Of a stretch of DNA of 64,000 nt, positions 1 through 64,000 are shown piece by piece. The notes beneath the pieces are model-generated. The model saw only the letters and a program-made list of their open reading frames with translations, was not told the origin of the DNA and ran no database searches. Within the stretch, counting starts at the first letter, position 1. Every line of letters starts with the position of its first letter. This DNA comes from Pseudarthrobacter oxydans. GTDB lineage: Bacteria; Actinomycetota; Actinomycetes; Actinomycetales; Micrococcaceae. The stretch is from contig NZ_CP139438.1 in NCBI RefSeq assembly GCF_034258515.1, positions 2,294,001-2,358,000 of the forward strand, read 5' to 3'. A program made the position numbers and the translations under genes.

Positions 1-859
1 CCGTGGCTGTATCCCTTGCCACCAGTCCCTCGATGGCGACATTTCCTTCGTCGTCGTGCAGGGTGGCGATGAGGCGCGACAGGAGGGTGGGCGCATCCAG
101 CACCGGTCCCCCGTACATACCGGAGTGCACGGCGTGGTCGAGGACCTGGACTTCGATGGTTCCGTCCACCAGGCCCCGCAGGCTGGTAGTCAGGGCCGGA
201 ACCCCAACCTTCCAGTTGCTGGAATCGGCGACGACGATGACGTCGGCGCGGAGCAGTTCCCGGTTTGCCTCCAGGAAAGAGCGGAAAGTAGGCGAGCCGG
301 CTTCTTCCTCACCCTCAAAGAAGAACGTGACGCCGAGCCCCAGCGAGTTCCCGAGCACCTCCGTAACTGCTGCGTATGCCGCCAGGTGCGCCATGATGCC
401 GGCTTTATCGTCCGCCGCGCCGCGGCCGTACAGGCGTCCGTCCTTCTCGACGGCGGTGAACGGTTCCGTCTCCCACAGACTCTGATCACCCGCGGGCTGG
501 ACGTCGTGGTGGGCATAGAGGAGGATCGTCGGCTTGCCGTCGGCGGCAGGCCGTTGGGCGACGACGGCGGGCCCTCCCGGCGTGCCGTCAGGCTTGTTGC
601 AGCCAAGGATCTGGACGTTTCCGAGTCCGGTGCCGCGGAGCAGTTCCGCTACAGCTTCGGCGCTGCGTTCCAGCGGGGCCCGGTCAAAGCTTGGCCAGGC
701 GATGCCGGGGATGGCGACCAGCTCTTTGAGCCGGGCCAAGGTCTGGTTGAAGGACCGGTCTATGGAGCTGCGAAGGTCTTCCGTCCGGTTGCTTCCGGCA
801 AGGCCCGGTGATGGAAGGGCATTATGGTTTTGCGGCGTGCCCGTCGGCAATGAAGTCAT
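1..859 (-). CDS. M20-family dipeptidase/peptidase, C-terminal part outside window
   Basis: Zinc-dependent peptidase of the M20 (ArgE/DapE/carnosinase-like) family, probably a cytosolic dipeptidase. About 286 codons are present and the reading frame runs off the left edge. Visible family motifs are a metal-binding HHDVQPAG (around residues 117-123), GRGAADDKAG with the bridging aspartate near residue 150, and the general-base segment EGEEEAGS near 182-189. The C-terminal metal ligand and the end of the lid/dimerisation region are missing only because of the window boundary. The ATG at 859 is chosen because a TAATGT hexamer lies exactly 6 nt upstream, which suggests a leaderless mRNA. It is divergent from the DUF3043 gene. 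Family assignment is firm; substrate is unknown. Confidence 0.88.
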   Translation of the reverse strand, partial: MTSLPTGTPQNHNALPSPGLAGSNRTEDLRSSIDRSFNQTLARLKELVAIPGIAWPSFDRAPLERSAEAVAELLRGTGLGNVQILGCNKPDGTPGGPAVVAQRPAADGKPTILLYAHHDVQPAGDQSLWETEPFTAVEKDGRLYGRGAADDKAGIMAHLAAYAAVTEVLGNSLGLGVTFFFEGEEEAGSPTFRSFLEANRELLRADVIVVADSSNWKVGVPALTTSLRGLVDGTIEVQVLDHAVHSGMYGGPVLDAPTLLSRLIATLHDDEGNVAIEGLVARDTAT

Positions 860-865
860 GGCAAA

Positions 866-871
866 ACATTA
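866..871 (-). promoter_or_regulatory. -10 hexamer TAATGT, leaderless start of the M20 peptidase
   Basis: TAATGT reads on the minus strand and is followed by exactly 6 nt and the ATG. No Shine-Dalgarno sequence fits between them, so transcription probably starts at or next to the start codon. No good -35 match is visible. Confidence 0.5.
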
Positions 872-939
872 CCCGCGTCACATTGACTGCTTGGGACCAA
901 CGGTTGGCCTGGGCATGACTTCAGTTCCCCGCCGCAAGG

Positions 940-945
940 TATTCT
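940..945 (+). promoter_or_regulatory. -10 hexamer TATTCT, leaderless start of the DUF3043 gene
   Basis: TATTCT lies exactly 6 nt before the GTG at 952. A weak -35-like ATGACT is at 915-920, 19 nt upstream. There is no Shine-Dalgarno sequence, so a leaderless transcript is likely. Confidence 0.5.
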
Positions 946-951
946 GTTCTG

Positions 952-1551
952 GTGTTCGGACGTAAAAAGGAAGCGCCCTCGGCGCAGCAAATAATAGACC
1001 AACAGGCTGCAGAGCCGGGGCGGACAGAGGGCTTGAGCGGCAAGGGTGCCCCAACTCCCACGCGTAAGGCACAGGAGGCGGCCCGCAGGCGGCCACTTGT
1101 CCCGGAAGACCGTAAAGCCTCGAAGGCTGCCGAGCGCCAGGCAATCCAGGACCAGCGGCTTAAGATGCGCCAGGCGCTGGACACCGGTGACGAACGGTTC
1201 CTGCCGCTGCGCGACAAGGGTCCGCAGAAACGGTTTGCCCGTGATTACGTTGACGCACGTTTCAGCCTCGGTGAGTACCTGATGTTCGGCGCCCTCGTAT
1301 TCGTCCTGGTGTCGTTGGTGGTCCCGGCGTCCAGCGACTTGATGATCTACGTCCTCGGCGGGTTCTGGGTGATGTTCCTGGCCGTCTTCGTGGACGTGTT
1401 CATCCTGTCCCGCCAGCTTCGCAAGCGGCTGACCGCCAAATTCGGCGAGGTGGAGCGCGGAACCGTGTGGTACGGCTCCATGCGTTCCCTGCAGTTCCGC
1501 AAGCTCCGCCTCCCCAAGCCCCAGGTCAAGCGCGGCCAGTACCCGGCCTGA
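952..1551 (+). CDS. DUF3043 domain membrane protein
   Basis: A 199-residue protein of the actinobacterial DUF3043 family, function unknown. The N-terminal 105 residues are hydrophilic, very rich in Lys, Arg, Gln and Ala, and predicted cytoplasmic. Two hydrophobic segments follow at about residues 108-124 and 130-152, then a short basic C-terminal tail. The GTG start gives MFGRKKEAP, the usual beginning of this family as I remember it, and a -10-like hexamer sits 6 nt upstream. It is transcribed alone and faces pyrD, with a shared terminator between them. No catalytic motif is visible. Confidence 0.85.
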   Translation: MFGRKKEAPSAQQIIDQQAAEPGRTEGLSGKGAPTPTRKAQEAARRRPLVPEDRKASKAAERQAIQDQRLKMRQALDTGDERFLPLRDKGPQKRFARDYVDARFSLGEYLMFGALVFVLVSLVVPASSDLMIYVLGGFWVMFLAVFVDVFILSRQLRKRLTAKFGEVERGTVWYGSMRSLQFRKLRLPKPQVKRGQYPA

Positions 1552-1577
1552 GCCCGCGGCGCCCTCCAACAGCCAAC

Positions 1578-1609
1578 AAAACCCCGGCGGATATTCCGCC
1601 GGGGTTTTT
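1578..1609. terminator. bidirectional intrinsic terminator between DUF3043 gene and pyrD
   Basis: A perfect 9-bp stem, CCCCGGCGG (1582-1590) and CCGCCGGGG (1596-1604), has a 5-nt loop. It is followed by TTTTT on the plus strand and preceded by AAAA, so it can stop both convergent transcripts. Confidence 0.88.
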
Positions 1610-1628
1610 GCTTTGGACCGTTCACGGC

Positions 1629-2699
1629 CTAGGGCCGGCGGCTCTTCGCCAGTTCGCGGTTGATCCGGGCAGCCCAGAACGGTCCTTCATAGAGGAAGGC
1701 GGTATAGCCCTGGACCAGGGTGGCCCCGGCGTCGAGCCTGTCCTGGACGTCCTGTGCCGTTTCAACGCCGCCCACGGCCACCAGGGTGAGGGCGTCACCG
1801 GTGACCTGCTTCAGGCGGCGCAGCACGTCGAGGGAGCGCTGCTTCAGCGGCGCACCCGAGAGCCCTCCGGCGCCGCACTTTTCCACCTCTTCCGCCGGCG
1901 TGGACAGGCCGCTCCTGGCGATGGTGGTGTTGGTGGCGATAATGCCGTCCAGCTTGAGGTCCAGCGCCAGGCGTGCGACGTCGTCGATATCCTCGTCGCT
2001 GAGGTCCGGGGCGATCTTTACAAGCAGGGGGACGTGGCGGCCTGCCGACCTGTCCGCTTCCTGGCCCACAGCCGTCAGCAGCGGCCGGAGCGACTCCACA
2101 TCCTGCAGCAGCCGCAGGCCGGGGGTATTGGGCGAACTTACGTTGACCACCAGGTAGTCCGCAGCAGGTGCAAGGCTGCGGGCACTGACGAGGTAGTCCT
2201 CCACCGCATCGGCAAGCTCCACCGTTTTGGTCTTGCCGATATTGACGCCGATGACGGGGCGCACGCCCCGGTGCCGGCGCTGGAGGGCAGCGCGCGCGGC
2301 CTTGAGCCGCGGGGCCACGGCGGTTGCGCCGTCGTTGTTGAATCCCATGCGGTTGATGACCGCGCGGTCCTCCACCAGGCGGAAGAGCCGAGGTTTCTCG
2401 TTGCCCGGCTGGGCCTGCCCGGTGATGGTTCCCACCTCAACGTGGCCGAAGCCAAGCTCCGTCAGGGCCTCGATCCCATGGCCTTCCTTGTCGAAGCCGG
2501 CAGCAAGCCCGAACGGCGATGGAAAGGTGATTCCGAAGGCCGTGGTCTGGAGCGACGGTGCTGGAGCCGTCAGCTTCGCCAGCACCTTCCCCGCACCGGA
2601 GCGATGCGCCAGCCTGATGCCCTTGAATCCGATCTTGTGGGCGCGCTCGGCGTCCATCCATGAAAAGGCCAGCCTGAAGAATGTGGGATAAACGCGCAT
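1629..2699 (-). CDS. pyrD: dihydroorotate dehydrogenase (quinone), class 2
   Basis: Oxidises dihydroorotate to orotate with quinone as acceptor, the fourth step of pyrimidine synthesis, at the inner face of the membrane. The protein has 356 residues, normal for class 2. The N-terminal segment (about 1-45) carries the amphipathic membrane-docking helices that distinguish class 2 from cytosolic class 1. Further motifs are [11 protein letters not shown] (residues 63-73), the NRMGFNN segment (116-122), the catalytic loop [10 protein letters not shown] (186-195) and the C-terminal FMN phosphate-binding GGV. The ATG at 2699 was chosen over the longer open frame because family homology begins at MRVYPTFF. 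It lies apart from the pyr operon at the right end of the window. Confidence 0.95.
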
Positions 2700-2762
2700 G
2701 CCTCTAGTTTTCCGCCTAGGAGGGCCCAGACCAAAATGAGGCGGGGCAAACCTGCAGCGGAT

Positions 2763-2768
2763 TAGCAT
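2763..2768 (+). promoter_or_regulatory. -10 hexamer TAGCAT, leaderless start of hydrolase 1
   Basis: TAGCAT is separated from the ATG at 2775 by exactly 6 nt (AAACGC). No Shine-Dalgarno sequence is present. Confidence 0.5.
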
Positions 2769-2774
2769 AAACGC

Positions 2775-3770
2775 ATGGAATGGCAGCAGGACATCCTGGG
2801 CGCTGACTTCGAGTCGCACGCCTTCCGCGCCACGGGGCCGGACGGTGTGGAGCGCACCGCCACGCTGGTCCGGTTCCGCCCAGCACTGACGAAGTTGCCT
2901 CCATCCCCGGGCCGGCGCAGCGCCGTCCTGTTCCTGCATGGCTGGAGCGACTATTTCTTCAACGCGGACCTTGCCCGATTCTGGTCCACGGCGGGTTACG
3001 ACTTCTACGCACTGGACATGCACAACCACGGCCGGAGCCTGCGTCCGGATTTCCCGGGCGGATACGTCGCCGACCTCATGGACTACGATGCCGAAATCGA
3101 AGCTGCATTCCAACTGATCGGCCAGGACGGCGCGGACCCCTCGCTGACCCTTATGGGCCATTCGACAGGAGGACTGGTGGCGGCGCTGTGGGCCAGCCGG
3201 CACCCCGGCCGGGTCTCCCGGCTGGTCCTGAACAGCCCGTGGCTGGAGATGCACGGCAGCTCACTGGTGCGGCGTGCGGCATCCAGGATGGTGGGACCGG
3301 TCGCGCGGTTCCGGCCCGAAGCCGTGCTTAGGCTTCCGGAACGGGGGTTCTACTGGCGGACCATCAGCAGCTCGGCCGACGGTGAGTGGACTCTGGATGA
3401 CCGGTACCGTCCCCCGATGGCGTTTCCCGTGCGGGCAGGCTGGCTCAATGCCGTGCTGTCCGGGCACTCCAAGGTGGCGCGGGGCCTCAACATTGATGTT
3501 CCCATCCTTGTCCTGCTGTCCAGCGGCAGCGCCAACGGCCTCTTCTGGTCTGAAGAGATGCGGCGGACGGATGCCGTACTTGACGTCAACATCATCGCCA
3601 CGCGTGCCCTCACCCTTGGCCGTACGGTGACGGTGGAACGCATCGACGGTGCCCTTCATGACGTGTTCCTCTCCCGCGCCGCGGTGCGTGCCGATGCCTA
3701 CGCCCGGTTGGCACGCTGGCTTAAGGCCTATGGGGACGAGGAGCCATCCGAAAGTTGGAAGAGCGGATGA
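2775..3770 (+). CDS. alpha/beta hydrolase, serine-aminopeptidase/monoacylglycerol-lipase-like (copy 1)
   Basis: A 331-residue alpha/beta hydrolase of the Hydrolase_4 type, probably a carboxylesterase or lipase. The oxyanion HGW motif is at 55-57, the nucleophile elbow GHSTGG has Ser130, and the C-terminal catalytic His is in GALHDVF (His295). A lid region between about 150 and 230 carries the conserved stretches WLEMHGSS and AFPVRAGW. No signal peptide is seen, so it is predicted cytosolic. The next gene is a paralogue whose ATG overlaps this stop codon as ATGA, so the pair is translationally coupled. Substrate cannot be read from the sequence. Confidence 0.85.
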
Positions 3771-4795
3771 GCAAAGGGCACGCGGGCCGGGAAAGAGTCG
3801 CTGACCAATGGTCTGCCGACATCCTGGGGCCGCGTTTCGAGCAGCGCGTGCTGCCCCTGGAACCCGATGATGAAGGCGAAGTGTGCGCAACGCTTGTCCG
3901 TTGCACCGGCCAGGGACCCCGGCAGGGTACGGCGGAACAGCGGGCGGCTGTCAACGTGGTCCTTTACGTCCACGGCTGGGCGGACTACTTCCTCCAGGCG
4001 GAAGTCGCGGAGTACCTCACCGGGGCGGGGTTCCCTTTCTACGCCGTTGACCTGCGCAAGTTCGGCCGCAGCCTGCGCCCCTGGCAGACGCCCGGCTTCA
4101 CTGATGACCTGGGAGTCTACGATGCTGACCTGGCGGCCGCCATCGCGGCGATCAGGGAGGACTTCGAGGACGCCCTGGGACCGGGAGTCTTCCCCACGGT
4201 GCACGTCCTGGCGCACTCCCTGGGCGGGCTTATCACCGCCCTGTGGGCTGACCGGAACCCGAAGGCGGTGGGCACCCTGATCCTGAACGCACCGTGGCTG
4301 GAACTGCAGGGGAGCAGCATCATCCGCACCATTGCCATGCACCTGGTGGACCCGCTGTCCAGGGCCGATCCCCGCCGCCCATTGTGGCTTCCGGAGATGC
4401 CCGGCTACTGGCAGAGCGTCAGCAGCGAGGCCCACGGGGAATGGCACCTCGACCCGCAGTGGCGCCCACGGGCTTCCTTTCCCATTCGGGCAGGATGGGC
4501 CAAGGCAGTCCTTGCCGGCCACGCCGCGGTGGAACGGCGGCTGGACATCCGGGCCCCGGCCCTGGTCATGCTGTCGGACCGCACCCGCATCCAAATCGAG
4601 TGGTCGGCGGAATTGATGGAGGCGGACGCCGTCATCGATGTCGAGGAGACAGCCCACCGTGCGCTCCGCCTTGGACGGCGGGTGGCGGTGTTCCGCTATC
4701 CCGGTGCCATCCACGACGTTTTCCTGTCCCGCCGCGGGGTGCGGGAGGAAGCCTGCCGGGACCTCGCGGCGTGGCTCAGGGGCTACCCAGCCTAA
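3767..4795 (+). CDS. alpha/beta hydrolase, serine-aminopeptidase/monoacylglycerol-lipase-like (copy 2)
   Basis: A 342-residue paralogue of the preceding hydrolase. Shared landmarks in the same order are VHGWADYF (oxyanion region, about 68-75), the AHSLGG nucleophile elbow with Ser151, WLELQGSS, SFPIRAGW, and AIHDVFLSR with the catalytic His316. The ATG at 3767 overlaps the upstream stop (ATGA), with GGAAGAG just before it. A TTG 12 nt upstream would add four residues and is less likely. The tandem arrangement implies local duplication and divergence, and both copies keep the Ser and His of the triad. It ends against convergent uppS. Confidence 0.84.
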   Translation: MSKGHAGRERVADQWSADILGPRFEQRVLPLEPDDEGEVCATLVRCTGQGPRQGTAEQRAAVNVVLYVHGWADYFLQAEVAEYLTGAGFPFYAVDLRKFGRSLRPWQTPGFTDDLGVYDADLAAAIAAIREDFEDALGPGVFPTVHVLAHSLGGLITALWADRNPKAVGTLILNAPWLELQGSSIIRTIAMHLVDPLSRADPRRPLWLPEMPGYWQSVSSEAHGEWHLDPQWRPRASFPIRAGWAKAVLAGHAAVERRLDIRAPALVMLSDRTRIQIEWSAELMEADAVIDVEETAHRALRLGRRVAVFRYPGAIHDVFLSRRGVREEACRDLAAWLRGYPA

Positions 4796-4843
4796 AGGCC
4801 GCCTCCTGCCGGAACCGGGTGTGCTGCCGGCGGGGCGTGGACC

Positions 4844-5671
4844 CTAGGATCCCGCGGGTGCGGCGGCATCCACCGCCCCGCCGTACCGGCGGTCCCGCCG
4901 GGCGTACTCCTCCACTGCCGCCCAGAGCGTCCGGCGGTCGACGTCGGGCCACAGCGTGTCCATGAAAACGAACTCGGCGTAGGCGGACTGCCAAAGCATG
5001 AAGTTGGACAGCCGCTGCTCGCCCGAGCTGCGGAGGAACAGGTCCACGTCCGGCAGGTCCGGCTCGTCAAGGTACTTCTGGATGGTCCGCTCGGTGATGG
5101 CACCGGGTTTCAGCCTGCCCGCAGCAACCTCGGCGGCGATGGCCGAGACCGCGTCGGTAATTTCAGCCCGGCCGCCGTAATTAACACACATGGTCAACGT
5201 GCAGGTGCTGTTGCCCGCGGTGAACTCCTCGGCCTCTTCCAGCTCCCGGATGACTGAGCCCCACAGCCGCGGCCGGCGGCCGGACCAGCGGACGCGCACG
5301 CCCCATTCATCGAGCTGGTTTCTTTGCCGGCGCAGCACATCCTTGTTAAATCCCATCAGGAAGCGTACTTCCTCCGGAGACCGGCGCCAGTTTTCCGTGG
5401 AGAAGGCATAGACGCTGACATACTCGATGCCGAGTTCTATCGCCCCTGCCATGACGTCCAGCAGCGCCGGCTCGCCTGCCTTGTGCCCTTCAATCCGGGG
5501 CAGTCCGCGCTGGTTGGCCCAGCGCCCGTTGCCGTCCATCACGATCGCCACGTGGCGGGGAATGAACTCTGCGGGGATGGAGGGCGCCACGGCTCCGGAG
5601 GGATGAGGGTACGGTGCAACCACCGGGTGGGTGCGCTTTCGGGACGCGGGGTTCTTTTTGCCGAGGGCCAC
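4844..5671 (-). CDS. uppS: isoprenyl diphosphate synthase (cis-prenyltransferase)
   Basis: Condenses isopentenyl diphosphate in cis onto an allylic diphosphate to make the polyprenyl lipid carrier for cell-wall synthesis; soluble, acting at the membrane surface. The protein has 275 residues. It shows VMDGNGRWA (catalytic Asp46), FSTENWRR, a NYGGRAEI segment, and the C-terminal [11 protein letters not shown] and LWPD motifs of the family. The GTG at 5671 is preferred over the longer frame because it follows the recO stop by two bases, has GGAG about 11 nt upstream, and removes 18 residues encoded inside recO. About 35 disordered residues precede the domain. It is co-transcribed with recO. Confidence 0.94.
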
Positions 5672-5673
5672 TG

Positions 5674-6426
5674 TCAGCTTCGCTCCACATGTTTGAGGGA
5701 CTTCAGGACTCGTTCGAGATGCCATTGCAGGTACGCCGCCACCAGGCCCGCAGCTTCTTTCCGGTGTGGCGGAAGGGAGCCGTCCGCCGTGGTCCAGTCA
5801 CCGGTGAGCAGTGCCGCCAGGAGGACCACGGTTTCCGGCGCAGGAGCCGGTGATCCTGGGGGCCTGCAGCCGCTGCAGACCATCCCACCCAGCGGCGCTG
5901 AGAAAGCGGTATGCGGGCCGGGAACCCCGCAGCGGGCGCAGTCCGTAAAACTGGGGGCCCAACCGCCGGTGGCCAAGGCGCGCAGCAGATAGGAGTCGAG
6001 GATCAGGCCGGCGGCGTGTTCATCCCTGCTCAAGGCGGCCAGGGCACCCACCAGCAGGTTGTACTGGGCAGTTCCTGCCTCCCCGTCGACGTCGGTGAGC
6101 TTCTCCGCCGTCTCGGTCATCGCCGCCGCCACCGTATACCGGCCGTAATCGGCGGCAATGCTGCCGCCGTAGGCGCCCTTGGCCACCGCCTGGGTGACGA
6201 TGTCCAGCGTCTTGCCGGAAACAAGCTGCAGGTCCGCCACCATAAAGGGCTCAAGGCGCGCTCCAAACCGGCTGCTGGTGCGCCGGACCCCCTTGGCCAC
6301 AGCCCGCACCTGGCCGTGGTGCTTGGTCAGGAGGGTGATGATCCGGTCCGCCTCGCCCAGCTTATGGGTGCGCAGTACGACGGCGTCGTCCCGGTACGCG
6401 CGGGAGGCGAAAGAGTGTTGGGCCAC
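5674..6426 (-). CDS. recO: DNA repair protein RecO
   Basis: Recombination mediator that, with RecR and RecF, loads RecA on SSB-coated single-stranded DNA. The 250-residue protein has the N-terminal OB fold (about 1-85, with [17 protein letters not shown]) and an all-helical C-terminal domain. That domain contains a CxxC pair (CARC) and a second pair (CSGC), making the four-cysteine zinc site of many RecO proteins. The GTG start at 6426 has AAGATAAGG just upstream. The 3' end is 2 nt from uppS, so the two are translated from one message. It lies downstream of leuA but is separated from it by a strong hairpin. Confidence 0.93.
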
Positions 6427-6483
6427 GCCTTATCTTCCCATCCTTTGCAGGCACCATTCCGCCGGCCGCCACCAGGCGGGGCT

Positions 6484-6518
6484 CCGTTGTGCCGCCGGCG
6501 GTCCCGGCGGCACAACGG
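6484..6518. terminator. stem-loop terminator downstream of leuA
   Basis: A perfect 15-bp inverted repeat, CCGTTGTGCCGCCGG and its complement, has a 5-nt loop and sits 7 nt after the leuA stop. There is no T-tract, so termination strength is uncertain, but position and symmetry argue for a 3' end structure. Confidence 0.6.
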
Positions 6519-6525
6519 TGCGGCG

Positions 6526-8403
<1,878 letters not shown>

Positions 8404-8409
8404 CTTTTG

Positions 8410-8415
8410 AGGGTA
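8410..8415 (-). promoter_or_regulatory. -10 hexamer TACCCT of the leuA leader transcript
   Basis: TACCCT precedes the leader GTG by exactly 6 nt, predicting transcription initiation at the start codon. No good -35 match is visible. Confidence 0.5.
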
Positions 8416-8517
8416 ACACGCGTGCGTAAGATGAAAGGGCACTACCGTCCGTAAAGTCCACCATGCAGACGCCGCCGGGTATTCGACCGGGCGCGGCCCT
8501 TCATCAAAGGAGTTTCA

Positions 8518-10470
8518 GTGCCCATATCGGGGATCGACCTGTCCACCATCGACCACACGGTCCGGCCGCAGGATGACCTGTACCAGCACGTCAACGGTGC
8601 CTGGCTGAAGGGCGCGGAAATCCCTGACGACCGTCCGCTTGAGGGAGCCTTCACGGCGCTCCGGGACGGTGCAGAGATCGCGGTCCGGGACATCATTGAG
8701 GAGGCGGCGGCCAAGGGTGAAGCCGCCAGCGGAATCGAGCGGAAGATCGGCGACCTCTACAACAGCTTCATGGACGAGGCCGCTGTTGAAGCCAAGGGCA
8801 TGGAACCGATCCGGCAGAGGCTGGCAGCCGTGTTCGCCACAACCACCGTGGCTGAGCTCGTGTCCCTGGCAGGGCGGCTCTTCCGGGCCGATGTTGGGGG
8901 GCTCTTCTATATCTACCCGGCCCCCGACGCGGGCAACCCCGACCGGATCCTGCTGTACACCGGACAGGGCGGCCTCGGCCTGCCGGACGAGTCGTACTAC
9001 CGGGAAGAAAAGTTCGCGCCGACGGTTACGGCGTACAACGCCCACGTGAAGACCATGCTTGAGCTGGCCGGCGTTGCTGACGCCGGGGCCGCCGCCGGGC
9101 GGGTGGTGGAGCTGGAGACCAGGCTCGCATCCCACCACTGGGACAAAGTCACGCTCCGGGACCCGCAAAAGACCTACAACCTGAAGACCGCGGATGAAGC
9201 GTCCGCGCTGTTCCCCCTGCTCACCACATGGTTCGAAGCCGCCGGCATCGACGAGGCCAAACGCCGGGAAATCGTGGTGAGCACCCCGCCGTTCTTCGAC
9301 GGGGCCGCAGCGCTCCTTGAGTCCGAGCCGCTGGCCCACTGGCAGGAATGGCTCGCCATGCGGGTGGTGAGCGCCGCGGCCCCCTACCTTTCGTCGTCGT
9401 TCGTGGATGCCAATTTCGCCTTCTACGGGACCACACTCAGCGGCACCCCGAGGAACAAGGACCGCTGGAAGCGCGGTGTCGCCGTCGTCGAAGCGGCGCT
9501 TGGCGAAGCCGTGGGGCAGATCTACGTCGCCCGGCACTTCCCGGAGACCTATAAGGCCCGCATGCAGGCGCTCGTTGCCAACCTGATAGAGGCCTACCGG
9601 CAGAGCATCACCGCCGTGGGCTGGATGGGAGACGCCACAAAGGCGGAAGCGCTCCGGAAACTGGAGGGGTTCCGGGCGAAAATCGGCTACCCGGAGGAAT
9701 GGATCGATTACTCCGCCGTGGAGATCGATCCGGCTGACCTGCTGGGCAATGTGGAACGTGCACATAATGCCGACGTCGACAGGCACCTTGATGAGGTGGG
9801 CAAGCCCGTGGACCGCAACAAGTGGCTCATGACCCCGCAGACGGTCAACGCGTACTACCACCCGATGATGAACGAAATCGTGTTCCCGGCAGCGATCCTG
9901 CAGCCCCCGTTCTTCACGGCCGATGCTGACGACGCCGTGAACTATGGCGGCATCGGGGCTGTCATCGGGCACGAGATCGGCCATGGTTTTGATGATCAGG
10001 GGTCCCAGTTCGACGGCGGCGGGGCGCTGCGGAACTGGTGGACGGACGAGGACCGGCAGGCTTTCGAAGAACTCACCGCCAAACTCGTAGCCCAATTCGA
10101 TGCCCTGTCACCCTCCGCGGCGCCAGGACACAACGTCAACGGCCGGCTCACGCTTGGCGAGAACATTGGCGACCTGGCAGGCCTGGCGATCGCCTACAAG
10201 GCCTACCAGATCAGCCTTGACGGAAAGGAACCGGAGGTCCTGGACGGCCTGACCGGGGAGCAGCGCTTCTTTGCCTCGTGGGCCGCCGGCTGGCGGCAGG
10301 TCATTCGGCAGGAGGAGGCTATCCGCCGTCTCGCGACGGACCCGCACTCCCCTAACGAGTTCCGCACCAATGCCATTGCCAGGAACCTCGACGCCTTCCA
10401 CGAGGCATTCGAGGTTTCCGAACAGGATGGCATGTGGATGCCTCCCGCGGAACGCGTCAGCATCTGGTAA
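8518..10470 (+). CDS. M13-family zinc metallopeptidase (neprilysin/PepO-like)
   Basis: A 650-residue endopeptidase of family M13, expected to cut small peptides. The zinc site is complete: HEIGH (His485, Glu486, His489), the third ligand Glu548 in GENIGDLAG, and Asp552 supporting it. The preceding substrate-binding NAYY stretch and the C-terminal tryptophan (final residue) are also family features. No signal peptide or transmembrane anchor is visible, so, as in other bacterial PepO-type enzymes, it is probably cytoplasmic. The GTG start is set by AAAGGAG at 8506-8512. It is divergent from leuA and ends at a long inverted repeat shared with the convergent LCP gene. Confidence 0.93.
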   Translation: MPISGIDLSTIDHTVRPQDDLYQHVNGAWLKGAEIPDDRPLEGAFTALRDGAEIAVRDIIEEAAAKGEAASGIERKIGDLYNSFMDEAAVEAKGMEPIRQRLAAVFATTTVAELVSLAGRLFRADVGGLFYIYPAPDAGNPDRILLYTGQGGLGLPDESYYREEKFAPTVTAYNAHVKTMLELAGVADAGAAAGRVVELETRLASHHWDKVTLRDPQKTYNLKTADEASALFPLLTTWFEAAGIDEAKRREIVVSTPPFFDGAAALLESEPLAHWQEWLAMRVVSAAAPYLSSSFVDANFAFYGTTLSGTPRNKDRWKRGVAVVEAALGEAVGQIYVARHFPETYKARMQALVANLIEAYRQSITAVGWMGDATKAEALRKLEGFRAKIGYPEEWIDYSAVEIDPADLLGNVERAHNADVDRHLDEVGKPVDRNKWLMTPQTVNAYYHPMMNEIVFPAAILQPPFFTADADDAVNYGGIGAVIGHEIGHGFDDQGSQFDGGGALRNWWTDEDRQAFEELTAKLVAQFDALSPSAAPGHNVNGRLTLGENIGDLAGLAIAYKAYQISLDGKEPEVLDGLTGEQRFFASWAAGWRQVIRQEEAIRRLATDPHSPNEFRTNAIARNLDAFHEAFEVSEQDGMWMPPAERVSIW

Positions 10471-10522
10471 TGACAAGGCACAGCGGGACCCGCCTTCCGG
10501 CGGTCCCCGCTGTGCCTTGTCA
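10471..10522. terminator. long inverted repeat between convergent genes
   Basis: 24-nt arms (10471-10494 and 10499-10522) are complementary except at two central positions, with a 4-nt loop. It starts directly after the M13 peptidase stop codon and faces the LCP gene. It lacks a T-tract but is well placed as a two-way terminator or transcript-end stabiliser. Confidence 0.65.
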
Positions 10523-10557
10523 CAGACTGTTCCGTTGTGCCGCTGGGGCCCGGTCCG

Positions 10558-12120
10558 CTAACGCTCGATGAGCATCGGATTGGCCTGCTGGCAGGCCGCA
10601 TCCTTGGCTGTCTGGTTAACGATGTCTTCGGGCAATACGGCCGCCCCGTAGGTGGTGCCGGCGGTGAAGTCGGTACCGAGGTATACCTGGACCCCTGCGA
10701 TGTTCGGGGCAGGGAGCATTTGTTCAGCGGGAATACCCAGCATTGCGGCAACATCCGCTGCCACGTCCGCGAAGTCCGGGCCGTAGTAGACCACTGACTG
10801 CGCCACAGCCGTCGCCTCAAACCGGCCGGCCTGCGCGAATCCGCCGGCGACCAGGGCCTGGACTATTTCCTGGGCACGGCCCGGGACGCCGCTGCCGTTG
10901 GCCACCGTGACAGGCTGCAGGGCTTTGTCGTAGGGCGGGGGCGCAGGCGTGGTTTCCGTGGGGGTCGGGGGTGCCGACGTCTCCGTTGGCGGAGGCGACG
11001 GAGCGGTTGGATCGGTCAGGTCGACGTCCTGCCGCATTGCCGAGAAGAGCTGGGAACCTGCGGGCTCGGCAATCTGGAGCCTGTTCGGATCCAGCACCGC
11101 GGGGGTGGTGGGCACAGCCACGAACGCCACCTTGCTGACGTCGATGTCCTTGAGCCGGGACCCGATGGTGAGCAGGCTGGGCACCGAGGCCAGCCCTTCA
11201 TCGACGGTCAGGTTCTGGGTTACCACGTCGGCGATCTTCAGCATCTTCCCCGGATCCGAGAGCGTACCGTCGTCCTTGATCTTGCGGGTCAGGGAGGACA
11301 GGAACCCTTGCTGGGCCTTGATCCGGCCCAGGTCGCCGCCGTCGGCAAAGGCATGCCGGGTGCGCAGGAACGCGAGGGCCATCTCACCCTGGACAGCCGA
11401 GGTGCCGGCCGGCAGCCGGAGGCGTGAGTCAGGATCATAGACGGCGTCACTGATGCACACCTCCACACCCCCGACCGCGTTGGACAGTTCCTTCACGGCA
11501 TTGAAGTCAGCCATCATGAAGTGGTCCACTTCCAGGCCGGTGAGTTTGTTGACGGTGTCCACGGCGCAGCCAATGCCTGCTTCAGCCATGGCTTCATTGA
11601 TCATCACACCGCTGCGGGCAGGATAGACCTGGTTGGTTTTCGGGTCCTTGCACTGCGGGATGTCAACCAGCAGGTCCCGCGGGAAGCTGATGACGCTGAC
11701 GCGCTTGTTGTCCTCGGAGATGTCCATCAGCATCATGACATCGGACTTGCCGTATCCGTTGGAGTCATCCGCGGTACCGTATTCGGAGTTCTTCCCGTCA
11801 CGGGTATCGGAACCGAGGATGAGGATCTGCATCCGTCCGGTGGCGTCGCTCACGGATTCGTTGCTGCCGCCACCGGCGTTCAGGGGCGCTTTGGAAATGT
11901 TGCCCTGCAGGCGCAGAAACCAGAAGCCTGCGAAGGCGAGGCCGCCCACAATAGCCACTGACAGGATGGCCGTGACCACCTTCAGCCACACCGGCATTCC
12001 GCTTATGCGCCCAAGATGGCGGGCTGCACCGACGGTACCGCCGTCGGCGTGGCGGGATACGGGTCCCGCTCCGGCGGGACCATCGAGTCCGTTGTCGCGT
12101 CTGTCGCGGCCTAGCCCCAC
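10558..12120 (-). CDS. LytR-CpsA-Psr (LCP) family protein with LytR_C domain
   Basis: Membrane-anchored phosphotransferase of the LCP family, which transfers lipid-linked glycopolymers to peptidoglycan at the outer membrane face. The 520-residue protein has a short cytoplasmic N-terminus, one transmembrane helix (about 45-69), and the LCP catalytic domain (about 97-270). That domain shows GSDTRDG, SFPRDLLVDIP, INEAM and the Arg-rich RTRHAF region. A Pro/Thr-rich wall linker follows around 375-405, then a LytR_C domain (about 410-500, with VANGSGVPG). The GTG start has GAGGAAGG 8 nt upstream. Which glycopolymer it attaches cannot be told. Confidence 0.92.
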   Translation of the reverse strand: MGLGRDRRDNGLDGPAGAGPVSRHADGGTVGAARHLGRISGMPVWLKVVTAILSVAIVGGLAFAGFWFLRLQGNISKAPLNAGGGSNESVSDATGRMQILILGSDTRDGKNSEYGTADDSNGYGKSDVMMLMDISEDNKRVSVISFPRDLLVDIPQCKDPKTNQVYPARSGVMINEAMAEAGIGCAVDTVNKLTGLEVDHFMMADFNAVKELSNAVGGVEVCISDAVYDPDSRLRLPAGTSAVQGEMALAFLRTRHAFADGGDLGRIKAQQGFLSSLTRKIKDDGTLSDPGKMLKIADVVTQNLTVDEGLASVPSLLTIGSRLKDIDVSKVAFVAVPTTPAVLDPNRLQIAEPAGSQLFSAMRQDVDLTDPTAPSPPPTETSAPPTPTETTPAPPPYDKALQPVTVANGSGVPGRAQEIVQALVAGGFAQAGRFEATAVAQSVVYYGPDFADVAADVAAMLGIPAEQMLPAPNIAGVQVYLGTDFTAGTTYGAAVLPEDIVNQTAKDAACQQANPMLIER

Positions 12121-12215
12121 GTGGTGAACCTTCCTCTAAAAACCAAATCCGGCCCATTTTAGTGGCCCGGGCTGGGAAAATGCCGGGCGGCCTGCGCCGG
12201 CGGAGCCGAAACGGC

Positions 12216-13175
12216 TCAGAAACCCAGCTTGACCAGCTGTTTCGGGTCCCGCTGCCAGTCCTTCGCCACCTTCACGTGAAGGTCGAGATAGATCCGCGTG
12301 CCCAGGAGCGCCTCGATGCCCTTGCGTGCATTGGTGCCCACTTCACGCAGCCGGCTGCCGCCCTTGCCGATGATGATCGCCTTCTGCGAGGGACGCTCAA
12401 CGTAGAGATTGACCCGCACGTCCAGCAGCGGGCTGTCTTCGGGCCGGTCTTCGCGGGGAACGATTTCCTCCACAACCACAGCGAGCGAGTGCGGAAGTTC
12501 ATCGCGGACACCTTCCAGCGCCGCCTCGCGGATCAGTTCTGCGACCATGACGGCCTCAGGTTCGTCCGTCAGTTCACCGTCGGGGTACAGCGGGGGCGAC
12601 GGCGGCATGTGGCTGATCAGGACGTCAGCAACGGTGCCCACCTGGAAGCCGTCGGTGGCAGAAACGGGAACGATGTCCTTCCAGCCGTCCTCCCCCATCA
12701 CTTCCCTGCCGAGGGCTGCGACGGCCAGGAGCTGTTCCGTCAGGGCCTGGCGGTCCACGAGGTCGGCTTTGGTGACGATGGCGATCACGGGCTTGCGGCC
12801 AACCGCCGCGAGCTGGGCGGCAATGAATTTGTCTCCGGGGCCGATCTTTTCGTTGGCCGGCAGGCAGAACCCAATCGCATCAACTTCGGCCAGCGTATCC
12901 GCCACGAGGTCATTAAGGCGCTTGCCAAGGAGCGTCCGCGGGCGATGGAGGCCCGGCGTATCCACGAGGATGAGTTGTGCGTCCTCGCGGTGAACGATGC
13001 CGCGGATGGTGTGGCGGGTGGTCTGCGGTTTGGCGGACGTAATGGCCACCTTCTTGCCCACCAGCGCGTTCGTCAAAGTGGACTTGCCCGCGTTGGGCCG
13101 TCCCACCAGGATCGCAAATCCTGCGTGGAAACCGCCGAAATCGTCCTGGCCTTCGGCCTTATTTTTCTTGCTCAC
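12216..13175 (-). CDS. era: GTPase Era, ribosome assembly factor
   Basis: Essential GTPase that binds the 3' end of 16S rRNA during 30S maturation. The 319-residue protein has the G1 loop GRPNAGKST (25-33), G3 DTPG, G4 TKAD, and the C-terminal KH domain with GKGGSRLREVG. The GTG at 13175 was chosen because AGGGAG lies about 6 nt upstream and Era homology begins at SKKNKAEG; the longer frame is read out of corC. It overlaps the end of corC by 17 nt. The arrangement phoH-ybeY-corC-era is the common actinobacterial ribosome/RNA-processing operon. Confidence 0.95.
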   Translation of the reverse strand: MSKKNKAEGQDDFGGFHAGFAILVGRPNAGKSTLTNALVGKKVAITSAKPQTTRHTIRGIVHREDAQLILVDTPGLHRPRTLLGKRLNDLVADTLAEVDAIGFCLPANEKIGPGDKFIAAQLAAVGRKPVIAIVTKADLVDRQALTEQLLAVAALGREVMGEDGWKDIVPVSATDGFQVGTVADVLISHMPPSPPLYPDGELTDEPEAVMVAELIREAALEGVRDELPHSLAVVVEEIVPREDRPEDSPLLDVRVNLYVERPSQKAIIIGKGGSRLREVGTNARKGIEALLGTRIYLDLHVKVAKDWQRDPKQLVKLGF

Positions 13176-14490
13176 GTGAAACTCCCTGCTGGGTTGCTTC
13201 CGCCTCGTCGAAGAGATCTTCAAGGTCAGTGTCTTCTTTTGCCAACGGTGCCGCAATAATGTGGCTGACGCGGTTTCGGCGGCCTTCAAGCCGGTCGGCC
13301 CGCAGGGACACACCGTGCACTTCCACGGAGCTCCCCACAATGGGAACGCGGCCCAGGGCCTTGGCGAGCAGGCCGCCGACGGTGTCCACTTCGTCGTCGT
13401 CAAGCTCAATGCCGAAGAGCTCGCCGAGGTCGTCAATCCCCATCCGCGCGCTGACCCGGTACGAACCGTCCCCCAGCTCCACGGCCTCCGCGCTTTCGGT
13501 GTCGTACTCGTCCACGATTTCGCCCACGATTTCCTCGATAAGGTCCTCGAGGGTGACCAGGCCGGCCGTTCCGCCGTATTCGTCGATCACGATGGCCACG
13601 TGCGTGGACTCTTTCTGCAGCTCCCGGAGCAGGTCGCTGACAGGTTTCGACTCCGGTACGTAGCGAACGTCGCGGGCGAGCGATTCCACCAGCGGCGGCT
13701 CCTCGTTGGGCGCCAGCTCATGGATGACGGCGGCAACATCCTTCAGGTAGATGATGCCCAGGATCTGGTCGGTACTGTCGCCGATCACCGGAATCCTGGA
13801 ATAGCCGGAACGAAGGAAAAGCGACATGGCCTGGCGCAGGCTTGACCCCGCTTCGATGGTAAGGATGTCGGTCCGGGGCACCATGACGGCGCGGACAAGG
13901 GTGTCACCGAAGTCGAAGACGGACTGGATCATCTCAGCCTCGGTGTCCTCGATCATGTCCGACTCGCTGGCGCGCTCCACGAGTTCACGGAATTCCTGCT
14001 CGCTGAAGAACGCCTCGTCGCCGCCGGGGGCCCCGGGGGCCGCCGTGCTTCCAAGCCTCACCAGCCAGCCCGGGATGGGCCCCAGCACCCAGGTGAGGAA
14101 ACGGATCGTCGGCGCGGTGAAGCGGACAACAGCGGCTGCGTGCAGCCGTCCGAGTTGCCGCGGGGAGACACCAACAATGACAAAGCCCAGCAGGGCCATA
14201 ATCCCGGTTGCTGCAAGGCCCGCAAGCCAAACGTTGCTGAGCAGGCTGTAGAGCAGGACGGACACGGCAACGGCGGACGCCATTTCGAACCAGATGCGCC
14301 AGAACCTCAGGGCGCGGATGTGCGCCACAGGCTGGCCGAGGATGCGCCGCAGGGCGGTGCCGCGGCTCTTGACCAGGGCTTCCTCGGCATCATGGCGCGG
14401 GATGAAGTTGAACGCGGCCTCCGCCGCGGTCAGCACCGCCGCAACGGCCAGGAAAACCAGGGCCATTGCCACGAGGAGCAGGGGCGTCAC
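13159..14490 (-). CDS. CNNM/CorC-type hemolysin-family protein with CBS domains
   Basis: A 443-residue membrane protein of the CorC/TlyC/CNNM group. Such proteins are implicated in magnesium or cobalt homeostasis; haemolysin is a historical label. The N-terminal CNNM (DUF21) part has hydrophobic helices at about 1-20, 68-85 and 90-108. A CBS pair follows (about 195-330, with MVPRTDI and VIDEYGGTAGLVTLEDL), then a C-terminal CorC_HlyC domain (about 345-420). The GTG start overlaps the ybeY stop by 4 nt (GTGA), and its 3' end overlaps era. The first half is shorter than in full four-helix CNNM transporters; ion specificity is not evident. Confidence 0.9.
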   Translation of the reverse strand: MTPLLLVAMALVFLAVAAVLTAAEAAFNFIPRHDAEEALVKSRGTALRRILGQPVAHIRALRFWRIWFEMASAVAVSVLLYSLLSNVWLAGLAATGIMALLGFVIVGVSPRQLGRLHAAAVVRFTAPTIRFLTWVLGPIPGWLVRLGSTAAPGAPGGDEAFFSEQEFRELVERASESDMIEDTEAEMIQSVFDFGDTLVRAVMVPRTDILTIEAGSSLRQAMSLFLRSGYSRIPVIGDSTDQILGIIYLKDVAAVIHELAPNEEPPLVESLARDVRYVPESKPVSDLLRELQKESTHVAIVIDEYGGTAGLVTLEDLIEEIVGEIVDEYDTESAEAVELGDGSYRVSARMGIDDLGELFGIELDDDEVDTVGGLLAKALGRVPIVGSSVEVHGVSLRADRLEGRRNRVSHIIAAPLAKEDTDLEDLFDEAEATQQGVSREQEK

Positions 14491-14960
14491 TGGGTGGTCT
14501 CGGCAGGCGCTTCTTTGCCCGTGAAGCCGGACAGCAGCTCACGCTGGAGCCCGAACATCTCGGCCTTTTCCTCGGGTTCGGCGTGGTCGTATCCCAGCAG
14601 ATGCAGGATGCCGTGGGTGGTCAGCAGCAACATCTCGTCCTGGAGGGGGTGGCCGGCGTTTTTGGCCTGCACCCGGGCCACCTGGGGGCAAATGGCAATG
14701 TCGCCCAGCATTCCCTGGGGCGTGGGCCGGTCAGGCGTACCCGGGGTCAGCTCGTCCATGGGCACGGACAAAACATCCGTGGAACCTGGCTCGTCCATCA
14801 GTTCGATGTGAAGCTTCTCCATTGCAGGCTCATCCACCAGGAGGATGGACAGTTCAGCCTGCGGATGGATGTAGAGCTGTTCGAAGATGTACCGGGACAA
14901 AGCAACGAGTTCAGCTTCGTCCACCTGGACACCGGACTCGTTGTTGACCTCGATGCTCAT
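14487..14960 (-). CDS. ybeY: rRNA maturation endoribonuclease YbeY
   Basis: Metal-dependent endoribonuclease needed for 16S rRNA 3' end maturation and ribosome quality control. The 157-residue protein carries the diagnostic HGILHLLGYDH motif, with the three zinc-binding histidines at 116, 120 and 126, and the LGDIAIC strand before it. The ATG overlaps the phoH stop as ATGA, and the stop overlaps the corC start, so it is tightly coupled on both sides. Confidence 0.96.
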   Translation of the reverse strand: MSIEVNNESGVQVDEAELVALSRYIFEQLYIHPQAELSILLVDEPAMEKLHIELMDEPGSTDVLSVPMDELTPGTPDRPTPQGMLGDIAICPQVARVQAKNAGHPLQDEMLLLTTHGILHLLGYDHAEPEEKAEMFGLQRELLSGFTGKEAPAETTQ

Positions 14961-16045
14961 GCGTGTTCCCCCCGCTTGCCGGCGCCGGTCGAATGCTTTA
15001 CCCGGCTGCGCTGTGCCTCATCCCAGATGCTGTAGGCGTTGACAATATCCCCCACCAGGCGGTGCCGGACAACGTCTGCGGCGTCCAGCACCGAGAAACT
15101 GACGCCTTCGATACCCTGCAGGATCTCCGCCACAATACGGAGCCCGGAGCGGGTGCCGAAGGGCAGGTCAACCTGGGTGACGTCGCCGGTGACCACCATC
15201 TTGGAGCCAAAGCCCAGCCGGGTCAGGAACATCTTCATCTGCTCGGGCGTGGTGTTCTGCGCCTCGTCAAGGATGATGAAGGCGTCATTGAGCGTGCGTC
15301 CGCGCATGTAGGCCAGCGGAGCCACTTCGATGGTGCCCGCCGCCATCAGCCTGGGAATGGACTCCGGGTCCATCATGTCGTGCAGCGCGTCGTAGAGGGG
15401 GCGCAGGTAGGGATCAATCTTGTCGCTCAGGGTTCCGGGCAGGAATCCCAGCCGTTCCCCGGCTTCAACTGCCGGGCGCGTCAGGATAATCCGGCTGACC
15501 TCTTTTTGCTGAAGCGCCTGCACAGCCTTTGCCATGGCCAGGTAGGTCTTCCCTGTTCCGGCCGGGCCAATGCCAAAGATCACCGTGTTGTTGTCGATGG
15601 CGTCGACGTAGGTCTTCTGGTTCAGCGTCTTGGGACGGATTGTCCTCCCGCGGCTGGAAAGGATGTCGTGGGTCAGAACATCCACGGGGTTCTGCAGCGA
15701 CTGGGTACGCAGGAGGGCCACGAGCTGCTGAAGGACAGCGGGACTGATAACCGTGCCGCGGGCCACCAGGCCGCGGACCTCGTGGAGGAGCCGCATGATG
15801 CGGGGCACGTCGCTGGCAGGACCAGTGATGGAAAGTTCATTTCCGCGGACGTGGAAATTGACGTGCGGGAACTGTTCCTCAATGAAGCGCAAAGCCTCAT
15901 CGTGGCTGCCCAAGGACTGGACCATCTGGTCGGAGTTGTCGAAAAGTACAACCTCGGTACGGCTGCCGGGCAGGGAATGGGGAAACTCCCCCGCAGCGCC
16001 TTCGCCTGTGTTGAGCCGGCGCTTTCCATTCGCTGATTCAGTCAT
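14957..16045 (-). CDS. phoH: PhoH-like P-loop ATPase
   Basis: PhoH-family ATPase, proposed to have RNA helicase or RNase-associated activity; neighbouring ybeY and era fit an RNA role. The 362-residue protein has an N-terminal KH-like region (about 30-100), Walker A GPAGTGKT (160-167), [10 protein letters not shown], and Walker [10 protein letters not shown]. The start is uncertain: the ATG at 16045 gives [10 protein letters not shown] but has no clear Shine-Dalgarno sequence, and the open frame extends 30 codons further up. The conserved domain begins well after either choice. It is the first gene of phoH-ybeY-corC-era. Confidence 0.92.
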
Positions 16046-16402
16046 GGTGACGGCCCGCAGGCCCGTGATCCCCTCAAAGTACGAAAATAATGTCCACCGC
16101 AGGGCCGGCCACCGCATCCGGCGCGCCTTGCCCAAGCGGTCCCTCCATCTTACGCCAGTACGGCGTCAACACCGGATGAGGCAACCAGCCACGGACCAGG
16201 GCAAGGCGGCCTTCAGGCGCGGAGGCTGCGTCATTAGGTATCAACTTCATATCGGCCTCATATCGTTCCCGTTGCAGTTGGCCCCGGGGACCATGGCAGG
16301 GCCGTACGGTCCAGCGCCCTGTGCCATGCTGGAAATCCAGCTTCATTGCTGGACTACCGCCGCCCGGAAGCGGCCCAGTTGCGAAAGGACAGGCAACCAA
16401 AC
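16046..16402. other. intergenic region between phoH and the GerMN lipoprotein gene
   Basis: 357 nt between divergent genes. It must hold both promoters but shows no convincing -35/-10 pair. A direct repeat TCATATCG occurs at 16247-16254 and 16258-16265, and the second copy overlaps a TANNNT hexamer (TATCGT, 16261-16266) pointing right. A TAAGAT on the minus strand could serve phoH. No RNA gene or conserved riboswitch motif was recognised. Confidence 0.35.
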
Positions 16403-17350
16403 GTGCCGGCATCAGCTGCGCCCCTGAGGGCAGGACGACGCTGGGGCCGTGCGCGCCCTGCGGTCCTCGCAGTGGTTCTGGCAGTGGGCCCGCTCCTGGC
16501 GGGGTGCCTGGCCGAGCCCAATCCTGCACCTACCGGCCTCCTGAACTCCGGGCCTGCCGCCACCGGCACCGCACCATCCACCAGCGCCCCCCTTGAAACC
16601 ACGCAGTCCTCCAACAAGGCGCCGGTGTACTGGATTGGCCGCACCGGCAGCAGCGTGTTCCTCTACCGGGAGTTCCGGGACGTGCCGGAGCAGGAAAACC
16701 CCGTGACGCGTGCCCTGCGGGCGATGATGAAGGATAAGCCGCTTGATCCGGACTTCTTCACCCCGTGGCAGAATCCCAGCAAGCTCGCCACCTCGATTTC
16801 CGGCAAGGACGTTATTACGGTGGACGTGTCCGAGGACGCGTTCAACAGCAACCTCGACGCTGACATGGCGGCCCGTGCCGTCCAGCAGCTTGTTTATACG
16901 GCCACGGCCGCTGCGGCCAGCTCCGGGCTCATTGACTCCGGGCAGCAGATCCGGGTGCGGATCCTTGTGGACGGGCACACGGACTACGTTGCTTTCGACC
17001 ATATCCAGCTGGGTGACCTCATGACGAGGGGCGCGGGCATGGTGGCGCCCGTCTGGATCATCGATCCGCAGGAAAATGTGGAAATTGCCGACGGAAGCGT
17101 GAAGATCACCGGCCGCAGCACCCTGGCCGGCAGCAAGCTGCGCTGGCAGATCCAGCGGGCGGAGCAGGACGGCAACAAGGTACCGTTCCTCACCGGAGAA
17201 ACAACGGCCTCCGCCCAGCCCGGACAGGGAGGGATCTTCACGCTTGCCCTCACGCTGCCTTCCGGCGACTACGAGTTGCGCGTGGCCCAGGCCGGCGCCG
17301 ACGGGCAGCCGGACCAGAACGAGGACTCGCGGGCTTTCAAAGTCCGCTAG
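16403..17350 (+). CDS. GerMN-domain lipoprotein
   Basis: A 315-residue exported lipoprotein of unknown function. A basic N-terminus (GRRWGRARP) is followed by a hydrophobic core and the lipobox LLAGC, with Cys35 as the lipidated residue. A Ser/Thr/Pro-rich linker (about 40-75) leads to a GerMN domain (about 85-200, with VTRALRAMM and DVSEDAF) and a C-terminal beta-rich, immunoglobulin-like domain (about 225-315). The GTG at 16403 has AAGGACAGG upstream and gives an ideal signal peptide; a TTG at 16346 would add 19 residues. GerMN proteins occur in sporulation factors and LpqB-like lipoproteins. It is oriented against the surrounding rsmE and phoH genes. Confidence 0.82.
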   Translation: MPASAAPLRAGRRWGRARPAVLAVVLAVGPLLAGCLAEPNPAPTGLLNSGPAATGTAPSTSAPLETTQSSNKAPVYWIGRTGSSVFLYREFRDVPEQENPVTRALRAMMKDKPLDPDFFTPWQNPSKLATSISGKDVITVDVSEDAFNSNLDADMAARAVQQLVYTATAAAASSGLIDSGQQIRVRILVDGHTDYVAFDHIQLGDLMTRGAGMVAPVWIIDPQENVEIADGSVKITGRSTLAGSKLRWQIQRAEQDGNKVPFLTGETTASAQPGQGGIFTLALTLPSGDYELRVAQAGADGQPDQNEDSRAFKVR

Positions 17351-17378
17351 CCCGCACGCTGCAGCTTCGGCGGCCTGC

Positions 17379-18173
17379 TCAACCGGCAGGCTCGGCAGCA
17401 TGCGCCGCCCAGCGGCCCAGGACGTCGCTGGCAAGCACGACGGCGGCGGGGCCGGCGGTGGATGAGCGCAGCACATGGTGCCCCAGCAGGGCCGTGACAG
17501 CACCCTTGCCGCAGAGCCGGGTTACTTCCCGGGGACTGATGCCGCCTTCCGGCCCAACGATCAGGAAGATTTCGCGGGGTTCCGTTGGGGTTCCGCCGCG
17601 CTGCCATGCTTCCAGCACTGTCCGCAAGGGCCTAACCGCGTCCTCGTGCAGGATGACGGCAAGCCCTGCGGCCTCCACGAGGCCGGCCAGCGCGGCGGTG
17701 TCGACGACGGGCCGCACCTCGGGAACCCAGGCGCGGCGCGCCTGCTTGGCGGCTGCCGTGACCACGGACTGCCATTTGGCGTGGGCCTTCGCGGCCCGGT
17801 CGCCTTTCCAGCGGACGATGGACCGTTCGGACTGCCAGGGTATGACGGCGTCGATCCCGAGTTCGGTTGCCGTCTCAATGGCAAGTTCGTCGCGGTCGCC
17901 CTTTGCCAGCGCCTGTACCAGCACCAGCCTTGTCCCCGGCTGCGGCTCAACGGCCAGGGAGGAGCATTCAACATCCAGCCCGGAGGGGGACGCCGCAAGC
18001 ACCTTTCCGCTCATGCGCGTCCCGGCGCCGTCCACGATGTCAACGGGCTCGCCCGGGGCAAGCCGCTTCACCGTGACGGCGTGCCGCGCCTCGGGCCCCT
18101 CCAGGACAAAGACTTCCCCCGCCACCAGCTGGTCAAGGGAACCGGGAGGAGTGAAAAAGACCGGGTTGCTCAC
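17379..18173 (-). CDS. rsmE: 16S rRNA (uracil-1498-N3)-methyltransferase RsmE
   Basis: SPOUT-class enzyme that methylates N3 of U1498 in 16S rRNA with S-adenosylmethionine. The 264-residue protein has an N-terminal PUA-like domain (about 1-85, with EGPEARHAVTVKRL). The C-terminal SPOUT knot carries ELGIDAVIPWQSERS, the cofactor-loop motif LIVGPEGGIS and the trailing LGHHVLRSSTAGPAAV. The GTG start lies 2 nt after the dnaJ stop, a pairing common in actinobacteria. It is convergent with the GerMN lipoprotein gene. Confidence 0.95.
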   Translation of the reverse strand: MSNPVFFTPPGSLDQLVAGEVFVLEGPEARHAVTVKRLAPGEPVDIVDGAGTRMSGKVLAASPSGLDVECSSLAVEPQPGTRLVLVQALAKGDRDELAIETATELGIDAVIPWQSERSIVRWKGDRAAKAHAKWQSVVTAAAKQARRAWVPEVRPVVDTAALAGLVEAAGLAVILHEDAVRPLRTVLEAWQRGGTPTEPREIFLIVGPEGGISPREVTRLCGKGAVTALLGHHVLRSSTAGPAAVVLASDVLGRWAAHAAEPAG

Positions 18174-18175
18174 CG

Positions 18176-19303
18176 CTACAGGTTACCGAGCCGGTCCCGG
18201 AGCTTGGCGAACATGCCCCCGCTGGCCGCAAGCTTGCCCTCGGTGATCTGTTCACCGCGCATCTTGGCAAGCTGACGCAGGAGGTCCTCCTGCGCGGCGT
18301 CCAGCTTGGCGGGAGTCTCGACCTGGAGGTGCACTTTCAGGTCGCCGCGCCCGTACCCGCGAAGGTGGGTCACGCCAAGTCCGCGAAGGGTGATGATCTC
18401 GCCGGACTGGGTGCCCGGCTTGACGTCGATCTCCTGCGGTCCGTCGAACGTTTCCAGGCTCACCTCGGTGCCCAGGGCTGCAGCGGTCATGGGAAGGTGC
18501 AGGGTTGCGTGGAGGTCGTCGTTGTCCCGGACATAGGTGGCGTCGTTGTTCACGCGGATCTCGACGTAGAGGTCGCCGGCGGGACCGCCGGCGGGACCTG
18601 CTTCGCCCTGGCCGGAAAGCTGGATGCGGGTTCCGGTGGCTACGCCGGCGGGAACCTTGATGGTCAGCGAACGGCGGCTGCGGATGCGTCCCTGGCCGCT
18701 GCACTCATTGCAGGGGTCCTTGATGACGGTGCCGAAGCCCTCGCAGGTACCGCACGGGGCGGCGGTCATGACCTGTCCCAGGATGGAGCGCACGGCACGC
18801 TGGACCTGGCCGCTGCCGCCGCAGATGTCGCAGCGTTCCGGATGGGTTCCCGGCCGGCAGCACGAACCTTCGCAGGTGGGGCACGTGACGGCCGTGTCCA
18901 CTTCCAGCTTCTTGTTGACGCCGAAGACAGCGTCGCGGAGTTCGATGCGGACACTGATGAGTGCGTCCTGGCCGCGCCTGACGCGGGAAGCCGGGCCCGT
19001 TGTTCCGCCGGCCCCGAAGAAGGTGTCGAAGATGTCCTGGAACGCGAATCCCTGGCCGGCGTAGCTGCCTCCGCCGAAGCCGTTGTCCGTGCCGTTCTCG
19101 TTGCCGGTGGTGTCGTAGACGCGGCGCTTCTGCGGGTCCGAAAGAACCTCGTAGGCGTGGGTCACGGCCTTGAAGCGGTCCGACGCGTCCTCACCCGGGT
19201 TGACGTCCGGGTGGAGCGTGCGCGCCAGCTTGCGGTAGGCCTTCTTGATCTCTTCTCCCGTGGCCTCCGGTGAGACTCCAAGGACGTCGTAGTGGCTGCT
19301 CAA
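18176..19303 (-). CDS. dnaJ: chaperone protein DnaJ
   Basis: Hsp40 co-chaperone that delivers substrates to DnaK and stimulates its ATPase. The 375-residue protein has a J domain with HPD (31-33), a Gly/Phe-rich region (about 75-100, [12 protein letters not shown]), and a zinc domain of four cysteine motifs ([32 protein letters not shown]). The first zinc motif departs from CxxCxGxG. C-terminal substrate-binding domains follow. The start is TTG at 19303, supported by AGGAAGAG upstream and no nearby alternative. Grouping with hrcA behind a CIRCE element indicates heat-shock control by HrcA; this is the DnaJ2-type copy normally found in actinobacteria. Confidence 0.95.
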
Positions 19304-19381
19304 AGTTCGTATCTCTTCCTTGTTGTACTGCCTGCAGTTGGACTGCGGGAAATGATCTGCATGCCCGGGAACGGGAAAACG

Positions 19382-20395
19382 TCAGGGTCCCAGGATCCGC
19401 GAAAGGTAGCGGGCAACGGCCCTGACTGCGGCCATGGTGGTGGGATAGTCCATCCGGGTTGGTCCCAGGACACCAATTTTCGCAATGTGGTCCGGACCGT
19501 ACCCCGTGGCAACGACGGACGCCTCGGCAAGGCCGTCGTAGGGATTCTCGCGGCCGATGCTGACAGCCACCCCGCGGTGGTCCTGCGCCATTTCGCTCAG
19601 CAGGCGGAGCATGACCACCTGTTCCTCGAGTGCTTCCAGGACCGGTCCGATGCTGAGCGGAAAGTCCACGTTGGAACGCGCAAGGTTGGCGGTGCCCGCC
19701 ATGACCATGCGGTCTTCCCTGCTGCTCTGGGCCAGGCCTTCGAGGCCGACGGCGAGGGCATGGGCGGCCTGCCTTTGCCCCGGGCCGGCTGTGGCCACCA
19801 CTGCCGGCAGGGACTGGGCGAGCTGGTTCAGCGGAGTGCCGGCAAGGGAGCCAAGGAACCGTGCCCGCAGGGTGGCGAGGGCGTCGTCCCCCAGGTCCTG
19901 GCCGACGTCGATAACGCGCTGTTCCACTTTGCCGCTGTTGGCGATCAGCACCACCAGCACCTTGCGCGGCGCGAGGAGGACGAACTCGATATGGCGGACC
20001 AGTGCCCGGCTCAGGTGCGGATACTGGACCACGGCAACCTGGTTGGTCAGCTGCGACAGCAGGCGGACCGTGCGGTCAAGGACGTCGTCGAGGTCGTCAG
20101 ATCCTTCCAGCAGCGACTGGATGGCCCTGCGCTCGGCCTGGGACAGCGGTTTGACCGCCGAGATCTGGTCCACGAACAGCCGGTAACCCTTGTCAGTGGG
20201 GATACGTCCGGCGCTGGTGTGCGGAGCGGTGATCAGGCCCTCTTCCTCCAGGGCGGCCATATCGTTCCTGATCGTTGCGCTGGACACACCGAGATGGTGC
20301 CGCTCCACCAGGGCCTTGGACCCGACGGGTTCCCGGGAGTGGACGTAGTCCTCCACGATTGCACGCAGCACTTCAAGTTTGCGTGGCTCGCTCAC
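19382..20395 (-). CDS. hrcA: heat-inducible transcription repressor HrcA
   Basis: Repressor of class I heat-shock genes that binds CIRCE and is kept active by GroE. The 337-residue protein has an N-terminal winged helix (about 1-75, with [20 protein letters not shown]), then [24 protein letters not shown]-like sensor and a C-terminal dimer region with [18 protein letters not shown] follow. The GTG at 20395 is fixed by GGAGG 6 nt upstream, dropping 19 codons of the longer frame. A CIRCE operator lies about 60 nt upstream, so hrcA-dnaJ is predicted to be autoregulated. Confidence 0.96.
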
Positions 20396-20455
20396 ACTCC
20401 ACCTCCATCCAGGGTTCGGGGCGGCCGCGCCGCCCGCGCTGTGCCACCTCAAGGG

Positions 20456-20482
20456 TTAGCACTCGACATGCCTCAGTGCTAA
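20456..20482. promoter_or_regulatory. CIRCE operator
   Basis: TTAGCACTC, a 9-nt spacer and CAGTGCTAA match the CIRCE consensus (TTAGCACTC-N9-GAGTGCTAA) at 17 of 18 arm positions. It sits between the -10-like CATAAT on the minus strand and the hrcA start, ideal for HrcA repression. Confidence 0.93.
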
Positions 20483-20488
20483 CAGTCT

Positions 20489-20494
20489 ATTATG
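20489..20494 (-). promoter_or_regulatory. -10-like CATAAT of the hrcA-dnaJ promoter
   Basis: CATAAT on the minus strand lies 6 nt upstream of the CIRCE arm, so initiation would fall within or beside the operator. No clear -35 match was found. Confidence 0.4.
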
Positions 20495-20571
20495 ACTCCC
20501 GCCGTTGCTAGCATTGGTACCGCTCCGGGCGAAATCCGGACCTGTGACCGAACGCTAGGCGGAGTGAAACC

Positions 20572-21420
20572 ATGCAGTACCAGAACTGGGGCCCACGCGA
20601 CTTGTCCGCTCCCGCAAAGACTGAACTGCCCGAGGTTCCCGTTGAACGGGGAATGGTCCTTGAGGACGTCCAGTCCGGCTGGGTGGGCGCCGTGACCCGG
20701 GTGGAAAAGTCCGGCGGCATGCACGTGGTTGCCCTGGAGGACCGGCGCGGTAAATCCCGGTCCTTCCGGCTTGGTTTCGGATTCCTCCTCGAAGGCCGGG
20801 CCATCAAGCTCCTGCCCCCGGCCCCGCGGCAGGCCGCCGGCGCCGTCGCCGGCCGGACCGCCTCCGGGTCCGTCCGCGTCGCCGGCCAGCGGGCACAGGT
20901 GGCCAAGGCCAGCCGGATCTGGGTGGAGGGAAAGCACGACGCCGAACTGGTGGAAAAGGTCTGGGGAGACGACCTGCGCGTGGAGGGCATCGTCGTCGAA
21001 CCACTGCACGGCATTGATGACCTGGCGGGGGCCGTCGCAGCGTTCAGGCCCGGACCGGGCAGGCGCCTCGGCGTCCTGGTGGACCACCTGGTGCCGGATT
21101 CCAAGGAATCCCGCATTGCGGACGCCGTCATGGCCTCGCCGGGAGCTGCAGGGAACGTCCTGATTGTGGGTCACCCTTACGTGGACGTGTGGCAGGCCAT
21201 CCGGCCCGCGGTCCTGGGCATTGAGCAGTGGCCGGTAGTGCCGCGCGGGCAGGATTGGAAGACCGGCATCCTCGCAGCGTTCGGCTGGCCCCATGCCACA
21301 AAGGAGGACATCGGGCTTGGCTGGCAGAAACTGCTCGGCGCCGTCCGAACGTACGCCGACCTGGAAGCCTCGCTGCTGGGGAGGGTCGAAGAAGTCATCG
21401 ACTTCCTCACCGTGCCCTGA
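20572..21420 (+). CDS. DUF3097 protein, possibly Toprim-like
   Basis: A 282-residue protein of the actinobacterial DUF3097 family; function unknown. The N-terminal 90 residues look like a small beta domain. From about residue 120 the sequence reads VEGKHDAELVEKVWG and then LGVLVDHLVPDSKESRI. The spacing of a Glu in VEG and an Asp-containing strand recalls Toprim nuclease/primase folds; this is my inference. ATG start with GGAG 7 nt upstream. It is divergent from hrcA and is followed by two palindromes before the next gene. Confidence 0.8.
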   Translation: MQYQNWGPRDLSAPAKTELPEVPVERGMVLEDVQSGWVGAVTRVEKSGGMHVVALEDRRGKSRSFRLGFGFLLEGRAIKLLPPAPRQAAGAVAGRTASGSVRVAGQRAQVAKASRIWVEGKHDAELVEKVWGDDLRVEGIVVEPLHGIDDLAGAVAAFRPGPGRRLGVLVDHLVPDSKESRIADAVMASPGAAGNVLIVGHPYVDVWQAIRPAVLGIEQWPVVPRGQDWKTGILAAFGWPHATKEDIGLGWQKLLGAVRTYADLEASLLGRVEEVIDFLTVP

Positions 21421-21467
21421 AGGACGGTTCTGCCCCGGCCCGCGCATCCCGGGCAGGTATGGGGCCG

Positions 21468-21487
21468 GTACCAAGTATTCTTGGTAC
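21468..21487. repeat. palindrome GTACCAAG-tatt-CTTGGTAC
   Basis: Perfect 8-bp arms with a 4-nt spacer in the gap between the DUF3097 and DUF4870 genes. It could be a transcription-factor site or an end-of-transcript hairpin; nothing distinguishes the two. Confidence 0.5.
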
Positions 21488-21494
21488 TGCGGAT

Positions 21495-21510
21495 CCTGCA
21501 ACATTGCAGG
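21495..21510. repeat. palindrome CCTGCA-acat-TGCAGG
   Basis: Perfect 6-bp arms with a 4-nt spacer, 7 nt after the previous palindrome and about 60 nt upstream of the DUF4870 start. Confidence 0.4.
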
Positions 21511-21568
21511 CCGCCGCACCCAATAAGCTTTCTTAGCCGGCACCATTGCACTTCAGAAGGAACAGACT

Positions 21569-21991
21569 GTGGCAGAAAACGCACGTGATCACAGGGACAG
21601 CCCGGGCGGCCAGGGCCGTTCGGAGTACCACGGCGTTCCCGCGAATGCGCTGCCCCTGACAGCCAGCGAAGACCGGCAATGGGCCACCATGGCGCACTTC
21701 GGGGGCATCCTGGGCTGCGTTCCGTCGCTGCTGATCTACCTGATCTTCCGGGACCGCGGGCCCTTCACGGCACAGGAATCCAAGGAAGCCCTGAATTTCA
21801 GCCTGCCGCCCACCATTGCTGCCCTGCTGGCGAACATCCTGGTGGTCTTCGTCCCCGTGATCGGCAACATCTTTGCCGTCATCGCCACCCTCATCTGGAT
21901 TGCGCTCACCTGCTTCTCGGTGGCGGCCGGCATCCATGTCAACCGTGGCCAGCCGCACCGTTACCAGTACAACCTGCGCTGGATCAAGTAG
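21569..21991 (+). CDS. DUF4870 (Tic20-like) membrane protein
   Basis: A 140-residue integral membrane protein. A hydrophilic N-terminus (about 1-35) is followed by DRQWATMAHFGG, typical of DUF4870. Hydrophobic segments lie at about 42-60, 80-100 and 100-122, and the C-terminus is YQYNLRWIK. Function is unknown; the family is sometimes compared to Tic20. The GTG start has AAGGA 7 nt upstream. It is convergent with hemW. Confidence 0.85.
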   Translation: MAENARDHRDSPGGQGRSEYHGVPANALPLTASEDRQWATMAHFGGILGCVPSLLIYLIFRDRGPFTAQESKEALNFSLPPTIAALLANILVVFVPVIGNIFAVIATLIWIALTCFSVAAGIHVNRGQPHRYQYNLRWIK

Positions 21992-22056
21992 CGGCTGCAC
22001 GGGTCCACGCCGGCGGGGTTCCCTGGCGGGCGCGGGCCCGCGTTGCTTTGTGCCGT

Positions 22057-23286
22057 TCAGTCCGGCAGGACCCGGCGGACCACCGCGTCTGCCAGCAGCC
22101 TGCCCTTGAGGGTCAGGACCAGCCTGCCCCTGAACGCGGCAGCAGGATCCACGAGGCCGTCCGCGATCAGCCCCGCAACCTCATGGCGTCCTTCTTGGCC
22201 CAGCGACGATACTTCGAGACCGGACTGGAGACGGGCCTCGAGCATCACACGTTCGACGTTCCGGGTCTCCTGGTCCAGGGTTTCCCTGCCGGCCGCCGGT
22301 GACACTCCCTGTGCGAGGCGTCCGGCGTAGGCCGTGGGGTGTTTGACGTTCCACCACCGCACGCCGCCCACATGCGAATGGGCGCCGGGGCCGATCCCCC
22401 ACCAGTCGTCGCCCCGCCAGTAGGCGAGGTTGTGGCGGCAGGCCTGCTCCGGCGTGCGGGCCCAGTTGCTGACCTCGTACCAGCCCAGGCCGGCTTTGGT
22501 GATGAGGTCGTCGGCGAGTTCGTACTTGTCGGCGTGGTCGTCGTCGTCGATTCCTGGAACCTCGCCCCGGCGGATCTGGGCAGCGAGCTTGGTTCCCTCT
22601 TCGATGATCAGCGCATAGGCGCTGATGTGGTCCGGCTGGTAGGACAGTGCCGTCTCCAGGGAGTAGCGCCAGTCGTCCAGGGACTCCCCCGGCGTGCCGT
22701 AGATGAGGTCCAGGCTCACAGCCAGTCCCGCGTCCCGGGCCCATTGCACAACCTGCGGGACTCGGCTGGGCGTGTGGGTCCGGTCAAGCACTTTGAGGAC
22801 ATGCGGCACAGCAGACTGCATCCCGAAGGAGACGCGGGTGAAGCCGGCTTCCTTCAGGATGGCAAGGGATTCAGGCGTGACGGAGTCCGGGTTCGCCTCC
22901 GTGGTGACTTCGGCGCCGGCCTCGATTCCCCACTGTCCGATGGCGCGGCGCAGGATCAGGGCGAGGTCCTCGGCGGGAAGCAGGGTGGGTGTGCCGCCGC
23001 CGAAAAACACCGTGCTGAGCGGGCGCGCAGGAAGCCCTGATTCCGCCAGGACCCTGGCTGCCAGGGACACTTCGGAGGCGGCCGTGACGGCATAGGCGTC
23101 CTGCGAGGCCCCGCCGCCGAGCTCTGTGGCGGTATAGGTGTTGAAGTCGCAGTAGCCGCAGCGGACGGCACAGAACGGAATGTGGACGTAAAGCCCGAAC
23201 GCCCGGCCCGCCGCACCGTCAGCCGCCTGGGGAGGCAGGAGACCGTCCGACGGCGCCGGGTCGCCGAGGGGAAGAGTGCTAGGCAT
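22057..23286 (-). CDS. hemW: radical SAM heme chaperone HemW
   Basis: Radical SAM protein of the HemW type, a heme chaperone long mis-annotated as coproporphyrinogen III oxidase. The 409-residue protein has the iron-sulfur motif CAVRCGYC (Cys39, Cys43, Cys46), VFFGGGTPTLL, the EANPDS strand, SFGMQS, and a C-terminal HemN-like domain with the GIGPGAHSH segment. HemW proteins have only the CxxxCxxC part and lack the fourth nearby cysteine of true HemN; here the motif reads CxxxCxYCDF, consistent with HemW. ATG start with GGAGG 8 nt upstream. It follows lepA directly, as is usual in actinobacteria. Confidence 0.93.
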   Translation of the reverse strand: MPSTLPLGDPAPSDGLLPPQAADGAAGRAFGLYVHIPFCAVRCGYCDFNTYTATELGGGASQDAYAVTAASEVSLAARVLAESGLPARPLSTVFFGGGTPTLLPAEDLALILRRAIGQWGIEAGAEVTTEANPDSVTPESLAILKEAGFTRVSFGMQSAVPHVLKVLDRTHTPSRVPQVVQWARDAGLAVSLDLIYGTPGESLDDWRYSLETALSYQPDHISAYALIIEEGTKLAAQIRRGEVPGIDDDDHADKYELADDLITKAGLGWYEVSNWARTPEQACRHNLAYWRGDDWWGIGPGAHSHVGGVRWWNVKHPTAYAGRLAQGVSPAAGRETLDQETRNVERVMLEARLQSGLEVSSLGQEGRHEVAGLIADGLVDPAAAFRGRLVLTLKGRLLADAVVRRVLPD

Positions 23287-23322
23287 TGCAGGGGCCTCCG
23301 GTGGCGCCGGCCGCTGTAACCA

Positions 23323-25176
23323 CTACTTCTTGGCCTTGTCCTTGGACTCGTCCGTGGTGAGCGCAGCAATGAAGGCTTCCTGGGGGACCTCAACGCGGCC
23401 CACCATCTTCATGCGCTTCTTGCCTTCCTTCTGCTTCTCCAGCAGTTTGCGCTTACGGGAGATGTCGCCGCCGTAGCACTTGGCCAGGACGTCCTTGCGG
23501 ATGGCGCGGATGCTTTCCCGGGCGATGATCCTGGAGCCGATGGCCGCCTGGATGGGCACCTCGAACTGCTGGCGGGGAATGAGTTCGCGCAGCTTGGTGG
23601 TCATCATGACGCCGTAGGCGTAGGCCTTGTCGCGGTGCGTGATGGCGGAGAAGGCATCCACCTGTTCGCCCTGGAGCATGATGTCGACCTTGACGAGGTC
23701 CGCCACCTGGTCGCCGTCGGCCTTCCAGTCGAGCGAGCCGTAGCCGCGGGTCTTGGACTTGAGGATGTCGAAGAAATCGAACACGATCTCGGCGAGCGGC
23801 AGGCGGTAGCGGATTTCCACCCGGTCCTCCGAGAGGTAATCCATTCCTCCCATGACGCCGCGGCGGCTCTGGCACAGCTCCATGATGGCGCCGACGAATT
23901 CGTTCGGCGCAAGGATGGTGGCCGACACCATGGGCTCGCGGACCTCGGAGATCTTGCCGGAGGGGTATTCGCTGGGGTTGGTCACGTGGACCACTTTCTT
24001 GTCCTCCAGCGTCACCTCGTATTCCACGTTGGGGGCCGTGGAAATCAGGTCCAGGTTGTATTCGCGTTCCAGCCGCTCGCGGGTGATTTCAAGGTGGAGC
24101 AGTCCCAGGAAGCCCACCCGGAACCCGAAGCCCAGTGCCGCGGAGGTCTCCGGCTCGTAGACCAGGGCGGCATCGTTGAGCATCAGCTTTTCCAGTGCAT
24201 CGCGCAGCACCGGATAGTCCGTGCCGTCCAGCGGGTACAGGCCGGAAAAGACCATCGGCTTGGCATCGGCGTAGCCGGGCAGGGATTCAGCGGCCGGCTT
24301 GGCGAGGTTGGTGACGGTGTCGCCGACCTTGGACAGGCGGACGTCCTTCACTCCGGTGATGAGGTACCCCACCTCGCCGACGCCCAGGCCCTTCGAGGGC
24401 GTCGGCTCCGGGGAGCTCACGCCAATCTCGAGGAGTTCGTGCGTGGCCCGCGTGGACATCATCTGGATGCGCTCGCGGGGGTGCAGCATGCCATCCACCA
24501 CACGGACATAGGTGACCACGCCGCGGTAGGTGTCGTAGACGGAGTCGAAGATCATTGCGCGGGCCGGGGCATTGGCGTCACCCTGGGGAGCCGGGAGGTC
24601 GCGGACGATTTTGTCCAGCAGCGCTTCAACGCCCATGCCGGTTTTTCCCGATACCCGCAGCACGTCCTCCGGTTCGCCGCCGATCAGGCTGGCAAGTTCA
24701 GCCGCGTACTTCTCGGGCTGTGCCGCAGGAAGATCGATCTTGTTCAGGACCGGGATGATGGTCAGGTTGTTTTCCATTGCCAGGTACAGGTTGGCGAGGG
24801 TCTGGGCTTCAATGCCCTGTGCCGCGTCCACCAGGAGGATTGCTCCCTCGCAGGCCGCGAGGGAGCGGGAGACCTCGTAGGTGAAGTCAACGTGTCCGGG
24901 CGTGTCGATCATGTTCAGCGCGTAGCTGACGCCATCCAGCTCCCACGGCATGCGGACAGCCTGGGACTTGATGGTGATGCCGCGCTCGCGTTCGATGTCC
25001 ATCCGGTCCAGGTACTGGGCCTTCATGTCGCGGGACTGGACCACTCCGGTGAACTGCAGCATCCGGTCGGCCAGGGTGGACTTACCGTGGTCAATGTGCG
25101 CGATGATGCAGAAATTCCGAATGATGGCCGGATCTGTCGCGGCGGGCACCGGGGCGGTGCGGGCCATGGGAGACAC
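23323..25176 (-). CDS. lepA: elongation factor 4 (LepA)
   Basis: Translational GTPase that acts on stalled or back-translocating ribosomes and in 30S biogenesis. The 617-residue protein has the G1 loop AHIDHGKST (26-34), RERGITI, the DTPGH G3 motif and NKID, then the EF-G-like domains II, III and V. The LepA-specific C-terminal domain contains [18 protein letters not shown]. The GTG at 25176 is supported by AAGGA 6-7 nt upstream; an ATG three codons on is an alternative. It is divergent from the PemK-like gene and followed closely by hemW. Confidence 0.97.
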
Positions 25177-25351
25177 GCAGGGTCCTTACTGTTGGCATTC
25201 ACTGATGGCTTTGGGCAACCAGGCAGGACGCGCCGATGGCACGCTGCGGCCCGACCGCACATTTTCAACCTCCAGTGTCCCACGTCAGGGCCCGCGCCAC
25301 CGCATCCTGAGAGGAGTTCCTGCCTTCACTCTCCCGTACCGGGGGCGGTTA

Positions 25352-25357
25352 TAGGGT
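25352..25357 (+). promoter_or_regulatory. -10 hexamer TAGGGT, leaderless start of the PemK/MazF-like gene
   Basis: TAGGGT is exactly 6 nt from the ATG at 25364, with no Shine-Dalgarno sequence. Confidence 0.45.
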
Positions 25358-25363
25358 TGCTGG

Positions 25364-25939
25364 ATGGTTCTCAATCTCCGCTCCCTGCAGGATGCCGTCA
25401 GGACAGGCCTCCGGGCACTGCGCAACGCAGCCAGGACGTCCCCGGCGCCTGGCCCCGACTCCTCCCCCGGCCGGGCGGCGCCTGTGCCCGGCAACGCCCG
25501 CCTGCCGGCCGCTGCCCGCGGCGGCGCCGTGGATGGCGATGTATATCCCGGGGACTTCCAGGGCCGGTCCAGCGTCCGCTACGCACCGAGGCCCGATGGT
25601 GAACCGGATCCGGGCGAGGTGGTGTGGGCGTGGGTGCCCTACGAAGAGGACCACAGCCGGGGCAAAGACCGCCCCGTGCTTTTGGTGGGCCGCAGCGGCA
25701 GTTACTTGTTGGGAGTCATGCTCACGAGCAGGGACCGTGTCCCCGAATCGGCCGTGTCACAGGACTATGTGGACCTGGGCGCCGGCGCCTGGGACAGGCA
25801 GGGCCGGGCCAGCGAAGCCCGGCTGGACAGGATCGTGCAGCTTCGGCCGGACGCCATCCGGCGCGAAGGTGCTGTCCTGGACCGTGCGCGCTTCGACACC
25901 GTGGCGGCCGGACTGCGCAGCCGACACGGCTGGACGTAA
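25364..25939 (+). CDS. PemK/MazF-like protein without a visible antitoxin
   Basis: A 191-residue protein whose C-terminal half (about 55-170) resembles the PemK/MazF fold. It shows a YPGDFQGR strand, GEVVWAWVPYEEDH, and the KDRPVLLVGR segment that corresponds to the conserved KxRPxLV of MazF. The first 55 residues are Ala/Pro/Arg-rich and probably disordered. MazF-type toxins are mRNA endoribonucleases normally encoded beside a small antitoxin. Here the flanking genes are lepA and rpsT, no antitoxin ORF is visible, and the protein is longer than a typical toxin, so a housekeeping or degenerate role is possible. ATG start, probably leaderless. Confidence 0.7.
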   Translation: MVLNLRSLQDAVRTGLRALRNAARTSPAPGPDSSPGRAAPVPGNARLPAAARGGAVDGDVYPGDFQGRSSVRYAPRPDGEPDPGEVVWAWVPYEEDHSRGKDRPVLLVGRSGSYLLGVMLTSRDRVPESAVSQDYVDLGAGAWDRQGRASEARLDRIVQLRPDAIRREGAVLDRARFDTVAAGLRSRHGWT

Positions 25940-25972
25940 ACACCGAAATGGCCAGGCCTGCCGCTGACCTGC

Positions 25973-25985
25973 TATTCTTTATAGC
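25973..25985 (+). promoter_or_regulatory. rpsT: possible rpsT promoter -10 region
   Basis: Overlapping AT-rich hexamers TATTCT (25973-25978) and TATAGC (25980-25985) stand out in GC-rich DNA upstream of rpsT. If used, the 5' leader would be about 120 nt. It contains a CGGCCA/TGGCCG hairpin. No strong -35 match is seen. Confidence 0.35.
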
Positions 25986-26108
25986 TGTGTGTCCGTGCAG
26001 GTCGACGGCCACTGATGGTTGGCCGCCATAGGTATCCCCACGCCGCTCAGTCAATGGCCAATCTGAAAGCCCTCTAGACCATTTCCGCATTAAAAAGAGA
26101 GTTCACAC

Positions 26109-26369
26109 GTGGCGAATATCAAATCCCAGAAGAAGCGCATCCTCACCAACGAGAAGGCACGCCTGCGCAACAACGCAGTCAAGTCCGAGCTGAAGACGGC
26201 CATCCGCGCCGTCAACACCGCCGTTGAGTCCACGGACAAGGATGCAGCTGCTGCTGCCCTGGTTGCTGCCAGCCGCAAGCTGGACAAGGCTGTCAGCAAG
26301 GGTGTTCTGCACAAGAACAACGCAGCGAACCGCAAGTCGGCGATCTCCAAGAAGGTCAACGCACTGTAA
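26109..26369 (+). CDS. rpsT: 30S ribosomal protein S20
   Basis: Primary 16S rRNA-binding protein of the small subunit. 86 residues, very rich in Lys, Ala and Asn, all-helical, with the family start [20 protein letters not shown] and C-terminal [15 protein letters not shown] start with an AGAG-type Shine-Dalgarno sequence. A strong hairpin follows the stop. In many actinobacteria S20 stands, as here, divergently beside holA and near lepA. Confidence 0.98.
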
Positions 26370-26398
26370 GGTTTCCAGTTCAACTGAACTGATGGTTG

Positions 26399-26424
26399 TG
26401 GCCGGTCCCCTCGGGGGCCGGCCA
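26399..26424 (+). terminator. rpsT terminator hairpin
   Basis: TGGCCGGTCCCC pairs with GGGGGCCGGCCA (one G-T wobble), followed by TACATCTTT. It lies 30 nt after the rpsT stop and faces the convergent holA. Confidence 0.7.
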
Positions 26425-26490
26425 TACATCTTTAAGGCCCTGAATTGCGGCCCCGGATGCCAGGCTTGGGCCCGGATCCGAACGGAACTG

Positions 26491-27507
26491 TCAGCGGCCC
26501 TGGACCGACATGGCGATCACCGTGACCGCATGCTCCACTGCATACACAGGATCACGCGAAAGCCCCTTGACCTGCGCGTCCGCCTCGGCCGTGGCCTGGA
26601 TGGACCTGACCAGGCCATCCGGGGTCCACCGGCGGACGTCGCGCTGCGCCTGCTCCACCAGCCAGGGCTGCATGCCCAGTTCCGCGGCAATCTGGCCAGA
26701 GGAGCCCGACGCACCGGCAACGCGGGCCACGGTACGGAGTTTTGCGGCCAGCGCGGCAACAAGCGGGACGGGGTCTGCTCCCGTGGCGAGGGCATGACGG
26801 AGCGTGGACAGGGCCAAAGGAGCGTTGCCGGCCATTGCCGCGTCCGCCACCTTGAACGCCGTCGCTTCAATGCGTCCACCGTAGTAGCGGTCCACAATAT
26901 CTGAAGTCACGGTGGTCCCGGCATCGGCGATGAGCTGGCTGCACGCCGCCGCAAGTTCCGAGAGGTTTGCGCCGACAGCGTTGACCAGGGCCTGCACCGC
27001 GTCCTGCTCAATACGGCGGCCGCCGGCCTTGAACTCGGCCGCCACGAAGGCCACCTTGTCTGCGTCTTTCTTGAGGGGCTGGCAGTCCACCACGGGCCAG
27101 CCGTCCTTCTTGATTGCGTCCAGGAGTTTCTTCCCACGGACTCCCCCGCCGTGCCGCAGGACAAGGACGGCATCCGGTTCCGTATGTTCTACGTACCGAA
27201 GCGCGTCAGCGAGGAAGGCGTCGTTCATGGCCTCGACAGCTTCGACCTCGATGAGCTTGCTTTCGCCGAACAGCGACGGGCTGACCTGCATCAGCAGGGT
27301 GCCGGGCTCGTACGCGGCCGCATTGATGCGGCTGACCTCCACGTCCGGGGCTGTTGCCCGGACCTGGGCACGGATGTGGTCCATGGCCCTGATGCCCAGG
27401 TACTCCTCCGGGCCGCTGACCAGCACCACCGCAGCGGGCTTTACATCCCGCCAGGAGGCCGCATTCGATGCCGGGGAACGGGTTGCTCGCTTCTGCGCAG
27501 CGGCCAT
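26491..27507 (-). CDS. holA: DNA polymerase III subunit delta
   Basis: Clamp-loader subunit that opens the beta ring. 338 residues: an AAA+-like N-terminal domain without a working Walker A (VVLVSGPEEYLG, about 27-38), a middle domain with the LRHGGG strand, and the C-terminal collar domain from about 220 (PLALSTLRHALATG, AAKLRTVARV). ATG start with GGAAGGA 7 nt upstream. The 5' end overlaps the 3' end of comEC by 67 nt, so the two are transcribed together. Convergent with rpsT. Confidence 0.93.
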   Translation of the reverse strand: MAAAQKRATRSPASNAASWRDVKPAAVVLVSGPEEYLGIRAMDHIRAQVRATAPDVEVSRINAAAYEPGTLLMQVSPSLFGESKLIEVEAVEAMNDAFLADALRYVEHTEPDAVLVLRHGGGVRGKKLLDAIKKDGWPVVDCQPLKKDADKVAFVAAEFKAGGRRIEQDAVQALVNAVGANLSELAAACSQLIADAGTTVTSDIVDRYYGGRIEATAFKVADAAMAGNAPLALSTLRHALATGADPVPLVAALAAKLRTVARVAGASGSSGQIAAELGMQPWLVEQAQRDVRRWTPDGLVRSIQATAEADAQVKGLSRDPVYAVEHAVTVIAMSVQGR

Positions 27508-29639
27508 CGTGGGTTCCTTCCGGAAAGTCTTGTGGAGGATTCCAGCCTGCCACGTCCGGCCGTCCGGTCCAAGCCGGCAGGCGTCAGTGGCACCGCGGGC
27601 CGGCTCGGCCCGGGCCCTGACCCGCGGCCAAGGCCGTCCAGGGTACCGACTTGGCGCGATTCAAGGGCTTCGATCAGGGCTACAACGCGCCGATGGGAAG
27701 CCAGGACGCAGCGGCCGAACCTGCGGGGCCGGGACGCCGCCCACAGCGTTCCTAACGTGAGGGCTGACAGGAAGAGCATGGTGAGCAGCCCGGCAACGCC
27801 TTCCGGCCACGGAAGTGATGCGCCCGAGAGCTGTGAGGTGAACCTTGCCGTGGCTGCAATGCCGGCGCTGAAGATGCCCGCTACGGCGATCAGGGCTGTG
27901 GCGGGCCAGGGAGCCGGAATTACCAGGGGCACGGCTGCGGTCCCCAGAAGTGTCACCGGAGCCACCAGGGGTGAAGCGATGACATTGGCCAGCAGCGAGT
28001 ACGTTGAGAATTCGGGTTGCAGCAGCACTGTAACCGGCCCGCACATCAGTTGCGCAGACAAGGGGACTGCGACCCCGGCCGCCACCCAACGCGGAATGAA
28101 CACCGGCGTCCAGTCGATGATGCGGCGCCCGAGGACAATGATCCCCAGGGTGGCCAGGACGGACAGGAGGAACCCGAAGCTCGATCCCAGGCCCGGGTCG
28201 ATCAGCAGCAGCGCGATGACGGCCACGCTCAGGAAGCTGAGCCCGCGTCCGGACCGCCCGCCTGCCAGTGAGATCAGTCCAACACCTCCCATCAGCGCCG
28301 CCCGAAGCACGCTCGCATCGGGACCCACAAGCACCACGAACAGGCCCAGTCCGGCCCCGGCCAGCACAGCAGCCGGCACCCGGGGCAGGCGGAGGCTGCG
28401 GCAGGCCAACAGCAATGCACCGAGGACCAGGCTGCAGTTGGCCCCGCTGACAGCTGTCAGGTGCGTCATGCCCACACCTTTCATGGCGTTCTTCAGGCCC
28501 TCATCCAGCGCGCTGGTGTCTCCCGTGACCATGCCGGGAAGCAGGCCCGCCGGATCAGGGGCGAGGAAGGAAGCTGCGGCAACAAGCCGTTCCCGCAGTT
28601 CCTTGGCCGATCCCTGCAGTAGCGGAGATTCGTTGGGCCGCCCGGGCGGGGAGGAAGCAGTGAGGGTGCCGGCCTCTTCCCTGCCCGGATCAGGAGGGCG
28701 GAGCTTTCCTGCGGTGCGGACCAGCTGGCCCGGCACAAGGGCTCCCCAGGCCGGGCCGCCCATGACCATAAGGTGGGCACGCGTCCTGAGCAGGACGCCG
28801 CCGGTGCCGACATCCCGTGTCCAGACGGGCACCGACCAACGCTCGGGCGGTCCTGCCTGGCCGGGTCCCGCCAGTGCGCGCGGGGCTCCTGCCACCTCGA
28901 CCACGGCCACCACCGACTTCCCGGACGCAATCGCCGCCGCCAGCGGACCCTCGGACCTCTGGCTGGACGCGACGGCCGAGTGCGATGCCGCGGCGGCAGC
29001 CAGGAAGAGTGCCACCGCGCTGGTGGCCAGGAAACTCCGCCGAACCGGAGTATTTTTGGCTGCCGGCGCCCCTCCTTCGCAGGCCCCGCCTCCCGATGCC
29101 CCCGTTCCCCCGGTACGGGTTCCCCCTGCCGGGTTTGCCCGTAGCCTGCGCCGGCGGAGGCCGGGCAAGGAGGGCCGGGCCGTGCGGAACAGCAGGAGCA
29201 GCCCCAAGGCCACCGCTGCGCAACATACGACCGCCAGGGCTGCAGGGGCCAGCCAGAGCCCGGCGACTGACGCAGCCCACACCGCGGCTGCCGGCAGGGT
29301 GAGGCGGACATCCGTGCGGCGGCGCGGGGCCTCACCGGGGGTGCCGGTGGTTGTCCCTGCCCCGTCCTTCACTGCCCGCGCCCAGGTGTCCTTTAGGATC
29401 CGGCTCCAATATTCCAGGACACGGTGCCGGAAGGGCACTGCAAGCCCCGGCCTCCGGCGCTCGAAAGGAGCATCCCCGGAGCGGACTGCCGGATTGTCAC
29501 GGGTCCCGGGAAGGCGGGCGCCTGCTTCACGGCTGCCCCCAGGACCGGGTGGAGTAGCCGGTCCTTTCACAGCGGACTGCACGTAACGGCTCCAGGGACT
29601 CGTCCGGGAGGTCTTCCTGCTACTACCCATCGGGATCAC
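27441..29639 (-). CDS. comEC: ComEC/Rec2-type DNA uptake channel, short form
   Basis: Polytopic membrane protein of the ComEC family, the channel that imports single-stranded DNA during transformation. About 732 residues from the GTG at 29639, but the start is uncertain because the first 100 residues are low-complexity and several ATG/GTG codons are possible. An early hydrophobic block (about 115-155) and a DUF4131/OB-like part precede the Competence domain (about 365-620), with MKGVGMTHLTAVSGANCSL and multiple helices. The C-terminal metallo-beta-lactamase nuclease domain seen in many ComEC proteins is absent. The tail (about 640-732) is basic and overlaps holA. Confidence 0.85.
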   Translation of the reverse strand: MIPMGSSRKTSRTSPWSRYVQSAVKGPATPPGPGGSREAGARLPGTRDNPAVRSGDAPFERRRPGLAVPFRHRVLEYWSRILKDTWARAVKDGAGTTTGTPGEAPRRRTDVRLTLPAAAVWAASVAGLWLAPAALAVVCCAAVALGLLLLFRTARPSLPGLRRRRLRANPAGGTRTGGTGASGGGACEGGAPAAKNTPVRRSFLATSAVALFLAAAAASHSAVASSQRSEGPLAAAIASGKSVVAVVEVAGAPRALAGPGQAGPPERWSVPVWTRDVGTGGVLLRTRAHLMVMGGPAWGALVPGQLVRTAGKLRPPDPGREEAGTLTASSPPGRPNESPLLQGSAKELRERLVAAASFLAPDPAGLLPGMVTGDTSALDEGLKNAMKGVGMTHLTAVSGANCSLVLGALLLACRSLRLPRVPAAVLAGAGLGLFVVLVGPDASVLRAALMGGVGLISLAGGRSGRGLSFLSVAVIALLLIDPGLGSSFGFLLSVLATLGIIVLGRRIIDWTPVFIPRWVAAGVAVPLSAQLMCGPVTVLLQPEFSTYSLLANVIASPLVAPVTLLGTAAVPLVIPAPWPATALIAVAGIFSAGIAATARFTSQLSGASLPWPEGVAGLLTMLFLSALTLGTLWAASRPRRFGRCVLASHRRVVALIEALESRQVGTLDGLGRGSGPGPSRPAVPLTPAGLDRTAGRGRLESSTRLSGRNPRWPLRRSEQPVPRHRMRPPGGM

Positions 29640-29687
29640 GGTTCACCCGGGCCTTCTCATACCAGGCCTCCCCATACCGCCAGAGCC

Positions 29688-30581
29688 TCACACCGTCACC
29701 AGTGGCAGCAATGCTTGAAGCATCTTGGGTCCCACGCCGTCCACGGCGTCCAACTCCTCGACGTTCTTGAATGCCCCGTGCTCCTTGCGCCAGTCCACGA
29801 TTCGTTGGGCAAGGACAGGACCCACTTTCGGCAAGGCATCCAGCTCCTCCACGCCCGCCGTGTTGAGGTTGACTTTTCCTTCCGGCGGCATTGCACCGCT
29901 GCCGTCATCCTGGCCAGCGCCATCCGGCCCGCCTGCAGGGATCTCCTCCCCTTCCCGCGGAACATGGATCTTCTGGCCGTCCTCCACGGCGAGGGCAAGG
30001 TTCAGGCGGTTCAGGTCGGCTCCCGGCGCCCCGCCTCCTGCTGCCGCGATGGCCTCGTGCACCCGGCTTCCTGCGGGCAGCCGAACCACGCCCGGCCTTG
30101 CCACTGCCCCTGCCACATGGACCACTACGGATCCGGGGGATTCATCGCCGCTGGCGTCCCTGGCAGCTTCAGGATCACCTCCGGTCCCCTGGTCCCCCGC
30201 GGGGGCGCCGTCCGCCACCGGACCACCGGGGCTGATGCCGCTGAGGGGCAGGATCTCCGGACGGCCTGACGCCACCTGCCACCAGAACCATGCCCCCGCC
30301 GCAACAGAGAGGATGCCCAGCAGCACAGCGAGGCGCGGCCCCAGCCGCCACCGGAGCACGGATCCCACGGGAGTGGTGGCGGCAGGATCCAGGTCCTGCC
30401 GGGAACCGGCGGGTGGGGAGTGCGGGGAGGCCTCCGGCGGGTCCCCGGCCGGTCCCCGGTACTCAAAAGGCCCGATACCGTTCCGGAGCAGCCCCGCGGG
30501 AGCCTCCCCGAGGGCGGCCTGCAGGCGATTCCTGGCATGGCGCGCCGGACCACCTGCTTCTCCAGCGTCCCGGCGTGACAT
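29688..30581 (-). CDS. comEA: ComEA-type DNA receptor
   Basis: Membrane-anchored double-stranded DNA receptor for uptake, partner of ComEC. 297 residues: a cytoplasmic Pro/Gly-rich N-terminus (1-78), one transmembrane helix (about 82-102), a linker, an SLBB domain (about 150-210, VVVHVAGAVARPGVVRLP), a second linker, and two helix-hairpin-helix motifs at the C-terminus (about 237-297, NLNTAGVEELDALPKVGP and VDGVGPKML). ATG start 6 nt from a TAGCGT hexamer, probably leaderless. It heads comEA-comEC-holA. Confidence 0.92.
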   Translation of the reverse strand: MSRRDAGEAGGPARHARNRLQAALGEAPAGLLRNGIGPFEYRGPAGDPPEASPHSPPAGSRQDLDPAATTPVGSVLRWRLGPRLAVLLGILSVAAGAWFWWQVASGRPEILPLSGISPGGPVADGAPAGDQGTGGDPEAARDASGDESPGSVVVHVAGAVARPGVVRLPAGSRVHEAIAAAGGGAPGADLNRLNLALAVEDGQKIHVPREGEEIPAGGPDGAGQDDGSGAMPPEGKVNLNTAGVEELDALPKVGPVLAQRIVDWRKEHGAFKNVEELDAVDGVGPKMLQALLPLVTV

Positions 30582-30587
30582 GGCTTC

Positions 30588-30593
30588 ACGCTA
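30588..30593 (-). promoter_or_regulatory. comEA: -10 hexamer TAGCGT, leaderless start of comEA
   Basis: TAGCGT on the minus strand is exactly 6 nt from the comEA ATG, with no Shine-Dalgarno sequence between. Confidence 0.5.
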
Positions 30594-30630
30594 GGGAAAC
30601 GTCCGGGCGCGGCAACAGGGCAGGTACGCG

Positions 30631-31644
30631 TTATGTGGAAAGGCCTGCCGAACGGCTGCCCGTTTCCGTCAGCTCTTCCCCCACGATCACGGCCAGGACC
30701 CCCAGGCCGGCATGGGCCGCGAGGACAGCGGGAAGCGGGCTGGTCTGGGCCGGCGGGCGCCCCGGCAAGGCCAAGGCCAGGCGTGCAGCCAGGTTTTTCG
30801 CTTCGTCGGGATTGCCGAAATGGTGGATGGCAAGGTGGACGGCCGATGCCGGCCGGCCGGCAGCATCGGCGGCGACGATCTCTTCCAGGCGCGCAACAGC
30901 CCTTGCAGCAGACCGCACCTTCTCAAGCAGGACAATCCTGCCGCCCTCCACCGCCAGGATCGGCTTGATGGCCAGCATCGTCCCCAGCAGCGAGGCGGCT
31001 GCACCGATCCGGCCCCCGCGGCGCAGCTGCTCCAGGCTCGGAACGTAGAAATACACCTTGGTCCGTCCTGCCTGTCCAGCCGCGGCAGCGGCAACGGCCG
31101 CAGCGCCACCGCCGTCGGCCGCTGCCCCCACTGCCGCCTGGACGGCCATGCCCAAAGCCATGCCAACGGTGCGGGAGTCCACGACCTCCACCGGGATGTC
31201 CACCCTCGCCGCAGCCAGCCGGGCCGCGTCCGCCGTCCCGGACAGGTCCCCGGAAATATGGATGGAGACTACCGCCTCGAAGCCCTTCTGCCGGGCGGCG
31301 CGGTAGGCCTGCTCGAATTGGCCGGGCGAGGGCCGGGAGGTCTTAACGGAGGTCCCGGCGGCCAACGCCAGGGCGATGGTTTCGGAGATGTCGTCTTCGC
31401 CCTCGCCATAGATCTCCGACCCAACCATCACAGGCATCGGAATGACCGTCAGGACGCCGTCGCCCGTGAGCGCCGACACCCACTCCGGCGGCAAGGCAGC
31501 TGCGGAATCAGTGACCACGGCAGTACGCACGACGGCGCCCGGCCGTGTTCCGGAATCATCCCGCCTGCCAGCTTCCTGCCTGGCGCGCATGGCCGCCAGG
31601 CGTGCGCGGAGCCAGGGCCAGGCGGCGGTGTCGCGGTCGGGCAA
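30631..31644 (-). CDS. DegV-family fatty-acid-binding protein
   Basis: A 337-residue DegV protein, a family that binds a fatty acid and in Firmicutes feeds fatty acid kinase. Homology starts at VVRTAVVTDSAAALP (about residue 38). It continues through the signature KTSRPSPGQFEQAYR and SIHISGDLSGT, EVVDSRTVGMALG, and the C-terminal YVPSLEQLRRGGRI region. The TTG start at 31644 is supported by AGGAGG 5 nt upstream; the extra 37 N-terminal residues are basic and probably flexible. It lies between leuS and comEA, a conserved neighbourhood. Confidence 0.9.
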   Translation of the reverse strand: MPDRDTAAWPWLRARLAAMRARQEAGRRDDSGTRPGAVVRTAVVTDSAAALPPEWVSALTGDGVLTVIPMPVMVGSEIYGEGEDDISETIALALAAGTSVKTSRPSPGQFEQAYRAARQKGFEAVVSIHISGDLSGTADAARLAAARVDIPVEVVDSRTVGMALGMAVQAAVGAAADGGGAAAVAAAAAGQAGRTKVYFYVPSLEQLRRGGRIGAAASLLGTMLAIKPILAVEGGRIVLLEKVRSAARAVARLEEIVAADAAGRPASAVHLAIHHFGNPDEAKNLAARLALALPGRPPAQTSPLPAVLAAHAGLGVLAVIVGEELTETGSRSAGLST

Positions 31645-31700
31645 GGGGGCCTCCTGGTGTCACTGCAGGCCGCCGGAGCTGTTCCGGCGGCCCGGTCCGG

Positions 31701-34235
31701 CTAGGCCGGGACGATGTTGACCAGTTTAGGTGCGCGGACAATCACCGTGCGGATGCCGCGGCCGTCCAGTGCCCGCTGGACATTCTCCGACGCAAGCGCC
31801 AGTTCGCGCAGCTGGTCCTCGGAGACGTTCGGGGACACTTCCAGCCTGTCCCGGACCTTGCCCTGGACCTGGACCACTGCCGTGACGGTGTCCTGGACCA
31901 GCAGGGAGGCGTCATGGGCCGGCCATCCCGCATTCGCGACGGAGGCCGGGTGGCCCAGGACGTTCCACATGTCCTCAGCCGTATACGGCGCGAACAGGCT
32001 CAGGATCACCGCGACGGCCTCAGCGGCCTCGCGCACAGCGGGGTCGGCGCCGCCGGCACCGGAGGCTGCGTCTATGGTCTTGCGGGTGGCGTTGACCAGC
32101 TCCATCAGTTTGGCCACCACTACGTTGAACTTGTTGGCGTCCAGCAGCGCGGCGGCGTCGGCGATGGTCCGGTGCGTAACGGAGCGCAGTGCGCGGTCGC
32201 CGCTGGTGACGTCGATGCCGGGTTCGCTCGCCACATCCTGGGCCAGGCGCCACGCCCGCGCCAGGAACTTGGCGGAACCGGAGGGCGAAACGTCAGCCCA
32301 GTCCACGTCGTCCTCGGGCGGGGAGGCGAAGATCATGGTCAGGCGGACGGCATCCACGCCGTATTTGTCCAGCTGCTCGCCGAGGTCCACACCGTTGCCG
32401 AGGGACTTGCTCATGGCTTTGCCGCCGTTGAGCACCTGCCCCTGGTTGAGCAGGGCGCTGAACGGCTCGTCGGCGTCGATCATGCCGAGGTCGTGGATGA
32501 CCTTGGTGAAGAACCGGGCGTACAGCAGGTGCAGGATCGCGTGCTCAACGCCGCCAACGTACTGGCCCACCGGCATCCAGTCGTTGATTTTCTCCGGGTC
32601 GAAGGGCCCCTCCGTGTAGTGCGGCGAAACGAAGCGCAGGAAGTACCACGACGAGTCCACGAAGGTGTCCATGGTGTCGGTATCCCGCTTGGCCGGGCCG
32701 TGGCAGGAAGGGCAATCCACGTTGACCCACGCTTCGGCAGCAGCCAGCGGAGAGGTGCCCTTGGGCGACAGGTCTTCACCGCGCAAATCGGACGGCAGCG
32801 TGACGGGCAGCTGCTCGTCGGGGACAGGAACCTCGCCGCAGGACGGGCAGTGGATGATCGGGATCGGGGTGCCCCAGAACCGCTGGCGGCTGAGCAGCCA
32901 GTCCCGCAGGCGGAAGTTCACGAACTTCTCACCGGTGCCCTGGCGTTCCAGCATGGCGATCGCGGCCGGGATGGCCTCCGCCTTGGGCAGGCCATCCAGC
33001 CCGCCCGAGTTGATCAGGGTGCCCTCGCCCGTGGTGGCCGTGCCGGAAACGGCAGGATCCTCCTCGCCCGTGTCCAGGACTGCCCGGACAGGCAGGTCGA
33101 AGGTGCGGGCGAAGTCCAGGTCGCGCTGGTCGTGGGCCGGCACGGCCATGATCGCGCCGGTGCCGTAGTCGGCCAGGACGTAGTCAGCGGCCCAGACGGG
33201 AAGCTTCTCCCCGTTGAGCGGGTTGACGGCGTACCGGCCGGTGAAGACGCCGGTCTTCTCCCGCTCAGTGGACTGGCGTTCAATCTCGGAGAGCGCCTTG
33301 ACCTGCTCGCGGTATTCGTCCAGGGCCGCGGCGTGCTCCCCGGTGACGAGTTCGACGGCGAGCGGCGCGTCCGCGGCCACCACAAAGAACGTCGCGCCGT
33401 ACAGGGTGTCGGGGCGGGTGGTGAAGACAGTCACCTCCTTGGCGGGCTTGCCGCCGTCGGCCTCGATCACGAAGTTGACGTGGGCGCCCTCGGAGCGGCC
33501 AATCCAGTTCTTCTGCATGGCCAGGACGCGCTCGGGCCAGTGGCCGCGGAGCTGCTCCATGTCGTCAAGCAGCCTGTCGGCGTATTCGGTGATCTTGAAG
33601 TACCACTGGTTGAGGGACTTCTTGGTGACGGTGGTGCCGCAGCGCTCGCAGGCACCGTTGACTACCTGTTCGTTGGCCAGCACCGTTTGGTCCTTGGGGC
33701 ACCAGTTGACCGGGGAGTCCTTGCGGTATGCCAGCCCGCGCTCGTAGAAACGCTTGAACAGCCACTGGGTCCAGCGGTAGTACTCGGGATCCGAGGTATG
33801 CAGCCGGCGCGACCAGTCGGCCGAGATGGCGTACCGCTTAAAGGACGCGGCCTGGGTGTCGATGTTGGCGTAGGTCCACTCGCTGGGGTGGGCGTTGCGC
33901 TTGATGGCAGCGTTTTCCGCCGGAAGGCCAAAGGAGTCCCAGCCGATCGGGTGGAGGACGTCGAATCCTTTCTGGCGCAGATAGCGGGCCACCACGTCAC
34001 CCATGGCGAACGCCTCCGCATGGCCCATGTGGAGGTCGCCCGAAGGGTACGGGAACATATCCAGCACGTAGCGCCGCTCCCGGGACCCGTCGTCGACAGG
34101 GGTGAAGACCTTGAGGTCTTCCCACACCTGCGGCCATTTGGCCTCCATCGCCGTGAAGCTGTAGGTGCCCTCCTCGGGCACCTCCGCTGACACTGTTGCT
34201 GCTGTTCCGGTCTCTGTCTCCGGCTGAACGCCCAC
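31701..34235 (-). CDS. leuS: leucyl-tRNA synthetase
   Basis: Class I synthetase charging tRNA-Leu. 844 residues from the GTG at 34235, chosen because AGAGGG lies 5 nt upstream and homology starts soon after; the open frame is longer but crosses the leader region. The HIGH-type motif is HMGH (69-72) in [13 protein letters not shown]. An editing (CP1) domain with a [12 protein letters not shown] segment is inserted, and the KMSKS-type loop is [11 protein letters not shown], followed by anticodon-binding and C-terminal domains. A leader peptide with LLL and an intrinsic terminator lie between the promoter and this gene, predicting attenuation by leucine or charged tRNA-Leu. Confidence 0.97.
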
Positions 34236-34320
34236 TGCTGCCCTCTTCTGTTCTGTTACGGCATCTGTGCTGCCATAACGGCCTGATCCTCCTGCTGTCA
34301 CCGGACGCTCCCGGACACAC

Positions 34321-34345
34321 AAAAGCCCCTCACCATGGAGGGGCT
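34321..34345 (-). terminator. intrinsic terminator (attenuator) upstream of leuS
   Basis: On the minus strand AGCCCCTC, a 6-nt loop and GAGGGGCT form a perfect 8-bp stem followed by TTTTGTGTGT. It lies 8 nt after the stop of the leader ORF and about 85 nt before the leuS start, so leuS expression requires read-through. Confidence 0.82.
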
Positions 34346-34353
34346 GCCGCACG

Positions 34354-34407
34354 CTATCCGTTGGTCCGGATACCGGGCGGCTGGCTAAGCAGAAGGATCG
34401 CACGCAT
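34354..34407 (-). CDS. leuS leader peptide
   Basis: A 17-codon ORF encoding [17 protein letters not shown], with an Ile-Leu-Leu-Leu run (ATC CTT CTG CTT) early in the peptide. The ATG is exactly 6 nt from a TAAAGT hexamer, so it is probably the first codon of a leaderless mRNA. The second half encodes a TATCCG/CGGATA hairpin that can extend through GCCGC/GCGGC, immediately before the terminator. Position, Leu codons and terminator together make this a candidate attenuation leader. It is too short to verify by homology. Confidence 0.68.
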
Positions 34408-34413
34408 GAAACC

Positions 34414-34419
34414 ACTTTA
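34414..34419 (-). promoter_or_regulatory. -10 hexamer TAAAGT of the leuS leader transcript
   Basis: TAAAGT is separated from the leader ATG by exactly 6 nt, the same arrangement as in front of leuA. Confidence 0.55.
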
Positions 34420-34487
34420 GCGCACCCGGGAAGGAACACCGCCGGGGGCCTGCCGGGAATGACGGCCTCCGTCAGGACCCCGAGGGT

Positions 34488-34586
34488 ACGAGTCCCCCTA
34501 CTGGAACGGCCCGCAGGATTACGTGTCCCCCTACTGCCGCAACCCGCAAAACCACGTGCCCTCCCCTACCCCCTACAGCTGCGAAC
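34488..34586. repeat. three imperfect 33-bp tandem repeats
   Basis: Units begin at 34488, 34521 and 34554, period exactly 33. The best conserved part is ACGWGTCCCCCTACTG in units 1 and 2; unit 3 begins ACGTGCCCTCCCCTACC. The remaining half shares a CCGCA core. The array sits between the divergent leuS leader and the RND operon and encodes nothing evident. Confidence 0.72.
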
Positions 34587-34604
34587 TTGTGTGCTTTCCC
34601 CCCT

Positions 34605-34666
34605 TGCCAACAGTGGCAGGGCAGGTGCATTGTAATGACCAAGTCTGAGGGGGAAACTGACTGGTC
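34605..34666. promoter_or_regulatory. inverted repeats upstream of the RND operon
   Basis: Two inverted repeats: TGCCA-acag-TGGCA (34605-34618) and GACCAAGTC...GACTGGTC (34637-34645 and 34659-34666, one extra base in the left arm). They could be operator sites for the efflux genes, 110-170 nt upstream of the first start codon. No regulator gene is adjacent, so this is only suggestive. Confidence 0.35.
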
Positions 34667-34775
34667 TCCGGCGTAGGAGCCTGAAATGTATTCATGCCAG
34701 TTACACCCGCAGCAAAGTAGCCGCGGGTCTTACCCTTCGTCTAACCCCGGCCGAGAATCCAACGGGTGACGAACC

Positions 34776-37700
34776 ATGTTTGGCTGGGTTACCCGGTTCA
34801 GCATGCAGTTTCGGATTCTGGTTCTCGCGATCGCAGCGGGCCTTATTACTTTTGGCGTAGTAAACATTCCACATATGGCTGTGGACACCATGCCGGAGTT
34901 CGCCCCCGCACAAGTCGAGATCCAGACCGAAGCCCTCGGGCTTTCCGCCGCTGAGGTCGAACAGCTCATCACCGCCCCCATGGAGGCGGACCTTCTTAAT
35001 GGCGTGGCCTGGCTGGACGAGATACGCTCCAAGTCCGTTCCCGGCCTGTCGTCCATCGAACTCGTCTTCGAGCCCGGTACGGACGTCCTGCGTGCACGCC
35101 AGCTGGTGGCGGAAAGGATGACGCAGGCCCACGCGCTGCCCAACGTCTCCTCGCCGCCCCTGATCATGCAGCCGATGTCGTCCACGAGCCGCGTGATGAT
35201 GATCAAGATGAACTCCACCGAGCTCTCGGGCATCGACATGTCCGTCCTGGCCCGGTGGAAGATCAAGCCGCGCCTGATAGGCATCCCGGGCGTCGCAAAC
35301 GTGTCTATCTGGGGCCAGCGCGAACAGCAGCTGCAAGTTGAAGTCACTCCCACGCAGCTCCGCGACAAGGGCATAACCCTTGAGCAGCTGGTCAAGACCA
35401 CGGGCAACGCCGTCTGGGTTTCGCCGCTGAGCTTCCTGGAGGCATCCACGCCGGGTACCGGCGGCTTCGTGGAGTCACCCAACCAGCGCCTTGGCATCCA
35501 GCACGTCCTCCCTATCCGCACCCCGGCCGACCTGGCAAAGGTCAGCGTGGAGGAAGCGGACCCGCCGGTGCTCCTGGGCGACATCGCCCAGGTCAAGGAA
35601 GGCCACCAGCCGCTGATCGGGGACGCCGTGGCCGGCTCAGGTGCAGGCCTGATGCTGGTCGTCGAAAAGTTCCCGGGCACCAACACACTGGAAGTCACCC
35701 GCAACGTTGAAGCCGCGCTGAAGGACATGGAGCCGGGCCTCACCGGGATCCAGATCGACACGTCCGTCTTCCGGCCGGCAACCGGCGTCCAGGAATCCGT
35801 CGACAGCCTGGGCCTCTCCCTGCTCATCAGCCTGCTGATTGCCGTAGCCCTGTTCTGGCTGCTTTTCCGCTCCTGGCGTGCGGCTGTGATTGCGCTCGTG
35901 GCCATCGCCACGACGGTCACGACGGCCGCAGTTGTGCTGTTCGCCCAGAATGCAACACTCAACATCGCCATCCTGCTCGGGGTTCTGCTCGGCACATCGG
36001 TAATCGTGGGCGACATTGTGGAAGACATCCAGGCCCACCGGCGGCTGGCCTCGGGCCAGGATGTGGCGAAGCCGGGAACTTCCCCAAGGTCGAGGATCAG
36101 CCTCATCGCGAAGGGAATCCGCACTCCGCTGTTCCACGCATCGCTCATCATGGTGGTTGTCCTCGTTCCCACGCTCTTTCTGACCGGGGTCGGCGGCTCG
36201 TTCTTCACCCCGCTGTTCTGGTCACTTGCGCTGACCCTTGCCGCCGCACTGATAGTTGGCCTCTCCGTGACGCCCGTGCTGGCGTACTTCCTGCTTCCGC
36301 CGAAGACTGCTCCGGCCAGGGAACTTCCCGCTGTAGGACGCGCGAAGGCCTACTACGGCCGCGCGCTGGACGGAATCGGTCCCCGGAAAGGCCTTGCCGT
36401 CGCGGTGGTGGTGGTTGTGGGAATGCTGGGGATCGTAGCCGGTTCCCAGCTGACGCAAAACAGGCAACTTGTTCCCACGATGCCTGACCGCACGCTTTTG
36501 GTTCAGTGGGACACCATGGCCGGGACCTCCAACGATGAAGTCCAGCGGGTTGCCGCCAAGGCCGCCGAGGAACTTCGGGCCCTTCCGGGGGTCTCCGGAG
36601 TCGGCGGGCACCTGGGACGCGCCATTTCAGCAGACCAGGTGGTAGGCAACAGCTCCGCCGAGCTGTGGGTGTCGATCGACCGGGGCGCCAACTTCGGCGA
36701 AACCGAGCGTGCCGTGCGGGAAGTGGTCCAGGGTTACCCTGGCATCGCGCACAACGTGATGAACTACTCGCAGCAAACCATCGGAGATGTACGCTCCAGC
36801 ATGGAACCGGACTTTGCGGTCCGGGTCTTTGGAACGGAAATGCCGGTGCTGCGTAAAAAGGCAGAAGAGGTCCGCCAGGCCCTCCAAAAGATCAACGGGG
36901 TGAACAACCCGACCATCGACGCACCGGCCGTGACCCCGATAGTGGAGGTCCAGGTCAACCTCGAAGCCGCCCAAAAGGCAGGTATCAAGCCCGGTGACGC
37001 AAGGCGCGCCGCTGCGACCCTGATGCAGGGCATCGTGGTTGGGAACCTCTTTGAACAGCAGAAGGTTTTCGAAGTGGTTATCCGGGGGGCCGTTGGCGTC
37101 CGGGATGACCTGACAAGCATCCGTGAGCTGCTCCTTGACACCCCCAACGGCGGCCACATCCAACTGGGGCAGATCGCCGACGTGCGGATGGTCCCGAGTG
37201 AAGTCGTGGTCCAGCACGATGCTACGTCGCGGCGCATCGACATTGTCGCCGACATCAGCGGACGCCCCTTGGAAGATATTCAGCGGGACATCCAGGCAGC
37301 CGTCCAGCAAATCGAGTTCCCGCTCGAGTACCACGCCGAGATCCCCACGAAATATGGCGAACTCCAGGCCGCGGATACCTTGGTGCACGGACTCGGAGTT
37401 GCTGCCGCCCTGGCTGTGCTGCTCCTGCTCCAGACAGCGGTGAGGAGCTGGAAACTGGCTGTCGCCACCTTCCTGGCCCTTCCCGCCGCGATGTCCGGAG
37501 CAGCGGTGGCGGCCTGGTTCGGATCGGCGTCGCTGTCCTGGCTGTCACTGACAGCGTTTGCTGCCGTCCTTGCCATCGCCGCGCGCAACGCAGCCCTGTT
37601 GTCCGCACGCGTCGACGAGATCTGGCGGGAGACTGCCGGAGCTTCGCGCACAGACGTGGTCCTGCAGGCAGCCCGGGACCGCGTGTCGCCAGTCCTGAAG

Positions 37701-37949
37701 TCGGCCATCATCACGCTGCTTGTGCTGATACCGCCCGCCTTCATGGGCGGCACGGTCGGCCAAGCCTTGATAGGGCCGATGCTGCTGATCCTGGCCGGTG
37801 GCCTGGTGACCACAACGCTCGTGGGGCTCTTCATCCTCCCGCTGCTCACCCTGTGGTTCGGTCCACGCACCGAGCCCGAAGAGTGGTCGGAAGTCTACGA
37901 ATCAGAACATCCAGTCATGTCGATGCCGGAAAAGGTGAAAGTATCATGA
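34776..37949 (+). CDS. RND-family efflux permease, CzcA/CusA-like (copy 1, divergent)
   Basis: A 1057-residue proton-driven RND permease of the heavy-metal-efflux-like type. TM1 is at about 13-33; a porter domain with PEFAPAQVEIQTEALGLSAAEVEQL follows; TM2-6 at about 350-510, a second porter domain, and TM8-12 at about 870-1030. In TM4 the usual VDD pair reads VGD (VIVGDIVEDI), so only the second Asp remains, and the usual EN two turns on reads ED. TM10 has AARN. It is the first gene of a four-gene run and overlaps the adaptor start as ATGA. RND pumps normally span two membranes in Gram-negative bacteria, so its role in an actinobacterium is open. Confidence 0.9.
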   Translation: MFGWVTRFSMQFRILVLAIAAGLITFGVVNIPHMAVDTMPEFAPAQVEIQTEALGLSAAEVEQLITAPMEADLLNGVAWLDEIRSKSVPGLSSIELVFEPGTDVLRARQLVAERMTQAHALPNVSSPPLIMQPMSSTSRVMMIKMNSTELSGIDMSVLARWKIKPRLIGIPGVANVSIWGQREQQLQVEVTPTQLRDKGITLEQLVKTTGNAVWVSPLSFLEASTPGTGGFVESPNQRLGIQHVLPIRTPADLAKVSVEEADPPVLLGDIAQVKEGHQPLIGDAVAGSGAGLMLVVEKFPGTNTLEVTRNVEAALKDMEPGLTGIQIDTSVFRPATGVQESVDSLGLSLLISLLIAVALFWLLFRSWRAAVIALVAIATTVTTAAVVLFAQNATLNIAILLGVLLGTSVIVGDIVEDIQAHRRLASGQDVAKPGTSPRSRISLIAKGIRTPLFHASLIMVVVLVPTLFLTGVGGSFFTPLFWSLALTLAAALIVGLSVTPVLAYFLLPPKTAPARELPAVGRAKAYYGRALDGIGPRKGLAVAVVVVVGMLGIVAGSQLTQNRQLVPTMPDRTLLVQWDTMAGTSNDEVQRVAAKAAEELRALPGVSGVGGHLGRAISADQVVGNSSAELWVSIDRGANFGETERAVREVVQGYPGIAHNVMNYSQQTIGDVRSSMEPDFAVRVFGTEMPVLRKKAEEVRQALQKINGVNNPTIDAPAVTPIVEVQVNLEAAQKAGIKPGDARRAAATLMQGIVVGNLFEQQKVFEVVIRGAVGVRDDLTSIRELLLDTPNGGHIQLGQIADVRMVPSEVVVQHDATSRRIDIVADISGRPLEDIQRDIQAAVQQIEFPLEYHAEIPTKYGELQAADTLVHGLGVAAALAVLLLLQTAVRSWKLAVATFLALPAAMSGAAVAAWFGSASLSWLSLTAFAAVLAIAARNAALLSARVDEIWRETAGASRTDVVLQAARDRVSPVLKSAIITLLVLIPPAFMGGTVGQALIGPMLLILAGGLVTTTLVGLFILPLLTLWFGPRTEPEEWSEVYESEHPVMSMPEKVKVS

Positions 37950-38395
37950 CCAGCAAAAGCCTCCTTCGGCGCCTGCCAGTCGCAGCTGCCGTCTGCGCCG
38001 CCCTGCTGTCTTCACTGCCGGCCTGCGCCCAGTCCACAGCGCAGGCGGAGTCTGCAGCCGAAGCGCCTGCCAAGGTGGAGAAGAACGCCACCACGGGAAT
38101 TGCACGCATAACGCTCAGCCAGCGGGCCATTGAACGGCTTGAACTGCTCACGGAGACCGTCAAGCCGGCGGATGGAGGCATCCTCCTCCCCTACGCTGCC
38201 CTGCTTTACGACGCCGAGGGGAAGACCTGGGTTTACGGGAACCCCGAACCACGGGTGTTTGAACGCCAGGCCGTCACCGTGACCAAAGTGGAGGCTGGTG
38301 TTGTCACCGCCAGCGCAGGTCCCGCAGTGGGTTCCCAAGTGGTGACCGTGGCCGCCGCTGAGTTGTTCGGCGCAGAGTTCGTCACGGGCAAATGA
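37946..38395 (+). CDS. miniature RND adaptor-like lipoprotein
   Basis: A 149-residue exported protein. A basic start (SKSLLRRL) and hydrophobic core end at SLPAC (Cys27), a plausible lipobox with an unusual Pro at -2. The mature part begins ITLSQRAIERLELLTETV, resembling the strand that opens the membrane-proximal domain of periplasmic adaptors, and jumps directly to LLPYAALLYDAEGKTWVY...VVTVAAAELFGAEF, resembling the C-terminal half of that domain. The lipoyl/barrel-sandwich and alpha-hairpin domains that would lie between are absent. It overlaps RND1 (ATGA) and is 1 nt from RND2, so all three are translationally coupled. Probably holds onto the outer face of the permeases. Confidence 0.72.
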   Translation: MTSKSLLRRLPVAAAVCAALLSSLPACAQSTAQAESAAEAPAKVEKNATTGIARITLSQRAIERLELLTETVKPADGGILLPYAALLYDAEGKTWVYGNPEPRVFERQAVTVTKVEAGVVTASAGPAVGSQVVTVAAAELFGAEFVTGK

Positions 38396-38396
38396 C

Positions 38397-41300
38397 ATGC
38401 GCCGGATAGTCGCCGCCAGCCTCCGCTTCAGATCCATCGTCATCGCGTTGGCGGCGGCTCTGATGATGGTTGGCGGCGCCCAGCTCAGCAACGCCTCAGT
38501 GGATGTCTTCCCTGAATTCGCGCCGCCAAAAGTCGAGGTCCAGACAGCATGCCTTGGCCTAACGGCCGCGGAGGTTGAAGAACTGGTATCGGTTCCCATG
38601 GAGGAGGCCTTCAACGGCATAGACGGCCTCGACCACATGCGCTCCAAGTCAGTCCCGCAGTTGTCCTCGATCGTCATGGAATTCGAGAACGGCACGGATC
38701 TGCTGACTGCACGCCAGCTGGTATCCGAACGGATGGCGACAGTCATTCCCACCCTGCCCACCTGGGCAGCCCCGCCGGTGATGCTGCAACCGCTGTCCTC
38801 CACCAGCCGGGTGATGAAGATCGGCCTGTCCTCCGACACGCGGTCCCTGATCGAGATGTCCATGATCTCCTACTGGAACATCAGGGCCCATCTGCTCCGC
38901 GTTCCGGGTGTGGCGAACGTGGCAATCTGGGGCGAACGCCTCCAGATGCTGCAGGTCCAGGCGGATCCCGCCAGGCTGGCGACCCACAAGGTCAGCCTGG
39001 AAACAGTGATGAATTCTACGGCCAATGCGCTGGATGCCGGGCTCCTCCATTACTCCTCGGGTGCCATGATCGGCACCGGCGGATCCCTGGACACGCCCAG
39101 CCAATCCATCGGAATCCGCCACGTCCAGCCCATCACCACCCCGGAAGACCTCGCCCAGGTGGCGCTGGAGGACCGGGAGGGGCAGCCACCACTGAAGCTG
39201 GGCGACGTGGCAAATGTCGTGGAGGACCACCAGCAGCTTATTGGTGACGCAGTGATCAACGGCGGCCCGGGCCTGATGCTGATCGTGGAGAAACTGCCGT
39301 GGGGAAACACCCTTGAAGTCACCCGGGGCGTTGAAGAGGCAATGAAGCAACTCGAACCCGGCCTGACCGGAATTGCCGTGGACACCACGATTTTCCGGCC
39401 GGCAACATTCATCGAGGAATCCCTCAATAACCTGGGCGTCGCCCTTCTCCTTGGCTGCCTGCTTGTCATCATGGTGTTGAGTGTCTTCCTCTTCCAGTGG
39501 CGGACGGCGCTGGTCAGCGTGCTGGCCATCCCCTTGTCGCTGGTGGCGGCTGCCCTTGTGCTCTATTGGACCGGCGGCACAGTCAACACCATGGTGCTTG
39601 CGGGGCTGGTGATTGCGGTCGGGGTGGTGGTGGACGATGCCATCATCGACGTCGAAAACATCGTCAGGCGCCTTCGGCACCACCGGGCAACCGGGGGCAC
39701 GGGAAGCACCGCGAGGGTTGTGGTCAACGCGTCCCTGGAGGTCCGGGGACCCATCGTTTATGCCACACTGATCATCGTCGCGGCCACGGTTCCGATCTTC
39801 TTCCTGGACGGGCTGACGGGGGCCTTCTTCCGGCCGCTGGCCACGGCCTACACGTTGGCAGTGTTCGCGTCGATGCTCGTGGCCCTTACGGTGACCCCCG
39901 CGTTGGCATACATCTTCCTCCGGAACGCCAAGCTGGAGGACAGGGATCCGCCCGTGGTCAGGGTCCTCAAGCGCTGGTACAGCAAGGCCCTCCGGCCCAT
40001 CGTCCGGCGGCCAATTCCCGGTTACCTCGCCTTGGCCGCCTTCGGCATGGTGGGCATAGTGGCGGCACCGTTGCTGGGCCAATCCCTGCTCCCTTCCTTC
40101 AAGGAACGCGATTTCCTCATGCACTGGCTTACCAAACCAGGTACGTCCAACGCCGAAGAAGTCCGGGTCAGCCAGCTGGCCTGCAAGGAACTCATGACCA
40201 TCCAGGGCGTGAACAACTGCGGATCCCACACCGGCCAGGCCTTCAACGCTGATGAAGTGGTGGGTGTCTACTTTGGTGAGAACTGGATCAGCGTAGACCC
40301 GGGCGTGGACTACGATTCCACGCTGAAGTCGGTCGAGTCTGTAGTGGCCGGCTACCCCGGTATCCAAAGGGACGTGCAGACCTACCTCAAGGAACGCATC
40401 CGTGAGGTGCTGACGGGGACCGGCTATGCCGTCGTCGTCCGCGTCTACGGCGACGACCTTTCGATACTTCGCCAGGAAGCCGACAAGATCAAGGAGATCC
40501 TCGGCGGCATTGACGGGGCCATCGGTGCCAAGGTCGCGCTCCAGTCCAACATTCCGCAGATTGATGTGGAGGTGAACCTGGACGCAGCGAACCGCTACGG
40601 ACTGAAGCCGGGCGATGTGCGCCGGGCGGCGGCCACCATGGTGGCCGGCGAAGAGGTCGGCGACATCTACCGTGACGGCAAAGCCTACGACGTCCAGGTC
40701 TGGAGCCCGCCGGAGGTCCGGACGAGCGTCACAAGCATAGAGAACCTCGTGCTGGATACGCCGTCCGGGCAGAAGATCCGGTTGGCTGACGTGGCGGCCG
40801 TTTCGGTCAAGCCGACACCCAACGTCGTTGAACGTTCCGAAGGGTCAAGGCGCATCGATGTCAGCGCCAACGTCAAGGAAGGCGACCTGGCCAAGGTGGT
40901 GGAGAAGCTGCAGGACGGCATGAAATCAGTCCAGTTCCCGGTCGGCTACAGCGCCGTTGTCCTCGGCGAATACGCGGAACGGCAGGCCGCATCGCAGCGC
41001 CTGATGCTCTACTCCATCGTCGCACTCATCGTTGTCTACCTTCTCCTGCAGGCTGCTTTCAGGAGCTGGCGGCTTGCCACCCTGGCCATCCTGACCCTCC
41101 CGGTGGCGCTTGTGGGCGGGGTGATCGCTGCGCACCTCAGCGGCGGAATCCTGTCCCTGGGTTCCCTGGTCGGCTTCCTGACGCTGATGGGGATCGCGGC
41201 ACGCAACGGCATCCTGCTCATCAACCACTGCCAGCACCTTGAACAGTTCGAAGGCGTCCCCTTCGGACCGGAGCTGGTGCTTCGGGGGGCTGCAGAGCGG

Positions 41301-41537
41301 TTGTCGCCGATCCTGATGACCACGCTGGCCACCGCGCTGGCCCTGGTGCCGCTCGTTGTCATGGGCAACATCCCGGGCCACGAGATCGAGCATCCGATGG
41401 CGGTGGTGATCCTGGGCGGGCTCGTCACGTCGACGTTGGTCAACCTGTTCATCGTCCCCTCGCTGTACCTCCGCTTCGCCAAGGGCGGCCGCGGTCGGCG
41501 CAGCACCCCCGAACTGCAGCCGGCCCCTGCGGTGTAG
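38397..41537 (+). CDS. RND-family efflux permease, CzcA/CusA-like (copy 2, canonical)
   Basis: A 1046-residue RND permease homologous to the first. It opens MRRIVAASLRFRSIVIALAA with TM1, then DVFPEFAPPKVEVQT. TM4 carries the canonical proton-relay motif VVVDDAIIDVENIVRR, and TM10 reads GIAARNGILLINH. The porter domains contain PGVANVAIWGERLQML and PSFKERDFLMHWLTKPGTSN. The C-terminus is a short hydrophilic tail after IVPSLYLRF. Together with copy 1 it could form a mixed trimer, as MdtB-MdtC does; that is inference. Substrate unknown; similarity to metal-type RND pumps is only general. The start ATG is 1 nt after the adaptor stop. Confidence 0.92.
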   Translation: MRRIVAASLRFRSIVIALAAALMMVGGAQLSNASVDVFPEFAPPKVEVQTACLGLTAAEVEELVSVPMEEAFNGIDGLDHMRSKSVPQLSSIVMEFENGTDLLTARQLVSERMATVIPTLPTWAAPPVMLQPLSSTSRVMKIGLSSDTRSLIEMSMISYWNIRAHLLRVPGVANVAIWGERLQMLQVQADPARLATHKVSLETVMNSTANALDAGLLHYSSGAMIGTGGSLDTPSQSIGIRHVQPITTPEDLAQVALEDREGQPPLKLGDVANVVEDHQQLIGDAVINGGPGLMLIVEKLPWGNTLEVTRGVEEAMKQLEPGLTGIAVDTTIFRPATFIEESLNNLGVALLLGCLLVIMVLSVFLFQWRTALVSVLAIPLSLVAAALVLYWTGGTVNTMVLAGLVIAVGVVVDDAIIDVENIVRRLRHHRATGGTGSTARVVVNASLEVRGPIVYATLIIVAATVPIFFLDGLTGAFFRPLATAYTLAVFASMLVALTVTPALAYIFLRNAKLEDRDPPVVRVLKRWYSKALRPIVRRPIPGYLALAAFGMVGIVAAPLLGQSLLPSFKERDFLMHWLTKPGTSNAEEVRVSQLACKELMTIQGVNNCGSHTGQAFNADEVVGVYFGENWISVDPGVDYDSTLKSVESVVAGYPGIQRDVQTYLKERIREVLTGTGYAVVVRVYGDDLSILRQEADKIKEILGGIDGAIGAKVALQSNIPQIDVEVNLDAANRYGLKPGDVRRAAATMVAGEEVGDIYRDGKAYDVQVWSPPEVRTSVTSIENLVLDTPSGQKIRLADVAAVSVKPTPNVVERSEGSRRIDVSANVKEGDLAKVVEKLQDGMKSVQFPVGYSAVVLGEYAERQAASQRLMLYSIVALIVVYLLLQAAFRSWRLATLAILTLPVALVGGVIAAHLSGGILSLGSLVGFLTLMGIAARNGILLINHCQHLEQFEGVPFGPELVLRGAAERLSPILMTTLATALALVPLVVMGNIPGHEIEHPMAVVILGGLVTSTLVNLFIVPSLYLRFAKGGRGRRSTPELQPAPAV

Positions 41538-41568
41538 TCCTCTTCCAACCAGTATGAAAGGCACTGAG

Positions 41569-42465
41569 ATGACGCTTTTGGCACGCCGCCTCACAGCATA
41601 CGGGTCCGCGCTGCTGCTGGCCTTCGGGTCGCTGACGGTGGTCTCGGCACCAACGGCGGCCGCGCCGGCAGCCGAAGAACTCTGCGGCGAAGGGTCCGCG
41701 ATTAATTTCGACCGGTCCGCCTTCCCGGAATATCCGCGGATCGACAACAAGTGGTTCCCCCTCAAGCCGGGCATGCAGTTCACCACGGTGGGCACCGTGA
41801 CATCGGCTGACGGCGTACAGGCGCACAAGGTGGTCCATACGGTCACCGGCCTGACGAAGGTAATCGACGGCGTGACCACCCGTGTGATGTGGGACCGTGA
41901 CTACTCTGACGGTGAACTGGTGGAGTCCGAACTGGCCTTCTTTGCCCAGACCCGTGCCGGGGATGTGTGGCTGTTTGGCGAATACCCTGAGGAATACGAA
42001 AACGGCGAGTTCGTGGGCGCCCCAAGCACCTTCATCAGCGGGCTCGCCAAGGCACAGGCGGGCATCGCCATGCAGGCAAAGCCCGAGACGGGCACGGCCT
42101 CCTACGTCCAGGCCTACGCACCCAAGGTTGATTTCCTCGACTGCGGGACGGTGTTCAAGACAAACCAGGAAGTCTGCGTTCCCACCGGGTGCTACGACGA
42201 CGTCCTGGTGATCGACGAATACAACCCCCTGGAACCGCCCGAGGCCGGACACCAGCGGAAGTTCTACTCACCCGGAACCGGGCTGATAAAGGTCACGGCC
42301 GTTGGCGGTGAAGACCAGGAATTCATGGATCTGGTGAAAGTGCGGAAATTGAACGCCGAGAAGTTCGCGGCCGTCAACGCGCAGGCCCTGGAACTGGACG
42401 AAAGGGGATACGAGGTCAGCCGGAGCGTCTATGCCAAGACGCCGCGGGCCGAACTCAACTACTGA
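41569..42465 (+). CDS. secreted protein of unknown function
   Basis: A 298-residue protein with a clear signal peptide (basic MTLLARR, hydrophobic core, APTAAAPAAE cleavage region near residue 30). The mature part contains IDNKWFPLKPGMQF, a beta-rich stretch with VMWDRDYSDGELVE, the segment DVWLFGEYPEEYENGEF, and two later cysteine pairs (LDCGTVF, VCVPTGC). This pattern resembles a family of uncharacterised secreted actinobacterial proteins I recall, but I cannot name it. The ATG at 41569 is preferred (AAAGG 7 nt upstream) over one five codons earlier. It lies 31 nt after RND2 and is probably its operon partner. Confidence 0.75.
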   Translation: MTLLARRLTAYGSALLLAFGSLTVVSAPTAAAPAAEELCGEGSAINFDRSAFPEYPRIDNKWFPLKPGMQFTTVGTVTSADGVQAHKVVHTVTGLTKVIDGVTTRVMWDRDYSDGELVESELAFFAQTRAGDVWLFGEYPEEYENGEFVGAPSTFISGLAKAQAGIAMQAKPETGTASYVQAYAPKVDFLDCGTVFKTNQEVCVPTGCYDDVLVIDEYNPLEPPEAGHQRKFYSPGTGLIKVTAVGGEDQEFMDLVKVRKLNAEKFAAVNAQALELDERGYEVSRSVYAKTPRAELNY

Positions 42466-42503
42466 GAGGCAGAGGAAGTTCCTGGCCGGCATGAAGCCGA
42501 CGC

Positions 42504-42539
42504 AAGAAGGAGGGCGGCACCCGTGCCGCCCTCCTTCTT
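42504..42539. terminator. bidirectional terminator between the secreted protein gene and glpK
   Basis: A perfect 16-bp stem (AAGAAGGAGGGCGGCA, complement at 42524-42539) with a 4-nt loop lies between convergent genes, with a TTCTTC-type end on the plus strand and the mirror on the minus strand. Confidence 0.85.
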
Positions 42540-42564
42540 CGCCATCCGCTGCCGGCAGGGGCGC

Positions 42565-44079
42565 CTAGCGCACGTCCTCGTCAACCCAGTCCATGGACTT
42601 GGTGACGGCCTTCTTCCAAAGCCGCATCTGCCGGTCCTGCTCCGCCTGGTCCAGCTGCGGTTCCCAGCGCTTGTCCTCGGACCAGTTGGCCGAGCACTCC
42701 CCCAGGTCCTTCCAGAACCCGACGGCAAGGCCGGCGGCGTAGGCGGCACCCAGCGCGGTTGTCTCCACTACCTTTGGCCGGATGACGGGGACGCCCAGGA
42801 TGTCCGCCTGGAACTGCATCAGCGCATCATTGGCCACCATGCCGCCGTCGACCTTCAGCTCGGTCAGCGGAACGCCGGAGTCCGCGTTCACAGCGTCCAG
42901 GACCTCCCGCGTCTGGAAGGCGGTGGCCTCCAGCGCGGCACGCGCGATGTGGTTCCTGTTGACGAACCTGGTCAGTCCCACGATGGCGCCGCGCGCATCG
43001 GACCGCCAGTAGGGTGCGAAGAGACCCGAGAAGGCCGGCACGATGTACACGCCGCCGTTGTCCTTCACGGACGCAGCCAGGGTTTCCACCTCGGGTGCGC
43101 TGCTGATCAGGCCCAGGTTGTCACGCAGCCACTGGATGAGCGAGCCGGTGACGGCGATGGAACCTTCCAGGGCGTAGTGCGGTGCAGCGTCACCGAGTTT
43201 GTAGCCCACCGTCGTCAGCAGCCCGTTCTTGGAGTGGACGATTTCCTCGCCGGTGTTGAAGATCAGGAAGCAGCCCGTGCCGTACGTGTTCTTGGCCTCG
43301 CCTGCCTCGAAGGCCGCCTGGCCGAACGTGGCGGCCTGCTGGTCCCCGAGGATCCCGGCAACGGGAACCTCCCGCAGGAGTTGGGAGGTGTGCACGGTGC
43401 CGTACACCTCCGAGGAGGACTTAATCTCGGGCATCATCGTCCGGGGAACACCGAAGATGCCAAGGATCTCCTCATCCCACTGCAGGGTATCCAGGTCCAT
43501 GAACAGCGTGCGGGAGGCGTTGGTGACGTCCGTGACGTGAACCCCGCCGTCCACTCCGCCGGTCAGGTTCCACAGGACCCAAGAGTCGGTGTTGCCAAAG
43601 ACCAGGTCGCCGGCCTCAGCCCTGGCGCGGGCGCCCTCCACGTTGTCCAGGATCCACTTGATCTTTGTTCCGGAGAAGTACGTGGCCAGCGGGAGGCCCA
43701 CTTTTTGCTTGAAGCGGTCCGGCCCGCCATCCTTGGCCAGCTCGTCCACGATGTCCTGGGTGCGGGTATCCTGCCAGACGATGGCGTTGTAGACGGCCTC
43801 ACCGGTGGTCTTGTCCCACACCACCGCAGTTTCACGCTGGTTGGTGATGCCGACGGCGGCAATATCGTGCCGTGTCAGGTTCGCCTTCGACAGCGCTGAG
43901 GCAATGACCTCCCGGGTGTTGTTCCAGATTTCGGCCGGGTTGTGCTCCACCCAGCCGGCCTGCGGGAAGATCTGTTCGTGCTCCATCTGCCCGGAGGACA
44001 CGATGCTCCCGCTGTGGTCGAAGACGATGGCACGGGTGCTGGTGGTTCCCTGGTCGATGGCGATTACGTACTGGTTCAT
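42565..44079 (-). CDS. glpK: glycerol kinase
   Basis: Phosphorylates glycerol to sn-glycerol 3-phosphate with ATP in the cytosol. 504 residues, the normal FGGY-family length. Landmarks: [12 protein letters not shown] (phosphate loop near the N-terminus), [21 protein letters not shown], and the C-terminal [19 protein letters not shown] at 44079 has AAGGA 8 nt upstream; the open frame upstream of it is not homologous. It is the last gene of glpD-glpF-glpK. Confidence 0.97.
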
Positions 44080-44128
44080 GGTTGACGTCCTTGTCTGTAA
44101 TGGAGTTGAGCAGTGGTTGGGTAGGGGG

Positions 44129-44878
44129 TCAGGAGGCGGCAGTGACGATGATGGGGGCAATCCTGGCGACGATGCCGCCAAGGGCGCCGCCAACCAGCGG
44201 GCCTACCACCGGAATCCAGGAATAGCCCCAGTCGCTCGAGCCCTTGCCCTTGATGGGGAGCAGGGCATGGGCAATGCGTGGACCGAGGTCGCGGGCAGGG
44301 TTGATGGCGTAGCCGGTGGGGCCGCCCAGGGAGACGCCGATGCCGACGACGAGGAGTGCGACAGCCAGCGGGCCCAGGCCGGAGGGGGTCCCGCCGAACG
44401 TCAGGATGACAAACACCAGGACGAAGGTGCCGATGATTTCGGTCACCAGGTTCCAGGAACTGGAGCGGATGGCCGGTCCGGTGGAGAAGACGGCAAGCTT
44501 GCTGGCAACCTCCTCTTCAGCGTCAAAGTGCTGTTTGTAGGCGAGCCAGCACACCACGGCGCCGAGGAAGGCGCCGAGCATCTCGCCGCCGAAGTACGTC
44601 AGGGTGGAAGCGAAATCCACCGGTACATCCGGCGCGTATTCGGCCTTTCCGTTAATCAGCAGCCCCAAGGTCACGGCAGGATTCAGGTGCGCCCCGGACT
44701 TTGCGGCCACGAAGACGCCCGCGAAGACAGCGATGCCCCATCCCCAGGTGACCATCAGGAACCCGCCGCTGTTGCCCTTTGTCCCCCTCAGGGCAACGTT
44801 GGCGACGACGCCGCAACCCAGAAGGGTCAGCATCGCCGTTCCGAATACTTCGGAAAGGAAAACTATTCCAAGAGACAT
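44129..44878 (-). CDS. glpF: glycerol facilitator (aquaglyceroporin)
   Basis: Six-helix MIP channel that lets glycerol diffuse in. 249 residues with both half-helix motifs, HLNPAVTLG and [13 protein letters not shown]; the Asp after the second NPAR is typical of glycerol facilitators rather than water channels. ATG start with AAAGGAG 7 nt upstream. It stands 49 nt before glpK and 92 nt after glpD, with two hairpins in the latter gap. Confidence 0.96.
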
Positions 44879-44905
44879 CTTTGACTCCTTTTATTTTCAG
44901 ATGGA

Positions 44906-44928
44906 GGTCCTTCGCGGGTTGAAGGACC
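44906..44928 (-). repeat. GGTCCTTC/GAAGGACC hairpin in the glpD-glpF gap
   Basis: A perfect 8-bp inverted repeat with a 7-nt loop, just upstream of the glpF Shine-Dalgarno sequence. It could protect the glpFK message or act as an operator. Confidence 0.45.
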
Positions 44929-44932
44929 GTGT

Positions 44933-44958
44933 GGCCGGGGCGGGTTGCCGCCCCGGCC
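44933..44958 (-). terminator. glpD: GC-rich hairpin after glpD
   Basis: A perfect 11-bp stem (GGCCGGGGCGG and complement) with a GTTG loop lies 12 nt after the glpD stop. There is no T-tract; it may be a partial terminator that lowers glpFK relative to glpD. Confidence 0.55.
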
Positions 44959-44970
44959 GACAGCCGGGCC

Positions 44971-46797
44971 TCAGGCGACCAGGCTGTGGGTTTCTACACG
45001 GTGGAACTTCTGCAGCACTTCCTGGGCATGCTTGATTTCCGCTGCCCGGGCTGCGGCGTTCCAACCCAAGGGAACGGACAGCACTTCGGCCATTTCGTTG
45101 AGCAACTCGCCCGTCACCAGCCCCCGGAACGCCAGGGAGGTCCGGCGGATGAGGACGTCCACCAGGTGCCCCACCTGCTCATGGGCCGCCATGAACTCAA
45201 GTTCACGGACGCTCAGTTCGCGGGTGGAGTGCAGCAGCCTGTCAGGTCCGGCGTCAAGGTATTCCATGACCGCTTCCGCACGTGTCCCGTACCTGGTCAG
45301 GAGCCCTGCTGTACGGTCCGCGTCACGGTTGTCGGCCATATGGGCCTTGATCCACTTCTGGACACCGGCCTCATCGGCAGGGAACCCGGCGCCGCCGCCG
45401 ATAGGCAACTGCGCGGTGGAGACTTTGCGCTCCATCCCGATCTCAGCCAGGACGTCGTTCGTCATGTGTTCGGCGAGGGCACGGAAGGTTGTCCATTTGC
45501 CGCCTACCAGGCTCAAGACCACGGCGCCCTTTCCATTCCGGTCCAGTCCCGTTTCCCGGCGCTCGATGCGGTAGTCGCGGGAAACGAAGCCGGGCTGGGT
45601 GGCATCGTGGCGCGGCAGCGGCCGCACTCCGGAGAAGGTGTAGACGATCTGCTCACGGGTAACGGCGATGTCCGGGAACACGTGGCCTATCAGGTCGAAG
45701 AAGTACTCGATTTCCTCATCTGTGCAGACGGCGTCCTCCGCCATGTCCGCATCCACATCCGTGGTACCCACAAGGACCCGGTCACCCATGGGGTAGATCA
45801 GGACGATCCGCCCGTCCGTGTGCTCGAAGAAGATCTCCCTGCCGCGGCAGGCTTCAAGGAGCGCAGGGTGGTCCAGGACGATGTGGGAGCCCTTGGTGCC
45901 GCCCATGAACGTGGAGGCAGAGCCCATGGCGGCGTTGGTGAGGTCCACCCAGGCGCCCGTGGTGTTCACAATGACGTCTGCAGTGAAGTCGAATTCCTCC
46001 CCCGTCAGTTCGTCCCGCAGCCGCACGGTGCTTCCCCGGCCGGTGCCCGGATTGGGCTGTCCGGTGACGGACTGCAGCGAAACGTAGTTGCTGGCACGGG
46101 CCGTGCTGCCCTGTCCGTTGCCTGCACCGGTTGCCGCCAGCCCGGCTTTCTCCCCGTCCTGGAGGACATCGAGCGTAAGCCGCTCCGGGTTGTGCACGGA
46201 AGCGTCGAAGTAGGTCGCCGTGTATTTCACGTCGGGGCGGAGGCTGGGCAGCTCGGCAAGGGCACGCTGGCCGCTGCGGAACTGGTGACGCGGGACGGCG
46301 CCGCCATCCCGGGAAAAGGAGTCGTACAGGCTCAGGCCGAGCTTGATGAGGAAGGCCCCCCGTTCCTTCGGCTTGCCGTGCTGCTTGTGCGTCAGGAAGC
46401 GAAGCGGTGCCGCAAGGACGCCGGAGAAGGTGCTGAAGATCGGGATGGTGGTCTGCAGCGGCTTAACGTAGTGCGGGGCGATGCGAAGCAACCGGTTACG
46501 TTCCACCACTGATTCCCGGACCAGGCGGAACTCGCCGTTTTCCAGGTAGCGGATGCCGCCATGGATCATGTGGGAGGAGGCGCCGCTGGCCCCCTGGCAG
46601 TAGTCGCCGCGTTCCACGAGGGCGACGTCCACGCCCTGCAGCGCAAGGTCACGGAAAGTTCCCACGCCGTTGATACCTCCTCCCACCACGAGGACCTTGG
46701 CATGTGGACGGCGCCGGAGGTGGTGCACTGCGCTGCGCTCCACTCCTGGCTTCGCCGCTGAAGCAATAGGTTGGACGTGAAAATCCTTGGGTCCCAA
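44971..46797 (-). CDS. glpD: glycerol-3-phosphate dehydrogenase, FAD-dependent
   Basis: Oxidises sn-glycerol 3-phosphate to dihydroxyacetone phosphate and passes electrons to the quinone pool; peripheral membrane flavoprotein. 608 residues. The dinucleotide-binding motif is VVGGGINGVGTFRDLALQG (about 37-55), followed by SHMIHGGIRYLE, and the C-terminal DAO_C domain (about 450-590). The start is TTG at 46797 with AAGGGAG 5 nt upstream. It is divergent from a SorC-family regulator that may control it. Confidence 0.95.
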   Translation of the reverse strand: MGPKDFHVQPIASAAKPGVERSAVHHLRRRPHAKVLVVGGGINGVGTFRDLALQGVDVALVERGDYCQGASGASSHMIHGGIRYLENGEFRLVRESVVERNRLLRIAPHYVKPLQTTIPIFSTFSGVLAAPLRFLTHKQHGKPKERGAFLIKLGLSLYDSFSRDGGAVPRHQFRSGQRALAELPSLRPDVKYTATYFDASVHNPERLTLDVLQDGEKAGLAATGAGNGQGSTARASNYVSLQSVTGQPNPGTGRGSTVRLRDELTGEEFDFTADVIVNTTGAWVDLTNAAMGSASTFMGGTKGSHIVLDHPALLEACRGREIFFEHTDGRIVLIYPMGDRVLVGTTDVDADMAEDAVCTDEEIEYFFDLIGHVFPDIAVTREQIVYTFSGVRPLPRHDATQPGFVSRDYRIERRETGLDRNGKGAVVLSLVGGKWTTFRALAEHMTNDVLAEIGMERKVSTAQLPIGGGAGFPADEAGVQKWIKAHMADNRDADRTAGLLTRYGTRAEAVMEYLDAGPDRLLHSTRELSVRELEFMAAHEQVGHLVDVLIRRTSLAFRGLVTGELLNEMAEVLSVPLGWNAAARAAEIKHAQEVLQKFHRVETHSLVA

Positions 46798-46883
46798 AAC
46801 AACTCCCTTGGGGCTTTGTGTGACGCGGTACCGGATGGGTTTACCGCCGTTTCACCACTATTCTTTGGAGTAATGGAAAATGG

Positions 46884-46909
46884 AGTCAAGCACTATGCAC
46901 AAACGTGCA
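46884..46909. promoter_or_regulatory. glp control region: -35-like TTGACT and a TGCAC/GTGCA palindrome
   Basis: TTGACT on the minus strand (46889-46884) is followed 18 nt on by AAGAAT, a possible glpD promoter. An inverted repeat TGCAC-aaac-GTGCA lies at 46896-46909, beside it and just upstream of the regulator start. Such TGCAC half-sites are common among SorC-type operators as I recall; the assignment is tentative. Confidence 0.45.
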
Positions 46910-46922
46910 GTCTGGAGGACTG

Positions 46923-47897
46923 ATGGACCCCTCACGCCACTCTGACGCACTGCGGGCTGCACAAATGTATTACCTGCAGGACCTCACCATGGACGCCATA
47001 GCCCGGGAGCTGGGGACGTCCCGGTCCACGGTTTCCCGCCTCCTGTCCTCCGCCCGCGAATCCGGCCTGGTGCAAATCCAGATCCGCAATCCGCTGGATA
47101 CGGGCCCCGAACTGGAGGGCAGGATCCGCCGGCGGTACGGCGTGGATGTCCACGTGGTTCCGGTCATGGAAATACTCAATGAGGCGGAAACACTGGACCG
47201 GGTGGCGATGCAGGCAGCGCGAACCATCGGACCGCTGGTGGATTCCAACGCGATCATCGGAGTGGCCTGGGGATCCACCCTGAGCGCCGTCAGCCGCCAC
47301 CTCACCCGCAAGATCACCCATGACAGCGTCATCGTGCAGTTGAACGGCGCCGGCAACATGCACACCACCGGTATCACGTATGCCAGCGACATCATGCGGC
47401 GGTTTGGAAGCGCCTACGGGGCCAGGGTTGAACAGTTCCCGGTGCCTGCCTTCTTTGACCACGCAGCCACCAAGGTTGCCATGTGGAATGAACGCAGCGT
47501 GCAACGGATCCTCGAACTCCAGGCGAAGATGAGCATCGCAATTTTCGGCGTGGGCTCCGTGGACGCCGACTATCCCAGCCACGTGTATGCCGGTGGATAC
47601 CTGGACGAGGCTGACCTCAACATCCTGGCAACCTCGGATGTTGTGGGCGACGTAGCCACCGTCTTCTTCCGCAGCGATGGCTCCTCCGACGGGATCGTCC
47701 TCAACGAACGATCCACCGGACCCGCACTCGCGCAGTTGCGGCAAGTCCGACGGAGGATCTGTGTAGTGTCCGGGGTGTCCAAGATCAACGGGCTCCGCGG
47801 AGCCCTGGCGGCGGGCCTGGCCACGGACCTGATCCTGGACGAGGCCACCGCGCGCCGCCTGGTGGATTTTGAAGGTCTCGCCACCGCTGGTGGGTAG
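46923..47897 (+). CDS. SorC/DeoR-type sugar-binding transcriptional regulator
   Basis: A 324-residue SorC-family regulator. An N-terminal helix-turn-helix (about 22-45, LTMDAIARELGTSRSTVSRL) is followed by the sugar-phosphate-binding effector domain with WGSTLSAV, LNGAGN, the GVGSVD loop and a GDVATVFF segment near the C-terminus. The ATG at 46923 is fixed by GGAGG just upstream; a GTG 18 nt earlier is unlikely. Its position opposite glpD, with a palindrome between, suggests control of glycerol genes by a phosphorylated intermediate. Confidence 0.9.
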   Translation: MDPSRHSDALRAAQMYYLQDLTMDAIARELGTSRSTVSRLLSSARESGLVQIQIRNPLDTGPELEGRIRRRYGVDVHVVPVMEILNEAETLDRVAMQAARTIGPLVDSNAIIGVAWGSTLSAVSRHLTRKITHDSVIVQLNGAGNMHTTGITYASDIMRRFGSAYGARVEQFPVPAFFDHAATKVAMWNERSVQRILELQAKMSIAIFGVGSVDADYPSHVYAGGYLDEADLNILATSDVVGDVATVFFRSDGSSDGIVLNERSTGPALAQLRQVRRRICVVSGVSKINGLRGALAAGLATDLILDEATARRLVDFEGLATAGG

Positions 47898-47907
47898 AGT
47901 CGTGGCT

Positions 47908-48777
47908 ATGAGAACTTCACCGCGGCTCAGCCTGAACAACGGCGTGCTGATCCACCAACTCGGATACGGGCTCTACAAGGTCCCGGCCGCCGACGCGGAA
48001 GGCCTCGTCGCCACTGCGCTCGCAGCCGGATACCGCCACTTCGACACGGCGGCGATGTACGGCAACGAAACCGGTGTGGCTCGGGGCATCAGTTCCCAAC
48101 TGGGCGGTGACGCGGGCAGCGGCGGCTCGGGCGAGCTGTTCCCGGCTCTGTCCCGGGAAGACATTTTCGTCACCACGAAGGTGTGGAACAGCGACCACGG
48201 CTATGACGCCACGCTGCGCGCCTTTGATGAGTCCATGGTCAATCTCGGCCTTGACTACGTTGACATGTACCTCATCCACTGGCCTTGTGCCGCCCGCGGC
48301 CTATTTCCGGACACGTACCGTGCACTGGAAACCCTGTACCGGGAAGGAAAAGTCCGTGCCATCGGCGTCAGCAATTTCCAGCCCGCCCACCTTGACCGGC
48401 TGCTGCAGACCGCGGAAGTGGTCCCCGCCGTCAACCAGATAGAACTGCATCCGTGGCTGCAGCAGGCAGAACTCCGGACACAGCATGATGGACTGGGTAT
48501 CCGGACCGAAGCGTGGAGCCCCCTGGGGCGGGGCCAGGTCCTCGCCGACCCCGTTGTCCGCGCCTGCGCCTCCGAACACGGCAAAACCCCCGCCCAGGTG
48601 ATCCTCCGCTGGCATATCCAGCTGGGAAATATTGCCATCCCCAAGGCGAGCTCGGAGGTGCGGATCCGGGAAAACATGGACATCTTCGACTTCGAGCTCT
48701 CCGCCCGGGACATGACGGCGCTGGCCGGGCTGGACCGGGGTTACCGCACCGGGTCCCACCCGGACACCGTTAACTGA
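47908..48777 (+). CDS. aldo/keto reductase
   Basis: NADPH-dependent reductase, TIM-barrel aldo/keto reductase family (2,5-diketo-gluconate reductase-like). 289 residues with the full tetrad: Asp46 and Tyr51 in FDTAAMYGNE, Lys91 in TTKVWN, His124 in LIHWP. Also GVSNFQPAHL and the cofactor-binding IPKASSEVRIRENMDIF. ATG at 47908; TAGAGT lies 7 nt upstream and contains the stop of the preceding gene, so the mRNA may be leaderless. Substrate unknown. An alpha/beta hydrolase follows by 10 nt. Confidence 0.9.
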   Translation: MRTSPRLSLNNGVLIHQLGYGLYKVPAADAEGLVATALAAGYRHFDTAAMYGNETGVARGISSQLGGDAGSGGSGELFPALSREDIFVTTKVWNSDHGYDATLRAFDESMVNLGLDYVDMYLIHWPCAARGLFPDTYRALETLYREGKVRAIGVSNFQPAHLDRLLQTAEVVPAVNQIELHPWLQQAELRTQHDGLGIRTEAWSPLGRGQVLADPVVRACASEHGKTPAQVILRWHIQLGNIAIPKASSEVRIRENMDIFDFELSARDMTALAGLDRGYRTGSHPDTVN

Positions 48778-48787
48778 GGCAGGACAC

Positions 48788-49714
48788 ATGACTACAGCAC
48801 AGCCCGGATCCGCCGCGCCCGCCTACTTCAGCGCCGACCTGGCCGCACGCACGTCCGCCTCCACCCTGGAGCTCGACGGCGGCAAGGTTGCCTATTGGAC
48901 CTACGAACCGCTGGTGGCCAGCCCCGAAACACGCACCATCCTGGTCATCCATGGCTTCCGCGGAGACCACCACGGACTGCTGAGGGTGGCAGACCAGCTT
49001 CCCGAGATGCGGATCATCATGCCGGACCTGCCCGCATTTGGTGAGTCCGCGGCATTCCGGTCGGGCGAGCATTCCGTGGAGCGCTACGGCCTGTTCATCA
49101 CGCAATTCATGGCAGCCCTGGGCCTCGGCCCGGACACGGTCCTGCTGGGACACTCGTTCGGCTCCATCATTGCGGCGCACTTCGTGGCCGATCGTCCCGG
49201 CACCGTGGATCCGCTCATCCTCATCAACCCCATTGCGGCACCGGCACTGGAAGGGCCAAAGGGTGTGATGACCAGGCTGGCGATCCTGTACTACCGCCTT
49301 TCAGCCCGGCTCCCCCGGAGGGTGGGACTGGCCCTGCTGCGGAATCCGCTGATTGTCCGGGTAATGAGTGAAACCATGGCCAAGACGGGCGATAAAGACC
49401 TCCGCCGGTTCATCCACGGCCAGCACCACGCCTACTTCAGCGCTTTCGCCAGCCGGGCGAGCCTCCTTGAATCGTTTACGGCATCAGTCAGCAGCCATGT
49501 GGCGGAAGTAGCCGGCCGGCTGACCCTGCCAGTCCTGCTGATCGCGGGGGAAAAGGACGAGATCGCCGTCCTGGCCGACCAACACCGCCTGGCTGCGCTG
49601 CTGCCGGATGGAGAGCTCCAGGTGATTCCCGGCGTCGGGCATCTGATCCACTACGAAACACCTGAACCGGCAGCCACTTTCATCCGCAGCTTCCTTAAGG
49701 ACCATCCCGCGTGA
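48788..49714 (+). CDS. alpha/beta hydrolase
   Basis: A 308-residue alpha/beta hydrolase. The oxyanion strand is LVIHGFRGDHHG (about 52-63), the nucleophile elbow GHSFGS (about Ser120), the acid is probably Asp in AGEKDEIAVL, and the base His is in GVGHLIHYE. No signal peptide. It has GGCAGGA just before the ATG and overlaps the glycosyltransferase start by 4 nt (GTGA). Related to the hydrolases at the left end only at family level. Confidence 0.87.
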   Translation: MTTAQPGSAAPAYFSADLAARTSASTLELDGGKVAYWTYEPLVASPETRTILVIHGFRGDHHGLLRVADQLPEMRIIMPDLPAFGESAAFRSGEHSVERYGLFITQFMAALGLGPDTVLLGHSFGSIIAAHFVADRPGTVDPLILINPIAAPALEGPKGVMTRLAILYYRLSARLPRRVGLALLRNPLIVRVMSETMAKTGDKDLRRFIHGQHHAYFSAFASRASLLESFTASVSSHVAEVAGRLTLPVLLIAGEKDEIAVLADQHRLAALLPDGELQVIPGVGHLIHYETPEPAATFIRSFLKDHPA

Positions 49715-50799
49715 AGATTGTCATTGACGCACGGTTTACCCGGACAGACCACCACGACGGCATCAGCCGCTACGGCGCCAGCCTGATTGCCGCCACGGCT
49801 AAAATCGCCGACGTCTCCATGCTGGTCTCCGACGTCCGGCAACTCGCCCTGCTCCCGGACGTTCCGTACACCCTGATCGGCAGCCCGCTGTCGCCGTCGG
49901 AATTGTTCGTGGCGCGGACCATCAACAAGCTGGGCGCCGACGTGGTGGTGTGCCCCATGCAGACGATGGGAACCTGGGGCCGCAAGTACGGCCTGGTCCT
50001 GACCCTCCACGACCTTATCTACTACGAACACCCGGCCCCGCCCGGCTTCCTCCCCGCGCCCGTGCGCCTGCTGTGGCGGCTGTACCACAAGGCATACTGG
50101 CCGCAGCGGCTCCTCCTCAACCGCGCCGACACTGTGGCCACCATCAGCGCAACCACGGAAGCGCTGATCGCAAAGTACCGCCTGACGCGCCGCCCGGTGC
50201 GGATCATCAGCAATGCCCCCCAGCCGGAGCAGGAACACGGACCGCGGCCCGCTGGCGCCGGTGCAGACCGCGCGCTCGTCTACATGGGCTCTTTCATGCC
50301 GTACAAGAACGTGGAAACCATGGTGGCGGGGATGGCGGGCCTGCCCGGGTACACCCTCCACCTGCTCAGCCGCATCACGCCCCAACGCCGCGCCGAATTG
50401 GAACGCCTGGTTCCGCCAGGGGCGCACGTGGTATTCCACAACGGCGTCACGGACGAGCAGTATCACGAATTCCTGCGCTCTGCTGCGGCGCTGGTCAGCC
50501 TGTCCCGGGCTGAAGGCTACGGGCTTCCCCTGGTGGAGGCCATGGCGCTCGGCACCCCTGTTGTTGCCAGCGACATCCCCATCTTCCGGGAGGTCGGCGG
50601 GGACGCCGCGCTCTACGTGGATCCGGAGTCCCCGGAACAGTTTGCCGATGCCGTACGCACGCTCCAGGACAACGGCCACTGGGAGGAACTTTCGCGGCGC
50701 TGCGTTGCGCGTGCACGGGAGTTCACCTGGGACGAGTCGGCCCGCCAGCTGGTGGATGTGGCACACGAAATCATGGCCCGGCGCCGGGGCCGGCGTTAG
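49711..50799 (+). CDS. glycosyltransferase family 4
   Basis: A 362-residue GT-B glycosyltransferase of family 4. The N-terminal half opens with MKIVIDARFTR and a Gly-containing loop (DGISRYGASLI). The C-terminal donor domain has SRAEGYGLPLVEAMALGTPV, the E-x7-E motif that contacts the nucleotide sugar, and a YMGSFMPYKNVE strand. Sugar donor and acceptor are unknown. The start overlaps the preceding hydrolase, suggesting joint work on one substrate, perhaps an envelope glycolipid. Convergent with priA. Confidence 0.9.
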   Translation: MKIVIDARFTRTDHHDGISRYGASLIAATAKIADVSMLVSDVRQLALLPDVPYTLIGSPLSPSELFVARTINKLGADVVVCPMQTMGTWGRKYGLVLTLHDLIYYEHPAPPGFLPAPVRLLWRLYHKAYWPQRLLLNRADTVATISATTEALIAKYRLTRRPVRIISNAPQPEQEHGPRPAGAGADRALVYMGSFMPYKNVETMVAGMAGLPGYTLHLLSRITPQRRAELERLVPPGAHVVFHNGVTDEQYHEFLRSAAALVSLSRAEGYGLPLVEAMALGTPVVASDIPIFREVGGDAALYVDPESPEQFADAVRTLQDNGHWEELSRRCVARAREFTWDESARQLVDVAHEIMARRRGRR

Positions 50800-50808
50800 A
50801 GGACGCCC

Positions 50809-52917
50809 CTAGAGGACGTCGATGCCGTCCAGCCGGAGCTGGAAAGGCTCGCTGGAGCGTTTCGCAGCGGCCGCTGCCCTGGTGACCCGCAGGACACGGG
50901 TGACGGCCGCAGCCTGTCCGTAGGGGAAGAAGAGCAGGGTGCGCACATCCTCCGCTGAACGGCGGGGCGACGGCGGACCGCTGAGCACCACGGGTGCGGG
51001 CCCGGCGGTCCGTAAGGTGATCCCGCTGGAGGCAAGTTCCGCTGACACGGCACCGGTGTAATGTTCGACGGCGGCGCGCGGCCCGGTGACGGAGGCGAGG
51101 CGGACCGCGGGGGGAAGCTGCAGCTCCATGCGCAGGGAAAGTTCCCGTTCCGCATAACCGGCGGGGTCCCAGCGAAGCAGTGCACCCACGGCAGCTGTAT
51201 CCGCGGCCGTGACCACTACCAGCCCGCCGTCCGCCGCCGGACGCACCAGAGCGGCTGCATTGAACCACCGACGCACCGTATCCTCGCCGGCGCGCAGCGT
51301 CTCCCGGCGCAGGAGTGAATCACCGTCCAGGAGCAGTGCAGCCGCGTATCCCCCGTCCGCTACCGGTTCGGCCCCCACAGTCGCGACCACCAGTGCCTTG
51401 CCCGGACCCACCTCAGCCTTTACCTGGTCTCCCGAGGAAGTAACGACGGTCTTCCCGGGAAAGGCACGGCCGAGTTCCTCAGCTGTCCTGATCACTCCGG
51501 TGGCACCCTTGCGCAGGCGCCTGCCGCCGCAGTGCACGCAGTGCCAGTCCGGCGCCGGGGTGGAGCACCAGCGGCATTGGGGCATGGCGGACGTGCCGCT
51601 GGCGCCTGCCACGGCCAGTGGTCCCTGGCAGCTGCCGCAGCGCGCCGGCTCCCGGCACATCTCACAGGCCAGTGACGGCGCATAACCGGCGCGGGCCACC
51701 TGGACCAGGACCGGTCCGCGCTCCAGCCCCTCCTTGGCGGCCCGCCACGCGGCGCCGGGCAGGCGGGCGATCCTGGCCAGCGGATCCCGCTCCTGCTCGA
51801 AGCTGTCAGCAGTGTTGACGATGCGCGGAACTGTCCTGCGGACGTCAGGTCGGCCGGCTTCGACCGCACGTGCCCAGCCCGCTTCTACCAGCCGCTGGGC
51901 TTCCGTGCTTCGGGAGTGGCCTGCAAGGAGGCACGCGGCATCCTCCTGCCCAGCCCGCAGGAGCAGCACCTCGCGGGCGTGCGCATACGGGGCGCGCTGC
52001 TCGATGTGGAGGTCGTCCCCGTCGTCCCAGCAGGCCACCAGGCCCAGGTCCCGGACCGGGGCAAAAGCTGCGGACCTGGTGCCGATGGCAACCCGGGCGG
52101 TCCCTGCCAGGAGCCGCAGGAAACTCCGGTAGCGCGGGGTGGGACCGTCGTCGGCAGTCAGCCGGGCAACTGCGTCTTCGGGCAGCAGGCAGTGGAGCGC
52201 CTCTTCAAGGCGGTCAAGGTCGCGGTAATCGGGCACAACCACCACGGCGCCGCGCCCTGATGCGTACGCGGCGGCCACGGCCTCCGCCAGCAGCTGGGGC
52301 CACCCACCCGGACCGAATCCCTGCAGCGGGTTCAGCACGGCCCTGGGCGAACCGCCACCGGCCAGGTGCTGCAGGAAGGCCTGGCCGTTATGGTAGGCCG
52401 CCCAGGCACTCGGCAGGGCGTCCTGCGCGGGACCGGCCTGCAGGGCCGTGGCCTCGCGGGGTTCTGCCTGGTCCGGGACTGCCGGCCCCCCCGGCTCCGC
52501 TGACGCGAACTCCTTTTCCAGCCTGGCCACCCTGGGCGGGACGGCGACGCGGAGGACATCGCTGACCGTCCCGGCGTAGCGTGCGGCGACGGAGGAAACA
52601 AGCTCCCGGACGGCGGGCGTCAGCACCGGCACCGGGGACACAACCTTCGCCAGCGGCACCAGGGTGTGCCCGGCGTCGGACTCTGCCACCCGCTCCATGA
52701 TGAACCCGTTGAGGTCCTGGCCGTTGAACTTGACTTTGACCCGGACTCCCGGCTTGGCGGACTCGTCGAGGGCCTCCGGAACCCCGTAGTCGAAAAGCCG
52801 GTCCAGGTGCGGAAGGGAGGATTCCACCAGGACCCTGGCCACGGGCATGTTCTTTGACAGCTGCGGTCCGGGCGGCCGGGACGCGGAAGGAAACCCCTGC
52901 AGCAGGGTAGGCTGCAC
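50809..52917 (-). CDS. priA: PriA primosomal protein N', actinobacterial form without helicase motifs
   Basis: Replication restart protein of the actinobacterial type. 702 residues from GTG 52917. The N-terminal 3'-end-binding domain is LPHLDRLFDYGVPEALDE (about 36-53). The zinc segment has CEMC, CGSC, CRWC and CVHC. The expected Walker A is replaced by PLQGFGPGGWP and the DEEH box by WDDGDDLH, so it is probably not an active helicase. The frame stays open upstream, and GGAGGT lies 7 nt before an ATC at 52965 in the same frame, so the protein may start 16 codons earlier with a non-standard codon. Confidence 0.9.
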   Translation of the reverse strand: MQPTLLQGFPSASRPPGPQLSKNMPVARVLVESSLPHLDRLFDYGVPEALDESAKPGVRVKVKFNGQDLNGFIMERVAESDAGHTLVPLAKVVSPVPVLTPAVRELVSSVAARYAGTVSDVLRVAVPPRVARLEKEFASAEPGGPAVPDQAEPREATALQAGPAQDALPSAWAAYHNGQAFLQHLAGGGSPRAVLNPLQGFGPGGWPQLLAEAVAAAYASGRGAVVVVPDYRDLDRLEEALHCLLPEDAVARLTADDGPTPRYRSFLRLLAGTARVAIGTRSAAFAPVRDLGLVACWDDGDDLHIEQRAPYAHAREVLLLRAGQEDAACLLAGHSRSTEAQRLVEAGWARAVEAGRPDVRRTVPRIVNTADSFEQERDPLARIARLPGAAWRAAKEGLERGPVLVQVARAGYAPSLACEMCREPARCGSCQGPLAVAGASGTSAMPQCRWCSTPAPDWHCVHCGGRRLRKGATGVIRTAEELGRAFPGKTVVTSSGDQVKAEVGPGKALVVATVGAEPVADGGYAAALLLDGDSLLRRETLRAGEDTVRRWFNAAALVRPAADGGLVVVTAADTAAVGALLRWDPAGYAERELSLRMELQLPPAVRLASVTGPRAAVEHYTGAVSAELASSGITLRTAGPAPVVLSGPPSPRRSAEDVRTLLFFPYGQAAAVTRVLRVTRAAAAAKRSSEPFQLRLDGIDVL

Positions 52918-53049
52918 GGCGTCCGGGATGTCCAGGAATGGCTTGAGGGTCCTGTCAGCAGCGATGGCCGTTACCTCCGTTCAGCTCCCGCGTGGACATG
53001 TCCAGCCAACCACAGGGCGGTGACATTCCGCCGAAGGCAATGATTCCCA

Positions 53050-53082
53050 AGGCAAAAAAGGCTCAGGGCGGCCCACCGGGGC
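53050..53082 (-). terminator. metK: possible metK terminator
   Basis: After the metK stop the minus strand has a short GGGC/GCCC-type hairpin followed by TTTTTT. The stem is weak, so this is tentative. Confidence 0.4.
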
Positions 53083-54318
53083 TTAGGCGTTGAAGAACGC
53101 CTTCAGGTCATCAACGCGGTCCAGCCGCTCCCAGGTAAAGTCCGGCTCGTCGCGGCCAAAGTGGCCGTGGGCTGCCGTCTTGGCATAGATGGGGCGCTTC
53201 AGGTCCAGTGCATCGATGATGGCGCGGGGGCGCAAGTCGAAAATTTCCGCGATGGCGGCGCTGATCCGGGCCGGATCGACGGTTTCAGTCCCGAAGGTTT
53301 CCACGTAGGTACCTACGGGACGGGCCTGGCCAATGGCGTACGCAATCTGGATCTCCGCACGCTTGGCGAGTCCTGCCGCCACCACGTTCTTGGCAACCCA
53401 CCGCATGGCGTAGGCAGCCGAGCGGTCCACCTTGGACGGGTCCTTGCCGGAGAAGGCCCCGCCGCCGTGCCTGGCCATGCCGCCGTACGTGTCCACGATG
53501 ATCTTGCGGCCGGTGAGGCCGGCGTCGCCCACGGGCCCGCCAATCACGAACTCACCGGCAGGGTTGAGGATGTTGCGCACCCGGGACAGGTCCAGGTTGG
53601 CACCTGCGAGCACCGGTTCGATGACGATCGACGCGAGGTCGGCGCGGAGCTGGTCAAGACTTGCACCTTCGGCGTGCTGGCTTGAGATAACCACCGTTTC
53701 CACCGAGACCGGAACGTCTTTGTCGTATCCGACCGTCACCTGGGTCTTGCCGTCCGGACGCAGGTAGGCCAACTGGCCCGACTTGCGCACTTCGGTGAGT
53801 CGTTCGGACAACCGGTGTGCCAGCCAGATGGGCACGGGCATGTAGGAGGGGGTTTCATCGCTGGCGTACCCGAACATGAGGCCTTGGTCGCCGGCGCCCT
53901 GAAGGTCGTAATCGTCTTCCTGGCGCCCCTCACGGGCCTCCAGGGAGTTGAACACGCCCCCGGCGATGTCGTTGGACTGCTGGCCGATGGATACGGACAC
54001 TCCGCAGCGGGCGCCGTCGAATCCATTGGCTGAAGAGTCGTAGCCGATGCCCAGGATGGTTTCGCGCACGATCTGCGGAATCTCCACGTAGGCATCGGTG
54101 GTGACTTCGCCTGCAACGTGGACCAGGCCGGTAGTGGCCATTGTCTCCACCGCGACCCGGGATTCGGGGTCGGCGGCCAGCAGCGCGTCCAGGATGGCGT
54201 CACTGATCTGGTCGCAGATCTTGTCCGGGTGGCCCTCGGTGACCGACTCGGAAGTGAAGAGCCGAAGCGCGGGAGGCGTGGCCCCGGAAGTGTGGGGAAG
54301 GTGCAGCGGTAAAGTCAC
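53083..54318 (-). CDS. metK: S-adenosylmethionine synthetase
   Basis: Makes S-adenosylmethionine from methionine and ATP. 411 residues, slightly longer than usual because of a 17-residue N-terminal extension before [14 protein letters not shown]. Other motifs: [12 protein letters not shown] (hexapeptide), and [19 protein letters not shown] (phosphate-binding P-loop). GTG start; TAAGGT lies exactly 6 nt upstream and also contains an AAGG, so the mRNA may be leaderless. No SAM riboswitch is seen in the 86-nt gap to coaBC. Confidence 0.96.
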
Positions 54319-54324
54319 TTAACT

Positions 54325-54330
54325 ACCTTA
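54325..54330 (-). promoter_or_regulatory. metK: -10 hexamer TAAGGT, leaderless start of metK
   Basis: TAAGGT on the minus strand is exactly 6 nt from the metK GTG. The AAGGT part could alternatively act as a Shine-Dalgarno sequence, so the case is weaker than the others. Confidence 0.4.
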
Positions 54331-54404
54331 CTGGTTGGAATACGCCCGCCCCGCAGGAGACGCCGGGAGATGTCTCCGTGCTAAGCAAACGTGGCCTGAA
54401 ACAC

Positions 54405-55646
54405 TCAGGCGCGGGGCGAAACGGCATTCAGTTCAAAGGCGATCCGGCTGATGATGGCCGCTGACACCTCGGTCTTGGTTCCGGACGCCTCCTGTGGTTC
54501 GGACCCGGAGCGGGCAAGGATGACAACCGAAGTGGTGTCCTGGCCAAACACTTTGTCCGTACCCACGTGGTTGACCACCAGCAGGTCGCAGCCCTTGCGT
54601 TGCAGCTTCGCTTCGGCGTGGGCCAGGACATCGCCGTCGCTGTCTCCGGTCTCCGCCGCGAAACCGACAATCAGCTGGTGCCCCTCCCCCCGGACGGTAC
54701 TGTTGCGCAGTTCCACCAGTTCAAGCAGGATGTCCGGGTTGCGGACCAAGGTGATCACGGGATCGGACCGGTCATCACGTTTCTTGATCTTGGTGTCCGA
54801 GACCTCCGCGGGGCGGAAGTCCGCCACTGCCGCGGACATGATGACGACGTCGGAATCAGCTGCCGCCGCCAGCGCCGCCTCCCGCAATTGCAGGGCGGTC
54901 TCCACTTGGACAACCTCGACGCCGGCCGGCGGCGGAACTTCCATGTGCGCTGCGAGGAGCCGGACGTTTGCCCCTGCATTCCGGGCGGCTACGGCCAGGG
55001 CGACACCCTGCTTGCCCGAGGACCTGTTGCCGAGGAACCGCACCGGGTCCAGGGGCTCGCGGGTGCCACCGGCGCTGATGGTGATTGTGCGGCCGGCCAG
55101 CGGAAGCTGAAAGTCCTGCCGGCCCTCCACCAGGGCCATGGCGGCGGCGAAAATGGCTTCCGGCTCGGGAAGCCTGCCGGGGCCCGAATCTGCACCCGTG
55201 AGCCGCCCGGTGGCCGGCTCCAGGACCGCGGCCCCGCGCCCGCGGAGGGTCTCGACATTGGCGCGGGTGGCCGCGTGCTGCCACATTTCGGTGTGCATGG
55301 CGGGGGCAAACAGCACCGGCCCGTGAGCCATCAGCAGCGTGTTCGTCAGGAGGTCCCCGGCCTGTCCGGTTGCAGCCTTCGCCAGGAGGTCCGCCGTGGC
55401 CGGAGCGACGACCACGAGGTCTGCCTCGTGGCCGAGACGCACGTGGTTGACCTGGTGGACGTCGTCAAAGACGCTGTTGCTGACCGGATTCCCGGATAGC
55501 GCCTCCCAGGTGGCGCTGCCCACAAAACGTGTGGACGCCTCCGTGGGAATCACGGTCACGTTGTGCCCGGCTTCAGTAAAAAGCCGGAGGAGCGACGCCA
55601 CCTTGTAGGCGGCAATCCCTCCCCCGACTCCGAGGACTATGCGCAC
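54405..55646 (-). CDS. coaBC: bifunctional phosphopantothenoylcysteine decarboxylase/phosphopantothenate-cysteine ligase
   Basis: Carries out steps two and three of coenzyme A synthesis from phosphopantothenate. 413 residues: the CoaC flavoprotein (1-185, opening VLGVGGGIAAYK, with APATADLLAK and the substrate clamp APAMHTEMW) and the CoaB ligase (about 186-400, TISAGGTREPLDPVRFL, MSAAVADFRP, KIKK). GTG start with GGAGG 4-5 nt upstream. Follows rpoZ, as in most actinobacteria. Confidence 0.96.
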   Translation of the reverse strand: MRIVLGVGGGIAAYKVASLLRLFTEAGHNVTVIPTEASTRFVGSATWEALSGNPVSNSVFDDVHQVNHVRLGHEADLVVVAPATADLLAKAATGQAGDLLTNTLLMAHGPVLFAPAMHTEMWQHAATRANVETLRGRGAAVLEPATGRLTGADSGPGRLPEPEAIFAAAMALVEGRQDFQLPLAGRTITISAGGTREPLDPVRFLGNRSSGKQGVALAVAARNAGANVRLLAAHMEVPPPAGVEVVQVETALQLREAALAAAADSDVVIMSAAVADFRPAEVSDTKIKKRDDRSDPVITLVRNPDILLELVELRNSTVRGEGHQLIVGFAAETGDSDGDVLAHAEAKLQRKGCDLLVVNHVGTDKVFGQDTTSVVILARSGSEPQEASGTKTEVSAAIISRIAFELNAVSPRA

Positions 55647-55680
55647 GTGGCCTCCGTCACCAGTACGTCAGGCGGCAGTT

Positions 55681-55941
55681 TTACTCTGCCGGCTGGATCG
55701 GCGTGGAGACCAGCTTGCCTTCGTTGATCTCGCGAAGGGCGATCGAGAGGGACTTCTCGTTCAGCTTGGTGTCAACCAGCGGGCCGACGTATTCGAAAAG
55801 GCCCTCGTGCAGCTGGGCGTAGTAGGCGTTGATCTGACGAGCACGCTTGGCACCGAAGATCACCAGGCCGTACTTGGAATCCGCCGCTTTAAGCAGCGAG
55901 TCGATCGGCGGGTTGATGATGCCTTCAAGGTTCGTGGACAC
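55681..55941 (-). CDS. rpoZ: RNA polymerase omega subunit
   Basis: Small RNA polymerase subunit aiding beta-prime assembly. 86 residues with [20 protein letters not shown] and the [11 protein letters not shown] helix. GTG start with GGAGA 4 nt upstream. Lies between gmk and coaBC. Confidence 0.96.
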
Positions 55942-55956
55942 GAATTCTCCAAAGTT

Positions 55957-56553
55957 CTAGCGGGTTGACGGTTCCGGCAAACCGTGCGGATGCGGGGTCA
56001 GCCCCATGAGTGAAACAAGCTCGTCCGCTGCCCGGCGAACGTCGTCGTTGATGACGGTATGGTCGAACTCCGGTTCAGCAGCAAGTTCCAGTTTAGCGGT
56101 TTCCAGGCGTCGCTGCTGTTCCTCGGGGGATTCCGTGCCGCGGCCCACCAGGCGGCGCACCATTTCGTCCCAGCTGGGCGGGGCCAGGAACACAAACTGG
56201 GCGTCCGGGACAGCGGCCTTGACCTGCCGGGCACCCTGCAGGTCGATTTCCAGGAGCACGGACCGGCCCTCGGCGATGGCATGGTCCACCGTGCTCTTCA
56301 AGGTCCCATAGGTGTTCTGGCCGTGGACCACTGCCCATTCGAGGAGTTCACCGTCAGCCACGAGTTTTTCGAACTCTTCCTTGGACTTGAAAAAGTAGTG
56401 GACCCCGTCCTGCTCTCCGGGGCGGGGTGCGCGGGTGGTGGCGGATACGGACAGCCAGACCTCGGGATAGTTGTCCCGGATGTAGGTGGACACGGTGCCT
56501 TTGCCAACAGCCGTCGGGCCAGCGAGGACTGTCAATCCAGGTTTCTTGCTCAC
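55957..56553 (-). CDS. gmk: guanylate kinase
   Basis: Converts GMP to GDP with ATP. 198 residues, P-loop GPTAVGKGT (12-20), [17 protein letters not shown] in the GMP-binding region, and the LEIDLQGA strand. The usual serine in GxSGxGK is replaced by Ala-Val (TAVGK), as in other actinobacteria. GTG start with AAAGGA 5 nt upstream. Fifteen nt before rpoZ. Confidence 0.97.
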
Positions 56554-56587
56554 GTATTCCTTTGCCGGGGTTTGGGTTAAGGCGGGT

Positions 56588-56917
56588 TTAGGGCCCGCCC
56601 TGGTTATCGTCTATAAAATCTACCAGCGCCCGGCGCTGGTGAACGCCCAGGCCGCGGACCCTGCGGGAAGCGGCGATTCCCAACTGGCCCATGATGATCG
56701 CGGCCCGGACCTTTCCGATGCCCGGAAGGGCCTCGAGCAGCTCCGAAACCTTCATCCGCGCAAGGGCGTCGTCCTGCTGCGCGGAGTCGATGATGTCCGC
56801 CGCGGACCTCTCACCGTTCTTCAGGCTTTCCTTGGCCGCCGCGCGGGTGGCCCTGGCTGCTGCTGCCTTGTTCAGCGCGTCAGCCCGTTCCGACGCGGAT
56901 AACGGTCGCAGGACCAT
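56588..56917 (-). CDS. mihF: actinobacterial integration host factor
   Basis: DNA-binding nucleoid protein of the actinobacterial IHF type. 109 residues: an Ala/Arg/Lys-rich N-terminus (1-45) then a helix-two-turn-helix-like DNA-binding part with [20 protein letters not shown] and [13 protein letters not shown]. Not related to enterobacterial IHF. ATG at 56917; no clear Shine-Dalgarno sequence. Its place ahead of gmk is conserved across the phylum. Confidence 0.93.
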
Positions 56918-56945
56918 GTGGACACCCCCGGATTCGGCGGACTGT

Positions 56946-56969
56946 GTCCAAAGGCGGCCGCCCTTGGAC
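56946..56969 (-). terminator. hairpin between pyrF and mihF
   Basis: GTCCAAGGGCGG and CCGCCTTTGGAC on the minus strand form a 12-bp stem with one G-U pair. It lies about 60 nt after the pyrF stop and 29 nt before mihF and may end the pyrimidine transcript; no T-tract. Confidence 0.4.
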
Positions 56970-57027
56970 CTGTCCTGAAACTACCCTTTGGTGCTGCCCG
57001 AATCAATGCATCCGGTGAAACCCGCCG

Positions 57028-57892
57028 CTATTCGCTGCGGAGGCCGTGCAGGGTCCGCTGCGCGGCGTCCCGCAGGCCGCGCAGGTCCGGCCCGGCGGAC
57101 AGGATGTCCCGGCTGGATGTTCCGAGGACCTGCGGGTAGGCCGTACCGAACGTGGCGCGGAGGTCGGCGGGCGTGGCGCCCTGGGCCCCGAGGCCCGGCG
57201 CCAGGAGCGGGCCGCGGACCGCGGCAAGGTCCAGTTCCAGTTCAGCGAGGGCCGAGCCCACGGTTGCACCCACCACCAGGCCCACGGAGCCCAGGTTCCC
57301 CGGGTAGCGCCGGTTTTCCGCCGCGGCGGCTTCGGTAATCCTCCGGGCCACCGAATCGGTTCCGCCGACGTGCTGGACCGAGGCGCCCTCCGGATTGGAC
57401 GTCAGGGCAAGGACGAAGACGCCGCGGCCGGTCGCGGCAGCGAGGTCCAGGGCTGGCCGCAGGGACTCAAAACCCAGGTACGGGCTGAGTGTCACCGAAT
57501 CCGCTGCCAGCGGGGAATCGTCACGGAGCCAGGCGTCTGCGTAGGCGGCCATGGTGGATCCGATGTCGCCGCGCTTGGCATCGGCGATGGTGAGCACCGA
57601 CTCATCGCGCGCTTCGGCAAGAAGCTCCTCCAGGACAGCCATGCCGGCGGACCCGTGGCGCTCATACAGCGCCACCTGCGGCTTGATGGCGGCAGCGAGC
57701 GAACCCACGGCCTCCAAAACTGTCAGCGAAAACCGCCTCAGCCCGCCGGCGTCGTCCGCCAGCCCCCAGGCCTTCAACAGCGCAGGGTGCGGATCGATCC
57801 CGACGCAGAGCGGACCCCGGGCTGCCATTGCCGCGCCAAGCCGGGAGCCGAAGGGCTCCCGGCCCTGCCCTGCGGGGGACGCTGGTGCCTGC

Positions 57893-57900
<8 letters not shown>
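57028..57900 (-). CDS. pyrF: orotidine-5'-phosphate decarboxylase, type 2
   Basis: Final step of UMP synthesis. 290 residues, the long type 2 form found in actinobacteria. Motifs: [12 protein letters not shown] (substrate phosphate region) and the catalytic [10 protein letters not shown] (Asp/Lys/Asp). A GTG at 57900 is used because it overlaps the carB stop by 8 nt (GTGCCTGA) and homology begins at FGSRLGAAM. The upstream part of the open frame is a shadow of carB. It closes the pyr operon. Confidence 0.95.
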
Positions 57901-61206
<3,306 letters not shown>

Positions 61207-61207
<1 letters not shown>

Positions 61208-62526
61208 TACTTCTTGTCCTCAGTCTTGTTGTCGTTGTTGTGGCCGGTACCAGCGGCGGCACCGGCAGCGGGATGGGCGGAGTCCACCGGTTCCTTGGAC
61301 AGGTTGGCGGTCCTGCCGTCCCGGGCGCCCTCCATCAGGTCAATGAAGCGGTCGAAGAGGTACGCAGCGTCGTGCGGTCCCGCGGCTGCTTCCGGGTGGT
61401 ACTGGACGGAGAAGGCGGGGATGTCCAGGCAGGCGAGGCCTTCCACCACATCGTCGTTCAGGCTGACGTGGCTGACTTCGACGCGGCCGTAACGTGCCTC
61501 CGGTGCCTGCGTGGCGCCGTCGAGCGGTGCATCCACGGCAAAGCCGTGGTTCTGGGAGGTGATCTCCACCTTGCCGGTGCGCCGGTCCATGACTGGCTGG
61601 TTGATGCCGCGGTGGCCGTACTTCAGCTTGTAGGTGCCGAAGCCGAGCGCACGGCCCAGGATCTGGTTGCCGAAGCAGATGCCGAAGTAGGGCAGCTTTT
61701 CGTCCAGGACGGAGCGGAGGAGCTTGACCTGGGCGTCGGCTGTGGCGGGGTCCCCGGGGCCGTTGGACATAAAGAAACCGTCCGGGTTGACGGCTTTGAC
61801 GTCCGCCAGGGTTGCGGTGGCCGGAAGCACGTGCACGCGGACGCCGCGCTCGGCGAACCGGACCGGGGTCATGGCCTTGATGCCAAGGTCGATGGCGGCG
61901 ATGCTGAAGCGGGGTTCGCCGTCCCAGCCGTGGTCCTTGGGTTCCACCACGTAGGCTTCGTCGATACTGACTTCCTCGGCCAGCCGGGCGCCTTCCATCG
62001 GGGCGCTGGCCAGCACGGCGTCGAGCAGTTCCTTGTCCGTGGCCTGGGCGGCCTCGCCGGAGAAGATGCCGGCGCGCATGGTCTTGTGCTCGCGCAGGTG
62101 GCGGGTGATGGCGCGGGTGTCCACGCCCTGGATGCCGACGATGCCCTGTGCCACCAGCTCCTCGTCCAGCGAACGCTCGGAGCGCCAGTTGGACGGGCGG
62201 CGGGCGGCATCGCGGACGATGTAGCCGGCGACCCAGATGCGGCGGGACTCGGCGTCCTCATTGTTCACGCCGGTGTTGCCGATGTGCGGAGCGGTCTGCA
62301 CTACGAGCTGGCGGGCGTAGGAGGGGTCCGTGATGGTTTCCTGGTAGCCGGTCATGCCGGTGGCGAAGACTGCTTCGCCCAGCGCGGTTCCAGTGGCGCC
62401 GTAGCTGCTTCCGCGGAAGATGCGGCCGTCTTCGAGCACCAGCGCAGCTGGAGCGGACACGGGAGCGGAAACTGGGGCGGTTACTGCGGTGTTTGTTGTC
62501 ACTGTCTTACTTTCCACTATTGGCAT
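61207..62526 (-). CDS. carA: carbamoyl phosphate synthase small subunit
   Basis: Glutaminase subunit that feeds ammonia to CarB. 439 residues, with an N-terminal Ala/Val/Pro/Thr-rich extension of about 28 residues before LEDGRIFRG, and a hydrophilic C-terminal extension (about 405-439). Class I amidotransferase motifs: the nucleophile Cys in [12 protein letters not shown], with the His and Glu in QYHPE. The start lies 20 nt inside the upstream PH-like gene. Confidence 0.95.
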
Positions 62527-63028
62527 CAGCCGCGGGGGCCGAAGAAATCAATTCCTGAAGTGCTGCGATGAGCACGTCCCTGTCCTCTGCGCGCCTGGTC
62601 CGGAAGCCGGTGTCCAGCACATGGCTGCCGTGCGCCCAGGCAAGGACCAGAAGGCCGTCCTTCTCCACGAACTTTCCGGCCATCCCGCTGTCCAGCCGCA
62701 CGCCGGCCAGGGACGCCGCCGGGATATAGAGCGCCGGAGCCCCGGAACGGTCAAAGAGGACGCCGTGCGGGTAGACCTCCAGCGTGGCATTGGTGCGGAT
62801 GCCCAGCGCATGCACGGCAATCCGGTCCAGCCAGTCACCGGCGGTGGTGGATGCTACATACTGGCCCTCGGCTGCGGCGAGCGGCTCCCCCGGCGCCTCC
62901 GGCACCACGGGCAACCGTTCGACGTCGGACTGGCGTCGGAGTCGGTTCCGCCAGCCCATCCAGATAAGGGCAAATGCTATGGCGATGAGGCCCAGCGTGA
63001 TGACCAGCGAAAGCAGCTTGGTGTCCAT
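62507..63028 (-). CDS. membrane-anchored PH-like domain protein
   Basis: A 173-residue protein of unknown function. One hydrophobic N-terminal segment (about 6-25, [17 protein letters not shown]), then a basic stretch, then a compact beta-rich domain (about 50-160, with [16 protein letters not shown] and [17 protein letters not shown]) of the PH-like type seen between pyrC and carA in actinobacteria. The ATG overlaps the pyrC stop (TGATG). Position inside the operon implies coordinated expression, not necessarily a role in pyrimidine synthesis. Confidence 0.82.
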
Positions 63029-64000
63029 CAGGCTGCGCCTGCGGTTGTGGCCGACCCGTACGGGTACGGGGTGTTGAGCTCGCCGTTGAGGACGGTGGGG
63101 TGGCCCTTGAAGAACGTGGCCACCACCTTGCCGGGCAGTTCCATGCCCTTGAACGGGGAGTTCCGTCCCATCGTGGCCATCTTTGCGGGCTCCACGGTCC
63201 AGCGCGCGGCCGGGTCCACCAAGGTGATGTTGGCGGGCTCCCCTGCTTCCAGCGGCCGGCCCTGGTCCTCGAGGCGGCCGATCGCCGCAGCCGCCGTGGA
63301 GGTCACCCTGGCAAAATCCGCCCAGGTGATCAGGCCGGTTTCGATCATGGTGTGCTGGACCACGGACAGGGCAGTTTCCAGTCCGGTCATTCCCATGGCC
63401 GCCTGCGCCCACTCGCATTCCTTGTGCTCACTGGGGTGCGGCGCGTGGTCCGTGCCCACGACGTCGATGGTGCCGTCCGCGAGGCCGGCGCGCAGGGCCT
63501 GGACATCGGCGTCGGTCCGCAAGGGCGGGTTCACCTTGTAGACGGGGTCGTAGCTGCGGACCAGGTCGTCGGTCAGGAGCAGGTGGTGCGGGGTGACCTC
63601 GGCGGTGACGTTGATGCCGCGCTCCTTGGCCCAGCGGATGATTTCCACCGAACCGGCGGTGGAGACGTGGCACACGTGGAGCCGGGACCCGACATGCCGG
63701 GCCAGCAGGACGTCGCGGGCAATGATGCTTTCCTCGGCCACCGCGGGCCACCCTGCCAGCCCCAGCACGGCGGACACTTCGCCCTCGTTCATCTGGGCGC
63801 CGGCTGTCAGTCGGGGTTCCTGCGCGTGCTGGGCCACCACGCCGTCGAACGCCTTGACGTATTCCAGCGCACGGCGCATGAGGACGGGATCGTGGACGCA
63901 GATGCCGTCGTCGGAGAACATCCGGACCCTGGCGCGGGAATCGGCCATGGCGCCCAACTCGGCGAGCTGTTCCCCGGCCAGGCCCACGGTGACGGCGCCG
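63028..64000 (-). CDS. pyrC: dihydroorotase, N-terminus outside window
   Basis: Cyclises carbamoyl aspartate to dihydroorotate; zinc amidohydrolase. About 324 C-terminal codons are present; the first metal-binding HxH is beyond the right edge. Visible: [18 protein letters not shown] and EVTPHH (metal-ligand histidine), and GTDHAPH with the catalytic Asp. The C-terminus [19 protein letters not shown] is typical of bacterial dihydroorotases. The internal ATG-like start within the window is not the real one. First visible gene of the pyr operon. Confidence 0.95.

Follow-up and report, generated by a model that had tools for sequence, protein, structure and literature searches.

The leuS leader of the window

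The window is the whole stretch of 64,000 nucleotides from Pseudarthrobacter oxydans that was analysed here, and unless stated otherwise all coordinates are window positions. Its reverse strand carries leuS, the gene for leucyl-tRNA synthetase, behind a short leader ORF, a predicted hairpin (A) and a terminator hairpin (T). The features are as follows.

34414..34419 (-), -10 element TAAAGT, with the start codon 6 nt downstream
34354..34407 (-), leader ORF as found in the window, 17 codons plus the stop codon TAG (34356-34354)
34384-34407 (-), the usual 8-codon part of the leader ORF, MRAILLLS
34387..34389 (-), the last Leu codon, CUU, near-invariant and the putative sensing codon
34381..34383 (-), CAG, in place of the stop codon TAG found in 23 of 25 same-genus genomes
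34346..34381 (-), hairpin A, with base arms GCCGC (34377-34381) and GCGGC (34346-34350)
34324..34345 (-), hairpin T, the terminator, with 8 bp and a U run behind it
34334..34335 (-), U-G within the T loop, a pause-like signature with the U 11 nt past the end of A
31701..34235 (-), leuS, with a GTG start at 34235 behind AGAAGAGGG

The leuS product matches TIGR00396 with 971.9 bits, a score that includes neighbours in frame. A sequence-only reading of this DNA had described an ORF that starts 6 nt after TAAAGT, has ATC CTT CTG CTT early, encodes a hairpin in its second half and stops 8 nt before a perfect 8-bp terminator followed by leuS, and the sequence together with a terminator scan bears this anatomy out. 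The ATG of the leader ORF is at 34407 (-), ATC CTT CTG CTT are codons 4-7, and the terminator stem AGCCCCTC-CATGGT-GAGGGGCT (34345-34324, -), which lies 8 nt past the leader stop, is the same stem that the scan returned. The hairpin in the second half of the ORF appears as a predicted fold (34381-34346), hairpin A, which ends directly at T. The fold of 34318-34414 was better than those of 200 of 200 dinucleotide shuffles (z -3.4). Because the start codon begins 6 nt after the -10 element, the leuS leader transcript is probably leaderless. About 90 nt separate the end of T from the start of leuS, and the element stops short of the leuS ribosome site. Between the terminator and leuS the window also has a six-codon ORF, MAAQMP, behind GCAGGAGG (34256-34276, -); a pattern search matched it at 8 of the 25 same-genus loci, and some of the others have close variants.

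The leader and terminator T were found in all 25 same-genus genomes searched, own genome included, with the peptide MRAILLLS or a close variant. Codon 9 is TAG in 23 of these genomes, which gives a peptide of 8 codons, and CAG only in the window and in L012. The 17-codon ORF of the earlier reading is thus present in the window but of unusual length, and judged from the same-genus genomes it is a derived extension of a peptide that usually has 8 codons. Leader DNA over codons 1-8 is nearly constant in 24 of the 25 genomes, the changes being synonymous (CGT/CGC, CTT/CTC and AGC/AGT) apart from one R2H and one S8T; the peptide of L020, from the same genus, is MRAVLLLS. The absence of a T-box, also stated earlier, was confirmed with Rfam for window positions 33500-35000 at E up to 1, where the only match was a human lncRNA family far below threshold. 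In 13 loci that carry a leuS, leuA, ilvB or cimA leader, no Rfam family reached the thresholds set by its curators.

Reading frame, hairpins and occurrence across actinobacteria

To describe the leader beyond the genus, we assembled 88 distinct leaders (67 by pattern, 9 by eye, 13 by model match and 2 by hand, less 3 exact duplicates). The pattern for the 67 demanded a Leu-X-Leu run and, close to the start, TAnnnT, and did not demand CTT. Because it required both of these, TAnnnT and the Leu run are not independent evidence in those 67 leaders; TAnnnT stands at the -10 place in 41 of 41 aligned leaders, 35 of which came from the pattern requiring it. For a test of the frame, we searched for CTT-N5-G[CT]C[GA]C with the frame left free, together with an upstream -10 element and a start codon, and CTT was in frame with the start, with no intervening stop, in 61 of 61 distinct leaders. 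The last Leu codon is CTT in 84 of the 88 distinct leaders and CTC in the other four, three of which have CTT directly before it. The check on conservation of frame and Leu codons that had been suggested for this leader thus came out in its favour. The upstream Leu codons vary among leaders (LQL, LPL, LEL, RLL), and one leader, MASQQQRLIGPR, has a lone CUU leucine. Stalling at the stop codon was rejected as the sensor, as the position of the stop varies and that of CUU much less. On the sequence comparison, leucine sensing at CUU is well supported.

In enteric bacteria, rare leucine codons are important in the leu leader. At 47 of the loci studied here, CTT accounts for 2.4% of the Leu codons of the LeuS gene (75/3097), and in the leuS of the window it accounts for 4 of 68. 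It is not rare everywhere, since two other genes of the window have it at 38 of 253 Leu codons, more than in leuS. These two are large ORFs divergent from leuS (34776-37949 and 38397-41537, +), which we take to resemble RND-type efflux transporters.

Exactly two hairpins follow the last Leu codon in the predicted folds of 77 of the 88 distinct leaders, and the 11 without such a fold were excluded from the spacing, control and pause counts. Hairpin A begins 4-5 nt past the last Leu codon in 72 of the 77 two-hairpin folds, and the gap from A to T is 0-2 nt in all 77, with no overlap of A with T. The five-pair base of A is its least variable part. The front edge of a ribosome lies about 10 nt beyond the A-site codon; given this and the gap of 4-5 nt, a CUU-stalled ribosome would cover exactly GCCGC, the 5' arm of the A base. 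Both helices show compensatory change in the 41 aligned leaders, with 44 cells of two-sided change (shuffles, 12.8) and a covariation score that reaches 0.247 (shuffles, 0.113); these counts include related sequences, and the shuffle control keeps the relatedness in. Four of five pairing measures were above 500 of 500 shuffles for these leaders, relatedness still included, and the fifth, further pair types, was not above shuffles (16 versus 14.7, with 110 of 500 reaching 16). A T-G step with its T 10-12 nt after A was found in 60 of the 77 leaders, whereas shuffled loops gave a mean of 20 (sd 3.7, maximum 31, 500 shuffles). In the trp and his leaders of E. coli, a hairpin-dependent pause occurs at a U-G about 11 nt downstream, and by analogy the T-G step in the loop of T resembles these pauses.

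Named leuS loci were taken from a search of one genome per species (best 80 of 582), and 77 of those 80 had upstream sequence long enough. Among these best-ranked loci, the leader is present at 50 of the 77 (41 by pattern and 9 by eye), in Arthrobacter relatives, Actinomadura, Nonomuraea, Planobispora, Nocardioides, Microlunatus and others. By pattern and eye, none was recognised at the remaining 27, including Kocuria, Rothia, Yaniella, Thermobifida and Nocardiopsis. Two Glutamicibacter leuS loci (L054 and L055) seemingly keep the hairpins, as judged by eye, and have a short ORF MKPQ with no Leu or MNSQHNLA with a single CTA Leu; decay of the switch is a possible explanation of such sequences.

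A covariance model was built from 41 leuS leaders, none of which has the published peptide MRAVRLLLSEPR. It gave one strong match (E 3e-20) and six weak ones in the own genome, and matched 25 of 296 phylum genomes at E up to 0.01 and, with E up to 1e-4, 134 of 296 genomes of the class. At 40 of 40 checked loci (16 phylum matches with E<1e-7 and 24 class loci) a leuS motif lay downstream on the same strand. The weak extra matches precede ilvB, leuA and cimA. The model found the window element and seven distinct leaders that encode MRAVRLLLSEPR at E below 1e-13, all before leuS, and on this sequence match the window element is homologous to the Streptomyces leuS element.

The layout recurs before another gene. 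At the 30 best loci fetched (L189-L218), cimA, the gene for citramalate synthase, is preceded by an Ile-rich short peptide with the same arrangement of A and terminator, and further cimA leaders of this layout were seen at L170, L171, L174, L177, L179 and L185-L188. A second model (R2), built from ten cimA leaders, had matches with E up to 1e-4 in 190 of 296 genomes of the class, and the 160 genomes beyond those of the 30 loci include leuS matches. A cimA motif was present at 30 of the 30 best R2 loci fetched, and two fragments from such loci had TIGR00977 (citramalate synthase) as their best family, with scores under the whole-protein cut-off of that family. At these 30 loci the last Ile/Leu/Val codon, as read by a script, is ATT in 22, ATC in 3 and another codon in 4, with one unreadable; in 16 of the 30, a gap of 5 nt precedes A. 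The T-G pause signature is not obvious by eye in the terminator loops before cimA and may therefore be particular to leuS. By its codons and layout, the cimA leader is likely an isoleucine attenuator, which suggests isoleucine control of citramalate synthase; a literature search of limited depth found no description of it. The own genome also has a leuA leader, MRAELLLLSCRGEASDAI (by eye; L116, window 8312-8417, -), with four Leu codons and a CTTAGCTGCCGC stretch that resembles the leuS leader. Outside the window, at C1:2732341-2732460 (L115), it has an ilvB leader that contains Val and Leu codons and in which a hairpin abuts a terminator; the leuS model matches this leader weakly (25.3 bits).

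A candidate mechanism and its alternatives

Leucine-responsive attenuation of leuS, which the earlier reading had proposed, is the best-supported reading, as the frame and the Leu codons are conserved; how A alters termination is a part that we infer. That the leader is a leucine-responsive leader-peptide attenuator of leuS at all is highly probable from the comparative evidence. In the mechanism that we propose, a ribosome would load at once on the leaderless leader and would have to decode CUU, while hairpin A would form behind the polymerase and may hold it at the U-G pause in the loop of T. When Leu-tRNA is ample, the ribosome would clear the leader, A would re-form beside T and transcription would stop. 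When charged tRNA-Leu is scarce, the ribosome would park with CUU in its A site and cover GCCGC; with A blocked in this way, T would be less effective and leuS would be transcribed. The state of A would be passed to T by adjacency, possibly through coaxial stacking and perhaps aided by pausing. The leuS element would thus probably raise leucyl-tRNA synthetase when leucine is short. Translation of the leader, stalling at CUU, pausing and the help of A to T by adjacency are all steps that we infer, and the whole chain of ribosome-mediated attenuation, with A aiding T by adjacency, has in our estimate an even chance of being correct.

The earlier reading had also named no antiterminator overlapping the stem of T, and this was fair: in equilibrium folding, none clearly exceeded the controls in the 77 two-hairpin leaders. 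For this reason A may act on T by adjacency, and if it is true that A controls T by adjacency alone, attenuation is possible without an antiterminator. The same folds bear on a classical attenuator with a true antiterminator, in which the 3' arm of A would pair with the 5' arm of T, or A would extend outward over the boundary nucleotides of T, an arrangement put forward for the ilvBNC leader of C. glutamicum. The Streptomyces leuS elements are called classical, with an antiterminator, in the cited passages of PMC1262725, and those of PMC11857589 describe mutations in C. glutamicum ilvBNC that support an overlap by a boundary trinucleotide. On the other side, the pairing of the A 3' arm with the T 5' arm was rejected, since, with the A 5' arm masked and the T 3' arm absent, sequestration of the T 5' arm was below that with permuted A stems in all four settings (0.288 versus 0.309, p 0.16, in one; p 0.008 to 0.001 in the other three). 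Outward extension of A into T was slightly above its control (0.172 versus 0.131, p 0.01), but this candidate was also rejected, as the excess was small and mostly from Arthrobacter relatives; the extension value exceeded 0.25 in only 21 of the 77 leaders, 17 of which are such relatives. An equilibrium switch was likewise rejected: the mean probability of T was 0.98 under all ribosome masks and without them, with a lowest single value of 0.50. Given these controls and the probability of T, the C. glutamicum boundary-overlap scheme is at most weakly supported for leuS, and we consider a true antiterminator unlikely here.

Equilibrium folding reveals no switch, since T is predicted for all states of the ribosome. 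Where the leader is short, A would be covered by a ribosome at the stop codon as well, and dwell time would then be the only difference between the states. If a leader has three Leu codons, the first stall would take place two codons upstream and leave A free, which would count against the mechanism. The 27 named loci with no recognised leader and the higher share of CTT in the two other window genes count against it too, and the leader counts include related sequences. The folding of T in all ribosome states would also suit a translated leader whose terminator lowers leuS by a fixed amount regardless of leucine, or regulation based on Rho or on stability, and the cited literature passages contain no leucine response of leuS. 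However, a near-invariant CUU at a constant distance from A, and Ile codons at the same place before cimA, would make little sense without codon sensing, and we regard such a fixed reduction as improbable. Translational or protein-mediated control like that of the leuA LEU element, with the peptide incidental, would find some support in the CTTAGCTGCCGC stretch of the leuA leader and in the low score that the leuS model gives this leader (18.7 bits, E 0.22), but the leuS element ends in an intrinsic-type terminator well before the leuS start, and this kind of control seems very improbable to us. A chance ORF beside an ordinary terminator has a negligible probability, for although short ORFs are common, the conservation, frame and covariation tests speak against it.

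Beyond leuS, we tentatively suggest, as a view that is rather more doubtful than the mechanism for leuS itself, that an antiterminator-free, codon-programmable attenuator chassis could be common to actinobacteria. It would consist of a leaderless peptide, one U-ending sensing codon (CUU before leuS, mostly AUU before cimA), about 5 nt, a hairpin with a five-pair base sized to the stalled ribosome and an abutting terminator. The ribosome would allow or deny the neighbouring hairpin with no swap of pairing, and a change of the codon would let another amino acid be sensed.

Relation to known leaders

The trp and his leaders of E. coli sense codons, and their antiterminator excludes the terminator. 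The leuS leader is like them in its putative codon sensing and U-G pause and differs in their antiterminator: codons that match the amino acid are present in the leader ORF, as in a classical trp-type attenuator, and in the equilibrium models no antiterminator that excludes T was found.

As described in the passages of PMC11857589 that we cite, the antiterminator and the terminator of the C. glutamicum ilvBNC leader overlap by a trinucleotide, whereas A and T are separate in the 77 two-hairpin leuS folds. That leader and the ilvB-II motif (cited part of PMC10272879) resemble the leuS leader in having a branched-chain amino acid peptide and hairpins adjoining the terminator. In the C. glutamicum leader, moreover, the peptide begins at or next to the transcript start and CUU is among the control codons (PMC11857589, same passages). 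The ilvB1 attenuator of M. tuberculosis, as far as the cited part of PMC13236596 describes it, also has a branched-chain amino acid uORF and an intrinsic terminator, with mutually exclusive hairpins proposed; it differs in its regulatory codon, drawn as GUA, in the gene and in an antiterminator exclusive with the terminator. The leuA LEU element of the cited passages of PMC1262725 shares a Leu-codon leader, and the own genome has CTTAGC followed by GC-rich sequence; the LEU element differs in a pseudoknot reaching the leuA ribosome site, a place to which no structure of the leuS element extends in its own gene. No typical terminator is given for the leuA leader in the cited part of PMC8079986, and the leuA leader of the window is apparently the published LEU element. 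In S. coelicolor, codon mutations of the ilvB leader were without effect and the leuA results did not fit classical attenuation (cited passages of PMC1262725); by analogy, these results count against a codon-sensing mechanism.

The closest known systems are before leuS itself. The sequence-only reading knew of no described attenuator of this kind, which is contradicted by the cited passages of two papers: a 2005 study predicted classical attenuators before leuS in S. avermitilis and S. coelicolor (PMC1262725), and leuL2 before leuS in S. lividans TK24 was described in 2021 as leaderless, with a hairpin, a U run and the peptide MRAVRLLLSEPR (PMC8079986). The Streptomyces leaders and the window element share a Leu-rich peptide, probably leaderless in the window, and a terminator upstream of leuS, and in these passages the former are presented either as classical with an antiterminator (PMC1262725) or as a hairpin with a U run (PMC8079986). 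The window element is thus a member of the already reported Streptomyces-type leuS switch in another lineage. What goes beyond the published leuS accounts, in the parts cited, is the near-invariant CUU, the fixed spacings and the occurrence outside Streptomyces. A synthetase attenuator predicted in Streptomyces is thereby extended to many other Actinomycetes, with a testable geometry of one codon, one hairpin base and two spacings by which leucine charging could be sensed in actinobacteria without a T-box.
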